Notes under the pieces: generated by a model
The model's input: the letters and a program-made list of their open reading frames with translations, nothing else
What the model was told of the DNA's origin: nothing
Databases searched by the model: none
IMG/VR virus record: IMGVR_UViG_3300017730_000001
Location: 1-64,000 of that record
Length of the DNA stretch: 64,000 nt
Strand: one strand, 5' to 3'
Origin: a virus
Made by a program: the position numbers and the translations under genes
Shown: positions 1 through 64,000 of the stretch, piece by piece
Position numbering within the stretch: the stretch's first letter is position 1
Layout: every line of letters starts with the position of its first letter

Positions 1-293
1 TCTGCAATATACTTGTAAGATAGATTGTGGTCTTGTACTTTCTGACTAGGAATTATCTCACTAGAATCTGGATTGTATTCTGCATCTTCATCAATAGGAC
101 AACCATGAAACACATTTAGTATGTGTTCGCATCCTAATGGATTGATTATGTTTGGTAGAATTGTAATAAAGTCTGTATTGCGTTCTATTTCGAACTGTTC
201 ACCAGTGTACTTGTCTTCTACTATTTCTTTGTTGTCTTGTTCATCTGAACCACCTAAGTTGGTGTCGGTATATGAACCCATGTTAATTGCCAT
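1..293 (-). CDS. Partial protein of unknown function (N-terminal 97 residues)
   Basis: The gene runs off the left edge, so only about 97 N-terminal residues are visible. A good ribosome binding site (GGAGATAACA before ATG) fixes the start at 293. The segment ITILPNIINPLGCEHI resembles the region just before the catalytic core of prolyl-4-hydroxylase-like 2-oxoglutarate oxygenases, and the two genes behind it are of that type, so it may be a third oxygenase. No catalytic residues are visible in this part, so the function is only a guess. Confidence 0.6.
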   Translation of the reverse strand, partial: MAINMGSYTDTNLGGSDEQDNKEIVEDKYTGEQFEIERNTDFITILPNIINPLGCEHILNVFHGCPIDEDAEYNPDSSEIIPSQKVQDHNLSYKYIA

Positions 294-302
294 TGTTATC
301 TC

Positions 303-983
303 CTAATTTGGGTGGAAGAAAGTCACTTGTGTGAATCTCCAGTTGTCGATGTATTTATTATAATTGTCAATCCAAGCACCATGCATATAATTACCTGGAA
401 ATATAACACATCTATTAAACTTCGCCTTAATCATAGTTCGAATGTTGAATCTCTCTTCTACAGGATATAACACATTCATGTTCTCGTCATTAGTAATCCA
501 TTCACCATCATAAACTGCTGTACCACCATCTTCTTCTTTGTCAAGATAGACTAGCATGTTGAGTGTAGCACAATTGTCTGGCATATCTAATTTACTATCG
601 ATATGTGGATAGTGTTGAAATCTTGAATTGGTAATCTCACCAGTTTTAAAACAGTTGAACTCATATAGTCGTGACCAGTTGTATTCACCTTTATGCCAGT
701 ATCTACGACATACATCTAATATTCTTTGATGTTCTGTTTCATAGATTCTTGTAGGGTGACCAACCTTGTCAACTATTCTACAGTCGTAATAGTCTATACC
801 ATTTCGTGTTGGTGATTCAGGATTATATTTCCACATTGGGTAATCTCTGTTAGTCAAGTGTTGATACAAATCTTCGGCGTTCTCATAGAAGTCGTCTATG
901 GTCAAACAGAAACCATCAAACTTTGCATCTGCAAATGAACCTTTCATTTTGTATAGTTCATCTAGTATAATTGGTTTACTCAT
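303..983 (-). CDS. 2-oxoglutarate/Fe(II)-dependent oxygenase
   Basis: A 226-residue protein with the iron-binding facial triad of the 2OG-Fe(II) dioxygenase superfamily. HID lies in the context FQHYPHIDSK near residue 128, and a distal H (NYMHGAW) is followed by an R (DNWRFTQVTFF) near the C terminus that would bind 2-oxoglutarate. The fold would hydroxylate an unknown protein, nucleotide or lipid substrate. The start overlaps the end of the next oxygenase gene by 8 bp, so the two are translationally coupled. It is one of several such enzymes in the window. The family call is solid, the substrate unknown. Confidence 0.75.
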   Translation of the reverse strand: MSKPIILDELYKMKGSFADAKFDGFCLTIDDFYENAEDLYQHLTNRDYPMWKYNPESPTRNGIDYYDCRIVDKVGHPTRIYETEHQRILDVCRRYWHKGEYNWSRLYEFNCFKTGEITNSRFQHYPHIDSKLDMPDNCATLNMLVYLDKEEDGGTAVYDGEWITNDENMNVLYPVEERFNIRTMIKAKFNRCVIFPGNYMHGAWIDNYNKYIDNWRFTQVTFFHPN

Positions 984-1743
984 TACTTAAAACTCCATAA
1001 TCAAATGGGTCACCATGATGATATGACCCTAAATTCTCTGCATGTTGTAAATTGAAAGAGATTGATATTCTCTCGTATTCTTTAATCTCACCAATCATTC
1101 CTTTTCCTCGTGACCTACCCTGTGGTACTGCATGGGTCATGTACGAGGGCCATAGTAAGAAGTCACCAGTTTCGGCATAAAATGCCATTTCTGTCTGACC
1201 ACCTGGCGTACCTTGAAATGTATATTGACCATCTTCGTGTTGACCATCACTGGCGCCATGACCAAAAAGAGAACTCATGTTAGGATGATAAAAGGTAATT
1301 GGTTCTGAATTAGAATCTGTAGAGACATAGTAGGTACCAGATAGTCTGGACTTGACATGATTATGAACTGAATGGGAGTGTGGTTCATTATATACATTCA
1401 CCCATGCAAATAGGTGTATGTCATGTCGAGATATTCCAGTCACATCGAAATGCCACATTTTACGGATGAATTCGATGTAAGTATCTTTCATCTGATTTGC
1501 GAAGTCGTTGTACCATGGTTGGTTATGTGTCTCTTCTCTCAAATCGTGCTCGAAGTAGGTTGTGTATTCTGTTTCTGTATTACCCTTTGGTATTCTACCT
1601 ACTACATCTCTACAGTGTTCTGCGACAATTTCATGATTGAGGTTTGCCTTACCTTGAAACATGGGTGTAGAGAAAGTCTGTTTATAGTCTCCCCTACATG
1701 GTCCATATGTATTCTGTAATTTGTTAGTCTTTATTGGTCTCAT
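976..1743 (-). CDS. 2OG-Fe(II) oxygenase, TIGR02466-like
   Basis: A 255-residue protein resembling the putative 2OG-Fe(II) oxygenases common in marine T4-like phages. Visible are SVHNHVKSRLSGTYYVS with the proximal histidine, a second metal histidine in LLWPSYMTHAVP, and an arginine in RISISFNLQ matching the 2-oxoglutarate-binding strand. Its first 20 bp overlap the end of the lipoprotein gene, and its end overlaps the following oxygenase. The family is well supported. The substrate cannot be deduced. Confidence 0.75.
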   Translation of the reverse strand: MRPIKTNKLQNTYGPCRGDYKQTFSTPMFQGKANLNHEIVAEHCRDVVGRIPKGNTETEYTTYFEHDLREETHNQPWYNDFANQMKDTYIEFIRKMWHFDVTGISRHDIHLFAWVNVYNEPHSHSVHNHVKSRLSGTYYVSTDSNSEPITFYHPNMSSLFGHGASDGQHEDGQYTFQGTPGGQTEMAFYAETGDFLLWPSYMTHAVPQGRSRGKGMIGEIKEYERISISFNLQHAENLGSYHHGDPFDYGVLSNE

Positions 1744-2245
1744 TAACTTTCGCTTCAGTCTTTGTAGTGACTTCTCTATAATATATTACGACTTCACCAA
1801 TTTGTTTGATGTATCGTTTTAGTTCTTGCATGTCTTCTGCCATGACTTTGTAATCGCCAACTGATGTTGCGACAAATAACACCTCACCATTGTTCTGGTC
1901 TTTCATCTCATCTAAGAATCTGTCGAGATATGTATATCCCTCTGGCCAGTCTGGATTGTCTCTTTGCGACAACTCACATGTTTTTGGTCGTTTAAGTTGT
2001 TCTACACCTTTATCATCAAACCTCTTAGGTTCAAATGATAATGTTCTCTTACATGGATTTACTATTCGTGCCTCAGATACTACAAACCATTTGGGTGCAG
2101 TCAATTCTACTGGTCGTGGTAAATCAGGTTGCATGATTTCTATCTCTAGGGGTTTACTGACTATCTCTACCTTTCGTTCAGGTAGTAGTGAACAACTACT
2201 CAGGAGTATTATCAGCGCCGATATTGTAAAGTTTCTCTGTATCAT
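1724..2245 (-). CDS. Lipoprotein, candidate outer-membrane spanin
   Basis: A 173-residue protein with a lipoprotein signal: a short hydrophobic stretch ending in LLSSC near residue 18, followed by a proline-rich linker. Its start lies 50 bp inside the end of a gene for an N-terminally anchored coiled-coil membrane protein. That is the nested arrangement of Rz/Rz1 spanins, which fuse the inner and outer membranes at lysis. It is longer than classic Rz1, with a folded-looking C-terminal half, so another envelope role is possible. The lipobox is seen directly; the spanin role is inferred from context. Confidence 0.55.
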   Translation of the reverse strand: MIQRNFTISALIILLSSCSLLPERKVEIVSKPLEIEIMQPDLPRPVELTAPKWFVVSEARIVNPCKRTLSFEPKRFDDKGVEQLKRPKTCELSQRDNPDWPEGYTYLDRFLDEMKDQNNGEVLFVATSVGDYKVMAEDMQELKRYIKQIGEVVIYYREVTTKTEAKVNETNKD

Positions 2246-2579
2246 CTTCTAGTCCCTCCATAACTTGTTCACTTGCATTGTTGAATCTTAGTTCAATCAT
2301 GCCAGGTTTCTTTAGTGCGAGTACATCTAGGTTATGTCGTGCAAATATTGATAGATACTCTGCCTTCTCTTTCTCTATCTCTGCATTTTGTCTTGACATG
2401 TTTAACAATGCCTTACCTTGTTTCTCGTAAGACTCTTTCATTGCGGTCATTGCCGCCTTCTGTTCTTCTACTGCATACTCTAACTTGGCGTTATTGTCTT
2501 TCAGTGTGATATTCTCATTGTAGAGGTAATAACCACCAAGACCAAGTACGAGTATAATACCAATAAATAACTGATTCAT
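2196..2579 (-). CDS. Membrane-anchored coiled-coil protein, candidate inner-membrane spanin
   Basis: 127 residues. There is one N-terminal transmembrane helix (LFIGIILVLGLGGYYLY, about residues 4-20), then a long charged heptad-rich stretch (about 25-75) and a conserved-looking tail (KPGMIELRFNNASEQV). The topology and overlap with the downstream lipoprotein gene match an i-spanin (Rz-like). Similar proteins occur in T4-like marine phages without assigned function. The start is preceded by GGGAGTAAAT. Confidence 0.55.
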   Translation of the reverse strand: MNQLFIGIILVLGLGGYYLYNENITLKDNNAKLEYAVEEQKAAMTAMKESYEKQGKALLNMSRQNAEIEKEKAEYLSIFARHNLDVLALKKPGMIELRFNNASEQVMEGLEDDTEKLYNIGADNTPE

Positions 2580-2588
2580 ATTTACTCC

Positions 2589-2666
2589 CTATAATATAAC
2601 TATGAGTAATGCACCGAACAACAAGAACAAAAACAATATGTCTTCACTACTCGGTTTCTTGTCCAT
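2589..2666 (-). CDS. 25-residue single-helix membrane peptide
   Basis: A very small frame (starts MDKKPSSEDI, then a hydrophobic helix to the end) that overlaps the end of the upstream 95-residue gene and stops just before the candidate i-spanin gene. A 14-residue hydrophobic run would span a membrane. The position among lysis-type genes allows a role as a small holin or holin regulator, but this is speculative and the peptide could be non-coding. Confidence 0.4.
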   Translation of the reverse strand: MDKKPSSEDILFLFLLFGALLIVIL

Positions 2667-2934
2667 ACTCATACTCGTAATCTTCTATGATAAAGTTCAG
2701 CCCACCTGAACTTCTGTATTCGATTACTTTGTTGTCTTCATCTCTAAATTTAAGATGTTTCTCTTTTTGTACTAAAATTTTCTTGGCGATAAATTGTCTA
2801 TCGTCTGAATCACCATATACACTGTTGAATGAAACTGTAACCAGATATCTCTTAACAAACATCGACTTGATGCTTTCATATATGTATCTAGTTGTCTTGC
2901 GAATCCAACTCCACAATCTCTTTAATCTTTCCAT
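2647..2934 (-). CDS. Conserved phage protein of unknown function
   Basis: A 95-residue protein with a basic, Trp/Tyr-rich N terminus (MERLKRLWSWIRKTTRY), a central strand-rich part and an acidic, tyrosine-rich C terminus. Proteins with this pattern are found in T4-like marine phages, but I know of no function. There is no ribosome binding site: a late-promoter core (CTAAATA) ends 5 nt before the ATG, so the mRNA is probably leaderless. Confidence 0.6.
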   Translation of the reverse strand: MERLKRLWSWIRKTTRYIYESIKSMFVKRYLVTVSFNSVYGDSDDRQFIAKKILVQKEKHLKFRDEDNKVIEYRSSGGLNFIIEDYEYEYGQETE

Positions 2935-2939
2935 ACTTG

Positions 2940-2946
2940 TATTTAG
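2940..2946 (-). promoter_or_regulatory. T4-late-type promoter core (CTAAATA)
   Basis: CTAAATA ends exactly 5 nt before the ATG at 2934. In T4 the late element occupies about -13 to -6, so +1 would be the A of the ATG. Confidence 0.5.
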
Positions 2947-3452
2947 TCGTTATTTCTTAACAACTTTAATTGTTCTATAGTATCTCTTGCACTTACATGG
3001 ACAATACCAATACCACCTGCATCAATCCATGCATCGATATTCTTTTGTCTATCGTCAATCAATACAGAACCCTCAAAGGCATATGCCGCCTTTTGAGTAC
3101 CAGTAAATGTACATGTCACTGGAACTGTTGGGTCTACATATCTCTTAATCCATTCGTTCTTGTCATGTACTACTAAGTGTCTGTTGACTTCACCAGCGGC
3201 AGTCAATATTTCCCATGGTACTTCACAATGTCTGACATATGCGAGTAGGTCGTACATATCGACCATTGGGGGTAAGTTTGCAAACAGTCTTTTGTTTGTT
3301 AGTTCTTCTTTTCTATCGTCATATGTAGAATGACCTTCTGCATCATTAGTAAGTGGTTCACCCAAATACTGTGGACCTTCGACCCCTCTTAAGAAGTCGG
3401 CAAGTACACCGTCCATATCGATAAATATTCTTTTTACTTTTCCTTTCATCAT
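2943..3452 (-). CDS. HAD-superfamily 5'-nucleotidase-like protein
   Basis: A phosphohydrolase of the 5'(3')-deoxyribonucleotidase/HAD type. Motif I is FIDMDGVLADF with the two catalytic aspartates. The motif II region is EILTAAG, and motif IV is VLIDDRQKNIDAW. The likely role is dephosphorylating nucleotides or nucleic-acid ends during phage nucleotide metabolism. The frame is open further upstream to 3500, but a perfect -10 box (TATAAT) ends 6 nt before the ATG at 3452, so I start there (MMKGKVKRIF), predicting a leaderless mRNA. An upstream start would overlap the metallopeptidase gene by 41 bp. Confidence 0.7.
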   Translation of the reverse strand: MMKGKVKRIFIDMDGVLADFLRGVEGPQYLGEPLTNDAEGHSTYDDRKEELTNKRLFANLPPMVDMYDLLAYVRHCEVPWEILTAAGEVNRHLVVHDKNEWIKRYVDPTVPVTCTFTGTQKAAYAFEGSVLIDDRQKNIDAWIDAGGIGIVHVSARDTIEQLKLLRNND

Positions 3453-3458
3453 GGTAGG

Positions 3459-3488
3459 ATTATAACCGTTTTCGATGGTCATTGTCAA
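3459..3488 (-). promoter_or_regulatory. Early sigma70-type promoter (TTGACA-18-TATAAT)
   Basis: TTGACA, an 18-nt spacer beginning ATGACC, and TATAAT. It lies inside the end of the metallopeptidase gene. The -10 ends 6 nt before the ATG of the HAD nucleotidase. It shares the GGTTGACAATGACC-type sequence with other promoters in the window. Confidence 0.75.
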
Positions 3489-3783
3489 GGGTTTTCTCAA
3501 GTAAATACGCCTCGTTTTCGTCTATTTCTTCACCCTTTAGTACCTGTCGGACATGCACCATTTCATGTGCGAGTGTGATGTATCTCTCTTTGTTGAGTTT
3601 AACAAATATGTTTATGTAGATGTGATTGTCTAGTTCTCGTGGGTGTTCGATTAACCCTTGTTGCGTGAATGATGGTGGTAATCGTTTTATATTGATAATC
3701 GCAGGCATCTCACTGATACCCAGCGTATTCGCATACTCTACTGCCTTGTCTAACAATAGATTATTCTTGCAGTAAATCTCCAT
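3460..3783 (-). CDS. Small zinc metallopeptidase-like protein (HExxH)
   Basis: A 107-residue protein with the zincin signature LAHEMVHVRQ (HExxH, residues about 73-77) after strand-rich segments and followed by a helix with conserved glutamates (DENEAYLLEK) that could supply the third ligand. It resembles compact SprT- or M48-like phage peptidases. The target is unknown. The start overlaps the end of the 84-residue gene by 23 bp. Confidence 0.6.
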   Translation of the reverse strand: MEIYCKNNLLLDKAVEYANTLGISEMPAIINIKRLPPSFTQQGLIEHPRELDNHIYINIFVKLNKERYITLAHEMVHVRQVLKGEEIDENEAYLLEKTLDNDHRKRL

Positions 3784-4015
3784 TATCTAGTTTTCTTTCG
3801 CCTATTGTTTCATTCCAAAAGTTGTCTATTGACTTTTTCTTACCATCTAGTTCTATATGGGGTAAAGTCTTATCAGTCTTATAGAAGTCTAACCCCAATA
3901 CATACACCCTCACCTCGAACTCTTCTCGGTTCAATGAATTACAGATATGTTTCAATCTCAAATCCATTGCATCCCAATCTCGTTCTCTCTGTAGATAAAG
4001 GTGTACAATTCTCAT
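3761..4015 (-). CDS. Uncharacterised 84-residue protein
   Basis: No confident family. The protein reads as beta-alpha-beta with LPHIELDGKKKSIDNF, vaguely like the cis-proline half of a thioredoxin fold, and it is coupled (ATGA overlap) to the glutaredoxin gene upstream, so a redox role is conceivable. The N terminus (MRIVHLYLQRERDWDAM) has no CxxC. Coding status is supported by tight packing on both sides. Confidence 0.5.
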   Translation of the reverse strand: MRIVHLYLQRERDWDAMDLRLKHICNSLNREEFEVRVYVLGLDFYKTDKTLPHIELDGKKKSIDNFWNETIGERKLDNGDLLQE

Positions 4016-4236
4016 TTGTTGTTATGCCACTCAAGTAGTTCTGTATACCCACCAATAGATTCTTCGTTCACTTTAATCTGAGGAAATGTTCTTGCAGTTG
4101 GAAATGTATTCATCATCTCTTCTCTGTCAAAATCTGTACCTAGTGATTTGTATACAAAGTCATACCCTTGTTGTTCACATAATTTTTTCGCCATATCACA
4201 ATATGGGCATTGTGTTTTTCCATATATTTCTATCAT
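4012..4236 (-). CDS. nrdC: Glutaredoxin
   Basis: 74 residues, the usual length of a minimal glutaredoxin. The dithiol active site CPYC sits at residues 10-13, the cis-Pro region is TFPQIKV, and the glutathione-binding GG is in ESIGGYTEL. It would reduce ribonucleotide reductase and possibly other thiols with host glutathione. It is transcribed with the membrane cytochrome, nrdB and nrdA, matching the T4 NrdC role, and is coupled by 4-bp overlaps on both sides. Confidence 0.85.
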   Translation of the reverse strand: MIEIYGKTQCPYCDMAKKLCEQQGYDFVYKSLGTDFDREEMMNTFPTARTFPQIKVNEESIGGYTELLEWHNNK

Positions 4237-4676
4237 TTCAACTCCTGTTGTATAAATTTACCTATAGTTTGTATATCTGCATCAGATAACATACCTGCCT
4301 GTGCCCACATGGTAGATGACATTGCACCTACTGTTTCTCTATTCTTATATGCATATAGTCTTTGAGTAATGTAATCACTACTTTGACCTGCAAGTGCTGG
4401 GAAGACTGCCATACCTTGACCTTCTGCACCATGACAGGCGGCACAACCTGACCATAAACTTCTGATTGAACTAAACTCATCTGCATTTGCAAGTTCTTGT
4501 TTCGCCCTTAATATGTCTACACTTGTACCGTTCAATGCAACATAGTCAACATAACACTGACCAGTGCATGAAGTGTTTGATGAGTATCCTGTATATTCTA
4601 AGTTTGGGTATACTTTAAGTGTAAAGAAGGTTGCTATTACTAAACAACCGATTAATGTCATTCCTAATTCTCTCAT
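4233..4676 (-). CDS. Membrane-anchored single-heme cytochrome c
   Basis: 147 residues. An N-terminal hydrophobic helix (about residues 5-22, MTLIGCLVIATFFTLKV) acts as signal or anchor. The heme c attachment motif CAACH is at residues 78-82, followed by GAEGQGMAVFPALAGQ, the pattern of class I cytochrome c553-type domains. A distal methionine (GAMSSTM, residue 119 or 123) can serve as axial ligand. Maturation needs periplasmic export and the host Ccm system. It lies between nrdB and glutaredoxin with ATGA overlaps, so it is not a stray gene. Two cysteines near residues 37-41 (SCTGQC) are unusual. It may shuttle electrons to a terminal oxidase during infection. Confidence 0.8.
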   Translation of the reverse strand: MRELGMTLIGCLVIATFFTLKVYPNLEYTGYSSNTSCTGQCYVDYVALNGTSVDILRAKQELANADEFSSIRSLWSGCAACHGAEGQGMAVFPALAGQSSDYITQRLYAYKNRETVGAMSSTMWAQAGMLSDADIQTIGKFIQQELK

Positions 4677-5770
4677 AATGTAAAATTGTCAAATGTGTTA
4701 TCATCGACATCTTGTTTAATACCACCAATGACATAAGATTCAATCTCCGTCTCTTGGGGTGCGTTTTGTAATCCTCTACTGTTAAACCAATGTTGTGTCC
4801 ATGGTAAAGGGTTGTTAGTTGAAGAGACATTGAATATTGGGTCTAAACCAATCGCCCTAAGTCTCTTATTACAAATGTATTCTATGTAATTACCAAGTAA
4901 TGGTATTGATAAACCAATCATAGAACCCTCTCTGAACAAGAACTCTGCCCATTCTTTCTCTTGGGCGACTGCATCTTCATACATTGAGTACACTTCTGAT
5001 TCACAATCTTTCATAACTTTATGCATGAGTGAGTCGTTTTCTTGATTCTTATAACATTTAAGTATGTGTTGAGTGATTGCAAGGTGTTGTGCTTCATCTC
5101 TGGAAATGAATGAGATAATCTTCGCACTGCCTTCCATGAGTTTGAGTTCACCAAATGCAAAACTACAGGCGAATGATACAAAGAATCTTACACCCTCTAG
5201 TATGTTGACTGATATCAATGCAAGATACAATGCCTTATACAGGTCATAGTCATCTACTTTTAGACCTAACAATCTTCTACGACCAAGTTCAATGAAGTGG
5301 TCATACTTCTCTGTCACCATCTCTGCCCTCTTAACGATTGCAGGTTCATCTATAATCGTATCGAATATATCACTAGGGTCACTATAGATGTTCTTTATAA
5401 TGTGAGTATAACTTCTACTATGAATAGTCTCCATGAAGTCCCATGTGATAATACACGACTCAAGTTCAGGTAGAGTGACAAACGGTAAAAATGCTATGGA
5501 TGGCGCTCTGCCTTGAACTGAGTCAAGTAAAGTTTGATATCTTAAGTTAGATGTGAATATATGTTTTTGTGCATCTGTTAGTTGTTGGTAATCACTTCTA
5601 TCTTTCTGTAGTGATACTTCTTCTGGTCTCCAGAAGAATCCTAATTGTGTCTGAGTGAGTTTATCAAATATCGGATACTTGAACTCATCGAATCTTTGTG
5701 TGTTTAATTCTTCGCCAAAGAATATCTTGTTCTTTGTGAAGTCAATATTTTTCTTATTAAAAACTGTCAT
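4673..5770 (-). CDS. nrdB: Ribonucleoside-diphosphate reductase, beta subunit
   Basis: A 365-residue class Ia R2 subunit. The diiron ligands are recognisable in WDFMETIHSRSY (E and H, with the radical tyrosine two residues after the RS), EGVRFF and SRDEAQHL. It makes the tyrosyl radical that NrdA uses to reduce ribonucleotides for phage DNA synthesis. The length is normal and the C-terminal tail (DDNTFDNFTL) matches the acidic/aromatic NrdA-docking peptide. It is coupled to the cytochrome gene by a 4-bp overlap and abuts the oxygenase-like gene. Confidence 0.93.
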   Translation of the reverse strand: MTVFNKKNIDFTKNKIFFGEELNTQRFDEFKYPIFDKLTQTQLGFFWRPEEVSLQKDRSDYQQLTDAQKHIFTSNLRYQTLLDSVQGRAPSIAFLPFVTLPELESCIITWDFMETIHSRSYTHIIKNIYSDPSDIFDTIIDEPAIVKRAEMVTEKYDHFIELGRRRLLGLKVDDYDLYKALYLALISVNILEGVRFFVSFACSFAFGELKLMEGSAKIISFISRDEAQHLAITQHILKCYKNQENDSLMHKVMKDCESEVYSMYEDAVAQEKEWAEFLFREGSMIGLSIPLLGNYIEYICNKRLRAIGLDPIFNVSSTNNPLPWTQHWFNSRGLQNAPQETEIESYVIGGIKQDVDDNTFDNFTL

Positions 5771-6705
5771 TATCTCTTACTCTCTATTTCTTCTAAATCA
5801 TCATAGTAATTTACGAATTGCCCATAATCTGTGGCATAGTATTTATCATTAAAGATTTTTGATTGTTCGCCATATGTGTCATTGTCATTTGACCATCTAT
5901 GTTCTCTACCATCTAGGTTTAATGATGTCTTAGGGCGTCTTTCATCGCCATGATGAAAGTCTGGTATATGTTGCATCATAGAATTTGAATTCACAAAATG
6001 CGAAAATATATGATAACTGTAATCACCTAAGAATTCATCTCTCCAATGTGGTATGTTAGGACCTTGATACAATAATATATCACCAGGTTCTAAGTCAACT
6101 GCAATACAATTATTCTTTAGTCTGTCTCTATGATTAAAATCTTGTGATTCATTCTTAACTTGTTCTGCATCTACACCTGCATAGTTCTTATCATTTCTCA
6201 ACCATATTGTCCATGGTGTGTTGTCGTCTGTTTTGTAATCTAAACACAATGTTGCACTGACCTCACATGAAGGTCTATCAGTATGTGAACCAAGATAGGC
6301 ACCTCTAACATACTTTCTGGTGAATGAATATGTCTCTTCTAAAGTCATGTCAAAACAGTCTTTTAGTTTCTCATGTATGTAATGAGACAATGCATTACCC
6401 CATGGCGAACAATACTTTCCAGAACTCGTTCCCCTAGATGATTGGGGGTTCTTATATGTAATGTCATGTGTTTCTAATGTGGTTGCAGTATCGGTGTATT
6501 CTGCTGATTTCCACACATCCATCGCAAAGGTAATCATGTGTTGTGGTAAGAAGTCTCTGACAACAACATATTTGTTCTTCATAAACTGCCATGTCATTGG
6601 GTTTGTTTTACCCCTAAGTGTAGCAGATTGTTGGTCTTTCCACTTAGCGATATTCTCGTCTACACACTTATATTCTATAGTTTTTTCATCAAATGGCACA
6701 GGCAT
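5770..6705 (-). CDS. 2OG-Fe(II) oxygenase-like protein between nrdA and nrdB
   Basis: About 311 residues from the ATG at 6705 (MPVPFDEKTIEY). The GGAG upstream and the overlap with the nrdA stop favour this start over the longer open frame to 6813. A candidate facial triad is visible: SHTDRPSCEVSATLCL (HxD), a distal HWRDEF after GDILLYQGPNIP, and SYHIFSHF. This is the layout of 2OG oxygenases acting on unknown substrates. It splits the nrdA-nrdB pair, which suggests nucleotide- or redox-linked work, but that is inference. Confidence 0.65.
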   Translation of the reverse strand: MPVPFDEKTIEYKCVDENIAKWKDQQSATLRGKTNPMTWQFMKNKYVVVRDFLPQHMITFAMDVWKSAEYTDTATTLETHDITYKNPQSSRGTSSGKYCSPWGNALSHYIHEKLKDCFDMTLEETYSFTRKYVRGAYLGSHTDRPSCEVSATLCLDYKTDDNTPWTIWLRNDKNYAGVDAEQVKNESQDFNHRDRLKNNCIAVDLEPGDILLYQGPNIPHWRDEFLGDYSYHIFSHFVNSNSMMQHIPDFHHGDERRPKTSLNLDGREHRWSNDNDTYGEQSKIFNDKYYATDYGQFVNYYDDLEEIESKR

Positions 6706-8980
6706 CGCAGTCTTCATCTCCTTCTTCAATTTGTGATGGTGCAAGTTCATCTTGTACAACATCTTCGACTTTACCATCCATAGTATTCTGGTAGTAAGAA
6801 GTCTTCCATCCATATTTATAGGTGTTCAATAAGTCTTTCGCCATTACTGACACAGGTACTTCATTGTTAGGGTATTGTTCTGGATTATATGACCAGTTAC
6901 CACTAATACCTTGGTCAAAGAACTTCTGCATCACTGCAACTACATTGATATAACCAGTGTTGTCTGGCATATCCCATAGCAATGTGTATGCACTCTTAAG
7001 AGTAGAATACTGAGGCACTATCTGTTTCAATGTACCTTTCTTACTCTTCTTAACTGAGAGATGGTCTCTAGGTGGTTCAATACCATTAGTTGCATTACAT
7101 ACAACTGAAGACGATTCACTTGGCATTTGTGCTGTAAGTGTTGAGTGTCTTAAACCATGAGTCAATATCTCTGCCCTTAAATATTCCCAATCTCTAGTAT
7201 ATACTGGTTTCACAATTGAGTCAACATCTTTTTTGTATGTGTCAATTGGTAATAAACCTTGTGCATACTTAGTTCTGTCGAAGTAGTCACATTTACCCTT
7301 TTCTTTTGCAAGTTGATTTGATGCCCTTAGTAAGTAGTATTGAAATCTCTCAGTCAAGTCATGAACTAGTTGCCATGCCTCTGGATCCGAATACTTGACT
7401 CTATGTTTTGCAAGATAATGTGCAAGACCAATATACCCTATACCAAGACTTCTTCTTGCGAGTGTCGACATCTCTGCCGCCTTTACAGGATACTCTTGAT
7501 AATCAATCAGTTCTTCTAAACCCCTCACTGCAAGTTCACATATGTCTTGTAGTTCATCATCTTTAACTACACCCACATTGACAGCACTCAATATACAAAG
7601 TGCAATCTCACCCCCATGGTCATCAATGTGGTCTATTGGGTCTGTTGGCAATGTTATCTCTTGACATAGATTACTCATGTTTACTTTATCAGTAAATGAA
7701 CTATGAGTATTACAATGGTCAATGTTCATAATATAGATTCTGACAGTCTCCGCTCTTTCTTTTAATAAATCTGTAATCAATTCTCTTGCACTAACTTTTC
7801 TTTTAGGTACTGAAGTCGCTCTCTCATACTTCTCATAGAGTTCATCAAACTCTGGCGTACCAAATGCATCATATAAACCAGGTACTTCATGTGGTGAGAA
7901 TAGAGTAATGTCTTCGTTCTTTAAGAATCTCTGATAGAACAATTCTGATAACTGAATACTGTAATCTAGTTTTCTAACTCTATTGTCTTCTGTACCCTTG
8001 TTGTTCTTTAAGACTATAATGTCTTCTATCTCTTGGTGCCAGATAGGGAAATGAACTGTAGCAGAACCCCCTCTTACACCATTCTGAGTACAACATCTTA
8101 CTGTTGATTCGAATTTCTTTAAGAATGGAATGACACCAGTATGTTGTACTTCACCCCCTCTTATCTTTGCACCTAAACCTCTGATACGACCTGCATTGAT
8201 ACCAATACCTGCCCTTTGTGCAACATATCGACCAATCGCCATATCAGATGCAAATAATGAGTCTAGTGAATCATCTGTATCGACCAGAACACATGATGCA
8301 AACTGTTTCAATGGTGTTCTAACACCTGCCATGACTGGCGTTGGTATATTAATCTTAAACATACTCACTGCATCATAGTATCTACGAACATATAGTAATC
8401 TATCGTCTGATTCATAGTCTTGAAACAATGTCATTGCAATCAACATGTACATGAACTGAGGCGTTTCAAATAGTGTACCTGTTGACCTATCTTGAACCAA
8501 ATACTTATCTACGACTTGTTGTAGACCTGCATATGTAAAGTCAAAGTCTCTACTATGTCTTAGATATGAATTGAGTTTCTTTAGTTCTTTGTCTGAGTAT
8601 TTCTCTACTAGGTCTTTCGTGTATAGACCTTTGTCTATGTTTCTCTCAATCAAGTCTTGTAGGGGTGGATAAATCTCTGAGTCTTTCCACTTGGTATTGA
8701 ATACTTGTTTCTGAATACCAAACAATAACAGTCTGGCAGCAACGAATTGGTAGTTAGGATTCTCTAGTGATATCAAATCACTTGCACTCTTCACTAGAAT
8801 CTTTTGAATCTCTTTTGTGGTGATACCATCAAAGAATTGTAGACCACTATTCATCTCTACTGAAGATTCAGAAACACCATTGATGCCTCTGCAAGACTTC
8901 TCTACCATTACATGTATCTTATCTAAATCGATAATTGATTTTGTGCCGTCACTCTTTATAACATTTATTTCTGCGTTCAT
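6689..8980 (-). CDS. nrdA: Ribonucleoside-diphosphate reductase, alpha subunit
   Basis: A 763-residue class Ia R1 subunit. An ATP-cone-like N-terminal domain (SDGTKSIIDLDKIHVMVEK) is followed by the catalytic barrel with the redox cysteine (FASCVLVD), the active-site loop NLCQEITLPT, ESSSVVCNATNGIEPPR, and a C-terminal CDAC pair that exchanges electrons with glutaredoxin. It reduces ribonucleoside diphosphates to deoxynucleotides. A ribosome binding site (GGAG) precedes the start. Size and motifs are normal. Confidence 0.95.
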   Translation of the reverse strand: MNAEINVIKSDGTKSIIDLDKIHVMVEKSCRGINGVSESSVEMNSGLQFFDGITTKEIQKILVKSASDLISLENPNYQFVAARLLLFGIQKQVFNTKWKDSEIYPPLQDLIERNIDKGLYTKDLVEKYSDKELKKLNSYLRHSRDFDFTYAGLQQVVDKYLVQDRSTGTLFETPQFMYMLIAMTLFQDYESDDRLLYVRRYYDAVSMFKINIPTPVMAGVRTPLKQFASCVLVDTDDSLDSLFASDMAIGRYVAQRAGIGINAGRIRGLGAKIRGGEVQHTGVIPFLKKFESTVRCCTQNGVRGGSATVHFPIWHQEIEDIIVLKNNKGTEDNRVRKLDYSIQLSELFYQRFLKNEDITLFSPHEVPGLYDAFGTPEFDELYEKYERATSVPKRKVSARELITDLLKERAETVRIYIMNIDHCNTHSSFTDKVNMSNLCQEITLPTDPIDHIDDHGGEIALCILSAVNVGVVKDDELQDICELAVRGLEELIDYQEYPVKAAEMSTLARRSLGIGYIGLAHYLAKHRVKYSDPEAWQLVHDLTERFQYYLLRASNQLAKEKGKCDYFDRTKYAQGLLPIDTYKKDVDSIVKPVYTRDWEYLRAEILTHGLRHSTLTAQMPSESSSVVCNATNGIEPPRDHLSVKKSKKGTLKQIVPQYSTLKSAYTLLWDMPDNTGYINVVAVMQKFFDQGISGNWSYNPEQYPNNEVPVSVMAKDLLNTYKYGWKTSYYQNTMDGKVEDVVQDELAPSQIEEGDEDCDACAI

Positions 8981-10011
8981 ATTTTCTTATACTCCATCAA
9001 TTGTAATTTTGCTGAGAGACCGTAAACTGTATTACGATTGATGATTTCGATAATCTCACTTTCACTCAAACCTTTAATAATCATATCATTTATGTCTTTG
9101 CAATCTTCTATTCTTCTATCGTTCCAGATACACACCTTGTACCCGAGGTCAATGACCTCTTCTATCTTTTTGATTATCTCGGCGTTTCTTGGTTCGTTAT
9201 CATATATTAGTATTGCGTTATCTTTTATATCATCTTGTATCTTTTTAAAATCACTACCCGCTACTGCGATACTATTCGGTAGGAATAGACTATCTATGGG
9301 TCCCTCTGTGACATAGATTGTCTTAGTCTTGTCCACTTTATTAAGATTGAAGATGAGCGGCACATCATCTCTGAATCTCATGGTCATGTATCTCAATGGT
9401 GAGTCGTTAATAGCACGACCTGATACACCAATCAATTCACCACTCTCGTCATAGAATGGCAATATTATTCTTGGGTCTTTACCCAATACTCTATCTCTAT
9501 ACTTATCTGACAACATACTAAGAGTTTGTGCCGATGATACGAACCATAAATCAGTCATTGAAGATTCTGGTATTTTTCTATCTAAGAGATAGTTCTTTGC
9601 GATTGCCTTTTCGAGAACAGGAAAGGCGATTGCCTTGAGACTGTTTTCTTTTTCAACCACAGTTTTATTTAGATTATCTGTTCGTGGGGTGAACTTAAAA
9701 GCGTTCGCCGATGGCATTTTTCTTTTAGGTTTCATACCTTTTTCTGATAGAAATTCTTTCAGATATTCTTTGTGAACTGATGGCCAATGGTCTTTGATAA
9801 AGTTTATCGAAGATGTTGACTTACCACAATTATGGCATTTGAAGATGAATGATTGTTCTTTGACGAAGTGAAACCCTCGTGCCTTATATACATTCTTTTG
9901 CGAATCACCACAGTAATTGCACCTGTGATTCATCGTATTCTCGTTTGTCCATTTGGCACGGTCTAAGTAGACCATGACCATCGACAAGTATTTTCGCTCT
10001 AACCATAACAT
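8977..10011 (-). CDS. 61: DNA primase (T4 gp61-like)
   Basis: A 344-residue DnaG-type primase. The N-terminal zinc ribbon is CNYCGDSQKNVYKARGF with a second CHNCG. The catalytic TOPRIM domain has YVTEGPIDSLFLP and ILIYDNEPRNAEI. It works with the gp41 helicase to lay down lagging-strand primers. The long N terminus aligns with T4 gp61, supporting the start at 10011. Its end overlaps nrdA by 4 bp. A -10-like TATAAT lies just upstream without a clear -35. Confidence 0.88.
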   Translation of the reverse strand: MLWLERKYLSMVMVYLDRAKWTNENTMNHRCNYCGDSQKNVYKARGFHFVKEQSFIFKCHNCGKSTSSINFIKDHWPSVHKEYLKEFLSEKGMKPKRKMPSANAFKFTPRTDNLNKTVVEKENSLKAIAFPVLEKAIAKNYLLDRKIPESSMTDLWFVSSAQTLSMLSDKYRDRVLGKDPRIILPFYDESGELIGVSGRAINDSPLRYMTMRFRDDVPLIFNLNKVDKTKTIYVTEGPIDSLFLPNSIAVAGSDFKKIQDDIKDNAILIYDNEPRNAEIIKKIEEVIDLGYKVCIWNDRRIEDCKDINDMIIKGLSESEIIEIINRNTVYGLSAKLQLMEYKKI

Positions 10012-10045
10012 TACTACTTATTATACAGTAATTATGGTCAAAATA

Positions 10046-10864
10046 CTAGTCGGTTTTATTGATTTTGGGAACTTTCTTTTTGGGTACTTGAATGACATAT
10101 CTGTTCTCAACTACCTTTGGTTTATCTTTCTCAATCTTTCTTGCAATAAGACTTGTTGATGTTATCAATAGTAAAATCGCAAGTGGGTCAAACACAAAGA
10201 TGAGTGCAAAAATCACCCACCTAACAGCGTTGTCAAGGTACTTGACACTCTCTTCCTGACCATATATCACTTCTGCAACATACTTAATCGGACCAATCTC
10301 ACCCTCTTGCATGAGTTGTTCTCTTTTGAGAGGCATCAATTCTTCATTGTACTTGACTACTTGTTCAATTATAACATCCATATCTTGTGCAATCAAGTCC
10401 CTTTCTTCTTTTTGTCTACGGTCAATGTAGTTTCTATCTTGGGGTCTTGCAGTACTAATAACTAAATCTAATCCCTCTAGTCGTGTTTCTAGTCTCTCTA
10501 GTTTACCCTCTTCACCCTCTATTCTCTTCTCTATGATTGACATCTCAAGTGAAAACGAATCACCCTTAAGTGTCTGGTCTATGTTCGCCTTTGATAAGAA
10601 CCCAAAGATACCCAATGATGTAATTAACATCAATATGAAAACTGATAGGGTTAGATAATACTTCATGTAATTGAGTCTTTCCCAAAATAGATGTAGATAG
10701 GCGGCAGTGACTATTTTACCAAACTCTAATACACCAGTCATAATGACAACTGATAACCATGCACCTGCAAATATAGTTGCAAGACCAAGAACTGAGAAAT
10801 AGGCGGCGATACCTGCAATTACAAGAGAGGTACCTAGAGCCAAATAGTTTAAGAATTTTTCCAT
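10046..10864 (-). CDS. Multi-pass membrane protein with central coiled coil
   Basis: A 272-residue protein. Four hydrophobic segments are visible: three near the N terminus (about residues 8-28, 32-48 and 68-90) and one near 215-240. Between them lies a soluble, highly charged coiled coil (EKRIEGEEGKLERLETRLEG). The C terminus is basic (PKKKVPKINK). Similar proteins of unknown function occur in T4-like marine phages. The position directly behind the PAP2-domain gene hints at an envelope or virion-entry role. No enzyme motif is seen. Confidence 0.6.
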   Translation of the reverse strand: MEKFLNYLALGTSLVIAGIAAYFSVLGLATIFAGAWLSVVIMTGVLEFGKIVTAAYLHLFWERLNYMKYYLTLSVFILMLITSLGIFGFLSKANIDQTLKGDSFSLEMSIIEKRIEGEEGKLERLETRLEGLDLVISTARPQDRNYIDRRQKEERDLIAQDMDVIIEQVVKYNEELMPLKREQLMQEGEIGPIKYVAEVIYGQEESVKYLDNAVRWVIFALIFVFDPLAILLLITSTSLIARKIEKDKPKVVENRYVIQVPKKKVPKINKTD

Positions 10865-10867
10865 AAT

Positions 10868-12673
10868 TTACTTAGAGTATCTTTTTAAAAGACCGAAAAT
10901 CTTCTTAGAATCTTCTTTGTTCTTTTTGAGATACTTGTTTCTACTTCTTACTAAAGGTGTGTCTGTTGATACAGCACTACCTGTAGCGTTCACTGGCGCA
11001 TCTTCTTTTAAGTCATCTTTAAGATACTTTGCCATTTCATCTGCAAGTTGTATACCTGCGTTATAATCTGTTGGGTAATGCAACCCAGCTTGAACTCTTC
11101 CATATGCACATATATCAGCGGCATCTCTAAGATTACCCTCATGTTCTGGATATTTCTCTGCATAGAAGTTTGCAACCAGATATGGTTGCATTGAATGACC
11201 TGATGGATATGAAGGAGAGTTTGCAGTTCCTGTTTTCCATTTGTTAAGTTTCATATTAAGTGCTTCTGCAACTTGATATGGTCTAGGTCTGTTGAATGAA
11301 TTTTTAAAGTGTCTGATTACTGGTGTACATTGGTCTACGATGTAATCCATATACTCTTCATCAAACTCTAAGTCTGAGTCTTCCATGTATTCTTTGATAT
11401 AATAACATGGGTCATCGGCACAATTGATGTATTTCTTTTTGATGTCATCTGTTGCGTTGTTTGACTCTTTGATGACTGTTTCTAATTCTGACTTAGTTGT
11501 TTTAGAACTATTTGTAGGTGGGGGCATCATTTCTATTTCTGACCAACCATCTTCAAATATCTCTACTTTGTGATATTTGGGTTTCTTTAGTTTCTCAAAT
11601 ACATTGAATTGAAGTTTATCTATGTTCGATGGATTCATCAATGACTCTGTTGTTAGACCAAGTTTCTTGTCAACTTTTCTCAGTACATCACCAGTTGATG
11701 ACCTCATACTATCTGCCCAATCGACCATTTTCTTTTTAATCTCAGCGCCTTTCTTTGTATCACCTGCACTGACTAAACCTGAATATGTTAATGCCATTGC
11801 AAGACCAACAGGACCACCCATCCATATAGGTAGACCACCTGTTGCCATACCAGCACTCAATAAACCAATACCTTTGATACCATCTGGCGTTGCAATCAAG
11901 TCTGCGAACCCAGCGTTACCTGCAAAGGCGGCAGGTATAATAGTCAAGTCAAAATCAGATTCTATATCACCCGAGAATGACATTCTTAACCATTGTGCAA
12001 TTGCGAGACTAGATACACCAACAGCACTCATAGTTGCGAGTACTTTGTTTTTCTGCATGAACTCATCTGTTTTAATTAGACCCTTTTCTAACTGTTGGAA
12101 TGCCTTAGTGTCATGTATAGCGGCACCCCCTACTGTAAGAGTCTTACCCACAGTTCTAAGTGAACCCATTATGGTCTTAGATGTTGCAGTTATTGAACCA
12201 CCAATCGCCTTGACTGTATTGTATACTGAAGGTTCTTTAAATGCCTTACCAATCGTTGCGATATCTAAACCTATTGCATCTTTTAATTCACCAATGTGTT
12301 GTTTTAAGTCTGCAACTTGAGTTGGTAATGAACCACCAACATCGTTCTTAGGTTTCTCAGAAGGTGTGGCGTCCTTGTCGGGATTTGTCTTCGCTACATT
12401 CCCCTTCGGAGATTTTTTATCCGGTGCCGGTCTCGTATCACCTTGGTCGCCCTTTTTGGGCATTGATTGTAGTTTTCTTTTGAGTTCTTTTGCCTTGTCT
12501 GAATCTGGATGTGACTTGAGATAGTCTTGTTGTTTATCTGTAGACATGTCGAAGAACCATGCATCTTTCTTCTTGTCTTCTTCAACTAGAAGTTCTTCAC
12601 ATATGGAGTCTATTGCATCACAATATTGTTTGTAGTCTTCATCAATATGATATAGTACTTCGTTAATATACAT
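10868..12673 (-). CDS. Large protein with C-terminal PAP2/vanadium-haloperoxidase-like phosphatase domain
   Basis: 601 residues. The N-terminal 110 residues contain a phage-typical STDKQQDYLKSHPDSDKAKE segment and a charged linker. The middle (about 130-330) is rich in Gly/Ala with hydrophobic stretches able to enter membranes. The C-terminal domain (about 430-550) has the three PAP2 signatures: KNSFNRPRP, PSGHS and GRVQAGLHYPTD, with catalytic-type histidines and arginines all present. PAP2 enzymes remove phosphate from lipid phosphates such as undecaprenyl pyrophosphate. I infer an envelope-acting virion protein, possibly used at entry. The substrate is unknown. Confidence 0.7.
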   Translation of the reverse strand: MYINEVLYHIDEDYKQYCDAIDSICEELLVEEDKKKDAWFFDMSTDKQQDYLKSHPDSDKAKELKRKLQSMPKKGDQGDTRPAPDKKSPKGNVAKTNPDKDATPSEKPKNDVGGSLPTQVADLKQHIGELKDAIGLDIATIGKAFKEPSVYNTVKAIGGSITATSKTIMGSLRTVGKTLTVGGAAIHDTKAFQQLEKGLIKTDEFMQKNKVLATMSAVGVSSLAIAQWLRMSFSGDIESDFDLTIIPAAFAGNAGFADLIATPDGIKGIGLLSAGMATGGLPIWMGGPVGLAMALTYSGLVSAGDTKKGAEIKKKMVDWADSMRSSTGDVLRKVDKKLGLTTESLMNPSNIDKLQFNVFEKLKKPKYHKVEIFEDGWSEIEMMPPPTNSSKTTKSELETVIKESNNATDDIKKKYINCADDPCYYIKEYMEDSDLEFDEEYMDYIVDQCTPVIRHFKNSFNRPRPYQVAEALNMKLNKWKTGTANSPSYPSGHSMQPYLVANFYAEKYPEHEGNLRDAADICAYGRVQAGLHYPTDYNAGIQLADEMAKYLKDDLKEDAPVNATGSAVSTDTPLVRSRNKYLKKNKEDSKKIFGLLKRYSK

Positions 12674-13292
12674 CTTCTGCGGTAAACAGGACTCTATCTT
12701 CCCCTATGTACCCCTCATATATTAGTACACCATAACCTATACTATGTTCTGCAACATTGGTGACTGTTGATTTTTCTGGATATATTTTGATTTCTTCATT
12801 CTCATCAAAGTTCTGTTTGATTTGAGTTCTTAGATGATAATCAGAACCATGCATTTTTAGAGAACATAGTTTACCAATGTCTTGTGCCTCTTCAATCATC
12901 TCTGGTTGAAATGCATCTTCGTCTTTCAGTAATCTATAAAAGTCTTCATACAACTGGTCTGCCTGTTCTGAATCTAAGTTAGTATGTTCTTTGAGTAAAC
13001 CAAGTGCAACTGCATATGATGCCAATTGTGACTTACCACCAGGCACTTTTCTAATTAGTTTCTTTAGATTGAATACTAATCTATGTAAAGGTGTGAGAGA
13101 GTTCTTCTCTTCTTTTGTCTTGGGGTTGTTTGCAAGTTTTTGATTCTTATTTTCTGGGTCTGTTATGAACTTGACTCTTACACCATTCTGGTCAATGAAC
13201 CCAAACTTGTAGGCAGGTGTCTTCTCAAAAGGTGTTGTCAACATCTTAAGAATCCTGAATACGATTAAACTGTCTATTACTCTTCCGACCAT
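12663..13292 (-). CDS. Conserved T4-like marine phage protein, probably virion-associated
   Basis: 209 residues, no recognised enzymatic motif. The N-terminal pattern (DSLIVFRILKMLTTPFEKTPAY) and LVFNLKKLIRKVPGGKSQLASYA occur in uncharacterised proteins next to structural genes in T4-like marine phages. It has no Shine-Dalgarno. A late-promoter core (CATAAATA) ends 5 nt before the ATG, so it probably starts the late transcript of this block. Its end overlaps the PAP2 gene by 11 bp. Confidence 0.6.
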   Translation of the reverse strand: MVGRVIDSLIVFRILKMLTTPFEKTPAYKFGFIDQNGVRVKFITDPENKNQKLANNPKTKEEKNSLTPLHRLVFNLKKLIRKVPGGKSQLASYAVALGLLKEHTNLDSEQADQLYEDFYRLLKDEDAFQPEMIEEAQDIGKLCSLKMHGSDYHLRTQIKQNFDENEEIKIYPEKSTVTNVAEHSIGYGVLIYEGYIGEDRVLFTAEDVY

Positions 13293-13297
13293 ATATC

Positions 13298-13305
13298 TAT
13301 TTATG
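13298..13305 (-). promoter_or_regulatory. T4-late-type promoter (CATAAATA)
   Basis: CATAAATA followed by GATAT and the ATG at 13292. The 5-nt gap places +1 at the start codon. Confidence 0.6.
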
Positions 13306-13317
13306 CAATCTGAATGA

Positions 13318-13689
13318 CTACAGTTCTCTCAATCGTTGTGCAAGTTTATCATCTATAGGGTAGTTTATCAACCAACCTTCTTGTATGAGTTCAAGATATA
13401 ACAACATAGTCTTTATAGATGACCAATGTTCTTCTTCTTTAATCTTAAACTGCAACATTCTCATACATGCCTCAAATCCAAACACATTGAATAAACATAT
13501 AATATGATTCAACATGAGGCGTTCTCTTAATTCACCATTCTCATGGTAACGATGAAGTAGTCGTTTTAGATATCTAAACCTACGCAAGTCTTCATTAAAG
13601 TCCTCAATGTCTTCACATTGGGGGTCATCATAATGCTTATGTGCGTATGCGTTAAAGTTTTTTGCTGTGATTTTGTCAAATAGACCCAT
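13318..13689 (-). CDS. Conserved phage protein of unknown function
   Basis: A 123-residue, largely helical protein (starts MGLFDKITAKNF; contains LKRLLHRYHENGELRERL and LNHIICLFNVFGFEACMRML). The same pattern of a short helical protein with a FN-VFG core is widespread in T4-like marine phages beside structural genes. The function is unknown to me. A hairpin with a late-promoter core lies 31 nt upstream. Confidence 0.6.
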   Translation of the reverse strand: MGLFDKITAKNFNAYAHKHYDDPQCEDIEDFNEDLRRFRYLKRLLHRYHENGELRERLMLNHIICLFNVFGFEACMRMLQFKIKEEEHWSSIKTMLLYLELIQEGWLINYPIDDKLAQRLREL

Positions 13690-13699
13690 AATATAATTG

Positions 13700-13741
13700 T
13701 TTAGTTGTTGTGTCTACTAGTATTTAGTAGACTCAACTAAA
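13700..13741 (-). promoter_or_regulatory. Long hairpin containing a late-promoter core
   Basis: Two nested inverted repeats: an outer arm TTTAGTTG/CAACTAAA and an inner arm GTCTACTA/TAGTAGAC. The late core CTAAATA (13721-13727) is exposed at the apex on the minus strand. There is no U-tract, so it is not a clear intrinsic terminator. It sits 31 nt before the ATG at 13689. Confidence 0.45.
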
Positions 13742-13746
13742 GAAGT

Positions 13747-14166
13747 TTAAACGATTGAACCGTAAACTTTGAATGAACCAGTTTCTAACTGTTCATATTT
13801 AACTTTGAGAGAAATGTTTCTTTCTTCTTTCTCAATCTCATCGATAGGTGTATCTACTGATTTACCAAACACCCCACCAAATTGAGTAAACTCTAAGTTT
13901 AATTCACCTGAACCTGAGAACTCTTCATCTTGTACTACACCATGTCCTTCTACTTGAACTTTCTTATGTAGACCCATTTGAGAGAGTTTTGATTCCATTT
14001 GTTGAATAGCGGCGAGAGGATTCATAAACTCTGACACTGCAACATGACCCAAAACTGCATTAAGTTTGTTCTTAACTGCCTGGGAATCTATGTCGTAAGG
14101 TACTGTTGAGTCTAAACCAAAGTCCCCACCTAAATTTTCAATTAAATATTCGTTAAATGATTTCAT
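13747..14166 (-). CDS. Probable virion protein of unknown function
   Basis: A 139-residue protein opening with MKSFNEYLIENLGGDFG, a short N-terminal helix like those on many proteins of this late block. It continues with an alpha/beta region whose C-terminal half is strand-rich (EGHGVVQDEEFSGSGELN). No catalytic motif. Grouping with the two following small proteins suggests a structural role; this is inference. Confidence 0.5.
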   Translation of the reverse strand: MKSFNEYLIENLGGDFGLDSTVPYDIDSQAVKNKLNAVLGHVAVSEFMNPLAAIQQMESKLSQMGLHKKVQVEGHGVVQDEEFSGSGELNLEFTQFGGVFGKSVDTPIDEIEKEERNISLKVKYEQLETGSFKVYGSIV

Positions 14167-14174
14167 AATTTTTC

Positions 14175-14402
14175 CTATTGTGCATCGTAGTAGTTTTTAT
14201 TCAACTCACCACGAACTATTGTTTCACCAACTTTTCTACACTTAATGTAGACCCTTTCGACATTACCACCTGGTGTAGTGAATGTTCTAATGCCGTTTGC
14301 AACCGTACCATTTGATTCGTTGTAAGTATCTGAATCAGATTTTACGGCAGCATTATCATACTGCCATAAATTATTCGAACCTGGAACGACTACATATGCC
14401 AT
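14175..14402 (-). CDS. Small structural protein candidate
   Basis: 75 residues, acidic, strand-forming (MAYVVVPGSNNLWQYDNAA; FTTPGGNVERVYIKCRKVGE). It starts 10 nt after the Ig-like decoration gene ends. Compact beta proteins of this type at this position are usually virion or decoration proteins in marine myoviruses, but I cannot assign it more precisely. Confidence 0.5.
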   Translation of the reverse strand: MAYVVVPGSNNLWQYDNAAVKSDSDTYNESNGTVANGIRTFTTPGGNVERVYIKCRKVGETIVRGELNKNYYDAQ

Positions 14403-14411
14403 AGTCTTCTA

Positions 14412-14957
14412 CTATGCAACTACTGTAATTGTACCAGCAGCAGTACCAATTCCTGCGATATTGGTAATAGTTGCGTTTGTAGAAGTACCGTTATCTTTTA
14501 CAGTACCACTGTTTAATGCCATTGCATTTGCACCAATACTTAGAACATCACCTGCATTTGTAGCAGCGTTAGCTGCACCAATTACAAGACTGAATACTAG
14601 TTCGTTAGAACCTGTACCACTTGCGTATGATAATACATGATTTGCTCTTTGGTCATTTACAACTGTAAGTTGTGGTGTGCCTGTGACTGCAACTGCCTCG
14701 TTAAATCTAACTCGTACGGATAATGTTCCACCCGCTGATTTATCAAATGCTGTTGAAATAAATTCTATTTCTGTAATATCAGCAGAACCAATTGAAACTG
14801 CAAGTCCACTTACTGCACATAAGACTTCATCTGTTGCGCCACTTTTAGGGTTTTCAAATCTCCAACCACTAGCGTCAGCGTAAACTTTCTTCTTATCTGC
14901 ATCGTTTAACCACTTAGGTTTCGATTCGTCTGCATCTGAAATTCCCCATAATGCCAT
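14412..14957 (-). CDS. Ig-like repeat protein, probable capsid decoration or fibre protein
   Basis: 181 residues. The N terminus (MALWGISDADESKPKWLNDADKKKVYA) resembles N termini of virion proteins in T4-like marine phages. The rest is a low-complexity, Ala/Thr/Val-rich beta domain (SVRVRFNEAVAVTGTPQLTV) like the SwmB/Ig-like adhesion repeats of secreted bacterial proteins. Such domains coat capsids or fibres and bind surfaces. The base composition is GC-richer than its neighbours, compatible with domain acquisition. A good ribosome binding site (AGGAGAATAAA) precedes it. Confidence 0.65.
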   Translation of the reverse strand: MALWGISDADESKPKWLNDADKKKVYADASGWRFENPKSGATDEVLCAVSGLAVSIGSADITEIEFISTAFDKSAGGTLSVRVRFNEAVAVTGTPQLTVVNDQRANHVLSYASGTGSNELVFSLVIGAANAATNAGDVLSIGANAMALNSGTVKDNGTSTNATITNIAGIGTAAGTITVVA

Positions 14958-14966
14958 TTTATTCTC

Positions 14967-15527
14967 CTATTTCGCAACCTTTAAGATTGCATTAAATGTT
15001 TTACTAAAAGTGTTTTTGTCTTTTTGTAATAGTTGTAAGTATTTAGTTCGAATTGGTGCTCGAACCTTCATTAAAGTGTCATGAACTTTGACTGCATCTG
15101 CATTTTTTACTTTAATCTTCTTCATATCATCTGTTCTAACTTCACCATCTTTGGTTCCATCTTTGAATTTACGAAGTTGTATTAACATCGTTGCATCTGG
15201 TCTATTCTGTACACCAGTTGCCTTCGATTGCATTGCATCCATGGCACGATTGAAGACTTCATCCTCTTCTGCCTCTGCATACTTACCCTTTGCCATTTTA
15301 GATATTTTATCTAATTTTGCTCTTAAATCTTTCTCGTTCTTAGATTGTGCAACAGCACGAGCAATTTTTTTATTACCTGCATCTGACATCATACCAAAGT
15401 CAGCAATCTTTTCCATTACTTGTTTGACATTTGATGATGCCTCAATTGCATCTGTAATATGTTTTTTATAGTTGAGTCTCTTCAACTTTTCTTTAAACAT
15501 TCTTGTTCTGGCGTCTACTTTTTCCAT
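14967..15527 (-). CDS. Helical, lysine-rich probable virion protein
   Basis: A 186-residue, strongly helical and basic protein (MEKVDARTRMFKEKLKRLNYKKHI start; repeated K/D/A-rich helices). It joins the run of charged proteins between 15 and 21 kb that look like internal head proteins or scaffolding-associated proteins. No enzyme motif. It overlaps the following gene by 1 bp. Confidence 0.5.
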   Translation of the reverse strand: MEKVDARTRMFKEKLKRLNYKKHITDAIEASSNVKQVMEKIADFGMMSDAGNKKIARAVAQSKNEKDLRAKLDKISKMAKGKYAEAEEDEVFNRAMDAMQSKATGVQNRPDATMLIQLRKFKDGTKDGEVRTDDMKKIKVKNADAVKVHDTLMKVRAPIRTKYLQLLQKDKNTFSKTFNAILKVAK

Positions 15528-15853
15528 TATTCTTCTAAGTCCACTTTACCATCCCATTTGCCTTGTTCAATTTCTCGTATCAAGTCATAGCATGTTCTTT
15601 CAACTTGTTGTAGACCTTTAAATATATTAGATGGTCCGTCTGCACGATTGTTATATTGAAACTTCTCGTGGTCTTTGTTAATCTTTTCAATAGTCTTTAA
15701 AATCTTTTTATAACCATTGATTTCTTGTTTTCTATTGAACTCTGAACCCTTTTTCTCAGCAGGACTTTTCCCATGAAAGTTTATTCTTTCAATGATTTCT
15801 TCTTTGCCATCATTGTGTTCTTTAATTACTTGTACTAGACTTTTATATGTCAT
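15527..15853 (-). CDS. Small helical protein of the late block
   Basis: 108 residues from the ATG at 15853 (MTYKSLVQVIKEHNDGKEE). The open frame continues upstream to 15952, but GAGAAGTAAT directly before this ATG and the upstream stop at 15855 favour the shorter form. It is charged and helical with FNRKQEINGYKKILKTIEKI. Function unknown, probably structural or packaging-associated by position. Confidence 0.5.
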   Translation of the reverse strand: MTYKSLVQVIKEHNDGKEEIIERINFHGKSPAEKKGSEFNRKQEINGYKKILKTIEKINKDHEKFQYNNRADGPSNIFKGLQQVERTCYDLIREIEQGKWDGKVDLEE

Positions 15854-15854
15854 A

Positions 15855-17333
15855 TTACTTCTCGTCAAAGTGTGATACTGTTGAAGGATCACCATATGAT
15901 GATTTACCTCTTGCAACTGAGTCAAAGTCTCTGAGTTTCTTCTTAGTGCCACTCATAACAACTAATGTATCTTGTTTGTTAGTATTCATGGTGACTTTTA
16001 GACCCATCATCTTTCCTGACTGTTCGAACTTTTTCTTTTCAGCAGGATGCATCTTCTTAACTCTGTAAGTAATCATCTCTTCTTGTAAGTCTTCTTCCCA
16101 TATATTTCTATATGTGTCCATAATAGACTGTCTTGCACCTTGTTGTGCCTCTTCTACTGAATCAGTCATGTATCCAGCGAACTTACCTTTCTGGATGGTG
16201 TTCTTCTTAATGATGTTAGATAGTTTATCTTTCTTCTGAAGAAGTTTCTTTGCCTTCATTCTGTCGTGGTACATAAATGTATATGTTTTACCATCTTTCT
16301 CATCTTTAACTGAGTAACCAGTAGCAGTCATCTTAGTGACTTTACCTTGTCTCTTATTACCTTGTTTAGGTTCATAGAAATCTACACCTGTACCAGTTTT
16401 GATATCTTTCTTACCCTCTGCACCCATACCATGTTGTGCGAGTTTTCTATAGTTCTCTGTTAAATCTGTTTCTTCTTTAATTACTGCTTGACTCCAACCA
16501 CCACCGTGGTCTTCTGCGGTCTTTAGTTTACTTAATGATACATATAAAGGTTGCAAGTCTTTGCCGTCTTTATAATCAGATGTTTTACTGTAAGTACTGT
16601 CAATCATAAGACCGACTTTGTATGCACTTGAACCCTCTTCAGGTGTTGAGTAAACTGGTTTCTGTTTGATTTTGTTTGTTCTGCAATATGTATCAATCAT
16701 CTTCTTTGCAGTTTCAAAATCTTTCTTATTTTCTGGTGAAGTGATTCTGTCTCCTTTACCACCTCTAAACTGAATGTAGAAGTCTACACATCTAGGATAC
16801 TGTTTGTCATTGTAAGGTTTGAAACCCTCTTCTACAGATTCTACTGGTACTTCTTTGTACCCTTGTCTTTTATAATCAGCAATCTTCTTCTCGTTGCCCT
16901 TTTTTGCCATACTGACACCATGTGTGCCTTTAGAATCAGTCTTTCTTAATTTTACAAAGAGGTGTTTTTTATTTTTGGGTGTAGCAAATTGTTTAACTAA
17001 GTCATCTCTACCATAGAATGAACCCTCATCTAAATTGTTAAGGTCATCTCTGAATGTCTCTTCGTTTGCGTATTGTAATGCGTTTTGAACTTCTTTTGAT
17101 TTAAGAATCTTATCACCAAAGAACTTTTTAATTTCTTGTCTTGCAATAGTATCTGCACCACCAAGGTCAAGTGCAACTTCTACTGCTTTCTTGATATCGC
17201 CTGGTTTTACTTTGTTTCTACGAAAATAGGCAGATGTTTCTCTACCTGTGAGTTTTTGTTTGCCGTAAGGACCTAAAGGATTTACTTTACCGTCCTTGTC
17301 TAAAACTGACTTTGCCTCTTGAAATAGATTCAT
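15855..17333 (-). CDS. Large charged virion-type protein
   Basis: 492 residues, lysine-rich and low in hydrophobic core signals. It opens with MNLFQEAKSVLDKDGKV. It contains several ESVEEGF- or DSVEEAQ-type segments like those recurring across this block, which resemble the L/I/V-x-E sites cut by T4 prohead protease. A region around residues 140-240 (KHLFVKLRKTDSKGTHGV) may be a folded domain. I do not recognise an enzyme. Best guess is an internal or head protein processed at maturation. Confidence 0.5.
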   Translation of the reverse strand: MNLFQEAKSVLDKDGKVNPLGPYGKQKLTGRETSAYFRRNKVKPGDIKKAVEVALDLGGADTIARQEIKKFFGDKILKSKEVQNALQYANEETFRDDLNNLDEGSFYGRDDLVKQFATPKNKKHLFVKLRKTDSKGTHGVSMAKKGNEKKIADYKRQGYKEVPVESVEEGFKPYNDKQYPRCVDFYIQFRGGKGDRITSPENKKDFETAKKMIDTYCRTNKIKQKPVYSTPEEGSSAYKVGLMIDSTYSKTSDYKDGKDLQPLYVSLSKLKTAEDHGGGWSQAVIKEETDLTENYRKLAQHGMGAEGKKDIKTGTGVDFYEPKQGNKRQGKVTKMTATGYSVKDEKDGKTYTFMYHDRMKAKKLLQKKDKLSNIIKKNTIQKGKFAGYMTDSVEEAQQGARQSIMDTYRNIWEEDLQEEMITYRVKKMHPAEKKKFEQSGKMMGLKVTMNTNKQDTLVVMSGTKKKLRDFDSVARGKSSYGDPSTVSHFDEK

Positions 17334-17334
17334 G

Positions 17335-18099
17335 TTATTTCTCGATTGAATTGATAATAGTCTTAACTTGGTCTAATCCGTACTTCTCTATGATTATCAT
17401 GAAGTCTTCTTTCATTGCCTTCAAATCTTTTAGATTACCACGATATTTGATTTTGTCTTTGCCCTCTTCGACTTCTTTCTCATCATCGTCTGTATCTTTA
17501 CCTTTCTTCTTGTCTATTGCTTTCTGAAGAGCAGGTGGTAATTTTCCTTCTTCGACTTCTTCTTCATCGTCTTCACCTTTCTTCTTATCGATTGCCTTTT
17601 TCAATGCAGGTGGTAATTCGCCCTCATCCATTTTCTTGGAGATTGCCTGTCTTTTCTTATGAAGATATTCGTCTGAAGAATCAGTGTCGCCATCATTGTC
17701 AATGTCTTTGTCTTTACGGTCTGCAAACTTCTTCTTAACTGCATCTTTTTTAACTTTATCTAGACCTTCACCATCGTCTGACTTGTCATTGGTGTTGTCT
17801 TCATTCATCTCATCTCTTATCTTTGCCTTAAGGTCTCTGATATTGTTGTTAATTCTATCGCCCTTATGTTCGTGGTCATCAGCGGCGTCATCTCTACCTT
17901 GGTCTCTTGCCTGTTTAGCAGAATCATCAGCTCGTTGTCTTTGTGTTCTTAGATTTTCGAGTTTGTCTTGCATACCCTTGATTCTTTGTTTCTTTAGAGC
18001 TGCATTTGCATTAAACGGTTCTTCTGATAGATGACCCTCTAACATGGTTCTCATATCAGCAACTAATTGGTCTGATACACCCTTATCTGTTAATTTCAT
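17335..18099 (-). CDS. Acidic/basic repeat protein with a calcium-loop-like motif
   Basis: 254 residues. The N-terminal part is a coiled coil (KQRIKGMQDKLENLRTQRQR). Next comes KDIDNDGDTDSSDEYLHKKR, similar to EF-hand/dockerin-like loops seen in marine phage virion proteins. It is followed by a tandem repeat: two copies of LPPALxKAIDKKKG separated by acidic EEEVEEGK runs (about residues 160-220). It looks unstructured between modules. Function unknown; probably virion-associated. Confidence 0.55.
   Translation of the reverse strand: MKLTDKGVSDQLVADMRTMLEGHLSEEPFNANAALKKQRIKGMQDKLENLRTQRQRADDSAKQARDQGRDDAADDHEHKGDRINNNIRDLKAKIRDEMNEDNTNDKSDDGEGLDKVKKDAVKKKFADRKDKDIDNDGDTDSSDEYLHKKRQAISKKMDEGELPPALKKAIDKKKGEDDEEEVEEGKLPPALQKAIDKKKGKDTDDDEKEVEEGKDKIKYRGNLKDLKAMKEDFMIIIEKYGLDQVKTIINSIEK
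17500..17640 (-). repeat. Imperfect in-frame tandem repeat (two copies)
   Basis: Two about 65-75 bp units encoding EG(E/K)LPPALxKAIDKKKG plus an acidic tail. The copies differ at several bases, so this is an older duplication rather than a recent slippage product. Confidence 0.6.
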
Positions 18100-18464
18100 T
18101 ATAGTTCCCCTTGTTCGAAATAGTCAAACATCTTCTGTTTACCAGTTTCATTAAGTTTTAAAGACTTAGCAAGTCTGCCAAGCATATTTCTTTCTGTTAA
18201 TTTTTCTATGGTTTTTTCAACTGACTCATTAGATGTAGCAATCTCTTCTTCTATGTGTGCGAGTTCTTCTTTGAGTCTGTCTCGTTTTTCTTCGAGTGAC
18301 TCCACTGCCGTCTTTTCGCCCTCTGCAAGTTCTTTGAACTCTTCTTTAAGCATTTCCTCGATTTCATCAGATGTTAATTTCTCATCTATAATTGCTGGAG
18401 AAGTTTCGGTCTTGTTAAAACCTCTTACTTCTTCTAGTTTATCTTTCCAAGTTTTGTTTTCCAT
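18099..18464 (-). CDS. Glutamate-rich coiled-coil protein
   Basis: 121 residues, highly acidic with long heptads (EEMLKEEFKELAEGEK; EEKRDRLKEELAHIEEEIA). It resembles short scaffold-like or assembly proteins. A consensus TATAAATA late element lies 8 nt before its ATG. No catalytic motif. The stop overlaps the ATG of the repeat protein by 1 bp. Confidence 0.5.
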   Translation of the reverse strand: MENKTWKDKLEEVRGFNKTETSPAIIDEKLTSDEIEEMLKEEFKELAEGEKTAVESLEEKRDRLKEELAHIEEEIATSNESVEKTIEKLTERNMLGRLAKSLKLNETGKQKMFDYFEQGEL

Positions 18465-18472
18465 GATATAGT

Positions 18473-18480
18473 TATTTATA
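18473..18480 (-). promoter_or_regulatory. T4-late-type promoter (TATAAATA)
   Basis: A perfect match to the T4 late consensus TATAAATA, 8 nt upstream of the ATG at 18464. Confidence 0.6.
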
Positions 18481-18757
18481 TGTTCTCAATCCTTACGACT
18501 AGGTCACTAGTACCTTTAATGACTCTATGATAAGTCATCTTGGGTATGTAGTAATCTAATCCTATTGTTAAATCTTTAGGCAATTTGTCATCTAATTGTA
18601 ATTGCCAACCACTTCCACTTAATACATGTACACATCGATTCTTTTTATCTCTGTGCCAAACGAGTTCGTCATCTAGTATATTTGGTTCGAATGTTCGATA
18701 TATGAACTCTCGACCTGTACCATGTTGTTCTTCTATTCGTTCTCTGTATGGTTTCAT
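18476..18757 (-). CDS. Small cupin-like protein
   Basis: 93 residues. Beta-strand pattern with WHRDKKNRCVHVLSGSGWQLQLDD, then a conserved YYIPKMTYHRVIKG. The spacing of WHRD, G-W-Q and MTYHR is that of a minimal one-domain cupin (double-stranded beta helix). Similar short cupin-like proteins are common in T4-like cyanophages and relatives. A late core CTAAATA ends 5 nt before the ATG. The ligand is unknown. Confidence 0.55.
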   Translation of the reverse strand: MKPYRERIEEQHGTGREFIYRTFEPNILDDELVWHRDKKNRCVHVLSGSGWQLQLDDKLPKDLTIGLDYYIPKMTYHRVIKGTSDLVVRIENI

Positions 18758-18762
18758 ACAAA

Positions 18763-18769
18763 TATTTAG
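18763..18769 (-). promoter_or_regulatory. T4-late-type promoter core (CTAAATA)
   Basis: CTAAATA, then TTTGT, then the ATG at 18757. Again a 5-nt gap and no Shine-Dalgarno. Confidence 0.5.
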
Positions 18770-18779
18770 GTGTTATTTT

Positions 18780-19325
18780 TTACCAGAAAAATGAACCACC
18801 ACCACTCAGACCAAGTTGTTTTGCGTATCTTGGTAGTCTACATGACCAATATCCTGGTGTGGTTTTATCATTTGCAGTATCACAATTATGTCTTGCGACA
18901 TATGATGCTCTTGCCTTAGGGTCTTTAAATTTTACTGATAGACCTGATGTATCTCCGAATGTGACTTTCTTTGTCTTGTCACCGTCTTTAACATAGACAT
19001 AGAACTTCTTAGGCCCGCCTGCTTTAGGTTTACCTATTGCAACATCTTTATCTTCTTCTTCGTTCATCTCCATCATAGGACAATCTAGAGGTACAAGTTC
19101 ATTCTCATAGATATCATACTCACCTAAGTTTGTTTCTAAGACTTGTTTATCTATCTCTGTAAGATTGTATCTTCCTTCTGCAACTAGTTTTTTTGCCTCT
19201 TTGATTACTTCAAAGTACATCATTGAACCTAGTCTGAATGGATTATCTAATAGATTTGTTTCTGTCATCTGCAAGTCTCTCAATGTGTCATCGATTGCCA
19301 TGCCCTTGAATGTGTTTATCTTCAT
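18780..19325 (-). CDS. Conserved late-block protein with C-terminal basic/cysteine domain
   Basis: 181 residues. The C-terminal 85 residues form a domain (KKFYVYVKDGDKTKKVTFGD; RASYVARHNCDTANDKT; YWSCRLPRYAKQLGL; GGGSFFW) that recurs in virion-type proteins of T4-like marine phages. It has two cysteines and a conserved aromatic/glycine end. The N-terminal half is helical. Function unknown; its location supports a structural role. It overlaps the next gene by 4 bp. Confidence 0.55.
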   Translation of the reverse strand: MKINTFKGMAIDDTLRDLQMTETNLLDNPFRLGSMMYFEVIKEAKKLVAEGRYNLTEIDKQVLETNLGEYDIYENELVPLDCPMMEMNEEEDKDVAIGKPKAGGPKKFYVYVKDGDKTKKVTFGDTSGLSVKFKDPKARASYVARHNCDTANDKTTPGYWSCRLPRYAKQLGLSGGGSFFW

Positions 19326-19729
19326 TTTGCGTTACCTGGTGCAATATCTTTTAATGTCTTTTTGCCTTTGTTCATTTCTTTTTGTCTTACGACTTTCAAC
19401 ATCTTCTTGGCAAGTTTAGATATTGCTTTTGTTTTCTTATCGAGTATCTTTTCTAGAGCCCTCTTTTGACCCATACCCAATTCTGCTTTGTTTTTACCTT
19501 TTAGAATTCTTGAGGCAATCTTACTTCGAGCTTGTTTTTGTGCCCTCTTCATAAGTTTCTTTGGGTCTAGAATCTTTCTCTTCATTGCCTTCTTTCGTGC
19601 AAAGGCAATCTTCGCTTTGTTCTTACGCATTGCTCTGCGTTTCTTCATTCTAGTTTGTATAGAGTCTACCTCAGAAATGACTTCTGGTGTAGATTCTTCT
19701 TCGAATAAAGACTTGAAATCCTTAATCAT
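19322..19729 (-). CDS. Very basic protein, candidate DNA-binding internal protein
   Basis: 135 residues with extreme Lys/Arg content (KKRRAMRKNKAKIAFARKKA; KQARSKIASRILKGKNKAEL), helical after an acidic N-terminal leader (MIKDFKSLFEEESTPEV). An acidic leader followed by a basic body resembles internal head proteins whose propeptide is removed. It probably binds packaged DNA, by inference. Confidence 0.5.
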   Translation of the reverse strand: MIKDFKSLFEEESTPEVISEVDSIQTRMKKRRAMRKNKAKIAFARKKAMKRKILDPKKLMKRAQKQARSKIASRILKGKNKAELGMGQKRALEKILDKKTKAISKLAKKMLKVVRQKEMNKGKKTLKDIAPGNAK

Positions 19730-20610
19730 TACTTCACCATTAAATCTTTGGCTCTTTTGCCTAATTTGATTTTCTTTTTAACTTTTCTAAGTTTATTTCT
19801 AATTCTACCCATGATACCCTTTGCAAGATTCTTAAACATACCTTCGTTGATTATGTCATCTGCCATAGTAGTATGTTCGAATACAATCTCACCATCGCCT
19901 GTCATATGTTTAATTGCAGTGTATAGACATTCTCGTGTCATTGTATCGTCAGCGCCTAAACCAGCAGGTAGTTTTTCAAATATCTGAGACATTTCATTCC
20001 ACATGTATGATGCGAGCATATCTTTTTTACTGTATTCTGCATCATCATCATAGAATGTTTCTAGTTTCTTTTGACCCATTTGAAAATACTTTCTCATGGC
20101 ATCATTCATTTTGTTATTTGCTTTGGTGATAGAGGTATCAGTCATACGGTCACCAATGAAGGCAAAGTAGTAATCACCTGTTCTGATAGGATATGATAAT
20201 GCACTCCACTCATTTTTCATGGCACTATTATTTTCGTAATGGTCTTCATCTTCGTTGTCCATAATCCATTGAACTTCGTCTGAATTAAATCCTACTTTCT
20301 TTGCGTACTTTTGGATATTCATTTTTTTGGATAATGCTTCAGATAGAATCAGTGCATCGATTTCTTCTTCAAGTTCTTTTAGTTCTACTGACTCATTGTA
20401 AGGATATCCCTTTAAAGGATTATCAAACAACATAGACATATGATTCTTCTTGCCTTCTTTGTTCTTCTTACCTTGAATCTTAATCATCTTGTCTACATTT
20501 TCAGTATAAGATGTTTCTAATTCACCTGGTGTATCTGCCTTGTAAGCGGCAAGCATTTCATCTGTACCCATTAGATGAACACCATTGTCTGTTTTATTAC
20601 CTTTTGCCAT
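19729..20610 (-). CDS. Probable virion protein of unknown function
   Basis: 293 residues. A central, well-mixed part (about residues 70-240) looks folded (YYFAFIGDRMTDTSITKANN; ECLYTAIKHMTGDGEIVFEH), and the C terminus is strongly basic (MGRIRNKLRKVKKKIKLGKR). No known catalytic signature. It overlaps the HNH-containing gene by 14 bp. Best guess is a structural or internal protein. Confidence 0.5.
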   Translation of the reverse strand: MAKGNKTDNGVHLMGTDEMLAAYKADTPGELETSYTENVDKMIKIQGKKNKEGKKNHMSMLFDNPLKGYPYNESVELKELEEEIDALILSEALSKKMNIQKYAKKVGFNSDEVQWIMDNEDEDHYENNSAMKNEWSALSYPIRTGDYYFAFIGDRMTDTSITKANNKMNDAMRKYFQMGQKKLETFYDDDAEYSKKDMLASYMWNEMSQIFEKLPAGLGADDTMTRECLYTAIKHMTGDGEIVFEHTTMADDIINEGMFKNLAKGIMGRIRNKLRKVKKKIKLGKRAKDLMVK

Positions 20611-21601
20611 TTTTAATTATCCCCTGTTTTACTAGTCTTTCTCTAAGTCTAGGTTCTTTTCTATTATAGTTTTTAGATACTATTGATAGATTTGATTTAT
20701 CATTATTCATTGGGTTGTTATCTTTATGATGAACATCTTTACCCTTTATGTCTTTGTTGTCTTTTAACTGATTTCTAGCTGAATTTCTTGCAGCTCGTCT
20801 TTTGATTTGTTCTGGTTTGCCTTGATAGTTCTCATACTCTTTTTTGTAATCTCTATCTTCTTCTACAGTATCTTCGCCCATTACTAACTGACCCAATGCC
20901 TGTGATATTTGAGTCAATACAGGTATTGGTATTTGTGCAATTAATTGTGCCTGAGCAGATGAAACACCTTTCATCTTACTTAACATTGCTTTGACTTTTG
21001 CGTTCTCTTCTATCTCGGTCTCTTCTGGCACACAATTAGGAACTACTTTTCCACCTTTCTTTTTTGTACCAACTTGTTTGTAACCATCCCAGCATGCTTC
21101 GTCCATTGTGAAGTCTTCGTCTGCAACGAATGACTCACCTCTAACTTTGTTTGCAAGGTCTTTGTCTGCCTTGCCCCATGTGCCTGAACCTTTAGTGATA
21201 AAACTATTCACTCTGGCAAATGCCCATTGTGGTGCAGTTGTACCAGGTCTATGACCAGTCTTATATGCAGCCAATCCTCTATCGTAAACTTTCTTTAGAA
21301 TACCATATGAGATGCCTGATTTCTTTGCCTTGTTTACCAAACCTGTAATCTTTTCTACTATCACGGTTTCTTCGCCAAACTGTTTTTCATACTTCTTAGT
21401 ATGAACTGACTTCTTAGTCTTACCTTCATCATCACCAGGTGCAGGTCCACTTTTCTTTGCCTTAAAGTGTGCATCTCGTTTTTGTTTAGTGTCTTTAGAC
21501 AAACCACTATGATATTTTGCAGGTTGTGAACCTTCTTTATCTTTAATGTCTTTGTCTTGTTTAACTCTTTGTTCTAAGATTCTTTTAAATAATGTAGTCA
21601 T
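20597..21601 (-). CDS. Late-block protein with C-terminal HNH-like domain
   Basis: 334 residues. The middle holds an EACWDGYKQVGTKKKGGK/VVPNCVPEE segment seen in other marine phage virion proteins. The C terminus (about 265-334) resembles HNH endonucleases: ARNSARNQLKD, KDVHHKDNNPMNNDKSNL and YNRKEPRLR, with the HH, N and distal residues in order. It could nick or resolve DNA, or be a degenerate homing-endonuclease module captured by a structural gene. A late core ends 5 nt before the ATG. Confidence 0.6.
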   Translation of the reverse strand: MTTLFKRILEQRVKQDKDIKDKEGSQPAKYHSGLSKDTKQKRDAHFKAKKSGPAPGDDEGKTKKSVHTKKYEKQFGEETVIVEKITGLVNKAKKSGISYGILKKVYDRGLAAYKTGHRPGTTAPQWAFARVNSFITKGSGTWGKADKDLANKVRGESFVADEDFTMDEACWDGYKQVGTKKKGGKVVPNCVPEETEIEENAKVKAMLSKMKGVSSAQAQLIAQIPIPVLTQISQALGQLVMGEDTVEEDRDYKKEYENYQGKPEQIKRRAARNSARNQLKDNKDIKGKDVHHKDNNPMNNDKSNLSIVSKNYNRKEPRLRERLVKQGIIKNGKR

Positions 21602-21605
21602 ACTT

Positions 21606-22907
21606 CTATTTATGTAATTTCTTTGTTAATAGTTGTCTTTGTTTCCAGAGTGTTGCTCTGGTGTTTCCAGGAAATGATGTAGACCATGCCATCAATTTAC
21701 CAAAGACTGAGTTAGTTTTTCTTTTTAAAGAATCTAAATCATCATCATTTGATACTTGCATGAAGTCTCTTTTGAATAGTTTCTGCATAGATGCAATATT
21801 CTTTTGTGAATTGTTCCAATCTTTCTTAACAATCGCATCTGGTAATTGTCTTGGTCTTGAACTGTTTCTTGCCAATGCGTTTGGAAGTGATGTACTGACA
21901 TACACCATTTTAGATTCGTAACCAAGTTTATCTAACATGTTCTTATACGCTTTAATCTTAGTGTCGTTTGCACTTGTAGTATCGAAGATAAGACCAAGTC
22001 TATTGTCAATGTATCTGTCCATCAATCGAGTAGTTTGTCTCTTCGCCTTCTTTCTAATTGGGTCTCTGATATCGGCAGGTACTGCATTTAAGTCTAAGGT
22101 TTGACCTGCCTTCTTTAGACCATTCTCAAATGACTTATCTGTATTGACTAGTTTCAACCCTAATGCCTTCAAACCCAAACCATCTACTACTGTTGACTTA
22201 CCAGAACCTGGACCACCCATGAAGAATACTGCCTTAAAGATACCTGGGTCATATACACCTTCTCTAAGTAAGTCCTCAATCATGTAGTCTGGTAGAGTGG
22301 AGAACGACTCCTCTGCGATTCCCATACCTCTACGCACATCTTTGTATAGTTTGTCTGCGAGTTTTTTATCTGGCACGCCACCTTTGAATGAATCAAAGTC
22401 ATCTTGTTCTGCGGCTGCCCTCATCTTAGATGCACTCATACCTGACACATCATCAGCATCTGGATCCCTTTCACCAGCACTAACTATGTTTATATCATCG
22501 AACTTATAGAAACCGTGTCTTGCCTTTACACCATTGTATTTCTTAAGTAGTGTTTCGAATTCTCTGATTCTATCTGAACCAACAACCATAGTGATACTAG
22601 TATAACCTTGTTTGTGTAATGCGTTTGCGACATCGAATACTGTTCTGGCGTTTGCATCTGGTACACCAACCTTCTTAGAAAAGAACTTTCTTAGATACTG
22701 AATCTTTGTTTTGTGATTCAGTGGATTTTTTCTCTTATCATTTGAGTGAGAAGTAAATATCATTGGGTCGCCTTTTACTGACTTTGATACCTTGTTTAGT
22801 TTATCGACAAGTTTACCATGCCCAATTGTGGGTGGGTTGAACCTTCCGAATGAAAAAACAGCGGGTCTTTGTTTCGCCTCTGATATGAATGATTGTAATG
22901 TTTTCAT
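21606..22907 (-). CDS. Fused nucleotidyltransferase-P-loop kinase
   Basis: 433 residues from the ATG at 22907 (MKTLQSFISE). The N-terminal half (about 15-190) is a HxGH-type nucleotidyltransferase: FGRFNPPTIGH, later MVVGSDRIREF and DVSGMSASKMR (the ISSTxxR-like motif). The C-terminal half is a P-loop kinase with FFMGGPGSGKSTVVDGL (about 225) and an IFDTTSAN segment. Adenylyltransferase plus kinase in one chain is the arrangement of NadR-type NAD salvage enzymes, but a nucleic-acid-end or other cofactor role is equally possible. The start overlaps the ligase-like gene's stop (TAATG). Confidence 0.75.
   Translation of the reverse strand: MKTLQSFISEAKQRPAVFSFGRFNPPTIGHGKLVDKLNKVSKSVKGDPMIFTSHSNDKRKNPLNHKTKIQYLRKFFSKKVGVPDANARTVFDVANALHKQGYTSITMVVGSDRIREFETLLKKYNGVKARHGFYKFDDINIVSAGERDPDADDVSGMSASKMRAAAEQDDFDSFKGGVPDKKLADKLYKDVRRGMGIAEESFSTLPDYMIEDLLREGVYDPGIFKAVFFMGGPGSGKSTVVDGLGLKALGLKLVNTDKSFENGLKKAGQTLDLNAVPADIRDPIRKKAKRQTTRLMDRYIDNRLGLIFDTTSANDTKIKAYKNMLDKLGYESKMVYVSTSLPNALARNSSRPRQLPDAIVKKDWNNSQKNIASMQKLFKRDFMQVSNDDDLDSLKRKTNSVFGKLMAWSTSFPGNTRATLWKQRQLLTKKLHK
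21607..21614 (-). promoter_or_regulatory. T4-late-type promoter (CATAAATA)
   Basis: CATAAATA, then GAAGT, then the ATG at 21601. The gap is 5 nt and there is no ribosome binding site. Confidence 0.6.
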
Positions 22908-24112
22908 TATTTGTCCCATGCCTTTGCAGCTGTAAAGTTATTTAGTGAGAACTCCATACGGTCTACTAACTTCACTGCCTTACCGTCATCATCGATTGCA
23001 ACATATCCCTCAGGATTTACTACTTTTAAACCTGTGGGTGTTCTTACGAATGTGCCGATTGATTTTGCTTTGTTTAAACCATCTATGATAATCTGTTTCG
23101 CCTCAACCATGCCTACTTGAAACTCTGTCAATGCAGTTATGAATGGTTTAAGACTTCTGATATCTCTGACAAGGTCTTTACCTATTTGTTCTTTGATATC
23201 TTTTGTCTTCTGCATCTTTACTGCACCAACCACTTTTGTTTTCCAATAGTTCTCAAAGTGTTTAAGATAATCATTATAGTTTAGATTGAACTTACCCTTT
23301 CTTATTTGGGCGTTCATGTATGTTTTGTATGTTGCACCTGCACCTTTAGATGCAATGGTGTCTTGTATCTTCATAAACTTAATCAGTGAAGGTCTTTTGA
23401 TTTTATGAAATGACTTACCTGTTTTAGTAAGTAGAGTAGATAACTTAAGTGTTTCTTTTCCTGTGAGTGTAGAATTACCTGCAACATTCTTAAAGGTTGC
23501 ATCATCAATCCATACATCATTGTTATGACCTAAAGAAGATATATCTGCACCGAATGAGGCGCCCAAATCATCTATACTTGAACCCTCGTATGTCGTATGA
23601 AATACTATACCATACTTGGCATTTGCAATCTGTTTACCTAATTCTGATTGAACTGGTACAGCATACATGATTGTGTTAGGTTGAAATGTAATGTGTTCTA
23701 CATCATTTATTTTCTTCATCTTCTTATCTGCCTGAGTAAACATCAAGTCACCTTGCATTACTTTATTCCAGGATAGTTTAGATAGATACTCGAATGAGTC
23801 TATGAACTTCTTCTCTAAGTCTCCAGATAGTTCAGATGCGTTCTTAATTTCTGATACTGAACAATAGAACTTAGGTTCTTTATTGAACAATGATTTCTTT
23901 GCGACAAAGAATCTGCCGTCTTCTGGATGTTTTCCACAAAAGATTGCAGGTGCACCATCCCATTTGACAGTCATGTTGAATTTTTTCTTGGCATTTCCTT
24001 TCATCATGTCTCTGAGTGCGAGTAGAAAGGTTATAGAAGCACGACCACCATCAATACCGTTATTGATGATTTCATCTTCTAAATGTTCTAAATGTAGATT
24101 TTTAACGGCCAT
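22907..24112 (-). CDS. Nucleotidyltransferase/ligase-like protein (KxDG motif)
   Basis: 401 residues. It contains motif elements of the covalent nucleotidyltransferase superfamily (DNA/RNA ligases, capping enzymes) in the right order: TVKWDGAPAIFCG near residue 50 (motif I, candidate lysine in KWDG), FFVAKKS (motif Ia region), IMYAVPV (III), PEGYVAIDD near 368 (IV) and KAVKLVDR (V). It may ligate or adenylylate nucleic acids, or be a divergent non-ligase. It is translationally coupled to the nucleotidyltransferase-kinase, suggesting the two act together. A late core sits 31 nt upstream. Confidence 0.55.
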   Translation of the reverse strand: MAVKNLHLEHLEDEIINNGIDGGRASITFLLALRDMMKGNAKKKFNMTVKWDGAPAIFCGKHPEDGRFFVAKKSLFNKEPKFYCSVSEIKNASELSGDLEKKFIDSFEYLSKLSWNKVMQGDLMFTQADKKMKKINDVEHITFQPNTIMYAVPVQSELGKQIANAKYGIVFHTTYEGSSIDDLGASFGADISSLGHNNDVWIDDATFKNVAGNSTLTGKETLKLSTLLTKTGKSFHKIKRPSLIKFMKIQDTIASKGAGATYKTYMNAQIRKGKFNLNYNDYLKHFENYWKTKVVGAVKMQKTKDIKEQIGKDLVRDIRSLKPFITALTEFQVGMVEAKQIIIDGLNKAKSIGTFVRTPTGLKVVNPEGYVAIDDDGKAVKLVDRMEFSLNNFTAAKAWDK

Positions 24113-24143
24113 AAGTAGTTATCACATTGTTGTGTATAACTAC

Positions 24144-24151
24144 TATTTATG
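24144..24151 (-). promoter_or_regulatory. T4-late-type promoter (CATAAATA)
   Basis: CATAAATA 31 nt before the ATG at 24112. Unlike the 5-nt class, this leaves room for a short leader. Confidence 0.5.
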
Positions 24152-24162
24152 TATTTTGAAAG

Positions 24163-24615
24163 CTATGGTGTTTCGAAAGTGGCGTCTGCATCGCCTTCTA
24201 ACAGCGTTGTAGCAAAAGATATATTAGCGGTAATTGATTGTACTGCATTATAGGCGACAATCTTTTCATCATCGATTTCTGATTCACTCTTTTTATCTTG
24301 ATTCCAATATGAATACATTCCGCCTGATGTGGCGTCTGGATTTGCAGTTCTCCATGCATTAAGAGCTTCTATAATGTCTCCAGTGCCTGTCCATTCAAAT
24401 ATCTTATGTGAATGTGCAACATCGTCTACGGTTAAGTCTGAAGATTCTGATAAACTCACAATTATAGAATCATCTGTTTCATCTGCATCTTTAGAATAGA
24501 AATAAAATGTTCTGGAAGTTCCTGCATCTCCACCCATCAAATCGTACCTGTTTTGCCATTCGATTAATTTTGATTGCATATCTGCTAAGTACGCATCATA
24601 TCTAATTGTTGCCAT
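24163..24615 (-). CDS. Small virion-type protein of unknown function
   Basis: 150 residues, acidic, mixed alpha/beta (MATIRYDAYLADMQSKLIEW; TFYFYSKDADETDDSIIVSL; KIFEWTGTGDIIEALNAW). A late core CTAAATA (24646-24652) and a ribosome binding site (CGGAGATATAA) precede it. It has no known motif and may be a tail or head accessory protein. Confidence 0.5.
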   Translation of the reverse strand: MATIRYDAYLADMQSKLIEWQNRYDLMGGDAGTSRTFYFYSKDADETDDSIIVSLSESSDLTVDDVAHSHKIFEWTGTGDIIEALNAWRTANPDATSGGMYSYWNQDKKSESEIDDEKIVAYNAVQSITANISFATTLLEGDADATFETP

Positions 24616-24645
24616 TTATATCTCCGTGTTAAATTTCTATACTAC

Positions 24646-24652
24646 TATTTAG
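24646..24652 (-). promoter_or_regulatory. T4-late-type promoter core (CTAAATA)
   Basis: CTAAATA 30 nt before the ATG at 24615, overlapping the stop of the upstream 58-residue gene. Confidence 0.45.
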
Positions 24653-24825
24653 TTTTTTGATAGCGGTCTAGAGTGCAATTTTTCTTCTAATTGAGAAACT
24701 TTTTTCATTAATATCTCTGCCTTTTTGGTTTCACCAACAGACTTGAGTTCTTTAATGTCTCTCTTTAGTTGCACCTTCTTTTGAAGTACTGACAATACTT
24801 CTTTAGGTTTTAAGTTCTTCGTCAT
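24649..24825 (-). CDS. 58-residue helical protein
   Basis: A short, lysine-rich helical protein (starts MTKNLKPKEVLSVLQKKVQL; ends HSRPLSKN) reading as one amphipathic coiled coil. It lies between the tRNA-Arg and a late gene. A TATAAATA element ends 7 nt before the ATG, and there is no Shine-Dalgarno. Function unknown. Confidence 0.5.
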   Translation of the reverse strand: MTKNLKPKEVLSVLQKKVQLKRDIKELKSVGETKKAEILMKKVSQLEEKLHSRPLSKN

Positions 24826-24832
24826 AATCTAT

Positions 24833-24840
24833 TATTTATA
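24833..24840 (-). promoter_or_regulatory. T4-late-type promoter (TATAAATA)
   Basis: A perfect TATAAATA 7 nt before the ATG at 24825 and just downstream of the tRNA-Arg 3' end. Confidence 0.6.
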
Positions 24841-24850
24841 TCACAATTTT

Positions 24851-24927
24851 TGGCCGACCTGAGAGGATTCGAACCTCTGACCCTCGGTTTAGAAGACCGA
24901 TGCTCTATCCAACTGAGCTACAGGCCG
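24851..24927 (-). tRNA. tRNA-Arg (anticodon UCU)
   Basis: 77 nt with encoded CCA. Acceptor stem CGGCCTG/CAGGTCG, D arm with GCTC/GAGC and GG, anticodon loop CTTCTAA (UCU) and T arm GAGG-TTCGAAT-CCTC. All normal. It reads AGA codons, which are frequent in these AT-rich genes. Confidence 0.95.
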
Positions 24928-24937
24928 AACATTCTTT

Positions 24938-26245
24938 TTACATCAACGGAGCAAAATTAAATTCTGGTTTACCGTTGCTGTCGTAAACTTCTCCTGTAAT
25001 GACAATATAATCTTCTGGTCTATCAAAGTGATTCTCATACCATTTTTGCATTGTCATTGTTGCGTTGTCGCCAGAAGATTTAAAATCATCTTTAGTGACC
25101 CATGTAATCATTTGAAAGTACCTAGAGTTAGCAGTAGGATTACCCCTAGAATCTGAGGTCATCATTGTAAGTAAGAAAGGTTTTGAATTAAATAACTTAG
25201 TAGAAGCAGTTTTACCAGCAGTCGCCATAGTTTTAGATGCAGTTCCTTTCCAAGTAAATGCCTTTATCTCTAAACTTTCATCTTCATATTGTGCTTTACA
25301 CTTGTTCACAAAAACTATATCTTCATAATTTATACCTGTTTGAGTTGTAAGTGCATTGTCACCTGTTTCGTCAAATGATTTTGCAAACCCAAATTGAGTT
25401 GCATTACTAATGTCTGTAAGTAAAAATTGTTTCTCAGAACCAAACTGTGGATTAGTTGGCACTTCATATGTAATGCCATCATCTGTGGTTATAGATGTAG
25501 TCAATCTTTTATCGGAGTATTGTTTTGTGTATCTTTTAGCTCTCTCAATAATAGTTTCTGCTCGTTCATCGCCTTTTAAAAATGCTACCACATTAAATTT
25601 ATTTGGGTCAACTTTTCTTGCTTTTTTTGTGCCCTCTCTAGCAATTTTTAATGCTTGATGTATTGTTGTTTTATCGTTTGGGTCATCAACTGCTTGAAGT
25701 AAATCGAATCTATCAAACTCTGCATATATTCTGTATGCATCTTTTAAAGTTTTTTCTGAAATGCCCCACTTGATACCAAAAGCAATTTTGAATTCGGATG
25801 TATTTTTAACTGACCAACCTTTACCAGTTTCTCTGAAACTTCTTTCATTTTTAACAGATAATCTTTTAGATAGTTTAGGTATCGCAATTTGCAATTTCTT
25901 TTCATTTCTTTCTGTTGACTTATCATCATTATCTGACTCTAGCAATTCTAGTTCATCATCTTTTTCGTTATTAGGGTTAAATGTGTAAGGTGTTGTTTCA
26001 ACTTGAACATTACCACCTAATTCTTTAGCGATATATGTTCTTCGATTGCCACCATAGACAACATTTTTTTCATCTGCTTTGATTGGTCTTGTGTTGAGAA
26101 ACTCTTCGCCAGCATCAAGTCTTGCTTTCATAGACTTACGAAGTTCTTGCATCTCATCGTCTTCGGTAGACCATCCATTTGGATATAACTCTTTGTTATA
26201 TGGATGTTCTATTAAATCTTTTGGATTCATTATTTTCATTGTCAT
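24938..26245 (-). CDS. ParB/sulfiredoxin-fold domain protein
   Basis: 435 residues from the ATG at 26245, chosen because AAGGAG lies 9 nt upstream and the longer frame overlaps the HAD gene. The N-terminal part has the ParB-like signature: NPKDLIEHPYN, a central RPIKADEKNVVYGGNRRTYIAKEL (GxNRR loop), then helices that could bind DNA (SFRETGKGWSVKNTSEF; WGISEKTLKDAYRIYAEFDR). ParB-fold proteins bind or hydrolyse nucleotides and often bind DNA. Phage members include nucleases and transcription regulators. The C-terminal 200 residues are unfamiliar and strand-rich. Confidence 0.6.
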   Translation of the reverse strand: MTMKIMNPKDLIEHPYNKELYPNGWSTEDDEMQELRKSMKARLDAGEEFLNTRPIKADEKNVVYGGNRRTYIAKELGGNVQVETTPYTFNPNNEKDDELELLESDNDDKSTERNEKKLQIAIPKLSKRLSVKNERSFRETGKGWSVKNTSEFKIAFGIKWGISEKTLKDAYRIYAEFDRFDLLQAVDDPNDKTTIHQALKIAREGTKKARKVDPNKFNVVAFLKGDERAETIIERAKRYTKQYSDKRLTTSITTDDGITYEVPTNPQFGSEKQFLLTDISNATQFGFAKSFDETGDNALTTQTGINYEDIVFVNKCKAQYEDESLEIKAFTWKGTASKTMATAGKTASTKLFNSKPFLLTMMTSDSRGNPTANSRYFQMITWVTKDDFKSSGDNATMTMQKWYENHFDRPEDYIVITGEVYDSNGKPEFNFAPLM

Positions 26246-26246
26246 A

Positions 26247-26693
26247 TTAAAAATCTCCTTCTGCAACTTGGACAACTGTAGTGCCTCTTTTTCTCCACAT
26301 TTCGACAACTTGATTTCTGTCGTCAAAGACTAAATCAATCTTGCCACCTAATTCTTCGAACTTATCTGCAAGTTCAGATTTGAATTCATCATCTTTTCTG
26401 AAATCGCCATCTGGTCTTAAGAACAAACCTTGGTGATTGTTGCCAATCCATTCTGCAATTTGTTTCTCTGTAATCTCTCTCTCTGACTCATTTCTTGCAC
26501 TGAAGAAGGCAACTTGGTCACCTTGTGCAATGAATCTCTTTGCAATGTCACATACCCACTGAACTGGAGTATCGTTTACTGTTTCTGCTCTAAAAGACTG
26601 CCAATCGTTATTACCATTGACAAAATGCCTTCTATGTTCGACATCAGCGATAGTGCCGTCAACATCGAAAATTATTGTTTGTTTCTTTATCAT
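26247..26693 (-). CDS. HAD phosphatase related to the T4 PseT 3'-phosphatase domain
   Basis: 148 residues. HAD motif I is IIFDVDGTIADVEHRRHF, motif II is FFSARNES, and motif IV is VFDDRNQVVEMWRKRG, the last very like the C-terminal 3'-phosphatase of T4 polynucleotide kinase. It would remove 3' phosphates from nucleic acid ends or nucleotides. There is no kinase domain. The predicted -10 ends 6 nt before the ATG, so the mRNA is probably leaderless. Confidence 0.75.
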   Translation of the reverse strand: MIKKQTIIFDVDGTIADVEHRRHFVNGNNDWQSFRAETVNDTPVQWVCDIAKRFIAQGDQVAFFSARNESEREITEKQIAEWIGNNHQGLFLRPDGDFRKDDEFKSELADKFEELGGKIDLVFDDRNQVVEMWRKRGTTVVQVAEGDF

Positions 26694-26699
26694 GTGTCC

Positions 26700-26729
26700 A
26701 TTATTGCATTAAATGAAGGTCACCGTCAA
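26700..26729 (-). promoter_or_regulatory. Early promoter (TTGACG-18-AATAAT)
   Basis: GGGGTTGACGGTGACC, an 18-nt spacer, then AATAAT and 6 nt to the ATG at 26693. A weaker member of the early promoter family. Confidence 0.55.
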
Positions 26730-26920
26730 CCCCTTTTAAGGTCAACAAACTTCCTCCTAGATTTACTAAACTGTTTCATTGGAGACTTAAAGATTATCTC
26801 TTCTTTAGTTCCAGTCTTGATATAACCTACGAGATGCAGTGCATCATTAACAATGTAGGTGTGATTTGGTACAGGACATTTGGCGTCTGACCAATCGGTA
26901 ATCTCTTTAAGATACTTCAT
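26726..26920 (-). CDS. 64-residue phage protein of unknown function
   Basis: A short basic protein (MKYLKEITDWSDAKCPVPNH; GTKEEIIFKSPMKQFSKSRR) overlapping the next gene by 14 bp. It sits in a run of small early genes between conserved early promoters. It is not recognised. Such small early proteins often modify host functions, but nothing here shows that. Confidence 0.45.
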   Translation of the reverse strand: MKYLKEITDWSDAKCPVPNHTYIVNDALHLVGYIKTGTKEEIIFKSPMKQFSKSRRKFVDLKRG

Positions 26921-27269
26921 GTAATTCTAACTCCCCTATTAACTCTGAGACATCACCCACCCATGTAGGATTGTCGATTTCATCAGAACGAAAATCTCCT
27001 TCTTGCACTTCAATCGAAGTGATGTAGTCAAATGAACCACTTAGTCCATTGTACCTGTTGACATGTTTCATGACCAGTGCAGCTGCACTTGCCTCAGTCA
27101 AACTAGGTGAATGGTAGTAAGAGTGTTCGCCCTCACCATATGCGTTCTCCTCGTACACAAGGGTTTCGACATCGAACCCAATAACATAATCAGAACCTCC
27201 CTTAAACTTATGGAAGTTAGTGCCGTACTCTTCGACATTTTGGGTGGTTATTACATATTGGTTTCTCAT
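26907..27269 (-). CDS. 120-residue early protein of unknown function
   Basis: Acidic protein (MRNQYVITTQNVEEYGTNFH; SYYHSPSLTEASAAALVMKH). It has its own early promoter and a strong ribosome binding site (AAGGAGACTGAT), so early, well-translated expression is likely. No family recognised. Confidence 0.55.
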   Translation of the reverse strand: MRNQYVITTQNVEEYGTNFHKFKGGSDYVIGFDVETLVYEENAYGEGEHSYYHSPSLTEASAAALVMKHVNRYNGLSGSFDYITSIEVQEGDFRSDEIDNPTWVGDVSELIGELELHEVS

Positions 27270-27296
27270 ATCAGTCTCCTTTTTTATTACTGTTCC

Positions 27297-27326
27297 ATTC
27301 TACTAAAAAGTGAAGGTCATTGTCAA
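27297..27326 (-). promoter_or_regulatory. Early promoter (TTGACA-18-TAGAAT)
   Basis: GGGTTGACAATGACCTTCAC, an 18-nt spacer ending CTTTTTAG, then TAGAAT. The leader of about 27 nt contains a good Shine-Dalgarno. Confidence 0.75.
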
Positions 27327-27328
27327 CC

Positions 27329-27634
27329 CTACCATGACAAACATGTGTAAGGTTCATAACAACCTGAAACACCGATAGCGGAGTTATCGCAACCCCTACC
27401 ATCCATCCAGAGTTCGAGTTTAATCTCATCAAACTCTTTGATGTGTAGTATCATGTGTTCAAATGTATTTTGTAGATTGTTCTGGAAAACATCTTTCCAG
27501 TTAGTCTTTTGAATTGGTTTGACTAGTAAAGAATTATCACTAACCTTTTTGATGATTGCAGTATATTCCATACCGTCTTTGACATATTTACAGGTATCTA
27601 AACCCTCTTCTATGTAACCGTTAAACAAACTCAT
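27329..27634 (-). CDS. 101-residue early protein of unknown function
   Basis: From the ATG at 27634, with GAGGAGG 7 nt upstream. The upstream in-frame ATG is too close to the Shine-Dalgarno. The sequence opens MSLFNGYIEEGLDTCKYVKD and ends in a cysteine-containing tail (GCDNSAIGVSGCYEPYTCLSW). It overlaps the next gene by 4 bp. No family recognised. Confidence 0.5.
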   Translation of the reverse strand: MSLFNGYIEEGLDTCKYVKDGMEYTAIIKKVSDNSLLVKPIQKTNWKDVFQNNLQNTFEHMILHIKEFDEIKLELWMDGRGCDNSAIGVSGCYEPYTCLSW

Positions 27635-27828
27635 TGACATGCCTCCTCGAACCTAAGTTCGAACAGTTTTGCGATAAACCCATGTTCACCACCCACTGGA
27701 CTTGGTACATTTTCAATACCGAATTCTTTCTCTATTGCAAAGATTACATTCCAGATATCTTTATCTGCCATCTCTAAGATGTTTTCCATAATATCTTCTT
27801 TGATATTATCATTAACTTGATTACTCAT
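27631..27828 (-). CDS. 65-residue acidic early protein
   Basis: From the ATG at 27828 (MSNQVNDNIKEDIMENIL), behind AAGGAGATAAT. It is a small, acidic, helical protein under a clear early promoter. No function recognised. Confidence 0.5.
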   Translation of the reverse strand: MSNQVNDNIKEDIMENILEMADKDIWNVIFAIEKEFGIENVPSPVGGEHGFIAKLFELRFEEACQ

Positions 27829-27855
27829 ATTATCTCCTTTCTTCATCATGGAATA

Positions 27856-27885
27856 AGGATACTAAAAAGTAAGGCCTGCTGTCAA
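27856..27885 (-). promoter_or_regulatory. Early promoter (TTGACA-18-TATCCT)
   Basis: GGGGTTGACAGCAGGCCTTAC, an 18-nt spacer ending CTTTTTAG, then TATCCT, followed by a leader with AAGGAG. Confidence 0.7.
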
Positions 27886-27888
27886 CCC

Positions 27889-28398
27889 CTAGGCGTGATT
27901 AATTCTATGTTTATCTCTTAGAGCTTGTGCTTTGGGATTATCAGTGAAGTTGCGACAATAAAGAAGATTACTGTCTGGATTAGTTTTCCACCTGTCAAAA
28001 CCCCATTTGTTGGTGAAATCGATTAATGGTTGATTGTCTTCTCCACAATAACCAGTTATGTAAGGATGAATGTCACATATACGAGCAAACAATTGATTCA
28101 TGGCATCAGGATACTTTCGTTCAGGATCCATATCTAAACAGATATCTGCACCGAAGTAACCCAATCCTTCACCGTAATGTTCGTCTTCAGGTTCATTTAC
28201 GAATTGCACCATACCTGCAAAATAACCAATCACTTCGTTCTCGTGTTTGATTACCCAAGCATCTCTCATGTTTATCCCAATCCATTTCCATGCCTCTAGG
28301 TGCCATAGTTCTGAATGGTGATGATGTATGCCTGAATGTTGTACTCTATGACAACCTTCTGCATATTCTGGTCGCATTAAGTCTAATTCATATTTCAT
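27889..28398 (-). CDS. GNAT-like acetyltransferase (tentative)
   Basis: 169 residues. The order of strands and helices fits a GNAT fold: MKYELDLMRPEYAEGCHRVQ, then AWVIKHENEVIGYFAGMV (typical strand beta4 with VIGY), then GADICLDMDPERKYPDAMNQLFARI in place of the acetyl-CoA loop, and a final GFDRWKTNPDSNLLYCR. The usual RxxGxG/A pyrophosphate loop is not clean. If functional it would acetylate a small molecule or protein. Histidine-rich near residue 25 (HHHH). The assignment is moderate. Confidence 0.5.
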   Translation of the reverse strand: MKYELDLMRPEYAEGCHRVQHSGIHHHHSELWHLEAWKWIGINMRDAWVIKHENEVIGYFAGMVQFVNEPEDEHYGEGLGYFGADICLDMDPERKYPDAMNQLFARICDIHPYITGYCGEDNQPLIDFTNKWGFDRWKTNPDSNLLYCRNFTDNPKAQALRDKHRINHA

Positions 28399-28411
28399 AA
28401 TATATCCTAAT

Positions 28412-28487
28412 TGGAGCTACTGGTCAGAATCGAACTGACTACCTGCTGATTACAAATCAGCTGCTCTACCGAGTGAGCTACAGTAGC
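28412..28487 (-). tRNA. tRNA-Thr (anticodon UGU)
   Basis: 76 nt with encoded CCA. Acceptor GCTACTG/CAGTAGC, D arm GCTC/GAGC, anticodon loop TTTGTAA (UGU) and T arm with GTTCGATTC. Normal cloverleaf. Its 5' end overlaps the last codons of the upstream 71-residue gene by 10 bp, so tRNA processing would cut that mRNA's end. Confidence 0.95.
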
Positions 28488-28693
28488 GTGTCTAAATGTT
28501 CTAAGTCAATGTTATTTGCATCTAAGAGTTCAATCTTAAATTCATCGGTCTCTCTTAAAAATTCTACTGAGTGTGGCAATTCAACACCTTGTGATGCCAA
28601 TCTATCAACTGCCTCTGTAAACTCTCTGTAGGTATCTCTATCGACCTTAACTTGTTTCTTTGCTGTCACTGGTATCATATCTATAATGTTCAT
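28478..28693 (-). CDS. 71-residue protein of unknown function
   Basis: A small, charged protein (MNIIDMIPVTAKKQVKVDRD; ELLDANNIDLEHLDTLL end). It is coupled to the DUF4338-like gene by a 4-bp overlap, and its stop codon lies inside the tRNA-Thr gene. Not recognised. Confidence 0.5.
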   Translation of the reverse strand: MNIIDMIPVTAKKQVKVDRDTYREFTEAVDRLASQGVELPHSVEFLRETDEFKIELLDANNIDLEHLDTLL

Positions 28694-29970
28694 CTTCCTA
28701 CTGCCCCTAAGTATTTGTGTTTACATTCATCCCATGACATAGATACAATATCATCATAGAATAATGTTTCTGTTAAGTTTTGTCTCTCTGCGTTCATGAG
28801 GTTATTTATTCGTTTAGCCGCATACTTATCTTTCCATAACTGAGTAAGTGTCTCGACTGAACCATCATTGTTGTTTCTTATCAATTGGTCTTGTTCTATC
28901 TCACCTCTAAGAAATTCTCTAGTGTTTTCATAGAAACAAGAATAGTAGATACCTCTTTGATGGTCTGACTTCTGCAACTCTTTTGGTATCTTAAGTTGCG
29001 AGTACATGAATTGTCTCATACGATTTCTATGGTCTCTCTTAAGAGTCTGACCACTTTCTCTCTTTGCAACATACAATAAGAAGTATCTCTCATTGAAATG
29101 GTGTTCTGCATAGTCTAGCATCTTTCTTTCAGTCTCTTTGGTCATTTCAAATGATAATGAACCTTGACTGTATCCCATTTTCTTCCAATGTTTGAGTCTG
29201 TCGTATTGTGATAACCCACCTGTCTTAGATTTACCATAGAGAGATGTAGTAGTCATACCGACTAGTTTATCTCCGTAGTTTTCTTCCCATTGTTTCTGTA
29301 TCACATCGGCAGTACATAACAATGCCATGAGTTTACCACCAGTGTAATTGAACCCTAGTGGTTGTGTTGGTAGAATACTTGAACCTATGGCGCTGTTGTT
29401 TAGTTTACCACTATTCGTTTTGTATATTCTTTCCCACCCAATGTAATCATCTCTAGGTGTTAAGTCGATAAAGTCACCTGTAATACAGATAACACCAAGA
29501 TACTTCTCGGTCACTTTGTCTCTAACAATGTAATGTAGATTTCTACCTATGTTTGATGAGTTCTTTTGTGAGTGTGTCATTGTTCTAAGACAATTCCATT
29601 TCTCTGTAAGAGTACCAGCAGACTGTCTATCTTTGTTCGAGTCTGTATAAATCAGTTCTGGTTCTAGTTTCTCAAAGTCTTCGTATGAATTAGGAAACCA
29701 TATGTTGTTCTTAGTCTCATTGATAAGTTTTAAATGGTCTTCATTAACAAAGTTAGTCTCTTCGCCAAACAATGTAGAAACTGTTTGTGTCGGATACTTC
29801 ATGTGTATCTCTTGGTACTTCTGATATAAGGTGTATTCTGCTACACCCATTTTAGATACGAATGATAAATCTTTTATCAGTAGTTCTCTGAGTTCTTCTT
29901 TTGATACGATGTCTTTCTCAACCCTATTGGCCTGATATTCATCGAATTGTTTTTGTACAAATGGTTCCAT
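28690..29970 (-). CDS. DUF4338-like protein (first of two paralogues)
   Basis: 426 residues. The central region has the pattern of DUF4338: RDDYIGWERI, then NNSAIGSSILPTQPLGFNYT, GGKLMALL, and TTTSLYGKSKTG followed by YDRLKHWKKMGYSQG. The family includes DruA of the Druantia anti-phage system. Phage copies are uncharacterised. A clear paralogue lies at 38814-39938 with the same core. It sits between gp41 helicase and a tRNA, suggesting a DNA-linked role. Family placement is from motif pattern only. Confidence 0.6.
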   Translation of the reverse strand: MEPFVQKQFDEYQANRVEKDIVSKEELRELLIKDLSFVSKMGVAEYTLYQKYQEIHMKYPTQTVSTLFGEETNFVNEDHLKLINETKNNIWFPNSYEDFEKLEPELIYTDSNKDRQSAGTLTEKWNCLRTMTHSQKNSSNIGRNLHYIVRDKVTEKYLGVICITGDFIDLTPRDDYIGWERIYKTNSGKLNNSAIGSSILPTQPLGFNYTGGKLMALLCTADVIQKQWEENYGDKLVGMTTTSLYGKSKTGGLSQYDRLKHWKKMGYSQGSLSFEMTKETERKMLDYAEHHFNERYFLLYVAKRESGQTLKRDHRNRMRQFMYSQLKIPKELQKSDHQRGIYYSCFYENTREFLRGEIEQDQLIRNNNDGSVETLTQLWKDKYAAKRINNLMNAERQNLTETLFYDDIVSMSWDECKHKYLGAVGR

Positions 29971-29972
29971 AA

Positions 29973-31352
29973 TTACATATTAAAATCGTTAAACTTAGTT
30001 GAAGGTCTTGCCCTATCAGCGACAGGTATACTATCATCGATTAACATTTCGCCATCTACTAATTCTTCTTGTGCCTCTTGTTCTACATCATAGAGTTTCA
30101 TTCTTGCTCTATCGATACCTATTACAAATCTCTTAAAGATTGTAGGGTCATTGTATCTGTTTTTTAACTGTTTCACTACGAGTTGGTCTAACTCTTCTAG
30201 TTCTTCAGATGTAATCAATGCAAACATCAAGTCTGCTGTTGCAGGTAACCCAAATGATTCTGAAGTATCTTCAAGACCAATATCAGTAGAACCAAAACCA
30301 CTTCTTGTTGTTTGTGTTGCACTCATAATAGGTACATCACATTCTACTGCAACACCTCTAAGTTCTTCTGCAATACTCTTAACTAGTGTATAAGAGTTTG
30401 CCCCAGCACCTGGTCTAATTCTCTGAGAGGCACATATGTTTAGATAGTCGATAAAGATGATATCAGGTTTGAAGTCTTTCTTAATCTCTAGTTCTTGTAA
30501 TAGATGTCTAAAGTGACCTGCATGGGCGGCTGCAGTAGGATATTCTTTTACAATAAGTTTACCTTGAGTCTTAGATTTAAGTCTACCAATCTTCTTGCCG
30601 TATTCTTTCTTAGACATATCAGGCAAATCTTTCATAGGTACATTCATAATGTTTGCATCTATTCTCTCTGCAATTCTTTCTTCTGACATTTCAAGTGTAA
30701 TATAAAGTACATTCTTGTTCATCATCAATGCACTTGCAGCCATGTGACACATGAATAAAGATTTACCAACACCAGTACCTGCGAGACAAATGTTTAATGT
30801 CTTATTGGGCAAACCACCTTTGGTAATCTTGTTGAAGTATTCTAAGTCAAACGGAAGTTTCTCTTCTTCTGTTGTGTAGAACTCATATCGTTCTTCTGCA
30901 TCTTCTAAGACATCATGACCAATGTGTTGGTCAAATGATACTGACAATGCATCTTTCAATAGTTCTGGTATCTCACCTGTAGACCTTTGCGACTTCTTAT
31001 CAATGACTTCGATTGAATCCATGACTGCAATATAGATTGCTCTATCTTTGCACCACTTCTCTGTTTCATCTACTAACCAATCTATTGGTGTCTCTTCTTC
31101 TGGCATTGAGCCCAACAACTCTTTACAACCTGTAATGATATTCTCTGAATGAGATGTATCATTGTCTAGGTTTATGAGAAGTGCTTCGAGTGTTGGGCTC
31201 TTGGTGTATTTTTCGAAATAAGATTTTATCTCGTTATACACCAACTGCTCAGATGAATCGGCAAAGTACTCAGGTTTAAGAAAAGGAATTACTTTTCGTG
31301 TAAACTGTTCACTCTGAATCAGGTTCTTCAGGATTGTCTGTTCTATTCTCAT
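29973..31352 (-). CDS. 41: Replicative DNA helicase (T4 gp41, DnaB-like)
   Basis: 459 residues from the ATG at 31352, preceded by GGAAGCA. It has an N-terminal helical domain ([20 protein letters not shown]), then a RecA-type ATPase with Walker [13 protein letters not shown], Walker B FIDYLN and the DnaB-type QTTRSG-like motif. It unwinds DNA at the fork and recruits the gp61 primase. The gene start overlaps the end of uvsX by 44 bp. Confidence 0.92.
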
Positions 31353-32364
31353 TGCTTCCATACTTAAAATAATTGTTTGCGACTTTTTCTAATCTCTCCA
31401 TTACATCTGGAGTGAAATACTTTTCGGGATTGTTGTTAATTGTTTTACCAAATTCTGTTTTGCCATTTGGTAATAACACCCTTGTACTTGACTTCTGGAA
31501 TACACCACTTGCAAGTGCCATGTCTAGCAGACCATAGTATCTATCTAAGCCTGAGTCATATGTTAATCTTACATCGACCATTCTATTTTCTACAGTCAAT
31601 CTTGATTTGGCGTTCTTACAGTGTATAATATTTCCAATGATTTCTGTACCCTCTTTTTCTTTTCTTTTTGAAAGATAGATGATTGAACTAGCGGCATACT
31701 TGAGACCACTACCCCCACCCATTTCTTTCTGAGGAAACATAGAACCAATCACATCATATGTATGATTAGTCACAATCATTGGAACACCTGCACGACCTAG
31801 TTTTAAAGTTAATACTCTAAATGCACCCTTAGTAATTTGGGCACGAGTCATGTCTTTGGTTTCTTTTCCGTCAGCAGTATCTTGTATCTCTTTGGTAGTT
31901 GATAACATACCAAGTGAGTCTAAACAAAACATCATCGGAGGTCTTTCATCCTTTGGTGTCTCTAAGTACTTGTCGAGAATATTGATTGCCTGATTTCTGA
32001 ATTCTTGTACTGTTACCACAGGCACGATAACAATTCTATCTGAGTCTATACCCCTTTCTTCAATCATTGCTTTACTGATTGCGGACTCTGACTCAAAGTA
32101 GATAACAGCAGATTCAGGATTATCTGCAAGGACTTGTTTTACCATTCCCAATGCAAAGAAAGTTTTACCTGTTGCTGATTCACCAGCGATTGCGGTGATT
32201 TTGTTTTTGGGTAGACCACCATATAGTGACCCACTCAGCAAAGCATTAAATATGTACGACCCACTATCTACGAATGAATCTACATCACCAGCATTGACGC
32301 CATCGGAAACTACTCCTGCGTATTCATTGCCTGATGCTTTGACTAAATCTTTTATAAATGACAT
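31309..32364 (-). CDS. uvsX: RecA-like recombinase UvsX
   Basis: 351 residues. Walker A is [13 protein letters not shown], Walker B-like [10 protein letters not shown], and [11 protein letters not shown] matches the L1/L2 region. UvsX forms filaments on single-stranded DNA for recombination-dependent replication and repair. An early/middle-type promoter (TAGACA-17-TATACT) and a Shine-Dalgarno (ATGGAGAAGTGAA) precede it. The length is close to T4 UvsX. Confidence 0.92.
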
Positions 32365-32397
32365 TTCACTTCTCCATAATATGTAATATACTAATCT

Positions 32398-32426
32398 AGT
32401 ATACTAGAAGATGTGTTATTTGTCTA
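32398..32426 (-). promoter_or_regulatory. Promoter of uvsX (TAGACA-17-TATACT)
   Basis: TAGACA, 17 nt, TATACT, about 35 nt before the uvsX ATG. It belongs to a second sigma70-like set with TAGACA/TTGAAA -35 boxes and no conserved spacer. Confidence 0.65.
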
Positions 32427-32577
32427 GTAGGTTTTCTTCTAATTCTGGAAAGTCTTCACGACAACTTTTGTATTTAGATTGTTGTTCTAAAATTTCTAGT
32501 ATCATTTTACATTGAGTTTCTAAATGAATTATAAAACCAAATATGATTGCAATCATAATCATGTAAAATATATCCAT
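32416..32577 (-). CDS. 53-residue membrane peptide
   Basis: A short frame with an N-terminal helix (MDIFYMIMIAIIFGFIIHLE) and a charged, cysteine-containing tail ending ENLLDK. It fills the gap between the nuclease and uvsX, and its end overlaps the uvsX promoter. It is too small for family assignment. Confidence 0.5.
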   Translation of the reverse strand: MDIFYMIMIAIIFGFIIHLETQCKMILEILEQQSKYKSCREDFPELEENLLDK

Positions 32578-32588
32578 TATATGGATTG

Positions 32589-33029
32589 TCATAGTTCTAA
32601 CTCTGATTGTGTCTCTAAAACTACAACACCTTGTTCTAGTAATACTTCTCTGTTTGCCATGTGGGCAGCTTCAGTTTCTTCTTTATTACCACCTGTATAT
32701 GCGACTGCATGGTGGTCAAGAATCATCTGTTGATTTACAGATGTTTCATTTGAACCAATGAACAAATCTCCTAAGATTCTTCCAAACTTTCCTTTATCGT
32801 GTGATACTAGTTCGATTGATTCTGCTTCTTCTAAAATTGTTTTAAGATGTTTTTTAGATGCTTTACCAAATTTCTTCTCTACTAAATCTCTTGTTCGGCT
32901 TTCAGGAGTATCGATGCCTAACATTCTTACTCTCTGTTTTTTATACACCATACCGAACCCTAAATCAATATCTACATCTACTGTATCACCATCGACTACC
33001 TTCACTATGTTTACTTTATATCTATACAT
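32589..33029 (-). CDS. Staphylococcal-nuclease-like endonuclease
   Basis: 146 residues of SNase fold: VVDGDTVDVDIDLGFG, RVRMLGIDTPESRT (catalytic Asp/Arg loop) and FGRILGDLF (second Arg). It probably degrades DNA or RNA. SNase-like genes are common in marine T4-like phages. The C terminus ends in an acidic tail. It is packed 4 nt after iscU. Confidence 0.8.
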   Translation of the reverse strand: MYRYKVNIVKVVDGDTVDVDIDLGFGMVYKKQRVRMLGIDTPESRTRDLVEKKFGKASKKHLKTILEEAESIELVSHDKGKFGRILGDLFIGSNETSVNQQMILDHHAVAYTGGNKEETEAAHMANREVLLEQGVVVLETQSELEL

Positions 33030-33032
33030 TTT

Positions 33033-33455
33033 TTATACCTGATTATGTTTTCTATGTGCAGTTTTTTCTGCCCAATCTTTCAATGCCTTTCTTATAGAAT
33101 CTTCTGCAAGAACAGAACAATGCAATTTGATTGGCGGTAGTTCTAATGCATCTGCAATTTCTTTATCTTTAATCAGTTGTGCCTCAGTCATGGTTTTACC
33201 CATTAAGAGTTCTACGAATAAAGATGAACTTGCAATAGCAGAACCACACCCATAAGTTTTAAATTTGACATCTTCAATAACTTCAGTATCAGGATTTACT
33301 TTTAAATCTAATTTCATTACATCACCACATGCAGGTGCACCAGCTAAACCGGTCACTACATTTGGGTCATTTGGGTCGAATCTTCCGACTCCATGTTTTG
33401 ATGGATTGTTCAAGACTTCTTCGAATCTATCGACTACTTTTTTTGAGTATGCCAT
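33033..33455 (-). CDS. iscU: IscU-type Fe-S cluster scaffold
   Basis: 140 residues, the full length of bacterial IscU. All key residues are present: cysteines at 43 (APACGD, with the modulating Asp45), 70 (TYGCGSAIAS) and 113 (KLHCSVLAEDSI), plus the chaperone-binding LPPIK at 106-110. It would assemble 2Fe-2S clusters with host IscS and HscA/HscB. It lies between polymerase gp43 and the nuclease, expressed from a late-type element 5 nt upstream of its ATG. Retention of every active residue argues for function, perhaps to supply Fe-S enzymes during infection. Confidence 0.9.
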   Translation of the reverse strand: MAYSKKVVDRFEEVLNNPSKHGVGRFDPNDPNVVTGLAGAPACGDVMKLDLKVNPDTEVIEDVKFKTYGCGSAIASSSLFVELLMGKTMTEAQLIKDKEIADALELPPIKLHCSVLAEDSIRKALKDWAEKTAHRKHNQV

Positions 33456-33460
33456 AGAGT

Positions 33461-33468
33461 TATTTATC
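33461..33468 (-). promoter_or_regulatory. T4-late-type promoter (GATAAATA)
   Basis: GATAAATA, then ACTCT, then the iscU ATG at 33455. Another 5-nt gap; it overlaps the gp43 stop region. Confidence 0.5.
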
Positions 33469-35971
33469 CAAAAAAGGAATCTAAACTCGCAACTGGTTCT
33501 ACATTCCAGTTAATATGTCCTATGATGTTTCGTAATGGTTCGATAAATGATTTATCAAACTGCAAATCATAATCTACAAATCTATGTAAATCAAATTCTT
33601 TTGGTAATGAGTTAGTGAATGATATCACATTCTCATTGATAGGGTTTGGCATAGTAAGATATGTAAAGTGAATCTTCTCACCGTTTTGAATAGGTTCATA
33701 TCTCTTCAGTAGATTCATTTCTTTAAGTCTATGATTGAATAGTAATGAACCTCTGACATGAATTGGTGTACCCTTGCCATAGATGTGAGTTGGGTCTGCA
33801 TACTGAATGAGACCTTTACACCCTCTAGGGAATGCAACATCTTCTGGCGGAAGTTCTCTGAATTCTTTTCTTGCAGTTTCTACAAAGTCCCATAACTGCT
33901 GTTCATCACCACGCATGACAATCTTAATTGCATCTTCTAGTCTTCGTCTCACCCACAAAGGAGTTGATGACTTTGCAGTCTCAATGCCCATAAGTTTGAG
34001 TTTAGGTGTCTCTAGTCTAACACCCTCATTATCAAATACATTTAGAATATATCTTTTCTTTGCAGTCCATATACCTTTGTCTGCAATTACTTCACGACCC
34101 ATTTCCATTTTCTGTTGATATGCATTGGTATAATCTGCAAGGTCTTCGAAACCTGCATCAAGTACATCTTCTATCTTAGACTCTGCCTTAGATAAGAAAT
34201 CACATATCTTGTCTTTGTCTGTTTCGCCAGGCATAACTGTTTCTACGAATTTATCCATTGTGAGATAAATTGAATCAGTATCCATTGCAATGACATAATC
34301 TTCATTGTCTGTTTTAAGTATCTTGTTTAGATATTCGTTGACTATCTTCTCTGACCATTTGATAACTAACTGACCAGAATAAGTAATTGCCTCTGCAAGA
34401 TTTGGGTCAAAGAAAGCAAACCACTGATTCGCCATAGAACCATATGCTGAGTTAAGTGCAATCTTTCTTACTTGTTGATTGTTGTATGCCCTCTTAATAA
34501 GAGTATCTAGTTTCTTAATCTCTTTAGGGTCAGAAGTCTTCTCTTTGACTTTCTGATACTCAATCATCTTTTTCTTCCATGCCTTACGCTCATCGTACAT
34601 GACTTCCATAATCTCAGGAAAGAAACCTTGTTTATCTCGTGTGAACATTACACCATTGGGTGCGACTGTAGCGTTCATCTTCTTAGCAATAGATAAGTCC
34701 ACTTTCTTGTGCAACATCAATTCTACATTCGTATCTTGTCTATGACCCTTAATCATTTTCTCTGGTGAAATATTCCATTGCATAATCAAATGAGGATATA
34801 GAGAGTTCAAGTCAAATGACATAACCCAATTATGACCACCAGTGATTGGTTCTTTAACATAGGCACCTGCAATCTGATTCGTCTTGTTCTCGTTTCGTTT
34901 TTGAGGTGGTGTTTGAACTCCTTGTTCTTTTAAGAAGTTGTAGATGATTGTTTCCCAATACTTAACCATACCGAATGTGTCGATGTAATTACACTTGGCA
35001 TCATACGCCATTGCCTGAGTCAAGTCTAAGAAACCTAGTTTGTCTTCTAGTTCTTCTACGAGAACAACATCTTTAACATTATACTCTAAGTACTTTGCGT
35101 AATTGTTTTTGTATAAGGTATGCAATGAACCATACTCTGAATAATCTAGTTTCTTCTTACCCAATTCAAAGTGAGCGATGTAATCTAGTTTGTATGACTC
35201 TTGGTTATGAAAAGTAGACCTACGATATAGTTCTAAGTAGTCTACGATGTTGACACCATACAAGTCAAATATCTGAGTCTTCTGATAACCATTCTGTAAA
35301 AACTCTCTACTAGAAGACATATTCCATGGCGATAACTTTTTGTGTGCATCTTCACCGAATAGTCTATCGATTCTATTACAAAGATAAGTCATATCAAATG
35401 CATCTACATTCCAACCAGTAATGATATCGAACCATTCTTGTCGCCAGTATTTAATAAACTCTGTTAGTAGATGTGCCTCATTTTTACAGTTGATATAGAT
35501 TACATCTGATTCTGTTTCCCATTCACCTAGACCAAATACAACACAAGACTTACCGAATGGTTTGATTGAGATTGCGTTGACCTTTTCTATTGCTTCGCCT
35601 GGTTCTGGAAAACCATTTTCTGATTCACACTCAATATCAAGTGTGGCAATTTTGATTGCATTTGCATCAAAGTCTATCTTGCCAGGAAACTTATCTGATA
35701 TGTAAGTATACACATACCTATCGTAACCATGAACTTCAAAACCGTCTATGCCTTGATACTTTTCTTTGAACTTTCTTGCACCACCCATTGAGTCTAAGTT
35801 GACTACATCTAGTGGTCTGCCGTCAAGTGCCTTGTAAGGCGTAGCGCTTTTCTTTGAGGGAATGAAATGATTTGGACGATAAGATACGGAAAGTTTTTGT
35901 TTCTTTCCGTTCTGATAACCAATCGCTAATATTTTGTCACGAGTGCGACATACATTTGTGTAAAAATCCAT
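33464..35971 (-). CDS. 43: DNA polymerase, family B (T4 gp43)
   Basis: 835 residues. The 3'-5' exonuclease domain has TLDIECES (about residue 108), GWNVDAFDMTYL and a later YNVKDVVLV. The polymerase motifs are SFDLNSLYPHLI (A), ALNSAYGSMANQW (B) and AMDTDSIYLTM (C). The C terminus ends VASLDSFFG, a plausible gp45 clamp-binding peptide. It replicates the phage genome. The -10 ends 6 nt before the ATG, so the transcript from this promoter would be leaderless. It is somewhat shorter than T4 gp43. Confidence 0.95.
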   Translation of the reverse strand: MDFYTNVCRTRDKILAIGYQNGKKQKLSVSYRPNHFIPSKKSATPYKALDGRPLDVVNLDSMGGARKFKEKYQGIDGFEVHGYDRYVYTYISDKFPGKIDFDANAIKIATLDIECESENGFPEPGEAIEKVNAISIKPFGKSCVVFGLGEWETESDVIYINCKNEAHLLTEFIKYWRQEWFDIITGWNVDAFDMTYLCNRIDRLFGEDAHKKLSPWNMSSSREFLQNGYQKTQIFDLYGVNIVDYLELYRRSTFHNQESYKLDYIAHFELGKKKLDYSEYGSLHTLYKNNYAKYLEYNVKDVVLVEELEDKLGFLDLTQAMAYDAKCNYIDTFGMVKYWETIIYNFLKEQGVQTPPQKRNENKTNQIAGAYVKEPITGGHNWVMSFDLNSLYPHLIMQWNISPEKMIKGHRQDTNVELMLHKKVDLSIAKKMNATVAPNGVMFTRDKQGFFPEIMEVMYDERKAWKKKMIEYQKVKEKTSDPKEIKKLDTLIKRAYNNQQVRKIALNSAYGSMANQWFAFFDPNLAEAITYSGQLVIKWSEKIVNEYLNKILKTDNEDYVIAMDTDSIYLTMDKFVETVMPGETDKDKICDFLSKAESKIEDVLDAGFEDLADYTNAYQQKMEMGREVIADKGIWTAKKRYILNVFDNEGVRLETPKLKLMGIETAKSSTPLWVRRRLEDAIKIVMRGDEQQLWDFVETARKEFRELPPEDVAFPRGCKGLIQYADPTHIYGKGTPIHVRGSLLFNHRLKEMNLLKRYEPIQNGEKIHFTYLTMPNPINENVISFTNSLPKEFDLHRFVDYDLQFDKSFIEPLRNIIGHINWNVEPVASLDSFFG

Positions 35972-35977
35972 ACTGTA

Positions 35978-36006
35978 AGTATACTACAGTAGGTCTATTC
36001 TGTCAA
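35978..36006 (-). promoter_or_regulatory. Promoter of gp43 (TTGACA-17-TATACT)
   Basis: A consensus TTGACA, 17 nt, TATACT, then TACAGT and the ATG. The -35 overlaps the last codons of the upstream 78-residue gene. Confidence 0.8.
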
Positions 36007-36231
36007 TGTTCTTTTAGATTCGAAGTCGAAATTATTAACAACTGCTGACTTAATATCTGTCCAGTATGAAATCTTTTCTAGTTCTTTCTCTACTGTTTCC
36101 ATTGTGTCAGGATGTTCTGCGACACCAACTGCGTTCTTTGTTAATACTTCAATATTTATTTTGTGTTTCTCAATCTGAGCATCGGCCTGTTTGACCTGTG
36201 CAACGAGAACTCTATTCATAAAGTCTACCAT
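35995..36231 (-). CDS. 78-residue helical protein
   Basis: Charged, helical protein (MVDFMNRVLVAQVKQADAQI; VEKELEKISYWTDIKSAVV) with no recognised domain. It carries the gp43 -35 box in its 3' end. Adjacent to a similar small conserved gene; possibly a minor virion or regulatory protein. Confidence 0.5.
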   Translation of the reverse strand: MVDFMNRVLVAQVKQADAQIEKHKINIEVLTKNAVGVAEHPDTMETVEKELEKISYWTDIKSAVVNNFDFESKRTLTE

Positions 36232-36233
36232 AA

Positions 36234-36524
36234 TTATTTTCTTACTTTGCCTCTTTGGAGGTTGTTGCCTGTCGCAACTTTAAAATTAGTTTCGAGTTGG
36301 GGCTTTGCTTCAAACACCGTCTGTATGAGGCCTGAATTGATTGTGAAGGTGTAATCTTTGGCAAAGGGAATCCACGGCGCCAAATTGACTTCCATAGTTC
36401 CATCTTTTACCTCCATTACACATACTTGAGCTTCTGAGATTATATAATCTCCATTCCACTTCTTCTCTACAAATCCAATCAGAACTTCACCTGTATCTAA
36501 TCTGATACATTTGACACTATTCAC
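36234..36524 (-). CDS. 96-residue small beta protein
   Basis: A strand-rich protein (MNSVKCIRLDTGEVLIGFVE; VCVMEVKDGTMEVNLAPWIP). The GEVLIGFVE and APWIPFAKD pattern resembles Sm/LSm-like small phage proteins of unknown function found in marine myoviruses. It overlaps the lysozyme gene by 8 bp. Confidence 0.5.
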   Translation of the reverse strand: MNSVKCIRLDTGEVLIGFVEKKWNGDYIISEAQVCVMEVKDGTMEVNLAPWIPFAKDYTFTINSGLIQTVFEAKPQLETNFKVATGNNLQRGKVRK

Positions 36525-36975
36525 AATTTCGAACCATGTCTTGTAGTTCTACTGACCTTCTTCCAACTTGACCGAACCATTTTGAGTCTTCCATTTCGAC
36601 TGCCATTTTTTCCCAATCGCATGAAACAACTCCTTTCCACATGTTATTAAATTTACCAAAACGACTTCCACCTAAGTTGAATGTCATGTTGACTAGTACA
36701 TGTTGAATGTCTTCTGGAAGACTATAGAAGTCTTCACCACCCTTAGATTCGAATAGGTGTATAGTTTCATCAACATGTTTGTCAAAGTCTGCCTCATAGT
36801 ATCTATCGACAGTTTCTTGACTGACTGGAGTACCTGCTGGTTCTCCAAATTCTGCATCATCTTCTCTAATAAGATGACCAACCCCTAAGGTTAAGTACCC
36901 TAGAGAATCTTCATAGACTTCAAGGACTTCGCCTTCATGTCTCTTAATTTGTTCTTTTAAAACATCTTTATTCAT
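36517..36975 (-). CDS. e: T4-type lysozyme (endolysin, GH24)
   Basis: 152 residues, close to T4 lysozyme. The catalytic triad spacing is conserved: Glu14 (KRHEGEVLEV), Asp23 and Thr29 (YEDSLGYLTLGVGHLI), followed by the C-terminal lobe with NMTFNLGGSRFGKF. It cleaves peptidoglycan between N-acetylmuramate and N-acetylglucosamine to release progeny. There is no signal peptide, so a holin is needed for export. Confidence 0.9.
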   Translation of the reverse strand: MNKDVLKEQIKRHEGEVLEVYEDSLGYLTLGVGHLIREDDAEFGEPAGTPVSQETVDRYYEADFDKHVDETIHLFESKGGEDFYSLPEDIQHVLVNMTFNLGGSRFGKFNNMWKGVVSCDWEKMAVEMEDSKWFGQVGRRSVELQDMVRNCE

Positions 36976-36992
36976 TATTAATTCCTAATTAA

Positions 36993-37154
36993 TTACTCTG
37001 AAATTGGTTCTGGAGTTTTATTCGAATCGAATGTATAACCCTCTGATTCTTTATCAGCTTTGAAAGTTTCATAGTCACTTTCTTCACAATTAAAATAGTA
37101 TCCAACGGTTACGCCGTCTTCTACTTTTGTAAATTTGAGATTACTTCTTGCCAT
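36993..37154 (-). CDS. 53-residue protein of unknown function
   Basis: A small acidic protein (MARSNLKFTKVEDGVTVGYY; SEGYTFDSNKTPEPISE end). Its start overlaps the end of the upstream gene by 14 bp and it fills the space before the lysozyme gene. No family recognised. Confidence 0.5.
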   Translation of the reverse strand: MARSNLKFTKVEDGVTVGYYFNCEESDYETFKADKESEGYTFDSNKTPEPISE

Positions 37155-37449
37155 TTTTTGATTCCTCTTCTCTTTTGATTTGCTCTTGAATTAATTCAAC
37201 TAGAATATCACCCATGAGATTGTTTAATTCACTATTATTTAGTAATTCTTGAATTGCCTCCTCTGTGCCTTCGACACCTTCTGGCATCCTTCTTATGTTT
37301 CTTTTGAAGTTCATTTGAGGTTCGCCATTGACAAACTGTACATCACCATATTGATATACTAAACCTTTCCACTCACCACTTACAAGTTCAATGCCTGCAT
37401 CTTTTTCAAGTGGACTTTCTACAACTTGATATACTTCTTTAAAAAGCAT
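37141..37449 (-). CDS. 102-residue protein of unknown function
   Basis: Acidic protein with a strand-rich first half (MLFKEVYQVVESPLEKDAGI; WKGLVYQYGDVQFVNGEPQM) and a helical C terminus (EEAIQELLNNSELNNLMGDI). It is coupled to the glycosyltransferase-like gene by an 11-bp overlap. Unassigned. Confidence 0.5.
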   Translation of the reverse strand: MLFKEVYQVVESPLEKDAGIELVSGEWKGLVYQYGDVQFVNGEPQMNFKRNIRRMPEGVEGTEEAIQELLNNSELNNLMGDILVELIQEQIKREEESKNGKK

Positions 37450-38425
37450 CGTTCATTCTCCTCGCAAACTCTTCATAGTATTCCTCTTCTGATAGATGAA
37501 CTTCTGAATAGTTTTGTCTTGCCAGTTCTAGTTTTTCTTCTCTAAAGGTATCATCTCTCAACTCTAATGATTTTTCTAGGAACTCTTCAAATGTGTAAAC
37601 TCTCTGCCACTTATCAATTCTATATGTATTGTTGCAATCATAGTTTCTCCATACAAAGGGTACAATACCTATTGCAAGTGCCTCAACATATCTAGAGGTG
37701 GTTGCAGTTTCATCTAACCAATTGAAACACAATGTTTCTCTACAACCCTCTAACAAAGGATAGAGTTTCTTCCAGTCTTTTATCCATTTAGACTTTCTCT
37801 CTACACCAGATGGCATACCACCAATAAGTTGGCATGAAAGGTCACTACGATAAATTTGGCGAATGGTCTTCTCTCTATCGTGGCCGTGTTTCATACGACC
37901 CCAATATCCAAAGTCGTGAGTCTTAGATGACCCAACCATTTCGGCCAATGGGTTTTTTAAAGTATTTATAAAGTGATACTTCATGCCGTGAATGTTTCCA
38001 CTGAAATCTATCTCATCGATTTTAGTGAATGATTTTAAATTGATACCTTTGAATACTTCATTGATATATAACTCTTCTGTATCTGCCCTATCACTACAGA
38101 ACATGATAACATGTTTACCCTCAAAGAAAGGTCTAATTGCATCCATATGTTCATTTGACTTTGCAAGGTCTTTAGGGTTCATCTGCAACTCACCATGATA
38201 TCTGAATTCTGAATCACTTGGTATTACAATACAGTCTGCCCATTCTATAGTCTCAGGCGTTCTTTTAGGTCTGACATTATCGAATGATACATTGTAAGTA
38301 TCGTAATTATGTTGTGGATTTGCTTTCATCCACTTCACATAGTTTTCAAAGAAACTATCTAATACTGTTTCTAAAGGTCCATTGTATTTTACAAATGAAC
38401 GAAGTCTTGCTATTGTTATATTCAT
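37439..38425 (-). CDS. Glycosyltransferase-like protein (tentative)
   Basis: 328 residues. The C-terminal half has the look of a GT-B donor-binding domain: TTSRYVEALAIGIVPFVWRN, then VYTFEEFLEKSLELRDD, as in enzymes that pick an activated sugar. The N-terminal half has WADCIVIPSDSEF and KHVIMFCSDR strands. It lies next to a cytidylyltransferase-like gene (4-bp overlap), which could supply an activated substrate. A role in modifying phage DNA or the cell surface is possible, but no catalytic residue is certain. Confidence 0.5.
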   Translation of the reverse strand: MNITIARLRSFVKYNGPLETVLDSFFENYVKWMKANPQHNYDTYNVSFDNVRPKRTPETIEWADCIVIPSDSEFRYHGELQMNPKDLAKSNEHMDAIRPFFEGKHVIMFCSDRADTEELYINEVFKGINLKSFTKIDEIDFSGNIHGMKYHFINTLKNPLAEMVGSSKTHDFGYWGRMKHGHDREKTIRQIYRSDLSCQLIGGMPSGVERKSKWIKDWKKLYPLLEGCRETLCFNWLDETATTSRYVEALAIGIVPFVWRNYDCNNTYRIDKWQRVYTFEEFLEKSLELRDDTFREEKLELARQNYSEVHLSEEEYYEEFARRMNDAF

Positions 38426-38817
38426 GATTGTGTCACCCTTTGTCTTAGACCACTACTACTAAAAGAGTGTTGTCTGTTTGTATAATAAATTTCGTGTAGA
38501 CCTTTACCTGTGAAATCTCTTTCAGTATAATCTTCTCCCACGAATCTCAAATGTATCTCTGTTGACTCTAATAAGTCAATCAGACTTTGTTCAGTATCAT
38601 ATGGTATGATTTCATCAACATACTTTACTGCCTGCAATTGAACGAATCTCTCATAGACTGATTGAACAGGTTTGTTCTTTTCTTGTCTATCAATACTAGG
38701 GTCTGTTTGTAAACCCACGATTAAATATTCGCAATTTTCTTTTGCCTCTTTTAACATGACGATATGACCTGCATGTAGCAAGTCAAAACATCCGCATGTA
38801 AATCCTTTTGTCTTCAT
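38422..38817 (-). CDS. Cytidylyltransferase-like enzyme (TagD family)
   Basis: 131 residues, single domain. HxGH signature FTCGCFDLLHAGHIVML and the C-terminal FSSSGLRQRV (SSTxxR-like motif) are those of glycerol-3-phosphate or related cytidylyltransferases. It joins CTP (or ATP) to a phosphorylated small molecule. It is coupled by overlaps to the glycosyltransferase-like gene and to the second DUF4338-like gene. Confidence 0.75.
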   Translation of the reverse strand: MKTKGFTCGCFDLLHAGHIVMLKEAKENCEYLIVGLQTDPSIDRQEKNKPVQSVYERFVQLQAVKYVDEIIPYDTEQSLIDLLESTEIHLRFVGEDYTERDFTGKGLHEIYYTNRQHSFSSSGLRQRVTQS

Positions 38818-39938
38818 CTTATAATATCTATGTTTTGATTCTTAGACCAAACTTCTAGTTCATTTCTTAGTCTACCATCTCTCTGTAAATTTTCATATCG
38901 TTTTGTTGCCATCTTTTTCCACCATGTGATTACATTCTCTAATTCGAATCTATCAAAGTTTACATTCTTCTCTAAGGTATCTGTTTCTGAGTTCATGTAC
39001 TCTTTAACATTCTTGTAACCATATGTGCCTAAGTATTGTCTCTTTCTTTCTGTAAGATTCTTTGCATCTACAAAACATTGTTTGAATGGTCTTAGCATTT
39101 CACTATCATTTTTCTCAAGTGAGTTTCTTATAATAGATATCATCTTACCTTGTGTCTTCAACTTTCTACTTGATGCCTCTGCATCTACTAAAGGTACGCC
39201 ATTGTTTTTATTCTCAAACCATTCTTTGAGATGATGATATTTCTCATCATTGATACTTGGTACAAAGTCTGAATCAGTTAGACCAATGAATCTTAAATAA
39301 GGTTTCATGCCGTCATACATTGATGATGATTTACTTGAACCATATAATGATGTAGTCTCAAACATACAATACTTTGTATTATACTTTTTGTTCAATGCTC
39401 TTCTGGCGTAATGCGAAGTGCAAATGGCGGCAAGAAGTTTACCACCTAGATAATTGAAACCAAAGGGTTGAGTTGGTATGATATTGAAACCCATGATTGT
39501 AGAATCATTGAATCTCTTCATCGTATCTTTGTCTGTCGTATTTAGAGGTTTACCTAAGAACTCATTACGAGGTTTACTATTAATAGTAGGGCTGCCAAAT
39601 CTAATAAATCCCACAATCTTATTCGTATTCTTTTCATAAACTACCCACTTTAAAGTTTTGCCTGGTATAGACTTTTGTATCATTTGAGATGCAACTATGT
39701 CAATGTAATCATCATAGATTGGCATCTCTCTGCAAACAAACTCCATATCATTTGGGTGCATAGTAAAGTCTTGAAACATATCATCTTCTGGTCCCATACC
39801 AAATAAAGATGCAGGTCTTTCTGCCATCTTTTCTAATTTGACTTTGCGAAGATAATCATCTATTCTATCGAAATTGGAATAGTAGTCAATAAAAATTTGA
39901 CCTACATATTCAGCATCTTGTTTTGAAAGTATTAACAT
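38814..39938 (-). CDS. DUF4338-like protein (second paralogue)
   Basis: 374 residues sharing the core of the 28690-29970 protein: STIMGFNIIPTQPFGFNYL, GGKLLAAI, FETTSLYGSSKSSSMYDGM, and a following GLTDSDFVP region. The N and C termini differ. It is driven by a TAGACA-17-TATAAT promoter whose spacer is the stem-loop of the upstream terminator. The function is unknown; the family also includes the bacterial defence protein DruA. Confidence 0.6.
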   Translation of the reverse strand: MLILSKQDAEYVGQIFIDYYSNFDRIDDYLRKVKLEKMAERPASLFGMGPEDDMFQDFTMHPNDMEFVCREMPIYDDYIDIVASQMIQKSIPGKTLKWVVYEKNTNKIVGFIRFGSPTINSKPRNEFLGKPLNTTDKDTMKRFNDSTIMGFNIIPTQPFGFNYLGGKLLAAICTSHYARRALNKKYNTKYCMFETTSLYGSSKSSSMYDGMKPYLRFIGLTDSDFVPSINDEKYHHLKEWFENKNNGVPLVDAEASSRKLKTQGKMISIIRNSLEKNDSEMLRPFKQCFVDAKNLTERKRQYLGTYGYKNVKEYMNSETDTLEKNVNFDRFELENVITWWKKMATKRYENLQRDGRLRNELEVWSKNQNIDIIR

Positions 39939-39940
39939 AA

Positions 39941-39977
39941 TAAAAAACCCAAGTCCATTATACGATGAACTTGGGTT
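39941..39977 (-). terminator. Intrinsic terminator after peroxiredoxin
   Basis: Minus-strand stem AACCCAAGT/ACTTGGGTT with a 15-nt loop, followed by a T-run (TTTTTTATT). It ends the peroxiredoxin transcript. The loop contains the -10 box TATAAT of the next promoter. Confidence 0.85.
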
Positions 39978-39985
39978 CCTGTCTA
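39957..39985 (-). promoter_or_regulatory. Promoter embedded in a terminator hairpin (TAGACA-17-TATAAT)
   Basis: TAGACA at the upstream edge, a 17-nt spacer made of one hairpin arm, and TATAAT in the loop. It reads into the second DUF4338-like gene, whose ATG is 18 nt downstream. Confidence 0.65.
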
Positions 39986-39998
39986 GTGAGTTTTTGTG

Positions 39999-40544
39999 TT
40001 ATGCTACAAAATCATCTTCTGGTTGCCATGAGCATCCAGTTAGACCACCTGCCTTAAGTGCCTGTAAGGTTCTTAAAACTTCGTCTGCATTTCTACCTGT
40101 ATCTAGTGCATTTACTGATACATGTTGTACGACTCTTTGTTTATCAACAATGAAAGTTGCCCTATAACAGACTCCTTCTTCTTGGTTGATAATGCCCAAA
40201 GATTCTGAAAGATACAGACCACAGTCTGCAGCTAATGTATGTTGAATGTTTCCAATCAACTCATTACTTTGTTTCCATGCAAGTTTACAAAACTCATTAT
40301 CGCCAGATATACCTATCACATTTGCCTCACTTGTCAAAATATCCATTGCAGAAATTTCGGTAGGACAAATAAATGTAAAGTCTTTAGGGTAGAAGTAAAT
40401 TACTGACCAATCATGTTTATGTGGTGTATAACTCTCTTCTACTGAGACCGGTACAATCTCATTGTTAGAATTAACTCCTTGTAATTCAAAGGAAGGAAAT
40501 TCATCTCCGACACAAAGCATGCCGTTGTTATAAGGGTAAGACAT
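39999..40544 (-). CDS. 2-Cys peroxiredoxin (AhpC/Prx type)
   Basis: 181 residues from the ATG at 40544 (MSYPYNNGML), chosen because GGAG lies 6 nt upstream; an in-frame ATG four codons earlier lacks one. The peroxidatic cysteine is Cys60 in DFTFICPTE, and the resolving cysteine is Cys171 in GGLTGCSWQPEDDF. YPKDF and the later arginine fit the active site. It reduces hydrogen peroxide and organic peroxides using host thioredoxin or AhpF-like donors. It follows an unusual tRNA-Gly by about 20 nt in the same transcript, and a terminator follows. It may protect phage replication from oxidative stress. Confidence 0.9.
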   Translation of the reverse strand: MSYPYNNGMLCVGDEFPSFELQGVNSNNEIVPVSVEESYTPHKHDWSVIYFYPKDFTFICPTEISAMDILTSEANVIGISGDNEFCKLAWKQSNELIGNIQHTLAADCGLYLSESLGIINQEEGVCYRATFIVDKQRVVQHVSVNALDTGRNADEVLRTLQALKAGGLTGCSWQPEDDFVA

Positions 40545-40565
40545 ATCGTTCTCCATAATAAAGTT

Positions 40566-40637
40566 GGAGCGGAGTTCTAGAATTGCACTAGAATCTCTTA
40601 ACTGGAAGTAAAGTGTTTTACTTTAAACTAACTCCGC
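40566..40637 (-). tRNA. Divergent tRNA-Gly (anticodon UCC), aberrant D and T loops
   Basis: A cloverleaf of about 72 nt with encoded CCA. Acceptor GCGGAGT/ACTCCGC (7 bp), T discriminator, D stem GTTT/AAAC, anticodon loop CTTCCAG (UCC) on a stem with one mismatch, and T stem TCTAG/CTAGA (5 bp). The T loop is TGCAATT, so position 55 is G instead of U, and the D loop has only one G instead of GG. These are the bases that normally join the D and T loops. The sequence otherwise resembles tRNA-Gly(UCC). It may be a weakly folded tRNA, a non-translational tRNA-Gly or a decaying gene. A promoter ends 8 nt upstream of its 5' end. Confidence 0.7.
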
Positions 40638-40645
40638 ATGTATAC

Positions 40646-40674
40646 AGTATACTAAAAGACTGCATACTTTTCAA
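40646..40674 (-). promoter_or_regulatory. Promoter of tRNA-Gly/peroxiredoxin (TTGAAA-17-TATACT)
   Basis: CCCCTTGAAA, 17 nt, TATACT, 8 nt before the tRNA-Gly 5' end. It overlaps the 3' side of the Hsp20 gene's trailer. Confidence 0.7.
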
Positions 40675-40688
40675 GGGGGTTTTTAAAA

Positions 40689-41096
40689 TTATTTAATTTT
40701 AATTACTTGAGGTTTCTCTTCTTCTGGAATCTCTTTTAAGAGTGAGATGATGAGCATACCATCTTTAACTTCTGCACCCTTTACTTTTACATATTCACCA
40801 AGAGTCCAACTTCTTGCAAAGTTTCTCTCAGAAATACCTTTATGTGCAAAGTCAATCTCCCTAGTCTCTTTCTTACCATCGACTTTAAGAACTGAATCTT
40901 TAAACTCAATGAATAATTCATCTTTACTAAATCCTGCTACTGCAAGTTCAATGATGTAAGACTCTTCAGAAGACTTGATTACATTGTAAGGTGGGAAGTT
41001 ATCGTTAATATTCGAGATTCTCTCCATGTCTGAAAAGAGTTTATCGAATCCTATTGTGAATGGTCTGAACTGACCAAAGTTATCTATTGCTGTCAT
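40689..41096 (-). CDS. Small heat-shock protein (Hsp20/IbpA type)
   Basis: 135 residues with an alpha-crystallin domain: YNVIKSSEESYIIELAVAGF, FSKDELFIEFKDSVLKVDG, ISERNFARSWTLGEYV and MLIISLLKEIPEEEKPQVIKI, the last carrying the I-x-I-like C-terminal anchor. It would hold unfolding proteins and assist capsid or replisome assembly; Hsp20 genes are a hallmark of marine T4-like phages. A long structured leader and a strong promoter precede it, with AGGAGAAAAT at the start. Confidence 0.92.
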   Translation of the reverse strand: MTAIDNFGQFRPFTIGFDKLFSDMERISNINDNFPPYNVIKSSEESYIIELAVAGFSKDELFIEFKDSVLKVDGKKETREIDFAHKGISERNFARSWTLGEYVKVKGAEVKDGMLIISLLKEIPEEEKPQVIKIK

Positions 41097-41100
41097 ATTT

Positions 41101-41250
41101 TCTCCTATTTAAAGCAAGTTATGTTACCTAACCTCTATTGAGCATTAGGGTAGCAGAGAACCGAGCTCTTTTGAAGACTTGGGGTCACTAGATGTCGGCG
41201 TTGCCCAATCCTAGTTCCAAATCCGAGCTCTTTTGAAGTTCTCGTACTAC
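41101..41250 (-). promoter_or_regulatory. Structured Hsp20 leader with 16-bp direct repeat and potential pseudoknot
   Basis: About 150 nt of untranslated RNA. CTTCAAAAGAGCTCGG occurs twice (complement of 41223-41238 and 41161-41176). Between the copies, interleaved complementary segments ACTAG...TTGGG...CTAGT...CCCAA (about 41182-41217) could form an H-type pseudoknot. A further hairpin ACCCTAA/TTAGGT lies before the Shine-Dalgarno. It looks like a regulatory RNA (riboswitch- or thermometer-like), but matches no class I recognise, including the glutamine riboswitch. Confidence 0.5.
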
Positions 41251-41251
41251 T

Positions 41252-41281
41252 ATTATATATGTCTTCTTACAGATTTTTCAA
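41252..41281 (-). promoter_or_regulatory. Promoter of Hsp20 (TTGAAA-18-TATAAT)
   Basis: CCCCTTGAAA, 18 nt, TATAAT. Transcription would start near 41245, just before the first leader repeat. Confidence 0.7.
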
Positions 41282-41300
41282 GGGGTTTTTTAAAAAAAAC

Positions 41301-41411
41301 TTAATAAATGTCTCTGATTACATTCTGTAATCTTCCGCATTTCATAAGGTTGTGTAGTTTGTCTGCTTGTGTCTTTAGATACTCGGCAGACAATGATGCA
41401 TAATATCGCAT
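41301..41411 (-). CDS. 36-residue small protein
   Basis: A tiny frame (MRYYASLSAEYLKTQADKLH; ends VIRDIY) behind a strong ribosome binding site (AGGAGATAACA), so probably translated. Helical and basic. Unknown. Confidence 0.5.
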   Translation of the reverse strand: MRYYASLSAEYLKTQADKLHNLMKCGRLQNVIRDIY

Positions 41412-41535
41412 TGTTATCTCCTGTTATGTTAGAAACTATCTGACAACTGGACTTCGCTTTCGCTACTTACTCTTTGTGTCGTAATTGTTTCTGTTATGTG
41501 ACAATTGTGTGTCACAATAGTATTTAGTAATTATA

Positions 41536-41745
41536 CTAGCTAAAGGTTATATTTGCAAGACCCTTTATGTTTCTTCTGACCATTTCATTTTTAACCTTTT
41601 GTCTGAGTTTAGGTATAACTGGTTTGTTATACGCATCTATCAACTCTGCATTAGATTTGCATTTCATATAGTCATGAACTATAGTTTTCTTTTTTGTATT
41701 TCTATCTATTTGTATAGAAGTTTTACCGAATTTCACTGGCATCAT
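41536..41745 (-). CDS. Conserved 69-residue phage protein
   Basis: A basic protein with the pattern KFGKTSIQIDRNTKKKT, DYMKCKSNAELIDAYN, KPVIPKLRQKVKNEMVRRNI. Similar short proteins are widespread in T4-like cyanophages and relatives, with no assigned function. The start may be the second ATG (MPVKFGK), since AAGGAGATTATG lies upstream. An inverted repeat GTGAC/GTCAC follows at about 41497-41516. Confidence 0.6.
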   Translation of the reverse strand: MMPVKFGKTSIQIDRNTKKKTIVHDYMKCKSNAELIDAYNKPVIPKLRQKVKNEMVRRNIKGLANITFS

Positions 41746-41759
41746 AATCTCCTTTTTTA

Positions 41760-42452
41760 TTATTTAGTGACATTTAATAATTCAAATTCTTCGCATTTCA
41801 TACATTTACCACAATTAGTAAAATGTATACAACTTTGAACTAATGGTTTTATATCATCTCTTATATAATCCCATTGCTGTTTTTTTGTCCAACCTATTAG
41901 TGGTGCTGATATTGTTTGTTTGATTGGCCAATCAAAAGAATGTTTATAACTTCCGTCATGATGTTTTGCATCTGCATCATGATATCCTTTTACTTTTTGG
42001 GGTATGTTCTGTAATGCCTCAAATACATTTTGAACCTGATACTTTGTAGGGTCGACTATAGAACAGTCTCCTAATCCATCATTGAACTCTAACATACCAC
42101 TATTTGCTCCCCAATAGAAATTTTTAACTTTTGAAAATCTCAATGATGCATTACACATTGCTAATAACCAATGTCTTGTAGAATAAAAAGAAGTTTCGAC
42201 ATCACGATATTTGGTATAATGTTCATGAGTATGTGTTATAAAGTCAACATCAAGTAGTTTACATATTAGTTCTAAATGATTGGGAAGACGATTAGCTTGA
42301 ATTGTTTTTTTTCTTGCAGGATAATGACTGTATATTGCAGCCACTTTTAATTTGTTATCACAAAGATATTGTAGAAGTGATGTAGATTCCACTCCGCCAG
42401 AAAATGCAACAACGGCATCTATTTCTGAAGTATTTTTAGAAAAGCGATTCAT
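41760..42452 (-). CDS. PP-loop ATPase, QueC-like
   Basis: 230 residues. N-terminal PP-loop VVAFSGGVESTSLLQYL (SGGxxS). The C terminus is C-x..-FTNCGKCMKCEEFELL, like the zinc-binding cysteines of QueC, which makes 7-cyano-7-deazaguanine (preQ0). Phages use preQ0 derivatives to modify DNA, but no QueD, QueE, FolE or transglycosylase partner is visible in the window, so the enzyme may instead adenylate another carboxylate or amide substrate. The local DNA is AT-richer than the core. Confidence 0.55.
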   Translation of the reverse strand: MNRFSKNTSEIDAVVAFSGGVESTSLLQYLCDNKLKVAAIYSHYPARKKTIQANRLPNHLELICKLLDVDFITHTHEHYTKYRDVETSFYSTRHWLLAMCNASLRFSKVKNFYWGANSGMLEFNDGLGDCSIVDPTKYQVQNVFEALQNIPQKVKGYHDADAKHHDGSYKHSFDWPIKQTISAPLIGWTKKQQWDYIRDDIKPLVQSCIHFTNCGKCMKCEEFELLNVTK

Positions 42453-43074
42453 ATTTTCCCTTTTGTTTAGGTGTAGAAAGTGTACAAACTATAGAATATC
42501 TTTTTGTATTTGTCTGCATAGGTTTAACCATATGTGTTATATTATTGGGAAATAAAACCAATAAAGATTCTACTACACTTATACTTAAAACATCAGTATG
42601 AGAATTTTTATATGCAAAGTTTGGAGAAAAGAGAATTAAATCTCCCTCGTCTTTACTATATCTACTTTTCATGAAATTATCTTTTTCTACTAGACCCTTT
42701 GGAAAATATACAGCAGTCATTTTGGTAGAAACCGAACCCCTTATTTCGTTTTTTTTACTGTTATGAGTATGTGGAAAAGAAAATCCACCAGCTCCATGTA
42801 TAAGATTAGCCCAACAGGCTGATACTTGCATCTCTTCTTCTAGGAGTAAATCGTCTATCTGACGAGTTAAAGTTCTAAAACTATGATAAGTATGTTGCAT
42901 CTTAGTGTTCGATTGCCAAGTGTTATTGGGTGTAGAAGCAAAACTTCGTGTGTCACCATCTGGCGCAAGGAGTTTTTCTTGTTCAATTTCATCAATCAAG
43001 TTTTTGTTTAACTCAGTGTTATCTGGAAATTTATGACTCAGAAAAGGAGTGTAAAATATTTTATCTAAATGCAT
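42436..43074 (-). CDS. 2OG-Fe(II) oxygenase, TIGR02466-like
   Basis: 212 residues. GGFSFPHTHNSKKNEIRGSV supplies the first metal histidine and following acid, LLVLFPNNITHMVKPMQTNT the second histidine, and KRYSIVCTL the 2-oxoglutarate-binding basic residue. It is linked by overlaps to the QueC-like enzyme (17 bp) and the beta-propeller (10 bp), so the three may form a modification pathway. Substrate unknown. Confidence 0.65.
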   Translation of the reverse strand: MHLDKIFYTPFLSHKFPDNTELNKNLIDEIEQEKLLAPDGDTRSFASTPNNTWQSNTKMQHTYHSFRTLTRQIDDLLLEEEMQVSACWANLIHGAGGFSFPHTHNSKKNEIRGSVSTKMTAVYFPKGLVEKDNFMKSRYSKDEGDLILFSPNFAYKNSHTDVLSISVVESLLVLFPNNITHMVKPMQTNTKRYSIVCTLSTPKQKGKYESLF

Positions 43075-43832
43075 TTTATATCTGTAATTTTATCTAGGTG
43101 TTCTATATTTATTTGATTATCAAATACTCTATTTTCTATATCAAAAACAAAAACAGACGCAACATCTCCTTCGTTATTGCCAACTAAAAGTTTTCCATTT
43201 CTTTTTGCTAAACCTCTACAGAAACCCTTATTAATGAAATATCTATCGTCATCAATGACTAGTTCATAGGCACCTGTATCAATAGTATAGAAATGTTCAT
43301 CAACAATTATGTTATGACATTTTCTTCCTAATTCCTTTATCTTAGTATCTCCTCTATAAAACTCAGATGGTTTTAGATTTCTATTGTGAAATACATAGTA
43401 TAACTCATCTTTAAAAAATAGACTGTTGCAATGAGATTTTTTAGGAAGAACTTTAAAGAATGAACTGCCGTCATCTAAATTATGTATACCAATTGAGTTT
43501 TCGTGTGTATTCGCAACATACATGATATTGTCTTTCTTTAATATTTGATGCGTGTTAAAAAAACTAGTAATAGGTAATAGACCTTTGAATGTGTAATCAT
43601 TGATATCGTAGATACCTATTTTAGTATGATTTGCAATGTAAATATTATCTTCATCATAAGTTATGCCAAAGGGTCTAAAGGTTGGTCTGGTGTTTTTGCC
43701 TGATTTCATTCCTTCAACTGACAAGTCATCTAATTCAGGAGTGTAGGGTTTGACCAATTGTAGTTCAAAATTATCATTGTATACAAGAAAAGATACTCTG
43801 TTATCTTTTTTTGTACCAGTTATTATTATCAT
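43065..43832 (-). CDS. Beta-propeller-like protein
   Basis: 255 residues from the ATG at 43832 (MIIITGTKKDNRVSFLVYND), which overlaps the upstream stop (ATGA). Repeated four-strand blades are suggested by YDEDNIYIANHTKIGIYDIN, KKDNIMYVANTHENSIGIHN, VDEHFYTIDTGAYELVIDDD and KLLVGNNEGDVASVFVFDI. No signal peptide. It may bind a small ligand or partner protein. The function is unknown. Confidence 0.55.
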   Translation of the reverse strand: MIIITGTKKDNRVSFLVYNDNFELQLVKPYTPELDDLSVEGMKSGKNTRPTFRPFGITYDEDNIYIANHTKIGIYDINDYTFKGLLPITSFFNTHQILKKDNIMYVANTHENSIGIHNLDDGSSFFKVLPKKSHCNSLFFKDELYYVFHNRNLKPSEFYRGDTKIKELGRKCHNIIVDEHFYTIDTGAYELVIDDDRYFINKGFCRGLAKRNGKLLVGNNEGDVASVFVFDIENRVFDNQINIEHLDKITDIKCI

Positions 43833-44422
43833 CTTCTTCCACAGTTTTTTTCTGCTCTGTGCCATACATTGTAGTTGTTGCCTACAACTAATGCCATTAA
43901 AAGATTTATATTATTCATAGTTTTTGGTTCTAGAGTCTGTCGTTCTATATCAGAATTGATTGCAGGTATGAGAACAAGTGTTTTAACAAGAAACATTTGT
44001 GGTACTGATGGTTGTTCACCAACAATTGGATTTATTTCATAAACACAATTGTATTTAAGTCCACGATAAGTTGTATAGATATCTGCAAGTTGTAGTGTGG
44101 TAAATGTAATCCACTGCTTAGTTGTGATTGGGTCAGATAGTGTAAATTGTGACTTGTTCTGATTTTCCTTTAACTGTAATCCTATCAACTCTAGTGAATG
44201 CTCTGTCTGGACATAGTTGATAAGTTCTTTCTGATAACAACAAGTCCACCCCATTATAATTTCTTGTTTGGCCTTCGAGTCTAGCGCCCAAGTTGACGGC
44301 ATCTCCGATGACGGAATAGTCAAATCTAAGTTCGGAACCCATGTTTCCGACAATACATTCGCCTGAACTGATACCGATGCCCACATTAATAGGAGGCAGG
44401 TTAAGAGGTTTAAGTTCTTCAT
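43829..44422 (-). CDS. Exported/membrane protein overlapping the cyclase gene by 290 bp
   Basis: 197 residues. The start at 44422 has AAAGGAATTAA directly upstream and encodes a convincing signal peptide (MKNLNLLTCLLLMWASVSVQA then N). The C-terminal half (ITFTTLQLADIYTTYRGLKY, then CVYEINPIVGE, then MFLVKTLVLIPAI) resembles DUF5658-like small membrane proteins. The first 290 bp lie inside the cyclase gene in another frame. The alternative ATG at 44254 would still overlap by 122 bp. Overprinting is unusual; the 3' half is surely coding, the exact start less sure. Confidence 0.6.
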   Translation of the reverse strand: MKNLNLLTCLLLMWASVSVQANVLSETWVPNLDLTIPSSEMPSTWALDSKAKQEIIMGWTCCYQKELINYVQTEHSLELIGLQLKENQNKSQFTLSDPITTKQWITFTTLQLADIYTTYRGLKYNCVYEINPIVGEQPSVPQMFLVKTLVLIPAINSDIERQTLEPKTMNNINLLMALVVGNNYNVWHRAEKNCGRR

Positions 44423-45971
44423 TTAATTCCTTTGTTGCATCTAGGACTTCTAGTGCTGATTTTACGGCAAGGTCTGCGTGGTTTTCACAATCAAGTGGTG
44501 CATTCCAAAAACTCATTATGCAATCCCCCATATACTTATCTATGGTTCCACTATTATTTAGTATGATTTTAGTTTGCATATCTAAAAACTTATTAATGAG
44601 TTCTACTAAACCTTCTGGATCATCTTTCTGCATATAGTGTTCGCTTATGGGAGTGAATCCGATTATGTACATAAACATGAAAGTCATCTCTCTTCTATCT
44701 CCGCCAAGTCTAAGTTTACTTGGGTCTTTTTGTAGTTCTTCAATCATGTCAGGAGATAAATACTTTTGGAACTGCTTCTTAATTTGTTCTTTGAGTTGGT
44801 AAGTAGTATAGTATTGGTTAAAAGAAGCGTGTCCGAAAACAACAACGGAGCTTAACGATGACCAGAAGATATCGAAAAGAACGAGATTGTAAAACCACAA
44901 ATAGTGACTTAACCCCACCTGAAGTAAAACGAACCCTACAGAGACTATCGCCGAGAAGGCTGTGGGAAGTTTGTAGACCGATACCAGTATTCCTAGAAGG
45001 ACTAACAGAAGAAGAAAAGTCTCGAGCATTTCAAGAGTCTCGGATACATGTATTTGAACTCCTGACGAAACGGTTTGGATTAGGTGTGCTTGAACTTCGT
45101 GAGGATACATTACACCCATTGGGGTTGAAACTGGAATAGATAACCCCTCAGCGGTTAGTCCATAGACTAGAATCTTTCCTTCTATATCAGAATCTTGCAA
45201 GTCTGCAAATGAGATAGATTCGAATTCGTTCCAATACGAAATCATCAAGTCTGCACTTGATGTGGTCTCTATTGGTTTGTCTCTTCCCATTTTAACCCAT
45301 TCAATACCTGCATCAGCAGTTACCCTAGTTTGATAATTGGGTTGGTCATAGTATGCTCTGAGAACTTCGAATCCTAAACTTGGATATAATTGACCATTTG
45401 CCTGGATGACTAGCGGAATCGCTCTGTTTGTTCCGTCAAAATTTGGTGTATTCGCCACAGGTGGTGTGGCAACTGTCACGCCCATACCCCAAGCTGAGTT
45501 TTGTAATTCGGTTCGGGGACTTACTAAACCTGAAAAGTTCCATACATGGTCTTGTATATTACCATCTCCGAATACAGATGTATTTACAAATGGTGCGTTG
45601 CCTGATTCTTTTTGAATTGTTGGTGCTGATGATAATATCGTTAATCTGTTTTCTAGTGCCTCTGCAAAGACTTCATCACCACCGAATCTATCTTCTTCTG
45701 CGAATAGTATATTGAATACATGAGTATTTGAGTGATGTGTTTCCCATAATGTATCTGCGTATATGTCTCTAGGGAAAGGATATTGACCGTACTTCTCTAT
45801 TGCCTTTTCATCTATGTTGACCAGTAGTATGTCATCTACTATCACTTTTTCTTTTTGTTGATGTAGAACATCGAAGTAAGACCATCTAACATTATCTATT
45901 AGATAAGGCGACCATATCTTTATGCCCACGAGTGCAATGATGGTTATAAGTACAGTTTTCCAATTATACAT
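44133..45971 (-). CDS. CHASE2-domain class III nucleotide cyclase
   Basis: 612 residues. An N-terminal TM helix (about 8-24) precedes a periplasmic CHASE2 sensor (about 25-310). Three TM helices follow (about 312-390), then a cytoplasmic class III cyclase domain (about 425-610). Most catalytic features are present: DKYMGDCIMSFWNAP with one metal Asp and substrate Lys, FDYSVIGDAVNLGARLEG with the base-binding Asp and catalytic Asn/Arg. The first metal aspartate, usually in FSDIRGFT, is Tyr here (FMYIIGFT), so activity may be lost or altered. It is followed upstream by curli-type genes and would sense the envelope. Confidence 0.85.
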   Translation of the reverse strand: MYNWKTVLITIIALVGIKIWSPYLIDNVRWSYFDVLHQQKEKVIVDDILLVNIDEKAIEKYGQYPFPRDIYADTLWETHHSNTHVFNILFAEEDRFGGDEVFAEALENRLTILSSAPTIQKESGNAPFVNTSVFGDGNIQDHVWNFSGLVSPRTELQNSAWGMGVTVATPPVANTPNFDGTNRAIPLVIQANGQLYPSLGFEVLRAYYDQPNYQTRVTADAGIEWVKMGRDKPIETTSSADLMISYWNEFESISFADLQDSDIEGKILVYGLTAEGLSIPVSTPMGVMYPHEVQAHLIQTVSSGVQIHVSETLEMLETFLLLLVLLGILVSVYKLPTAFSAIVSVGFVLLQVGLSHYLWFYNLVLFDIFWSSLSSVVVFGHASFNQYYTTYQLKEQIKKQFQKYLSPDMIEELQKDPSKLRLGGDRREMTFMFMYIIGFTPISEHYMQKDDPEGLVELINKFLDMQTKIILNNSGTIDKYMGDCIMSFWNAPLDCENHADLAVKSALEVLDATKELNEELKPLNLPPINVGIGISSGECIVGNMGSELRFDYSVIGDAVNLGARLEGQTRNYNGVDLLLSERTYQLCPDRAFTRVDRITVKGKSEQVTIYTI

Positions 45972-46037
45972 AGATATCTATCAGGTTACCCTTTTTCCAT
46001 TCGAGTAGTCGATATCTCCTGTATCTGTTTTGTGGCA

Positions 46038-46217
46038 CTATTCAATTGTGGGCCACGCAAAAAAGAATATGTATAGACAAACACCAATGAGTGATATTGC
46101 AAGAACTGTTGACCAGAAACTTGACCACCATTGTTGTTTTTTCTTTCTACGATATTCGTTAACCATTGCGATGGTCCTTTCTCGTGCATCTTTTGAAAAT
46201 GGATTCGCTTCATTCAT
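46038..46217 (-). CDS. 59-residue single-TM protein
   Basis: Starts MNEANPFSKDARERTIAMVN, basic middle (RRKKKQQ), then a C-terminal TM helix (VLAISLIGVCLYIFFFAW). It lies between the cyclase and other tiny membrane proteins and overlaps the 33-residue frame by 4 bp. A longer overlapping frame in another phase (45986-46213) looks non-coding. Possible accessory of the secretion locus. Confidence 0.6.
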   Translation of the reverse strand: MNEANPFSKDARERTIAMVNEYRRKKKQQWWSSFWSTVLAISLIGVCLYIFFFAWPTIE

Positions 46218-46315
46218 AATATTAAACCGATAATAAAACCTATGTTTAGTCCTAAAGAACAGACTAAGATAAAGTCTTTTTTAAAAGAATACGGTATCAT
46301 GTCGATTGTGTTCAT
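46214..46315 (-). CDS. 33-residue membrane peptide
   Basis: MNTIDMIPYSFKKDF followed by a hydrophobic helix to the C terminus (ILVCSLGLNIGFIIGLIL). ATGA overlaps with both neighbours show it is kept in the operon. Function unknown. Confidence 0.5.
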   Translation of the reverse strand: MNTIDMIPYSFKKDFILVCSLGLNIGFIIGLIL

Positions 46316-46569
46316 GAGAATTTCTTCTGTATTCGTTTATAGATATAGTATATAGACAGTCCATAAGTAGCGAGAACAGTCATTGTAAAACCTATGTAAA
46401 TAAGTTCTATTGGTGTTAGGAAGAGAACTTGCCAAACGAAATCAGATGCAGCTTCTACATCACCCAAAGATTCAGGCATGACCATATCGTTCTCTTCAAA
46501 GAGTTCTAATATGTCGTCATACTCTTCTTCAGTGAGACACTCGTAAAACTCAGGTGGACATTCACTCAT
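46312..46569 (-). CDS. 85-residue single-TM protein
   Basis: The acidic N-terminal half (MSECPPEFYECLTEEEYDDI) is followed by a TM helix (about 50-75, PIELIYIGFTMTVLATYGLS) and a short basic cytoplasmic end. It is coupled by a 4-bp overlap to the curlin-repeat gene. The two N-terminal cysteines could cross-link. Role unknown. Confidence 0.55.
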   Translation of the reverse strand: MSECPPEFYECLTEEEYDDILELFEENDMVMPESLGDVEAASDFVWQVLFLTPIELIYIGFTMTVLATYGLSIYYIYKRIQKKFS

Positions 46570-47336
46570 TGTTGGGTCACCGATGTACTACAACCACCGA
46601 CTGTCATGCAATCGACTGATATAGTATAAGACTGAGTACCACTAGTACCAAATTGTAATAATGTTAAGTCTGTTCCATATAAACCATCAAGAGTTATATT
46701 TGCAGTGTGATTTGCACTAGTTCCTTTCTGACGGACATACACATCGTTATAATCATTGTAGATTGTTAAGTTTGTAGTTTTTACACCATTGCCTTGTTGT
46801 TTGATTTGAACTTCGTTATGGTCACCTGCTAAATGCAAATCAAAGTTATGACCATCCCATGCATTATGTTGATTTGTTTGTTGAACTGCTAATTTGTTAT
46901 AGTCGCCATACATTGTAATGTCTATCTCGTGTCCGCCACCTTCACTACCATCATGACTCCAATCTAAATTTGTTTCGGAGTCTAGTGAATCCCAAGTAAT
47001 GCCTTGACCAAGTTTCATTTTGTTACCAGTACCACTGACCTCATCAAATACAATTGAGTTGGGATAAGTATAACTTGATGATGTATTGTGTATGTTGTAT
47101 TGAACCATATACACACCTAGACTAGAAGCATTAATATATGAATTAGCATCTAACATTTTAATTTCATTATCGAAACCAATTTGTTCTATACCTAGTTCAA
47201 AATTATCTCCGCTTTGTTCAATAGATATAACATTGTCATCAGCGTATACAGGAAATACCATGAGATAACAAGCACCCCATGGTAGTATCCAGTATTTGTA
47301 AAATTTATTTTTTAATTTGTTTAAAAAATCCACCAT
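46566..47336 (-). CDS. Exported curlin-repeat protein (CsgA/CsgB-like), first copy
   Basis: 256 residues from the ATG at 47336. The signal peptide ends VFPVYA before DDN. The mature chain carries repeats with the curlin spacing of alternating hydrophobics and Q-x-G-x-x-N: VISIEQSGDNFELGIEQIGFDN, then MYGDYNKLAVQQ, LAGDHNEVQIKQQGNG, YNDYNDVYVRQKG and LYGTDLTLLQFG. Such repeats form amyloid beta-solenoid fibres. It ends with two cysteines (SVDCMTVGGC), mirrored in the second copy. CsgG/CsgF upstream would export it. The repeat pattern is clear; fibre formation is inferred. Confidence 0.75.
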   Translation of the reverse strand: MVDFLNKLKNKFYKYWILPWGACYLMVFPVYADDNVISIEQSGDNFELGIEQIGFDNEIKMLDANSYINASSLGVYMVQYNIHNTSSSYTYPNSIVFDEVSGTGNKMKLGQGITWDSLDSETNLDWSHDGSEGGGHEIDITMYGDYNKLAVQQTNQHNAWDGHNFDLHLAGDHNEVQIKQQGNGVKTTNLTIYNDYNDVYVRQKGTSANHTANITLDGLYGTDLTLLQFGTSGTQSYTISVDCMTVGGCSTSVTQQ

Positions 47337-47476
47337 AATAATAATCCTAAAATTAATCCCTCGGTGTATGACACCCATAACATTTCATATTCATCTAAAC
47401 CAAAATAGTCGGCAACTTCCCATGTTAGGTTTTCATGCCATTGTCTTAGTTTAGTAAAGTCAATATTTATGCTCAT
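47321..47476 (-). CDS. 51-residue protein with C-terminal hydrophobic segment
   Basis: From the ATG at 47476 behind AAGGAGAGATTT (the open frame extends to 47530 but without signals). MSINIDFTKLRQWHENLTWE is followed by a hydrophobic C terminus (YTEGLILGLLLWWIF). Overlaps the curlin-repeat gene start by 16 bp. Possibly a small membrane partner of the fibre locus. Confidence 0.55.
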   Translation of the reverse strand: MSINIDFTKLRQWHENLTWEVADYFGLDEYEMLWVSYTEGLILGLLLWWIF

Positions 47477-47486
47477 AAATCTCTCC

Positions 47487-48638
47487 TTAATCTTGTCGTA
47501 TAACAATTGTAATTCCATCTCCATCTCCAAATGTCATGACACCTGAGTATCCTGGAACTTCGGCATCTATAATACCCGAACCACCACTTGTTATAATTAT
47601 ATTTATGACTCCTTGGACATCACGAAAGAAAACTAAGTCTCCGTCTTGTTCGAAAACATTAAACTGAGAATCTTTGTTGAAACCTTGTGAGGCACCTTTA
47701 AGTGCAAACCCAGCTAATTCAGTACCCGAACTACTTTTGGAACCTAACGATACCGTGGTTCTCTCTAATTCTTCTATAACATCTAATAAGTCTTGTAAAA
47801 AATCCACATCCAAATAATCTATGTCCAACTCTGAAAATGATAAATCTTCAGTCGTATCGGCCAAAGCATCTCCCTCAAGTTCATTGAACTCTAAGAAGTC
47901 TACATCTAATAGACCTTGGTCATCATAGTTTTCATCTTGATAGGATTCTTCCATCGCATTTCGTATTTCCGAAGGCGGATTTACGATGAACATGTTGTCA
48001 ATCAGACTCGGTGTAATACCTTGAACCGTGACTGCTGTAGTTGGTGATGAATCAAACGATGCAACAGTAGTTGCCTGATATGGTTGATTTAAAACAACTT
48101 CACCACCGTCATTATAAACTAGTATTTCTCCAGATGATTCACCTGTATCTTCATCCGGAAGTAAGATTACCATAGTCCTTCCCAACTCATCAATGGTGGT
48201 TGTAAAATCTGTCCCTCTCATTGTGATATTGGCTGTAGGAGTAGATACATCTACATTTTGTTTTTTAATTCTTGAACCACCACCCGAGGCGAATCGTGCT
48301 GTGCCTCGTGCCATTCGTATTGACATTTTGGATAAACTTGGGTCGGGGTCGTAATATGCCTCGTCTATGTAAACGAGTGAGTTTTCTGTTAAACTCAATT
48401 TTTCATTATCTAAAAATTGTATGAGCATACGCCCATTGGCAGTCTCTGCTTCATCATACATGTTGATGTCTGTACCGACATCTGTTAGAATTCTGTCCTG
48501 CTCTCTTTTTACAGATGTGACACCTGTAGATTCAATTACACCGCCAATGGGCTCAGCCCAGCTGAACCCACCAGCGAATAATAAAAAGAAACTAACTATC
48601 GCTGCCGGAATCTTTTTGTGTAATCTGAATAATCGCAT
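47487..48638 (-). CDS. Exported FecR-domain protein
   Basis: 383 residues from the ATG at 48638 (a GTG two codons earlier is also possible). The signal peptide is AAIVSFFLLFAGGFSWA then EP. The FecR domain (about 30-200) contains GRMLIQFLDNEKLSLTENS, MSIRMARGTARFASG and STPTANITMRGTDFTT, the typical FecR ending. The rest is acidic and low-complexity with a C-terminal strand region (SGGSGIIDAEVPGYSGVM). FecR domains act in the periplasm, in signalling or surface display, and are often near CHASE2 cyclases in Gram-negative bacteria. Its start overlaps the second curlin-repeat gene. Confidence 0.75.
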   Translation of the reverse strand: MRLFRLHKKIPAAIVSFFLLFAGGFSWAEPIGGVIESTGVTSVKREQDRILTDVGTDINMYDEAETANGRMLIQFLDNEKLSLTENSLVYIDEAYYDPDPSLSKMSIRMARGTARFASGGGSRIKKQNVDVSTPTANITMRGTDFTTTIDELGRTMVILLPDEDTGESSGEILVYNDGGEVVLNQPYQATTVASFDSSPTTAVTVQGITPSLIDNMFIVNPPSEIRNAMEESYQDENYDDQGLLDVDFLEFNELEGDALADTTEDLSFSELDIDYLDVDFLQDLLDVIEELERTTVSLGSKSSSGTELAGFALKGASQGFNKDSQFNVFEQDGDLVFFRDVQGVINIIITSGGSGIIDAEVPGYSGVMTFGDGDGITIVIRQD

Positions 48639-49326
48639 TGTCACTGTTTACATTAAGATTGACATTTGCATTAGGTGTTGCACACCCTCCGCCAGAAGCT
48701 GCACATGTGCCTGATATCTGAGTGATATCAACATCAGCACTGTCTCCTGTAAAATCAAAATTAAGTGTTTGTGAACCATCTTTTTGCAATGTATTGAAAT
48801 TAGAACTAGAACCAGTCACATCGAAATTCCATGTGACATCATCTGATTCCCAATCAATATCAAAAACATTACTACTTCCAATGAGAACTAAATCCGCATT
48901 TAATCTCTCTGCACTTGCAACAGCACCTTGGTCGATATCGAATGTATTCGAATCGCCTGTCATTGCGAAATTGATGTCTGAATCATCTGAACTACCTGTA
49001 GAACCTATGTTCCAGTCAATAGCGTTAGAATCACCAGTCATCGATATAGCGTAGTTCGATGTATCGGCAACGAGAGGTCCGAATAACAAGTTCTTGTTAC
49101 CTATCATATCTATGTTGAAATCCAAAGTCACACCAGTAATGGTCATGTTTGAACCAGAACCACTTGAAAAGTCGTTTAGTCCTACTTTGTTACCAAAACC
49201 AACTTGGTCAACATATAATTTTAGAGTATCACCAACTTGTGTTATCATAATCTCATTATCATCAGTTGCAGCTGCGAAAACGAATGGTGTCGACATTAGT
49301 AATAAAATACTTAAAATTTTATTCAT
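48592..49326 (-). CDS. Exported curlin-repeat protein (CsgA/CsgB-like), second copy
   Basis: 244 residues. Signal peptide MNKILSILLLMSTPFVFAAA. The opening repeat NEIMITQVGDTLKLYVDQVGFGNKV is a curlin-type unit like that of the first copy (VISIEQSGDNFELGIEQIGFDN). The following units are more acidic: MTGDSNAIDWNI, MTGDSNTFDIDQG, LIGSSNVFDIDW, VTGSSSNFNTLQ and FTGDSADVDITQ. Two cysteines (GTCAASGGGC) precede a last unit NAIIQITQKDSG. It is probably a fibre subunit or nucleator. It is the gene directly downstream of csgG. Confidence 0.75.
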   Translation of the reverse strand: MNKILSILLLMSTPFVFAAATDDNEIMITQVGDTLKLYVDQVGFGNKVGLNDFSSGSGSNMTITGVTLDFNIDMIGNKNLLFGPLVADTSNYAISMTGDSNAIDWNIGSTGSSDDSDINFAMTGDSNTFDIDQGAVASAERLNADLVLIGSSNVFDIDWESDDVTWNFDVTGSSSNFNTLQKDGSQTLNFDFTGDSADVDITQISGTCAASGGGCATPNANVNLNVNSDNAIIQITQKDSGSDS

Positions 49327-50284
49327 TTTCTTCTCCTTTTATTGAGTGTAAATCATTTACACCATCACTATTGTGTGGGTGTCTATGACCTTCCTCTATT
49401 TTCCAAAAACCCCTATCATGCCCTTGGTAGATTAATTCCAGTACGGCAGCCTCAATAGCTGTTCGTACCGCATATGTCACTGACTCATTATTACCCACTC
49501 CGTCCTCGAACTCTAGCAATTGTGTACCTTCTTCAATGAATCGGAATACATCGCCGCCTGAACCATAAGAAAGGATAGTCTTTCTTGTTTGGACATTCAA
49601 TAATACTTCACCTGTTAGAACTGAAACAGCTCTCATACTAACCGTGACAGCATCTTGACGATACTGTCTACTAACTCCAATTCCTAGTGTCCTTGCGCCT
49701 CGACCACCAGTTAATAAATTGGAATCATAACCTATTATACCACCCTCTATTATCATACCTGCGAATAGTAAGGGTTGTAAATTTTGAAACTTGTCTTCGC
49801 CTTGTTGTTTAGCAAAGTCTTGTCTAGCAGAACGAATGATTTGTCTCTCTCTTACTAAGTTGTCTATGCCATGTCTTTCAACAACTCTGAACCATGTTCC
49901 TTTACCTGCCGTTTTAAGTGCATCAATAACCATTTCGGTTGCACCTTGTGTCACAGCAGTAGAAAATGATGCGAGATTATCTTCTGCCTTTCTTTGACCA
50001 GTCTTATCTATAAAATTATAAACTGCAACAGTAGGTCTTTCTTTTGCCTTAGGCAAATTCAGTAGTTCTAAATGTGAAGGTAGATTAATTACAGTAGCAT
50101 TTTCTACACATATGTAATTTCTAGACCATGCCTTTGCGACACCTGTGACAACATCTCTGCCGAAACCCTCATCAAATCTTCCTGTCTCATAGGCACAATC
50201 TGCTGGGTTGTCTGACCACTTTGGAACAGATGCACATCCAGATAGTAAAAGTACGCAGGTGAGTAAATATTTAACCAGTTCCAT
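49319..50284 (-). CDS. csgG: CsgG, outer-membrane curli secretion channel lipoprotein
   Basis: 321 residues from the ATG at 50284, the start that gives a lipoprotein signal (MELVKYLLTCVLLLSGCASV, lipid-bearing Cys17). Diagnostic CsgG stretches are present across the full length: VAVYNFIDKTGQRK, FSTAVTQGATEMVIDAL, VVERHGIDNLVRERQIIR, MIIEGGIIGYDSN, GGRGARTLGIG, the transmembrane-hairpin strands around QYRQDAVTVSMRAVSVLTGE and KTILSYGSGGDVFRFIE. It forms a nonameric pore that secretes curli subunits. It overlaps csgF by 14 bp. The gene looks intact. Confidence 0.93.
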   Translation of the reverse strand: MELVKYLLTCVLLLSGCASVPKWSDNPADCAYETGRFDEGFGRDVVTGVAKAWSRNYICVENATVINLPSHLELLNLPKAKERPTVAVYNFIDKTGQRKAEDNLASFSTAVTQGATEMVIDALKTAGKGTWFRVVERHGIDNLVRERQIIRSARQDFAKQQGEDKFQNLQPLLFAGMIIEGGIIGYDSNLLTGGRGARTLGIGVSRQYRQDAVTVSMRAVSVLTGEVLLNVQTRKTILSYGSGGDVFRFIEEGTQLLEFEDGVGNNESVTYAVRTAIEAAVLELIYQGHDRGFWKIEEGHRHPHNSDGVNDLHSIKGEENE

Positions 50285-50759
50285 CTGAGTCTTGTCCAAA
50301 GTTTCCTGTTCCGATTGGTATCTCAATAACTGTTTCTGTTCCATCGGAATCAACAATTGTCATTCGTATAAATTCTGAACCATCTTCGTTAGTCATTACT
50401 TCATATGTGACAACATTGCCCTCTAAACTAAATGAACCAAATCTAACTGAACCGTCATTCGAAAACATAGACTCAACCAATTGTTTTGCCATTTGAGCAT
50501 AAATTCGTGATTCTAAATTACGAATAAATTTGGCCATGGTTGTATTGTCTTCTGCCCTTTCAGCTGCCTTTCTAGCAGATTCAAGTGCATCTTCTATTTC
50601 TTTTTTTCTTGTAAACTCTTGGTTCTCAACGGTTAGGTAATGTGATGCTGTGCCTATTCCACTGAAACTAGGGTTTTTAAATTTATGTTTTATATCAGCC
50701 TGTACGCTTTCGCTAATACAGAATACTGAAACTAAGAATATGATTTGTAATAATTTCAT
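50271..50759 (-). CDS. csgF: CsgF, curli assembly factor
   Basis: 162 residues. Signal peptide MKLLQIIFLVSVFCISESVQA, then ADIKHKFKNPSFSGIGTASH, matching the conserved CsgF N terminus (FxNPxFGG) that inserts into the CsgG pore. A coiled-coil neck (about 50-95) and a strand domain (VTYEVMTNEDGSEFIRMTIV; DGTETVIEIPIG) follow. It caps CsgG outside the cell and couples secretion to fibre nucleation. It is translationally coupled to csgG. Longer than E. coli CsgF because of the extended helical neck. Confidence 0.88.
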   Translation of the reverse strand: MKLLQIIFLVSVFCISESVQADIKHKFKNPSFSGIGTASHYLTVENQEFTRKKEIEDALESARKAAERAEDNTTMAKFIRNLESRIYAQMAKQLVESMFSNDGSVRFGSFSLEGNVVTYEVMTNEDGSEFIRMTIVDSDGTETVIEIPIGTGNFGQDSDGTG

Positions 50760-51013
50760 TTCTTTTTCACCTCTTCCTTTTTGGCATTCTCTTTCATCTC
50801 TAAAACTACATCTACTTTTTGTTGTAGTCTTATTAAGTCTTGGTCTAACATTCTTGTTTGGTCTATTACTTTAATTAATTGAAAGTGCATTTTTTCAATT
50901 TCGGGTTCTAGTTTTTCACCTACAAACCACCAAATGTAATATATGAAATAACCGAGTCCTACTGCCATCACAATGGGAAATCCGAAATCGGAGATTAATT
51001 GTGCAATGTCCAT
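50756..51013 (-). CDS. Small TM protein, holin-like (second of a pair)
   Basis: 85 residues. An N-terminal TM helix (IVMAVGLGYFIYYIWWFVG) is followed by a coiled coil (IDQTRMLDQDLIRLQQKVDV) and a lysine-rich tail. The arrangement is like BhlA/UviB-type holin-like proteins. It overlaps csgF by 4 bp and the next small TM gene by 1 bp. It may be a holin for the lysozyme or a helper of curli export. Confidence 0.55.
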   Translation of the reverse strand: MDIAQLISDFGFPIVMAVGLGYFIYYIWWFVGEKLEPEIEKMHFQLIKVIDQTRMLDQDLIRLQQKVDVVLEMKENAKKEEVKKK

Positions 51014-51309
51014 CAGTCTCTCCTGACATCGAGCTTATCATCTTCTATGAAGTTTTCAGCTCTCGCAATTCTCTCTATGTCTGGTCTCAACTCTAAAGCA
51101 CTTGATACAAGTAAATCTATCTTAATCATTTCGTTAGACATTGTTCTTGCTCGATTTTCTAAAGATTTACAGAACATTGTAAGTGTGGAAATAGAATCAA
51201 CTACACCCTCAAGTATCTGTTTAATAACTATGAATATAAAGAACCCCATTACTACTGAACCAGCAATCGGAGCACCCACTTCACCTATTAGATTAAAAAT
51301 CTCTTCCAT
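51013..51309 (-). CDS. Small TM protein, holin-like (first of a pair)
   Basis: 98 residues. MEEIFNLIGEVGAPIAGSVV with a TM helix (about 15-35) and a soluble helical part (CKSLENRARTMSNEMIKIDL). Its topology is the same as its neighbour, suggesting an old duplication. A consensus late element (TATAAATA) ends 5 nt before the ATG, so the csgF-csgG locus may be transcribed late from here. Confidence 0.55.
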   Translation of the reverse strand: MEEIFNLIGEVGAPIAGSVVMGFFIFIVIKQILEGVVDSISTLTMFCKSLENRARTMSNEMIKIDLLVSSALELRPDIERIARAENFIEDDKLDVRRD

Positions 51310-51314
51310 ACTGT

Positions 51315-51322
51315 TATTTATA
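51315..51322 (-). promoter_or_regulatory. T4-late-type promoter (TATAAATA) at the head of the curli locus
   Basis: A perfect TATAAATA, then ACAGT, then the ATG at 51309. It is the only strong promoter seen between the terminator at 51346 and csgF. Confidence 0.65.
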
Positions 51323-51345
51323 CAAATTGTCTTTTCCTAAGGGCT

Positions 51346-51374
51346 AAAAAAAAGGGACTCTAACGAGTCCCTTT
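51346..51374 (-). terminator. Intrinsic terminator
   Basis: Minus-strand stem AAAGGGACTC/GAGTCCCTTT with a short loop, followed by eight Ts. It ends the 109-residue gene's transcript and separates it from the curli locus. Confidence 0.9.
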
Positions 51375-51396
51375 CGTGTCCTGGTAGGACTAATAA

Positions 51397-51726
51397 TTAT
51401 TCTTCTTCGGTATCATCACCATCAGAATCATTATTATTTTTCAGTTGCGAGTGTATTTCGGTAATTACAGCTGCTTTCGAACCACTTCTTTTTACTTTCA
51501 GTGATTTTTTATCAGCAAGTTCTAATAGTTGAACTTTAGTTAATGTCTTAAGTTCAGCCTTAGATGTAATACCGTTATTGTTTTTATCTGCAACAACTTT
51601 TGGTTTCACTACTCTTGGTTTTCTAACCGGAGGTGGAGCCACCGTTGTTGTAGTTGTTTCGTTATCTCTATTGAAATAAGCGTAAACAATAACAAATAAC
51701 ACTACAATTGCAATTGCGTATTCCAT
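51397..51726 (-). CDS. TM protein with SAP-like C-terminal domain
   Basis: 109 residues. N-terminal TM helix (EYAIAIVVLFVIVYAYF), a Thr/Pro/Lys linker, then a helix-turn-helix pattern like SAP or Rho-N domains (LTKVQLLELADKKSLKVKRS; AAVITEIHSQL), and an acidic tail. It might tether nucleic acid to the membrane. It has its own promoter, Shine-Dalgarno and terminator, so it is a monocistronic unit. Confidence 0.6.
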   Translation of the reverse strand: MEYAIAIVVLFVIVYAYFNRDNETTTTTVAPPPVRKPRVVKPKVVADKNNNGITSKAELKTLTKVQLLELADKKSLKVKRSGSKAAVITEIHSQLKNNNDSDGDDTEEE

Positions 51727-51755
51727 AATATACTCCTATCAAATTATGAGACTCC

Positions 51756-51784
51756 AGTATATCGAAGTTTCGTGTATTTGTCTA
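51756..51784 (-). promoter_or_regulatory. Promoter (TAGACA-17-TATACT)
   Basis: CCCCCTAGACA, 17 nt, TATACT, about 30 nt before the ATG of the SAP-like protein; the leader contains AGGAGTATATT. Confidence 0.7.
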
Positions 51785-51803
51785 GGGGGTTTTATAGAAC
51801 TTT

Positions 51804-51977
51804 TTAGTCCTTTGCTTTACCAACATTTAATGCGACCCAATCAAGTACTTTGTAAGCTTTCTTGACTATGCCATCATCAACTGGTGTAGGTGTAAGAGCT
51901 GCAATTAATGATGCACCCATTACTAACCAGGGTAACACTTGTACCCAAGCAATTATCCATTGAAGAAATTCCAACAT
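51804..51977 (-). CDS. 57-residue membrane protein
   Basis: MLEFLQWIIAWVQVLPWLVM with a hydrophobic N-terminal half (TM about 5-30) and a short soluble end (DDGIVKKAYKVLDWVALNVG). A Shine-Dalgarno (ACAGGAGTATTAT) and a late core CATAAATA 36 nt upstream (52014-52021) support it. Holin-like size; role unknown. Confidence 0.55.
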   Translation of the reverse strand: MLEFLQWIIAWVQVLPWLVMGASLIAALTPTPVDDGIVKKAYKVLDWVALNVGKAKD

Positions 51978-52013
51978 ATAATACTCCTGTTATTAATTGA
52001 TTTATAACAGAGG

Positions 52014-52021
52014 TATTTATG
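52014..52021 (-). promoter_or_regulatory. T4-late-type promoter (CATAAATA)
   Basis: CATAAATA overlapping the regA stop region, 36 nt before the ATG at 51977. Confidence 0.45.
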
Positions 52022-52427
52022 ATATGTTAGTGCCTATTGAGTACTTTTGTGTGAGTTTCCACTGTTGTTTCTCTTTGTAAGGTATAACCTTAATCTGAGA
52101 AAGTGGTGCTCTAGGTTCTTCAATTCTCTTTGGGTCAAGTACCTTGACAAGACTCCATTGTCTCAATAAATCGATTATGGTGTTGCGCCTTGCAACATCT
52201 GATTCGTCAAAGTTTGATTGTTTACCATCGAGTTTGAATAACTCTTTGAAGTGGACAATGTAATACTTGCCCCTTTTGTGTAGTATGTGACATGACTGAA
52301 AAAGTTCTTTTTCTTTTCTTGACGCTACGCCAATTCTAGATAGGGTTTCTCTTATCTTTAAGAAGTCGTCCTTTTCAGGAAATGTTATTTCTACTAAATC
52401 TTTTACTGATTCTAAATTGTCATCCAT
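52017..52427 (-). CDS. regA: RegA translational repressor
   Basis: 136 residues from the ATG at 52427, after GGTGGAAAGAAT. The family hallmarks are visible: ITFPEKDDFLKIRETLSRIG, ELFQSCHILHKRGKYYIVHF and KELFKLDG. RegA binds start regions of early mRNAs, including its own neighbours, and shuts off their translation. The T4 gene order gp44-gp62-regA is retained, although gp43 is displaced about 16 kb away. Confidence 0.9.
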   Translation of the reverse strand: MDDNLESVKDLVEITFPEKDDFLKIRETLSRIGVASRKEKELFQSCHILHKRGKYYIVHFKELFKLDGKQSNFDESDVARRNTIIDLLRQWSLVKVLDPKRIEEPRAPLSQIKVIPYKEKQQWKLTQKYSIGTNIS

Positions 52428-52812
52428 TATTCTTTCCACCAATTTTCATACTGTCTTTCAAGTCACGATACTGTTTATCATTTAAAAGTTCTAGATATTC
52501 TTTGGCTCGTTGTGAGGATACACCAAAGGCGTTCTTCACTGTATCTAATTTCTTACTCTCGTAAGGTTTATGCCATTTCGAAAATCTCTGCCTTTTTCTA
52601 AGAGTATTTATGAAAAACAAGTATTGAAGACGACCCTCAGTCGAATGTCTGGTGTTCATCTCGTTTACTAGAAAGACTGCATCTTGGTGGTAAGATAATG
52701 CCTTATTGATTAGGAAAGGTTGATATGCTTTCTCTTCGATATCATCAACCATGATATCTTTTTTGTCGTAAGAGACCGACTTAACGAAGTCGAATGGATT
52801 TCGTTTTGCCAC
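52420..52812 (-). CDS. 62: Clamp-loader small subunit (gp62)
   Basis: 130 residues, shorter than T4 gp62 as in other marine T4-like phages. Features are NPFDFVKSVSYDKKDIMVDD, KAYQPFLINKALSYHQDAVF and LFKNEMN-like LVNEMNTRH. It teams with gp44 to load the gp45 clamp. It abuts the 86-residue gene and overlaps regA by 8 bp. Confidence 0.85.
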   Translation of the reverse strand: MAKRNPFDFVKSVSYDKKDIMVDDIEEKAYQPFLINKALSYHQDAVFLVNEMNTRHSTEGRLQYLFFINTLRKRQRFSKWHKPYESKKLDTVKNAFGVSSQRAKEYLELLNDKQYRDLKDSMKIGGKNNG

Positions 52813-53073
52813 TTAAGTGTTTCTTATGTAAGAGTCAACTAGTGCTTGACCAGTGAGAGCTTCACCAAAGTAAATAATCTCACCACTTGACTTTATTGTT
52901 CTTTGCACAACACCGTTGTTATATTCAATGTCCATCACTGAACCATCATTGTTTCTGTTGTCGTACCACATTGAAGTAAAAGAATGTGCATGAATAGATT
53001 TAACACCACTTGACCATTTCTCTGCTTCTAATAACAGTCTTTGTCGTTCTACTCTCTCGTTATGTTCTGTCAT
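52813..53073 (-). CDS. 86-residue protein of unknown function
   Basis: MTEHNERVERQRLLLEAEKW followed by a strand-rich part (SFTSMWYDNRNNDGSVMDIE; GEIIYFGEALTGQALVDSYI). It sits between clamp-loader genes, so it may be a replication accessory. Not recognised. Confidence 0.5.
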   Translation of the reverse strand: MTEHNERVERQRLLLEAEKWSSGVKSIHAHSFTSMWYDNRNNDGSVMDIEYNNGVVQRTIKSSGEIIYFGEALTGQALVDSYIRNT

Positions 53074-53173
53074 TGTCTCTACTCTCCCGCCATATTTTAT
53101 CGGCTTGTCTTTGTAAACTTTTCTCTAAGTGGTAATCAAACCATCTTGCTAACCATTGTCTTAATTTACCCAT
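53060..53173 (-). CDS. 37-residue basic peptide
   Basis: MGKLRQWLARWFDYHLEKSL, then a charged end. TAATG overlap with the upstream stop and a 14-bp overlap with the downstream start support coding. An amphipathic, Trp-rich N terminus could bind membranes. Unknown. Confidence 0.5.
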   Translation of the reverse strand: MGKLRQWLARWFDYHLEKSLQRQADKIWRESRDNDRT

Positions 53174-53589
53174 TATGCTTCTTCGTTTGGATTCCAGATT
53201 GTTAGGTTTTTAGTTTTAAGTCTATTTACAACTAACTTATATCTACTTCTCTCTTCTTGCCATTCTTTTAACCAATTAGAACCATCTCTCTCTGCATCAA
53301 TAAAGATTGCATTGGTAAATGCCAAAGGTAATAGAATTGCACAATGTATAACAATACTTGCTACTGTATTGTAGTTAAAGAAACCTAGATAGTTTGCCGC
53401 CAAGAAACCAAAAAACACTGACCATACAGTAAACAACACTAACATAAAGTAAGTTTGTAAACTTGGGTCAGGTATATACTTTAAAGGATTGTATCTTACA
53501 TCCATAACTCTTCGCCACCCATTCACAAGGGCAAATGCAGTTCTTCTGAATAAACTTGGTTTTTTCATCATTGGTTGAATCTTACTCAT
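53173..53589 (-). CDS. 138-residue membrane protein in the clamp-loader operon
   Basis: Two TM helices (about 46-66 YFMLVLFTVWSVFFGFLAAN, and 75-95 VASIVIHCAILLPLAFTNAI) flanked by basic segments. It is placed between gp44 and gp62, where membrane proteins are unexpected. It might tether replication to the membrane or be a host-takeover factor. No known family. Confidence 0.6.
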   Translation of the reverse strand: MSKIQPMMKKPSLFRRTAFALVNGWRRVMDVRYNPLKYIPDPSLQTYFMLVLFTVWSVFFGFLAANYLGFFNYNTVASIVIHCAILLPLAFTNAIFIDAERDGSNWLKEWQEERSRYKLVVNRLKTKNLTIWNPNEEA

Positions 53590-53590
53590 T

Positions 53591-53686
53591 TCATTCTCCG
53601 TTAAATCGTATGTATTCTTTTATCACATGAAGTCCTACTGACAACCATGTAATTACTATTAGACTCCATATAAGTATTTCAATCAC
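53591..53686 (-). CDS. 31-residue membrane peptide (GTG start)
   Basis: GTGA overlaps the gp44 stop. The peptide is a single hydrophobic helix (IEILIWSLIVITWLSVGL) with a basic end. Its last codons form the Shine-Dalgarno (GGAGAATGA) for the next gene. It may be real or a translated spacer. Confidence 0.4.
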   Translation of the reverse strand: MIEILIWSLIVITWLSVGLHVIKEYIRFNGE

Positions 53687-54627
53687 TTAAATCTACACTC
53701 TGACATAATCTCGGTGAGACATGCAGTGAAGTTGATTTCTGAGTCCATTGCAAATGCAGCCTTGTATTGATAATCAGCAATGAACAAAACAGCTGCAGGT
53801 ATAGAACTTGGTTCTAATCTTTGTTCAAGTGCATCGAAAACTTTACGATATAAACCATTGAAATCATTATCAGAATTCTGAGCAACCCATTTTCTCATGG
53901 CAGTCCAGTTTTTCTTTTCAATCATATCAATGAGAGGTGTAAGTTTTTCTTCTGATAATGTCGCTAGTAGACCACTATCGATTACACCACTTGCACCATA
54001 TCGTTGTACTTCATTGATGCATCGTCTGAAATCTGGAAAGAACTTTAGTATAAGTTCTACTAATACCTTTTCATCATACTTGATACCCTCATTGTCACAT
54101 ATAGATTTTAATCTATCAAGACCACCCATTGCGAGTTTTTGTTTCTCACTCTTAGGTATAGAAAAATCGATTACAGTACATCTACTATGTAGAGGTGCAA
54201 TGATTCTATTCTTGTAATTACATGTAAAGATAAATCTACAATTACTTGAGAACTCTTCTATGAAGTTTCTCAATGCCGGTTGAACTGAATCAGCAGATAT
54301 ATAATCTGCCTCATCAAGAATGACAACTTTAGGACCACCGGCAAGAGATACAGTAGATGCAAAGTTTTTGATTTTAGTTCGCAAAGTGTCGATAAGTCGG
54401 CCTTCGTCACTGCCATTGATAACAATGAAATCAGCGCCTAACTCATTACAGAGTGCCTTAGCGACGGTTGTTTTGCCTGTTCCCTGTGAACCACAGAGCA
54501 TCAGATTTGGTATTTCGTTATTAGAAACAAACTCTTTGAATGTTTTCTTAACGCCTTTTGGTAGTATAGTATCGTCAATGATAGTGGGACGATACTTTTC
54601 TACATATAAAAATTCATTTGTATTCAT
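53683..54627 (-). CDS. 44: Clamp-loader large subunit (gp44)
   Basis: 314 residues from the ATG at 54627 (MNTNEFLYVEKYRPTIIDD). AAA+ ATPase: Walker A MLCGSQGTGKTTVA, Walker B VVILDEADYIS, the sensor region FIFTCNYKNRI, and arginine finger in LHSRCTVIDF. Four copies with one gp62 load the gp45 sliding clamp. GGAGGGG lies 18 nt upstream inside a potential hairpin, suggesting translational control. Confidence 0.92.
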   Translation of the reverse strand: MNTNEFLYVEKYRPTIIDDTILPKGVKKTFKEFVSNNEIPNLMLCGSQGTGKTTVAKALCNELGADFIVINGSDEGRLIDTLRTKIKNFASTVSLAGGPKVVILDEADYISADSVQPALRNFIEEFSSNCRFIFTCNYKNRIIAPLHSRCTVIDFSIPKSEKQKLAMGGLDRLKSICDNEGIKYDEKVLVELILKFFPDFRRCINEVQRYGASGVIDSGLLATLSEEKLTPLIDMIEKKNWTAMRKWVAQNSDNDFNGLYRKVFDALEQRLEPSSIPAAVLFIADYQYKAAFAMDSEINFTACLTEIMSECRFK

Positions 54628-54636
54628 AATTAAAGA

Positions 54637-54692
54637 GAACAAACCCCTCCGAGTGTTCGTGTATTAGACCATTGATGATGAGATTCTAATAC
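54637..54692 (-). promoter_or_regulatory. Structured gp45-gp44 leader
   Basis: Two possible hairpins in the mRNA: GTATTAGA/TCTAATAC (54661-54692, 16-nt loop) and GAACA/TGTTC (54637-54658) whose loop holds the GGAGGGG ribosome binding sequence. RegA targets the gp44 leader in T4, so this is a plausible control site. Confidence 0.45.
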
Positions 54693-54741
54693 TCCCATGA
54701 AAGTAGCGGAGACTGGCGCTGTTTCACACATAATATATATG

Positions 54742-55407
54742 TTAAGCGCTGTAAGAACTATCTGGTTCTAAAGCAATAAAGTACTCTAAATCTACATCTT
54801 TATTCTTAAAGTGTGAGATGCCTTTAGAAGATACTGCAACTGTATAGTTGCCATCTAAAACTTTCAAGTTCTCAATCTTGAAGTTCATTGTGAATGTTGC
54901 ACCATTGCCTTCGCCTACAGTTCTACTGAATGTATTTGAAGTTGTGTTCTTTTTATCAGTCACTTGCATCTCGATTTTAGTACCATCGGATGTAAGAACT
55001 AAATCATTTACACCTAATACTGAAGCTGCCTTTTGCAATTCAGTTAGAAGTGTAGAAGTTAAGTCAATACTAATCTCTGCATCTGGCATGGTAATCATCT
55101 TCTCTGGTGAAGTGACCATACCCTCTGAGGCATAGAAATATGTTAGAGATGTATCAGCATCTGCAATCGCCAACGAAGCTTCGTTGAAGTTGAAGTCTGG
55201 ATTCTCCATTAGACTTGTTGCACCTAGAAATTCTACTAGATTGTAGATACTAAATGACTTGTCGAATGTTTCTGGTATCGTTGCGACTGCCAGTATATTC
55301 TTCATGTTAGATATCGTCTTAAGTTGATTACCTGAATCAACTTTGATACCTGAATTAATAGTAGCGAAGTTTTTTAATATCGCCTTTGTTTCACTTGAAA
55401 TTTTCAT
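54742..55407 (-). CDS. 45: Sliding clamp (gp45)
   Basis: 221 residues, similar to T4 gp45. MKISSETKAILKNFATINSG, then PDFNFNEASLAIADADTSL and KVLDGNYTVAVSSKGISHFK match the duplicated clamp fold. The trimer encircles DNA for gp43 and also activates late transcription. The C terminus is EPDSSYSA. It overlaps the DUF3310 gene by 4 bp. Confidence 0.92.
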   Translation of the reverse strand: MKISSETKAILKNFATINSGIKVDSGNQLKTISNMKNILAVATIPETFDKSFSIYNLVEFLGATSLMENPDFNFNEASLAIADADTSLTYFYASEGMVTSPEKMITMPDAEISIDLTSTLLTELQKAASVLGVNDLVLTSDGTKIEMQVTDKKNTTSNTFSRTVGEGNGATFTMNFKIENLKVLDGNYTVAVSSKGISHFKNKDVDLEYFIALEPDSSYSA

Positions 55408-55739
55408 TTCTTGTCTCCTTTATAGCCTGCTTCTTCAAGCATTAATTTATCGTGATTGTTCAATGCAAGGAATCCATAATGAATTACCTTTAAAAGGTCG
55501 GCACGATTTTTCCCACCTTTTTTGCCGTATCGTTGGGCATACTTTAAAATATTCCCAATACAGAAACCTTCACCGTGTCCTGCATCCATAATGAATTCAG
55601 TTGCCTGATATTTGTTCAGACTGTAGTGTTGGTCATATGTTGAGTCTACATAAGAAGAGAACTCCTTTAGAAGTTCTCCCTCATTGTATTTGTAGTCAAT
55701 ACCACTTTTGGTGTTAGTTGACTTAGTAAATAAACCCAT
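55404..55739 (-). CDS. DUF3310 (SaV-like) protein
   Basis: 111 residues from the ATG at 55739 (MGLFTKSTNTKSG). The DUF3310 pattern is clear: HYSLNKYQATEFIMDAGHG, FCIGNILKYAQRYGKKGG, ADLLKVIHYGFLAL. The family is widespread in phages next to replication genes and often annotated as nucleotide-kinase-like, without proof. It lies between the clamp and the MoxR-type ATPase. Confidence 0.75.
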   Translation of the reverse strand: MGLFTKSTNTKSGIDYKYNEGELLKEFSSYVDSTYDQHYSLNKYQATEFIMDAGHGEGFCIGNILKYAQRYGKKGGKNRADLLKVIHYGFLALNNHDKLMLEEAGYKGDKK

Positions 55740-55740
55740 A

Positions 55741-56973
55741 TTAATCATTATACTCTGAAGACTCTGAATCGTCAACAGGGTTTTCTAAATGAACACCATC
55801 GTCAACTTTGGTGTAGAGGTCTAGAACAGCATTTCTAGTTTCTTCATCGAATCTTGAAATACACATTGTAATCGCCTTGAGTTTGTCACCAAACATCTTG
55901 TAAGCACTGACAATGTGAACAAGTCTTCTTGTTGTAATCACATCATCAATGGCGCCTTCATAATAAGTTTTTCTGATTATGTCAGCCCAATCAACTAGTT
56001 TCTTAACGAAGTCTTCATCGACATCGCCAGTCAAAGCCATTTCTTGTTTCAGAATATTTCTCTCAGTAGTCACTGGTGGATATTCTTGTTGCATAGTGAT
56101 AGCGAATCTTTCAAGCATCGCCTCATTCATGATTTGAGTACCAATGAACTTGCCATCTTCAGACCCTTGGCCCTTGGTGTTGGCAGTAGCGACAACAGTA
56201 AACCCTGGTGTCGGTGTGACCCACTCACCAGTTTTCTTGATAAGGTAACCTTTGCCCTCAAGAACTGATTGTAGACACATCATTTTGTTAGACCCTAAGT
56301 CTACTTCGTCAAGAAGTAATACAGCGCCTTTTCTCATTGCCTTGATAACTGGACCTTCTCTGAAGATGATGTTACCATTCTGCAAAGTGTGACCACCCAT
56401 TAGGTCGTCTTCGTCTGTCTCAATAGTGATATTGACTCTGAAGAGTTCTCTATTCAATTGAGCACAAGTTTGTTCAATCATTAATGTTTTACCATTACCT
56501 GAAAGACCAGTCACAAAGAAAGGGAAGAACATTTTAGATTTGATTATGTTCTTGACATCTTTAGCATGACCAAACGGTACATAGTTTGGCATTTTTTCTG
56601 GAATGATTTTTACATTATCATCAATCATGTTGACCGAAGCAGTAGCAGCGGCAACTGGCATTTGTTGAACTTGAGGTGCAACTTTTGGAACTGTTAAAGG
56701 TTCTGGTTTAGAAACTGCAACAGTCGTACCGTTATTATCAATCGCAAGGATTGGTGTTAGATTGAAAACAGCACCATCTTTAAAATTGTACCTGTTTGAT
56801 TTCAACCAGTATGGAAAATGGCCCAATGAATTGAACTGCTCTTTCGAGAATTGCAATTGATTCGGATATTTCTCCTTTAATGCCTGAATGAATTCTTTCC
56901 TGTCAGGTGTCAGGTGGAAATTTTTATCTCCCAGATTTATCGACTCTGTTGGGTCGTATGTCCACTTACTCAT
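55741..56973 (-). CDS. cobS: MoxR/CobS-type AAA+ ATPase
   Basis: 410 residues. The N-terminal region resembles CobS (LKEKYPNQLQFSKEQFNSLG), with a Pro/Val/Ala linker. The AAA+ core has Walker A VTGLSGNGKTLMIEQ, Walker B VLLLDEVDLGS, and FTVVATANTKG with an arginine finger later. MoxR ATPases remodel partner proteins with VWA domains; the VWA/HExxH gene lies next but one. The cobS name follows cyanophage annotation; no evidence links it to cobalamin here. It has its own early promoter and Shine-Dalgarno. Confidence 0.85.
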   Translation of the reverse strand: MSKWTYDPTESINLGDKNFHLTPDRKEFIQALKEKYPNQLQFSKEQFNSLGHFPYWLKSNRYNFKDGAVFNLTPILAIDNNGTTVAVSKPEPLTVPKVAPQVQQMPVAAATASVNMIDDNVKIIPEKMPNYVPFGHAKDVKNIIKSKMFFPFFVTGLSGNGKTLMIEQTCAQLNRELFRVNITIETDEDDLMGGHTLQNGNIIFREGPVIKAMRKGAVLLLDEVDLGSNKMMCLQSVLEGKGYLIKKTGEWVTPTPGFTVVATANTKGQGSEDGKFIGTQIMNEAMLERFAITMQQEYPPVTTERNILKQEMALTGDVDEDFVKKLVDWADIIRKTYYEGAIDDVITTRRLVHIVSAYKMFGDKLKAITMCISRFDEETRNAVLDLYTKVDDGVHLENPVDDSESSEYND

Positions 56974-57015
56974 AATTTGTCTCCGTTAAAGTAGTTTTAT
57001 TTCTCATCAGTTATT

Positions 57016-57045
57016 ATCCTATCAAAAAGTTAGGGTCATTGTCAA
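57016..57045 (-). promoter_or_regulatory. Early promoter (TTGACA-18-TAGGAT)
   Basis: GGGTTGACAATGACCCTAAC, an 18-nt spacer, TAGGAT, then a leader of about 42 nt with CGGAGACAAATT before the MoxR gene. The -35 overlaps the end of the next gene. Confidence 0.75.
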
Positions 57046-57047
57046 CC

Positions 57048-57281
57048 CTATTCAATTTCTTTTAGTAATCTTTCCATGTCAATTGCAATAGAGGTCTTCT
57101 GACCTTTTCTCATTGTGGTGTATGAGTCGTTGTTAACCCAAAACCTAAATGCCTTACATTCAACCTCTTCTTCGCCACAAGCCTTTTGCCTAGGGCAATC
57201 AAACTTTACGCAAGGTCCTTTACCGACCTGTTGTATGGCGTCTTGAAATTTATCAATATTAATAGTACCTATCATTTCCAT
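57048..57281 (-). CDS. 77-residue cysteine-containing protein
   Basis: MEMIGTINIDKFQDAIQQVG then CVKFDCPRQKACGEEEVECK, a four-cysteine cluster that could bind zinc or Fe-S. It sits between the VWA and MoxR genes and overlaps the former by 1 bp. Possible adapter of the pair. No family recognised. Confidence 0.55.
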   Translation of the reverse strand: MEMIGTINIDKFQDAIQQVGKGPCVKFDCPRQKACGEEEVECKAFRFWVNNDSYTTMRKGQKTSIAIDMERLLKEIE

Positions 57282-59659
57282 TATGCAATCTCCTTTATAA
57301 ATTCGTTAGTTAGAAATCTTGATGTTGACTTGCCTTTCTGATTTCTTTTGAAAGCGGCAGTCACTCTGTTTTTGTTTGCACCAATGAACTCTTCGCCAAG
57401 TTCATCTTCGCCTGTCGTAGCAAGATTAGATGCAGTGGTCAAGAACAATTTGTTGTAACCCTTGGTGTCAACTACTACACCTGATTTTCTCATATCTCTC
57501 CACAACCCATCAACTTCTTCCCAAAAGTTTGGTATAATGTATTCACCCATTTGTTGAAAGTCTCTTTTCTTGGTGAAGACAAAGTAACCAGTCACGGTCA
57601 CATTACAAGTTTCTGATAACCACTCTAAGATGTTTTGAGTTTTCTCGAAGTCGTTTCTACCATATCTTGAATTAGTCGTGTAAAGGAAGTTCTTGTTGAT
57701 GTATGGGTCAATGAAACTTCTCTCTCTCTGAGCAGACCAGTAGTAATCATCGCCTGCCTGAGCCTTATAGTCAGCAGACTCAACTTCTGATTCGTCAAAG
57801 AAGTCACTTCTGAAACTGAACCCATCGGTGATGATTGTTAGAATTGATTTCTCAATACCATACTGTCTGTTGAACTCTGGTAAGAATTTTCTCATAGCAA
57901 CTAAACATTCGTCAAGTGGTGTACCACCCAATCTGTAATTATCAGGACAGCAGTATCTTGAGAATCTTGAATCACCCCAATATGAAGTACCTGATTCCCA
58001 TTCTTGAATAGAACTGAATACTGAATTGTACTCTTCGATTAGTTTCTGACCTTTCGGTGAACCAGCCCAGCAATCATGAAGTTCATTGTGCATGTACCCA
58101 ACAAGGATACAAGATAAGTAATCTAACATCTCTGAATATTTTCTATTAGATATTTCGTTAGACATAATCTCAACAAGTTTTGCCTTGCCACTTGAGTAGT
58201 CATATCTGTCTTGTCTTACAATAGAATCTGAGAAGAGATATACTCTGTAAGGAATGTTTACTTTTCTACAGAACTCTGAAAGTATAATTGATTGTTCTAA
58301 CATGTCAGCAGCTTCGTTGTGAATAGAACCAGACCAGTCAAGTAAAACATTGACACCATGGTTCTTGCCATCTGGAATGTAAGTGACTCTTTTGAAGATA
58401 TCATCTACAATCTGATACTTAGCAAGTCTATTCATATCAAGGTCACCACTAGTGCCTGTATATGCCTTTGCACTTCTATGTGCATTTTGTCTTAACTCAA
58501 ACTCTTTTGCCATATGGGCAACAATCTTTTTGTTTTTGTTTTGAAGATGTTTTCTGTAATGTTTACCAAGAACTAAAGTATTACTTCTCTCGTTGACAGT
58601 TTCTTGTTTTCTCTCTTCAGTGTAGTATCTTGGGTCTTCTTTTATCAACTTGTCATAGTCAACACCAGCAAACCAACTCTGCCAATCAGATGTAATTTGT
58701 TTGTTGTCATAAATCATTGCATCTATATCAGTACTTTTGAATCTAGTTCTCAAATCAATATTAGTTTTGATGTTTGCCTTTTCGTCAACAAAATCATCTT
58801 CATTATTATGTGCATAGTGTTCAGTGATTGACTCTCTGGCGCCATCTAATTCATCATATTTGCCATCGAACTTGCCACCCTTGGCGCCAGATTCTACAAG
58901 AGTCTCTTCAACTTTATCACCCTCTTCTTCTATGTCACCCTCTGTATTTGATTTGTATTCTTCTTCTTCACTCTCTGGTTCATCATCTGACTCTTCACCA
59001 CTCATTGGAGATGATTCAGTCTCGTCTTCTTCATCGCCATCTTCTGATTCAGGTATTTGCATCTTAGAAAGTTTTTCGTCTTCTTCATCTCTCTCTTCAT
59101 TTTCTTTAGAGTATTCGTAGATTGAATTTGCACATTCAACAACTTCTTCCCAAGTCTTACAGTCTTCTGCCATTTGCAAGAATTCTTGTTCGGTGTCATT
59201 TAGTTTGATGTTGACTCTAGAACCACACTTAGTAATAAGATTGATTTTGTCAATCAATGCAAGTTCTTGTAAGTTTCTACCCTTGATGCCGAAGAAGTTT
59301 TTTTCCATAAGTTCATTGTATGCCTTAAAGAAAGAAGTTCTCAACCCTTGATATTTTTGTTTGATTGCCTTTTCGATTCTCACATCTTCTACAACATTAA
59401 GATAACCCTTAAGAGTTCTATTCTCAGTTAGTGTAGAGTGAAGTCCCTCGTAAGGAGTATTCAGTGCATGACCAACTTCGTGTCCCATGAACAAGTCATA
59501 TAGTTCAGGAGAAATATCATCTTTGAAAGTAGGACAAGCAAGTACCCTATTCTTAACATCAAAGTATGCAGTCGGTATTTTTTTATGTACAATCGTAAGA
59601 TTTTCTGTTGCCATTAATCTTGCGAGAGAGTCTTTTTGGTTTTTAAGTTTTTCTGTCAT
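57281..59659 (-). CDS. VWA-domain protein with N-terminal HExxH (CobT-like partner)
   Basis: 792 residues. N-terminal zincin-like motif LFMGHEVGHALNTP (HEVGH at 60-64), then an acidic low-complexity stretch (about 195-270, EEDETESSPMSGEESDDEPE). A C-terminal von Willebrand A domain follows (about 385-600) with MIDAS VNVLLDWSGSIHNEA and later TIITDGFS. It is the likely partner of the MoxR ATPase. HExxH plus VWA suggests an ATPase-activated protease or chaperone. The promoter's -10 ends 6 nt before the ATG, predicting a leaderless mRNA. Confidence 0.8.
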   Translation of the reverse strand: MTEKLKNQKDSLARLMATENLTIVHKKIPTAYFDVKNRVLACPTFKDDISPELYDLFMGHEVGHALNTPYEGLHSTLTENRTLKGYLNVVEDVRIEKAIKQKYQGLRTSFFKAYNELMEKNFFGIKGRNLQELALIDKINLITKCGSRVNIKLNDTEQEFLQMAEDCKTWEEVVECANSIYEYSKENEERDEEDEKLSKMQIPESEDGDEEDETESSPMSGEESDDEPESEEEEYKSNTEGDIEEEGDKVEETLVESGAKGGKFDGKYDELDGARESITEHYAHNNEDDFVDEKANIKTNIDLRTRFKSTDIDAMIYDNKQITSDWQSWFAGVDYDKLIKEDPRYYTEERKQETVNERSNTLVLGKHYRKHLQNKNKKIVAHMAKEFELRQNAHRSAKAYTGTSGDLDMNRLAKYQIVDDIFKRVTYIPDGKNHGVNVLLDWSGSIHNEAADMLEQSIILSEFCRKVNIPYRVYLFSDSIVRQDRYDYSSGKAKLVEIMSNEISNRKYSEMLDYLSCILVGYMHNELHDCWAGSPKGQKLIEEYNSVFSSIQEWESGTSYWGDSRFSRYCCPDNYRLGGTPLDECLVAMRKFLPEFNRQYGIEKSILTIITDGFSFRSDFFDESEVESADYKAQAGDDYYWSAQRERSFIDPYINKNFLYTTNSRYGRNDFEKTQNILEWLSETCNVTVTGYFVFTKKRDFQQMGEYIIPNFWEEVDGLWRDMRKSGVVVDTKGYNKLFLTTASNLATTGEDELGEEFIGANKNRVTAAFKRNQKGKSTSRFLTNEFIKEIA

Positions 59660-59665
59660 GTTTAT

Positions 59666-59695
59666 ATCCTACTAAAAAGTGAAGGTCATTGTCAA
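59666..59695 (-). promoter_or_regulatory. Early promoter of the VWA gene (TTGACA-18-TAGGAT)
   Basis: GGGGTTGACAATGACCTTCAC, an 18-nt spacer ending CTTTTTAG, TAGGAT, then ATAAAC and the ATG at 59659. Confidence 0.8.
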
Positions 59696-59698
59696 CCC

Positions 59699-59887
59699 CT
59701 ACAGGTTGTCTACTGTTGATTCGATACTGTTTACGATTGATTCGATTGAACCCACATCACTTTCAAGTGAACTGACTTTGGAATCTATACTGTCTATTAA
59801 AGATTCTAATTGATTGAGCTTGCTCTCAAGATTGTCTCCAATCTCTATGAGTTTATTCATTATTTGTGTTTCTGTTGGATGTCCCAT
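59699..59887 (-). CDS. 62-residue coiled-coil protein
   Basis: MGHPTETQIMNKLIEIGDNL, then strict heptads of Leu/Ile/Val with Ser and Asp (LESLIDSIDSKVSSLESDVG). It is a pure parallel coiled coil. It has its own early promoter and a strong Shine-Dalgarno (AAGGAGAAGAA). Could inhibit or bridge a host protein. Unknown. Confidence 0.55.
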   Translation of the reverse strand: MGHPTETQIMNKLIEIGDNLESKLNQLESLIDSIDSKVSSLESDVGSIESIVNSIESTVDNL

Positions 59888-59913
59888 TTCTTCTCCTTTT
59901 TTGATTCAGGAGT

Positions 59914-59943
59914 ATGGTAACAAAAAGTTAGGGTCGCTGTCAA
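59914..59943 (-). promoter_or_regulatory. Early promoter (TTGACA-18-TACCAT)
   Basis: GGGGTTGACAGCGACCCTAAC, an 18-nt spacer, TACCAT, and a leader of about 25 nt with AAGGAG before the coiled-coil gene. Confidence 0.7.
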
Positions 59944-59946
59944 CCC

Positions 59947-60528
59947 CTAGGTATTTCGAATATTGTCTTCGTTTAGATTTAGGTCATCGACTGGATATAA
60001 AGGCATGGTTCTATCGATGTCTGTGGTGAACCACATTGCGACTGTATGTCGTGGGTGTCTTCTAACTTTCTCAACACCATGTGGAATGTAGATGCCTTGA
60101 AATAAAAGGCCTGAACCTGTTTCTGGTTCGTATACTTCTCCGTCTGGTATATAAGTTCTACCACCCTTAAAATTATCATTGAGATAAAGAATACAAGTCC
60201 ATTCTCTAGCAGGTTTCTCTTCGTGTGTTCCGGCGTTCATCTGTTGATTTGAATATGTATCTAAATGTGGTGCTTGAACTCCGCCTATTGGCCATTCATT
60301 AATACCCACCATTTCAGGAAATACAACTTGGTCTGATATCTTTCTTATTTCGCCTATGAGATTGACCATGACTTCGGCAATCCATTTTCTTATTAAATTA
60401 TTCTGAATATGCATAAGTCTGATACCTGTGTAATCAGACCCATCACCAATTGCTGTTAAGTGTCTATGACTCTTGTGAAACTCTATCATCTGTTGACACT
60501 GTTCCTGTGTCATTAGATTCTGAATCAT
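59947..60528 (-). CDS. 2OG-Fe(II) oxygenase (prolyl-4-hydroxylase type)
   Basis: About 193 residues from the ATG at 60528 (MIQNLMTQEQCQQMIEFHKS); an upstream start at 60582 would overlap the deformylase further. Iron and cosubstrate residues are clear: QAPHLDTYSNQQ (HxD), LLFQGIYIPHGVEKV (distal His) and HPRHTVAMWFTTD (Arg region). WTCILYLND and GGRTYIPDG fit the P4H core. It shares a 65-bp overlap with the deformylase. Substrate unknown. Confidence 0.75.
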   Translation of the reverse strand: MIQNLMTQEQCQQMIEFHKSHRHLTAIGDGSDYTGIRLMHIQNNLIRKWIAEVMVNLIGEIRKISDQVVFPEMVGINEWPIGGVQAPHLDTYSNQQMNAGTHEEKPAREWTCILYLNDNFKGGRTYIPDGEVYEPETGSGLLFQGIYIPHGVEKVRRHPRHTVAMWFTTDIDRTMPLYPVDDLNLNEDNIRNT

Positions 60529-61099
60529 CTTTGGTGGATTGCATTTCTTGGAAGTATCTTGCGAGTGCAATTCTTCTTTCATACTCTAACCTCTTCTTTC
60601 TTTCTTTTACTCTTGCCTTTTGAGCTCGTTCAAGTTTTAATCTAGATGCTCTCTGTAAAAATAGTATACCGTTCAAGTGGTCAATTTCGTGTTGAACACA
60701 TCTTGCACCTATGCCTTCTAGTACAGCACTTTTCTCTTCACCTGTTTCATCTTGATATGTAAATTCGATTGTCTTTGACCTTTTAATCATTAAGAATAAA
60801 TCTGGAAAGGATAGACAACCCTCTTTCATTAAGTCCGTGTCTTGAGATACTCTAGTCAACTTAGGGTTGAAATAAGGAAGAACTTTAGACTCTTCGTCAC
60901 CCTCGTGCATAGTTCTCATAACAAACAATCTATACGGTAAACCAACTTGATTTGCCGATAGACCTAAACCACCAAACTTCTCCATTGCTTCTGCCAAGTT
61001 CTTGGTAATTTCTGCTGGGTCTTCTGGTGGATTTTCAAAGTCAAACTCCGGAGGTGGAGTTCTTAATACTTGTGATGCTTCTTCTATTAATTGATACAT
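60464..61099 (-). CDS. def: Peptide deformylase
   Basis: 211 residues. All three motifs are present: GLGLSANQVG (45-53), EGCLSFP (93-99) and QHEIDHLNG with the metal histidines at 137 and 141. It removes the formyl group from new proteins. A charged C-terminal tail (about 150-211, LKLERAQKARVKERKKRLEY) exceeds the usual phage length and may dock on ribosomes. A late core ends 5 nt before the ATG. Confidence 0.92.
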   Translation of the reverse strand: MYQLIEEASQVLRTPPPEFDFENPPEDPAEITKNLAEAMEKFGGLGLSANQVGLPYRLFVMRTMHEGDEESKVLPYFNPKLTRVSQDTDLMKEGCLSFPDLFLMIKRSKTIEFTYQDETGEEKSAVLEGIGARCVQHEIDHLNGILFLQRASRLKLERAQKARVKERKKRLEYERRIALARYFQEMQSTKDDSESNDTGTVSTDDRVSQES

Positions 61100-61104
61100 A
61101 GTTT

Positions 61105-61112
61105 TATTTATG
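61105..61112 (-). promoter_or_regulatory. T4-late-type promoter (CATAAATA)
   Basis: CATAAATA, then AAACT, then the deformylase ATG at 61099, with no Shine-Dalgarno. Confidence 0.6.
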
Positions 61113-62826
61113 AAATTGCGATACGGCTGAAGTTCTTGTGTTTCTCAAATCGAACCACTTCTTCAAACTTATCATATAGTTGGTCTCCTTTATGGGAGAT
61201 AATAAATGCATTTGTCTTCTCATTCAGTGAGTTCAGTAATTTCAAGAAATCATCTGTACCCTGGGAATCTAAAGAAGAATCAAACACCTCGTCTAGTATA
61301 AGTATGTTGGTGTTTACTGAGTTTTTAATTCTTGCGACTGCTCTCCATGTGAACAACAACGAAAGGTCAATTCTCATCTTCTCTCCTTGTGAGAAGTTAT
61401 CATACTTAAACACATCTCTAAATCTGGACTTGATTGTTTCTTCGAATGATTCATTCAATTCAAATCCAACATAGAATTCTAAATTTGCAAGATACTTGTT
61501 AATCATCTTGTTCATTACTGGTACATACTGTTTGATGATTCTTTGTCTTACACCTTGGTCTCTCAATAGAGTTGTTGCAAGGTCAAAGTAATGTTGTCTA
61601 TCTGTTAGACTTTCTTTCTTAGTATGTAGTTTATCTAAATCATCTTCAGCACTTGTAAGTCTATCACTTACGCCAGAGTCAGCATTAATCTCACTTTGTA
61701 AATCCTTTACTTCGCCATTGAGTTTTTCTATGTACTTCTGATTAGATAAAACTTCTGTTTGATGTAATCCAATCTTTCTTTGAATCTCTTCTATTTCTCC
61801 GATGACTGTTTGTATTTCCGCCATTCTATTTCTGGATGCTTCAATGGTTTCTCCAATTGAAAGAACTGCCGTCTTGAGCTCTGCAACCTTATCTGATTTT
61901 TCTTTAATGCATTTCGTCTTGTGGTCTTCATCTAATCCTTGTTTACATACTGGACAATCATCGTTGTTTTGATAGAACTCAATTTCTTTAAGTGCCTTTT
62001 TCTGAGAATCTTCAAGTCTCTTCTCTACATCTAAAGCTTGTTTGAGTCTATCTCCTTGTGGGTCTCTATCTGATATGGACTTCTGTTTATCTTTTACTTC
62101 GCCTTGTTTTACACCAATACTTTTCATAACAGAATTTATGTTATTCTGAGTTTCTTGTATTGTATTTTCATACTTCGCAATCTTCTTGTCACGATTCTTT
62201 TGTAGTAGACTCATCTGTTCATTAAGACCACTAATTCTTTCTTCTAGTAATTCTGTTTCGTGTTTAGTTTCTCTGACATCTATATTGTGTTGGGTGACTT
62301 TCTTCTTAAGTATATCTTGCATGGTAGAGAAGATACTAATGTCTAGTAAGTCTTCTACTAGTCTTCTTCTCTCTACTGACTTCAACTGCATAAAAGGAGT
62401 AAAGTTAGCAGAACCCAATACTGCAACTTGAGTAAATGAACGAAAGGACATCTTTAGAATGTTCTTCTCTAAGTGTTCTTGATAATCTCTAACTGTTGCA
62501 TCTTGATTGAGCATTGTACCATTGACATATAACTCAAACTTATTTGGTTTAGCACCTCTTATAACTTTGTATGATTTTCTACCAACTGTAAATTCTATCT
62601 CTACTAATAAGTCTTTCTGATTAATAGAGTTTACTAATAGGTCTTTTTTTAGATTACGAAATCCTTTTCCATATAGAACAAAACATAATGCATCTAATAA
62701 GGTAGATTTACCTGCACCATTGTCTCCAACAATTAATGTTGTTTGCGACCTGTCTAGGTCAAAGTTTGTAAATGTGTTTCCAGACGATAACAAATTCTTG
62801 TATCGTATCTTAGTAAAATTAATCAT
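61108..62826 (-). CDS. 46: Recombination exonuclease subunit (gp46, Rad50/SbcC-like)
   Basis: 572 residues. Walker A VGDNGAGKSTLLDALCFVL, long coiled coils either side of a zinc hook (DDCPVCKQGLDE, about residue 290), signature region FSQGEKMRIDLSL, and Walker B/D-loop ILDEVFDSSLD. It works with gp47 to resect DNA ends for recombination and host DNA breakdown. It is coupled to gp47 by a 4-bp overlap. Confidence 0.94.
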   Translation of the reverse strand: MINFTKIRYKNLLSSGNTFTNFDLDRSQTTLIVGDNGAGKSTLLDALCFVLYGKGFRNLKKDLLVNSINQKDLLVEIEFTVGRKSYKVIRGAKPNKFELYVNGTMLNQDATVRDYQEHLEKNILKMSFRSFTQVAVLGSANFTPFMQLKSVERRRLVEDLLDISIFSTMQDILKKKVTQHNIDVRETKHETELLEERISGLNEQMSLLQKNRDKKIAKYENTIQETQNNINSVMKSIGVKQGEVKDKQKSISDRDPQGDRLKQALDVEKRLEDSQKKALKEIEFYQNNDDCPVCKQGLDEDHKTKCIKEKSDKVAELKTAVLSIGETIEASRNRMAEIQTVIGEIEEIQRKIGLHQTEVLSNQKYIEKLNGEVKDLQSEINADSGVSDRLTSAEDDLDKLHTKKESLTDRQHYFDLATTLLRDQGVRQRIIKQYVPVMNKMINKYLANLEFYVGFELNESFEETIKSRFRDVFKYDNFSQGEKMRIDLSLLFTWRAVARIKNSVNTNILILDEVFDSSLDSQGTDDFLKLLNSLNEKTNAFIISHKGDQLYDKFEEVVRFEKHKNFSRIAIS

Positions 62827-63890
62827 AGATAGTTATGTTCTTCAAGTGCTTCATTATACAACGAAGTCATTAATTCGAGAAGTGGTTTTTTCTGACCTTG
62901 TATCTCAAGACCGTCTACATACTTCTCTAATATTGTAAGAGTGTCTTCTACACCCTCAATATCATCATCGTCCATTAAGTCCATATGTTTGTGGTCATCT
63001 ACAACTACAACATGCAAAGGATTAGCAGAATGTAATTTATCGACCATCGAATCGAACCAGTATGGATTGTCTTTGTTTACTACGATAACTTTACAGAATT
63101 TACCTGTGTACTTTGAATAATCTTTATTACTGATTGTTTCAAATGTCTCTTTACTATCATCGTAAAATACTTTCTCGAACATCGTCAAAGGATTGTGTAT
63201 TGGTTCCATCTCTCTAGTTTCAGTATCAAAGATATGGAAGTATTTGTTATCTCCATAATCTGACCATGTGAATTCCATTTGAGAACCTAGATACTTGATG
63301 TTCTTAACTTCAGACTTTTGATGAAAGTGACCACTATAAACTTTATCAAATCGTTTTAGATATGTGTGGTCTAGACCATGTTGACATGTCATGCCTGGCA
63401 TCATCAATGCACCTTCAATTTCAAAGTGACCCATACATGTATCTGCATTTGCACTGAGTAGAAAATCTATACTATCGGCATAGTTCTCATTATTAATCCA
63501 AGGAACAAGTGCGAGATTAACTCCGTCAAATTCTTTTACAATGGGATGATGTATGATATTAATCGAATCACTTTCGAATAGTAATAACTCTGGTGCATTT
63601 ACTTCATTCGTATTCTTATAGTAGACATCATGATTACCCAATATCAAATCCATAGAGATGCCTCTCTCTAACATTGGATTGATGAAGTGGTCTCTATTTG
63701 CTTTTAGAGAGGCGAAGTTTACAAACTTTCTTCTGTCGAAGTAATCGCCCAAGTGTAATATGTGTTTGATGTCGTGTTCATCTAAGTATGGGAAGAATAC
63801 TTCCTCATAGAATCTGCCTTGATATTTGGACATCTCCAACATATCGCCACGAACACCAGCATGTGTGTCGTTAAGAATCGCTATTTTCAT
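62823..63890 (-). CDS. 47: Recombination nuclease subunit (gp47, Mre11/SbcD-like)
   Basis: 355 residues. Metallophosphoesterase motifs in order: ILNDTHAGVRGD, LHLGDYFDRRK, LILGNHDVYYK, MGHFEIEG and YSGHFHQKSEV. Two metal ions cut DNA. It partners with gp46. It overlaps the partial upstream gene by 4 bp (ATGA). Confidence 0.94.
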   Translation of the reverse strand: MKIAILNDTHAGVRGDMLEMSKYQGRFYEEVFFPYLDEHDIKHILHLGDYFDRRKFVNFASLKANRDHFINPMLERGISMDLILGNHDVYYKNTNEVNAPELLLFESDSINIIHHPIVKEFDGVNLALVPWINNENYADSIDFLLSANADTCMGHFEIEGALMMPGMTCQHGLDHTYLKRFDKVYSGHFHQKSEVKNIKYLGSQMEFTWSDYGDNKYFHIFDTETREMEPIHNPLTMFEKVFYDDSKETFETISNKDYSKYTGKFCKVIVVNKDNPYWFDSMVDKLHSANPLHVVVVDDHKHMDLMDDDDIEGVEDTLTILEKYVDGLEIQGQKKPLLELMTSLYNEALEEHNYL

Positions 63891-64000
63891 TCAGTAAATT
63901 TATCCAGACCTTTTTCTTTCTTTGTTTTTTCTCTTTTGGTTTTTCGTGGTTGATACTCAACATGATTCATGTTGTCTTGCATCCACTCTACATTGGTATT
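63887..64000 (-). CDS. Partial C terminus of an unknown protein
   Basis: The last 37 codons of a gene that continues beyond the right edge, ending in a lysine-rich tail (RKTKREKTKKEKGLDKFTE). The stop overlaps the gp47 ATG. Too short to classify. Confidence 0.6.
   Translation of the reverse strand, partial: NTNVEWMQDNMNHVEYQPRKTKREKTKKEKGLDKFTE

Follow-up and report, generated by a model that had tools for sequence, protein, structure and literature searches.

The gene considered here encodes a small cytochrome c and lies on the minus strand, which the sequence-only reading had left unmentioned, of a 64,000-nucleotide stretch of viral DNA (the window), itself part of a 114,386-base IMG/VR record. 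It belongs to the same gene run as nrdA, with nrdB before it and a glutaredoxin gene (grx) after it (Table 1). The plus strand reads TCAT at both 4673-4676 and 4233-4236, which on the minus strand is an ATGA at each cytochrome junction, and the overlaps with nrdB and with grx that had been described from the letters alone were thereby confirmed. When the ORFs of 40 aa or more in all six frames were scanned, the sole CxxCH motif of the 64-kb window lay at 4445, in the cytochrome ORF. The glutaredoxin ORF starts without a signal sequence. Contamination of the assembly by host DNA was ruled out, since the cytochrome gene overlaps the phage nrdB and grx and occurs in many phage contigs.

Table 1. 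The cytochrome gene, its parts and other genes discussed, in window coordinates.
Feature	Position	Strand	Details
Phage cytochrome c gene	4233..4676	-	147 aa, ATG start
N-terminal hydrophobic segment, presumed uncleaved membrane anchor	4602..4676	-	residues 1-25; AF2 helix 2-29
CxxxC (CTGQC)	4554..4568	-	residues 37-41; Cys37, Cys41
CAACH heme-attachment site	4431..4445	-	residues 78-82 (C78, C81, H82)
Met123, presumed sixth heme ligand	4308..4310	-	ligand role inferred; aligns with Vibrio c554 Met
nrdB, upstream neighbour	4673..5770	-	Pfam Ribonuc_red_sm 1e-54; PHROG small subunit
Glutaredoxin (grx), downstream neighbour	4012..4236	-	Pfam Glutaredoxin 2e-11
nrdA, same gene run as cytochrome	6689..8980	-	Pfam Ribonuc_red_lgC 6e-132
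S5, 138-aa protein with hydrophobic helices	53173..53589	-	very conserved, invariant His81

Some other window genes bear labels of their own. The ORF at 5770-6813 matches a PHROG called ‘ferrochelatase’ (4.8e-34), yet its HTD...H pattern reads like a 2OG-Fe(II) oxygenase; it had no Pfam or PDB match, and the label is doubtful. Ferrochelatase-labelled genes are also reported in a passage of a pelagiphage paper (PMC9599517). An ATPase at 55741-56973 has the PHROG label ‘porphyrin biosynthesis’ and reads like CobS, and it adjoins an ORF at 57281-59659 that reads like a CobT/VWA protein.

The mono-heme CAACH protein proposed from the sequence proved to be real and to be a class I cytochrome c. Its C-terminal half matches the Pfam profile Cytochrom_C (PF00034) with an E-value of 7.2e-9 and 37.3 bits against a cut-off of 21.3, and the solved structures that match it best are 8yts (4.4e-15), 1h1o with its cytochrome c-552 (9.5e-14) and that of Vibrio c554 (2zzs; 2.1e-13). 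These PDB matches by sequence are carriers of the c554, c552, c4 and c546/556 kinds, and the CxxxC segment lies outside the stretches that match them. An AF2 model was built without heme from a 21-row alignment (mean pLDDT 73.4). Its pLDDT is about 60 for residues 111-130 and below 50 at residues 28-39, beside the CxxxC, and at 118-121, which makes the model unreliable for the linker and for the loop that precedes Met123. Residues 67-147 of the model matched 8yts, the Thioalkalivibrio c546/556, at Z 12.2 over 81 residues (2.4 A), 2zzs at Z 10.9 and Pseudomonas nautica c552 (1cno) at Z 10.8, and c554, c552 and c553 entries scored above Z 10. The same residues matched chain K of 8smr, the bc1-cbb3 supercomplex of Pseudomonas aeruginosa, at Z 10.0, and 8smr is listed among the entries that share the cytochrome c4 sequence of 6q2u. 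Foldseek with the same model found 8yts at E 8e-5, and a BFVD fold search returned nothing at E 0.001 or better. PHROGs held no family for the cytochrome, the best of nine weak families across 21 members reaching E 0.038.

With a CxxCH, a presumed distal Met and a predicted cytochrome c fold, the phage protein carries the marks of class I, and its heme domain is an ordinary one of that class. Two narrower assignments were rejected. Cytochrome c4 has two heme domains per chain and the phage protein a single CxxCH, and against the cbb3 oxidase subunit CcoP (TIGR00782) it scored 20.7 bits for a cut-off of 179.95, with one heme motif rather than a diheme arrangement. The c554/c552/c4 group (2zzs, 1cno, 6q2u, 8yts) is alike in heme-domain sequence, predicted fold, CxxCH and distal Met, whereas the phage protein is encoded by a virus and has a single heme domain, preceded by a hydrophobic helix and a linker with the conserved CxxxC.

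Conservation was assessed on 203 loci that yielded 110 distinct proteins. Three were dropped for a length outside 135-185 aa or for containing X, as was a Roseivivax plasmid protein, which left 106 with the window protein included; this set also takes in proteins from loci fetched with queries for S1 and S5, two of the small membrane proteins discussed below. In all 106 of these distinct full-length phage proteins C37, C41, Tyr42, C78, C81, H82, M123 and W124 are kept, and M119 is present in 104 of 107 rows (the 106 and the plasmid protein). The extra CxxxC pair noticed before the heme domain is thus real and kept throughout this set. Broken ligands in relatives, which the sequence-only reading had named as grounds against its proposal, were looked for, and the CxxCH and the presumed axial Met123 were intact throughout. 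The transmembrane anchor it described holds for the window protein and is usual in relatives, but it is not universal: in about 10 of the 106, read by eye, an apparent cleavable signal peptide replaces it (one such start reads ...TIAFA-YNGLEY), and tethering is therefore not essential to the cytochrome. Export would appear to be the common property of the family and tethering the usual one.

The gene is intact and under purifying selection, with a median Nei-Gojobori dN/dS of 0.249 over 2268 pairs with dS of 0.1-1.5; single pairs range from 0.02 to 2.07, as such ratios are noisy in so short a gene. By region, dN/dS is 0.455 in the anchor, 0.286 in the linker and 0.174 in the heme domain.

The genes of the window are T4-like, including nrdA, nrdB, a DNA polymerase, a DnaB-like helicase and an SbcC-like exonuclease. 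The nearest isolates are distant: the window NrdB is 66% identical to that of Pelagibacter phage HTVC008M, in which nrdB is followed by hypothetical proteins, and the polymerase reaches at most 48% among the matches listed and stays below 60% in all 2577 matching records. Judging from these nearest isolates, the bacteria of the carrier viruses are probably marine. Pattern scans of IMG/VR found relatives of the cytochrome encoded by 263 of 267 and 492 of 568 matching stretches, the best 80 of each being retained. Among 50,697 phage records, a set that may lack those closest to the window, there was no cytochrome match at E 0.01. Photosystem reaction-centre genes of the psbA/psbD type (PF00124; control positive in Synechococcus elongatus) occurred in 0 of 36 records, some of which may be fragments, and the usual kind of cyanophage is therefore an unlikely carrier. 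Oxidase subunit I (PF00115) was found in 8 of 14 control genomes and in 0 of the 39 records searched, 36 of them cytochrome-carrying. A phage-encoded oxidase partner is accordingly rejected, and the electron acceptor would be the host's.

In cellular DNA, four matches in bacterial assemblies are nrdB-cytochrome contigs of the phage kind, with grx. Phage contigs of this sort lie in three of the assemblies; the phyla of these three, which are not the expected hosts, were sampled (by record titles Bacteroidota, Planctomycetes and cyanobacteria) and gave matches in 25 of 198, 8 of 199 and 4 of 194 genomes. In each phylum set one matching genome is an assembly that holds the phage contig itself, and the remaining matches listed begin at position 50 or later and thus exclude the CxxxC. 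A tblastn search of plasmids returned 33 records, all below 60% identity and none covering 80% of the query. The scan of bacterial contigs rested on two short phage-conserved patterns and so leaves room for a cellular ancestor.

The 106 distinct proteins fall into several gene contexts, with 63 between nrdB and grx, 22 at a site between a uvsW-type helicase gene and a gp55-like gene, 9 with grx as the sole such neighbour (on fragments, or with the order reversed) and 12 in other places. The names uvsW, gp55 and gp47 come from sequence reading and T4-like gene order. A protein tree of the 106, made by a quick search on 147 columns and with many weak forks, requires no fewer than 6 switches between the nrdB and uvsW contexts, or 13 with a third class, ‘other’, and the strongly supported branches alone force at least 3 changes of the uvsW label. 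The window protein groups among proteins of the uvsW context, at a support of 89 that falls outside the strongly supported branches, and its five nearest tree rows are all of that context. Thirteen loci outside the window phage have window-like synteny; their NrdB is 83-88% identical, against only 62-71% for the cytochrome. Among 48 further loci of the nrd type the medians are 50-51% for NrdA and NrdB and 67% for the cytochrome. For 5.6 kb ending at the nrdB stop the DNA of locus L044 is 95.5% identical to that of the window; there the match breaks off, and the L044 cytochrome keeps 72 of 75 heme-domain residues and 5 of 22 anchor residues. Conversely, L008 and L009, whose gene context differs from that of the window, match the window protein at 25 of 25 residues in the anchor and at 61 and 64 of the 75 in the heme domain. 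These identity patterns make it most likely that anchors and heme domains have been swapped by recombination, and the cytochrome gene is mobile.

Other neighbours of the cytochrome gene were named by sequence reading. At L040 (8001-10614) it stands beside bacterioferritin-, IscS- and IscU-like genes, surroundings that read like an iron-handling neighbourhood, and in L073, L075 and L144 it adjoins a bacterioferritin-like gene. In L132 it adjoins a spanin-like pair; in the window, an overlapping small membrane ORF and lipoprotein-like ORF at 1724-2579 read like an i-spanin/o-spanin pair.

The host's maturation machinery joins heme c to its proteins on the far side of the inner membrane from the cytoplasm, and a cytochrome of this type must therefore act there. 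On the favoured reading an infected cell would export the class I cytochrome c across its inner membrane, the host cytochrome c maturation system would attach the one heme, and in most relatives the single N-terminal helix would hold the protein on the membrane. There it would most likely serve as an extra electron carrier between the host cytochrome bc1 complex and a terminal oxidase, so that respiration and ATP supply might be sustained at a time when host genes are being silenced and DNA precursors produced. The solved relatives are one-electron carriers, and the c4 in 8smr sits within a bc1-oxidase supercomplex, which favours a carrier. We put at about even the chance that the cytochrome is such a carrier for host bc1 and oxidase during infection, exported and in most cases tethered, with export, heme loading, docking and benefit to the phage as inferred steps. 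A possible cellular parallel is offered by the alphaproteobacterial cytochromes cy and CycM, which place a class I heme domain on an N-terminal helix between bc1 and oxidase. In the window protein a hydrophobic N-terminal helix, presumably an uncleaved anchor, precedes the class I domain, about ten of the 106 proteins start with a signal-peptide-like stretch instead, and the phage linker holds the invariant CxxxC.

Small membrane-protein genes near the cytochrome raise another view, that it is a subunit of a phage-made membrane assembly with S1, S3 and in some phages S6, which would dock on or remodel a host respiratory complex. All 22 cases at the uvsW-gp55 site have the genes arranged as S3, cytochrome, S1-type (S6 joins in just 2). 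Of 145 loci, a set fetched by cytochrome queries, not de-duplicated and without the window's own copy, 79 have an S1-type gene no more than 400 nt from the cytochrome gene, before or after it and in many cases overlapping. Among the distinct proteins such adjacency holds for 59 of 106, a count biased upward by loci from S1 and S5 queries. The window phage itself, just beyond the window at record positions 64545-65164 (L231:1545-2164), keeps S3, a 45-aa hydrophobic ORF, an S1-type gene and S6 together, four small overlapping membrane-protein ORFs without a cytochrome, at the very site where other phages place theirs between S3 and S1. The reverse association fails, however: within the fetched 5-kb flanks the cytochrome was found in no more than 37 of the 80 loci that the S1 scan gave, and in 28 of 80 from the scan with S1b (related to S1 by profile comparison, probability 96.7, from few sequences), and three records of 121, 96 and 90 kb have S1-type and S3 genes and no cytochrome. 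In whole-record searches an S1-type gene was present in 25 of 39 records and absent from 14, many records being fragments. It was held by 6 of the 7 searched records of at least 80 kb with a cytochrome, two of these seven having come from S1 queries and one from a query with S5, and by 3 of the 4 found otherwise (G000, G235, G250, G244). Phage records gave no match to S1 (two queries) or S3 (one query), and no profile family was found for S1, S3 or S6, so nothing marks them as respiratory. A joint assembly is, on this balance, unlikely.

Another candidate partner was S5, homologues of which lie directly upstream of the cytochrome gene in six loci (L046, L047, L054, L056, L135 and L136), an adjacency that suggested a partnership. 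This was weakened by a distant S5 homologue in the Methylophilales phages Melnitz, where no cytochrome match was found, and the AF2 model of S5 (mean pLDDT 60) was too poor for use. The S5 gene of the window adjoins a gene that reads like a clamp loader, and in a 250,519-base virus record (L180) an S5 gene occurs together with a cytochrome gene of the present family (E 7.8e-64).

The remaining alternatives turn on what the heme domain and the linker would do. The cytochrome could conceivably divert or block host electron flow, as a competitor or sink that lowers respiration or burns oxygen or excess reductant, since an altered docking face could let a carrier poison the exchange and the CxxxC linker is missing from the matches to solved carriers. 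Yet all heme features are conserved and the match to ordinary carriers is close, which indicates normal electron transfer and makes diversion quite unlikely. The functional part might instead be the CxxxC, acting outside the cytoplasm in thiol-disulfide chemistry or metal binding and exchanging electrons with the heme domain; besides the invariance of both cysteines and Tyr42, all 203 segment matches among the fetched loci also carry CxxCH, though these loci were mostly fetched by cytochrome queries and include many copies of one contig. A structural disulfide would give equal conservation, and no thioredoxin or CuA-type match was among the sequence-search matches listed, so that we regard such a module as distinctly improbable. 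Probably the CxxxC forms a disulfide that shapes the linker, and the segment is the main unexplained feature, for which simple electron shuttling does not account. The sequence-only reading had allowed for a supply of electrons to redox steps during infection. Direct feeding of electrons to the adjacent ribonucleotide reductase or glutaredoxin is suggested by the gene order, the ATGA overlaps and the frequent nrdB-grx placement. It was rejected on topology, because the membrane would separate the cytochrome from these enzymes in any case short of cytoplasmic heme attachment, and the nrd site is not essential, as the gene also occurs at unrelated sites; its probability is close to nil. With NrdAB and glutaredoxin cytosolic, the placement fits shared timing with DNA synthesis rather than an electron hand-off, and the overlaps suggest that the cytochrome is made together with the nucleotide-synthesis proteins.

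Returning to the extra respiratory carrier, a broader form of it is that a group of uncultured T4-like phages builds a small respiratory module of its own. The tethered cytochrome c with its new CxxxC linker, S1, S3 and in some phages S6 would be exchangeable genes, passed between phage lineages and plugged into the bc1-oxidase part of the host chain to sustain its energy supply. We hold this to be doubtful, if conceivable.

Electron-transport genes of cyanophages, such as those for plastocyanin, PTOX and ferredoxin, offer a viral comparison. Many cyanophages encode photosynthetic electron transport proteins, according to PMC5082946. There as here a T4-like phage carries an electron carrier, but the present one is a respiratory-type heme protein, and no reaction-centre gene occurs in the 36 records searched. 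Viral contigs also carry soxD, a sulfane dehydrogenase subunit, and hence a gene for a c-type cytochrome protein; in the part of PMC8190135 concerned, both of two soxD contigs lack the second heme motif and one lacks the first. SoxD is thus an enzyme subunit with motifs missing, whereas the present heme site is intact in all 106 distinct proteins. Sequences of cbb3 oxidase subunit I, likewise a viral respiratory gene of the sea, are reported from Indian Ocean viromes in a section of PMC3474794, in contrast to the absence of subunit I from the records searched here. Aquatic phages are reported to encode a 5-ALA synthase, for tetrapyrroles (PMC11480375), and giant viruses a cytochrome b5 (PMC11814380), and in the relevant portion of a nitrogen-cycle study of oxygen-poor waters no cytochrome carriers were observed in its phages (PMC8115048). 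The word ‘cytochrome’ is absent from the main text of the Melnitz (PMC9004378) and pelagiphage (PMC9599517) papers, and among the matches listed from the open PMC library, outside which most subscription journals fall, there was no paper on a stand-alone phage cytochrome c.

The carriage of an intact cytochrome c gene suggests that these viruses support or tap host respiration. Cyanophages are the best-known carriers of phage genes for electron transport, which in them serve photosynthesis. Here, an intact, selected and repeatedly exchanged carrier of the respiratory type is found on hundreds of uncultured phage contigs, and the protein is small and can be made in ordinary bacteria, so that whether it feeds or drains host respiration is a testable question. 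If the proposed role is true, phages of respiring bacteria would also manage the energy of their hosts directly.

Follow-up and report, generated by a model that had tools for sequence, protein, structure and literature searches.

What use could a phage make of a curli-like (type VIII) secretion pathway? The question is raised by a 64,000-nucleotide stretch of DNA from a marine phage (hereafter the window: positions 1 to 64,000 of IMG/VR virus record IMGVR_UViG_3300017730_000001, which has 114,386 bases). An earlier note on this DNA had placed a phage-borne secretion locus at 46566-50759. The presence of a type VIII locus is confirmed, but the unit extends beyond these bounds, from 51309 to 44133 on the minus strand, in the order TM1, TM2, CsgF, CsgG, Cur1, FecR-domain protein, 51-aa protein, Cur2, two small membrane proteins and CHASE2 adenylyl cyclase (Table 1). 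The interval first described does hold CsgG, CsgF and two subunit genes. However, the FecR-domain gene and the 51-aa gene also lie in it and keep the two subunit genes apart. A first IMG/VR scan gave 141 related stretches among the matches listed, and a megablast search of cultured phages with the region as query had no hit.

Table 1. Features of the type VIII secretion module and of the region just upstream, in window coordinates
Feature	Position	Strand	Evidence and remarks
Predicted intrinsic terminator, hairpin and T-run	51345-51385	-	just upstream of module; fold -17.7 kcal/mol, z -4.45, 0/200 shuffles as good
T4-type late promoter motif TATAAATA	51315-51322	-	13 nt before TM1 start codon
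TM1, 98 aa	51013-51309	-	one transmembrane helix and long helical-looking tail; phrog_18771
TM2, 85 aa	50756-51013	-	TM1 paralogue, same PHROG (phrog_18771)
CsgF	50271-50759	-	PF10614 E 1.5e-13; FKNPSF motif
CsgG, lipoprotein outer-membrane channel	49319-50284	-	PF03783 E 1.6e-54; PDB CsgG chains E 4e-49
Cur1, conserved curlin-repeat subunit with signal peptide	48592-49326	-	Curlin_rpt E 7.9e-4; 11/22/33-residue period; all-beta model
Exported FecR-domain protein	47487-48644	-	PF04773 E 1.3e-9; C-terminal curlin-type strand ITIVIRQD
51-aa protein, hydrophobic C-terminus	47321-47476	-	no family matched; in many, not all, relatives
Cur2, variable curlin-repeat subunit	46566-47336	-	Curlin_rpt E 8.8e-5; exchangeable cassette with conserved ends
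85-aa membrane protein	46312-46569	-	only part of relatives have it
59-aa membrane protein	46038-46217	-	only part of relatives have it
CHASE2 adenylyl cyclase	44133-45971	-	PF05226 E 2.5e-29; PF00211 E 6.5e-17

The frames of CsgF and CsgG are intact. The identification of CsgG as a lipoprotein channel is borne out by its Pfam and PDB matches and by a lipobox, LLLSGC. CsgF does carry the F-x-N-P-x-F motif that binds CsgG, and this motif is kept in 49 of 50 distinct relatives. CsgE and CsgC are accessory, non-essential proteins. As the earlier note had stated, neither is matched in the 114-kb record, from which a part may be missing; both are also reported missing from alphaproteobacterial operons by PMC9599517. 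Homology identifies CsgG and CsgF as the outer-membrane exit and Cur1 and Cur2 as exported beta-repeat subunits.

The module is a member of an already published kind of pelagiphage type VIII secretion system (PMC7029224, PMC9599517, PMC9004378). CsgF and CsgG were reported in pelagimyophages by PMC7029224, in agreement with the earlier note. For both pelagimyophages and pelagipodophages, PMC9599517 describes CsgF, CsgG, CsgA/B, FecR, a further CsgA/B and adenylate cyclase. It further reports that modules of this kind occur widely in ocean viromes and that viral module genes are transcribed in ocean metatranscriptomes. The view of a complete-looking phage module that brings subunits and regulators of its own was right, but the module is not new: PMC9599517 had described it and the GenBank record of HTVC008M already bears the label 'curlin minor subunit CsgB'.

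Bacterial counterparts also exist. Three alphaproteobacterial loci gather csgF, csgG, curlin, FecR and CHASE2 cyclase genes in one operon: L093, on a 705-kb contig of a Hyphomonas MAG, and L090 and L091, from a pair of Caulobacteraceae MAGs that closely resemble each other. Ordinary bacterial genes flank L093 and L090. In the CsgG phylogeny that had been proposed as a check, the CsgG of these three loci groups with viral CsgG, apart from 63 other bacterial sequences, a grouping of moderate strength in view of its SH-aLRT of 90 and of some long branches. The cyclase of the Hyphomonas MAG was sought in 81 surrounding genomes and only itself was found; thus, the bacterial FecR-cyclase curli operon is represented by three loci from two lineages. 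In bacteria, according to PMC9599517, FecR and cyclase lie outside the curli operons. On these few examples, the gene orders of L093 and L090/L091 contradict that statement.

The existence of sister operons in bacteria could suggest that a bacterial curli operon was acquired and is carried without any selected function in the phage. Such a passenger status is extremely improbable; the selection data go most of the way to refuting it, as dN/dS is about 0.02-0.36 in nearly all gene pairs of close relatives, swapped Cur2 excepted, which denotes purifying selection. Moreover, a phage promoter is conserved (see below) and the phage-specific pair TM1 and TM2 is found in 80 of the 80 csgG loci with room upstream.

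Are Cur1 and Cur2 curlin-like subunits? Both have signal-peptide-like N-termini, and their hydrophobic residues recur with curlin-like periods of 11, 22 and 33 residues in Cur1 (reached by none of 5000 shuffles) and of 25-27 residues in Cur2 (p 0.0005). The repeats exceed chance. They had been read as Q-x-G-x-x-N repeats of exported proteins; signal-like N-termini and periods agree with this, but the repeats are degenerate, an N-x-hydrophobic-x-hydrophobic-x-Q core being retained while the full motif is mostly limited to the first repeat. Though degenerate, they answer to the description of exported curlin-repeat subunits, with repeats of about 22 residues. A search with the Pfam Curlin_rpt model, one of the checks proposed for the locus, gave weak matches only, that of Cur2 narrowly passing the cut-off and that of Cur1 narrowly missing it. 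AlphaFold2 models of both proteins are all-beta (mean pLDDT 75-76, pTM 0.73). The best PDB match of the Cur2 model is a beta-helix (SufB/D, E 7e-4), but matches of the Cur1 model to the PDB are not significant. The models do not refute the curli-like reading on the ground named in the earlier note, a fold of the repeat proteins without a beta-solenoid.

The two subunits differ in how they vary among relatives. In a comparison of 51 loci having the five core genes, L001-L004 and L005-L012 share CsgG, Cur1, FecR and cyclase at 93-98% identity and CsgF at 89-98%, against 44% for Cur2. A second pair, L023/L050, shows the same pattern. DNA identity falls at the start of Cur2 and recovers past it, with sharp edges. 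When Cur2 types are cut at 60% identity, 18 type changes are counted on the tree of CsgF, CsgG, Cur1 and FecR where 10 would suffice, an excess of at least 8. Within Cur2, the first and last strands are conserved, the middle is variable, and two Cys near the C-terminus are invariant. These comparisons indicate that Cur2 is exchanged as a whole among phages that are nearly the same elsewhere; such exchange speaks for diversification and not for a given binding partner. Exchange of a Cur2 cassette was not found reported in the available texts of PMC7029224, PMC9599517 and PMC9004378.

Diversification of Cur2 would fit an arms race, and superinfection exclusion or receptor masking has been proposed (PMC9599517): the coat would stop competing phages from adsorbing to the occupied cell. 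We consider this unlikely, because with a late promoter the cell would be protected only once the phase in which exclusion is most profitable has passed. The resemblance of Cur2 exchange to that of tail fibres, together with the late timing predicted from the promoter motif, may also evoke a virion-associated role, where secreted fibres or Cur2 would bind released virions and help them to reach hosts or to stay near them. Sec-type signals and CsgG indicate export from the cell instead, and this role is quite improbable.

The timing is suggested by the region upstream of TM1. The predicted terminator, to which similar hairpins correspond in many relatives, separates the module from the preceding gene. 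It is followed by a T4-type late promoter motif. Upstream of the module, 45 of the 48 distinct regions of relatives contain NATAAATA, where 0.85 would be expected; the seven internal genes are preceded by it only once altogether. Counted within the window only, the exact 8-mer does not exceed chance expectation, so that the case for a late promoter rests on position and conservation. Two more sites in the window, before the genes of peptide deformylase and of a NifU-like protein, imply that the late motif is not limited to virion genes. A late-phase promoter thus probably switches the module on, and its conservation suggests that the genes would be transcribed as one late unit. Late promoters of Melnitz were searched in PMC9004378 and none was found reported for the curli module in its accessible part; nor was a late promoter across relatives found reported in the available texts of this paper, PMC7029224 and PMC9599517.

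TM1 and TM2 mostly show the lowest dN/dS within the module (mostly 0.02-0.09 for TM1). Using single-protein scans of IMG/VR, csgF was found in 138 of 140 TM loci with room, among the matches listed, which are the closest relatives. Among 50,697 phage records, TM1/TM2 were found only in HTVC008M and Melnitz, both csgG-bearing, and they have no match in the bacterial curli loci L093 and L090/L091, unlike in the phage module. TM1 and TM2 occur almost only with csgFG. The published label of histidine kinase was considered for these proteins of ~85-115 aa and set aside, since 24 members, searched with E values allowed up to 5, gave neither a HisKA nor a HATPase match. A general holin function was likewise set aside, given a family match that is only weak (phrog_4898, E about 1e-3) and a distribution that tracks csgFG.

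These small proteins matter for the pore model of PMC9004378, where CsgG and CsgF would be a channel for lysis timing or for uptake, the repeat proteins being secondary. Late expression, as predicted by the motif, would suit such a channel, and so would the adjacency of csgF to two small membrane proteins with a holin-family match. However, among the phage records TM1/TM2 always come with csgG, which is not expected of a general holin; purifying selection acts on the genes of the subunits, of which Cur2 is diversified; and the CsgG-binding motif of CsgF is kept. In addition, a T4-type lysozyme gene is found elsewhere in the record, within the window, which also weakens the earlier suggestion of outer-membrane opening at lysis. 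Altogether, the pore model appears distinctly unlikely.

The FecR-domain protein starts with a signal-like N-terminus, its hydrophobic segment being at residues 11-29, followed by the FecR domain, and no second membrane segment. The type of FecR that regulates sigma factors was considered for it and rejected, because no cytosolic N-terminal domain precedes the membrane helix, the segment being already at 11-29. The protein closes with a curlin-type strand in 45 of 45 distinct viral relatives, against 2 of 653 background frames; as the motif was first taken from these very proteins and then counted, the figure describes how well it is conserved and does not amount to a blind test. The strand is present in the FecR of L090/L091, as in the viral proteins, whereas that of L093 is devoid of it. 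It was not found reported in the available texts of PMC7029224, PMC9599517 and PMC9004378. In view of this strand, the FecR protein may, in the periplasm, contact subunits or the base of the fibre, and it may signal through CHASE2 to the cyclase.

In the cyclase as sequenced here, Tyr435 replaces the first metal-binding Asp and the second is kept, according to an alignment of 35 cyclases and a check of the codon. All other aligned viral cyclases have the first Asp, so both metal-binding residues belong to the family and only the present copy departs from it. A cyclase dead in the whole family was considered and rejected, since Tyr435 is seen in this record only and near-identical records have Asp.

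The reading that we prefer, with a confidence somewhat short of an even chance, is that of a phage-run type VIII module making a late surface fibre or coat on the infected cell, with Cur2 as a variable component and adhesion as the most likely role. Cur1 and Cur2 would cross the inner membrane by Sec and then exit via CsgG:CsgF, so as to form a fibre or surface coat late in infection. Cur1 would be the constant subunit, and Cur2 the exchangeable, exposed part setting the binding specificity, in the manner of tip swaps in phage tail fibres. The most likely function of the coat is, in our view, adhesion, by which neighbouring cells would be held near the burst, a 'sibling capture' proposed in PMC7029224. 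Against a fibre or adhesion, PMC9004378 reports no clumping of Melnitz-infected cells, by cytograms or electron microscopy. On the same side were counted the degenerate repeats, Cur1 under the Pfam cut-off, the CsgE gate not found and the non-significant PDB matches of Cur1. On the other side were counted the gene families with their intact frames, the late promoter with the terminator ahead of it, the all-beta subunits with curlin-like periods, purifying selection, Cur2 exchange, the FecR strand, the gene order of HTVC008M and Melnitz and the viral transcripts in ocean metatranscriptomes. A more elaborate version is rather doubtful: the late extracellular adhesin, with its specificity in Cur2, would be watched by the FecR strand, which would read fibre assembly and report to the cyclase, making up a recombining fibre system with an assembly sensor. 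Cur2 exchange, the late promoter and the FecR curlin strand nevertheless lead to specific questions: which subunit binds what, when is it made, and does FecR sense assembly? Two published points are also questioned, the 'histidine kinase' label and the location of FecR and cyclase outside bacterial curli operons.

Among known systems, the closest is the module of HTVC008M (NC_020484) and PMC9599517, where one or two small proteins, CsgF, CsgG, a curlin protein, FecR, a second curlin protein and cyclase follow one another in the same order as here; the genes before CsgF are called 'histidine kinase' in the published description, a label unsupported here. Melnitz has the same module and gene order. 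PMC9004378 states that csgA and csgB are lacking in this phage and proposes the role in lysis; its own record, however, annotates two curlin-repeat proteins. Curli of E. coli (csgBAC/csgDEFG) share CsgG, CsgF and beta-repeat subunits with the phage module, which differs by CsgE and CsgC not being found, by degenerate repeats and by FecR and cyclase inside the operon. Finally, the BiofilmReg operon of Burkholderia, for which csg genes were not found reported in the accessible part of PMC5192318, resembles the module in that an exported FecR-domain protein adjoins a CHASE2 sensor; CHASE2 is fused to a histidine kinase in Burkholderia and to an adenylyl cyclase in the phage.

The T4-type late promoter motif NATAAATA also precedes a peptide deformylase gene and a NifU-like gene (see the table), so in this phage it occurs ahead of more than the virion genes. 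The curli module is distant from the T4-type lysozyme gene in the window.

Features discussed in this part
Feature	Coordinates	Strand	Details
T4-type phage lysozyme	36517-36975	minus	PF00959, E 6e-8
Peptide deformylase	60464-61099		NATAAATA 13 nt ahead
NifU-like gene	33033-33455		NATAAATA 13 nt ahead
Second curlin gene, HTVC008M	L081:10450-11784		~440 residues

At two viral loci (L269 and L278), relatives of the TM pair, the small membrane proteins encoded just before csgF, are followed by neither csgF nor csgG. Phage-like curli modules are also found on contigs inside genome bins assigned to Synechococcus, Bacteroidota, Planctomycetota, Rhodobacteraceae and Pelagibacter (L084-L089, L092, L094-L099, L107); these contigs are probably phage DNA misbinned into MAGs.

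In the CHASE2 adenylyl cyclase, residue 435 is Tyr (codon TAC, 44667-44669, minus strand), and the alignment has Asp there in every other viral relative. Some of these relatives come from records that share 99.9% identity with this one across 7.6 kb. Tyr435 would be either an assembly error in this record or a variant.

Finally, the second curlin protein of HTVC008M is far longer than Cur2, the variable curlin-repeat protein of the window, and resembles it poorly, a further sign of Cur2 diversity.
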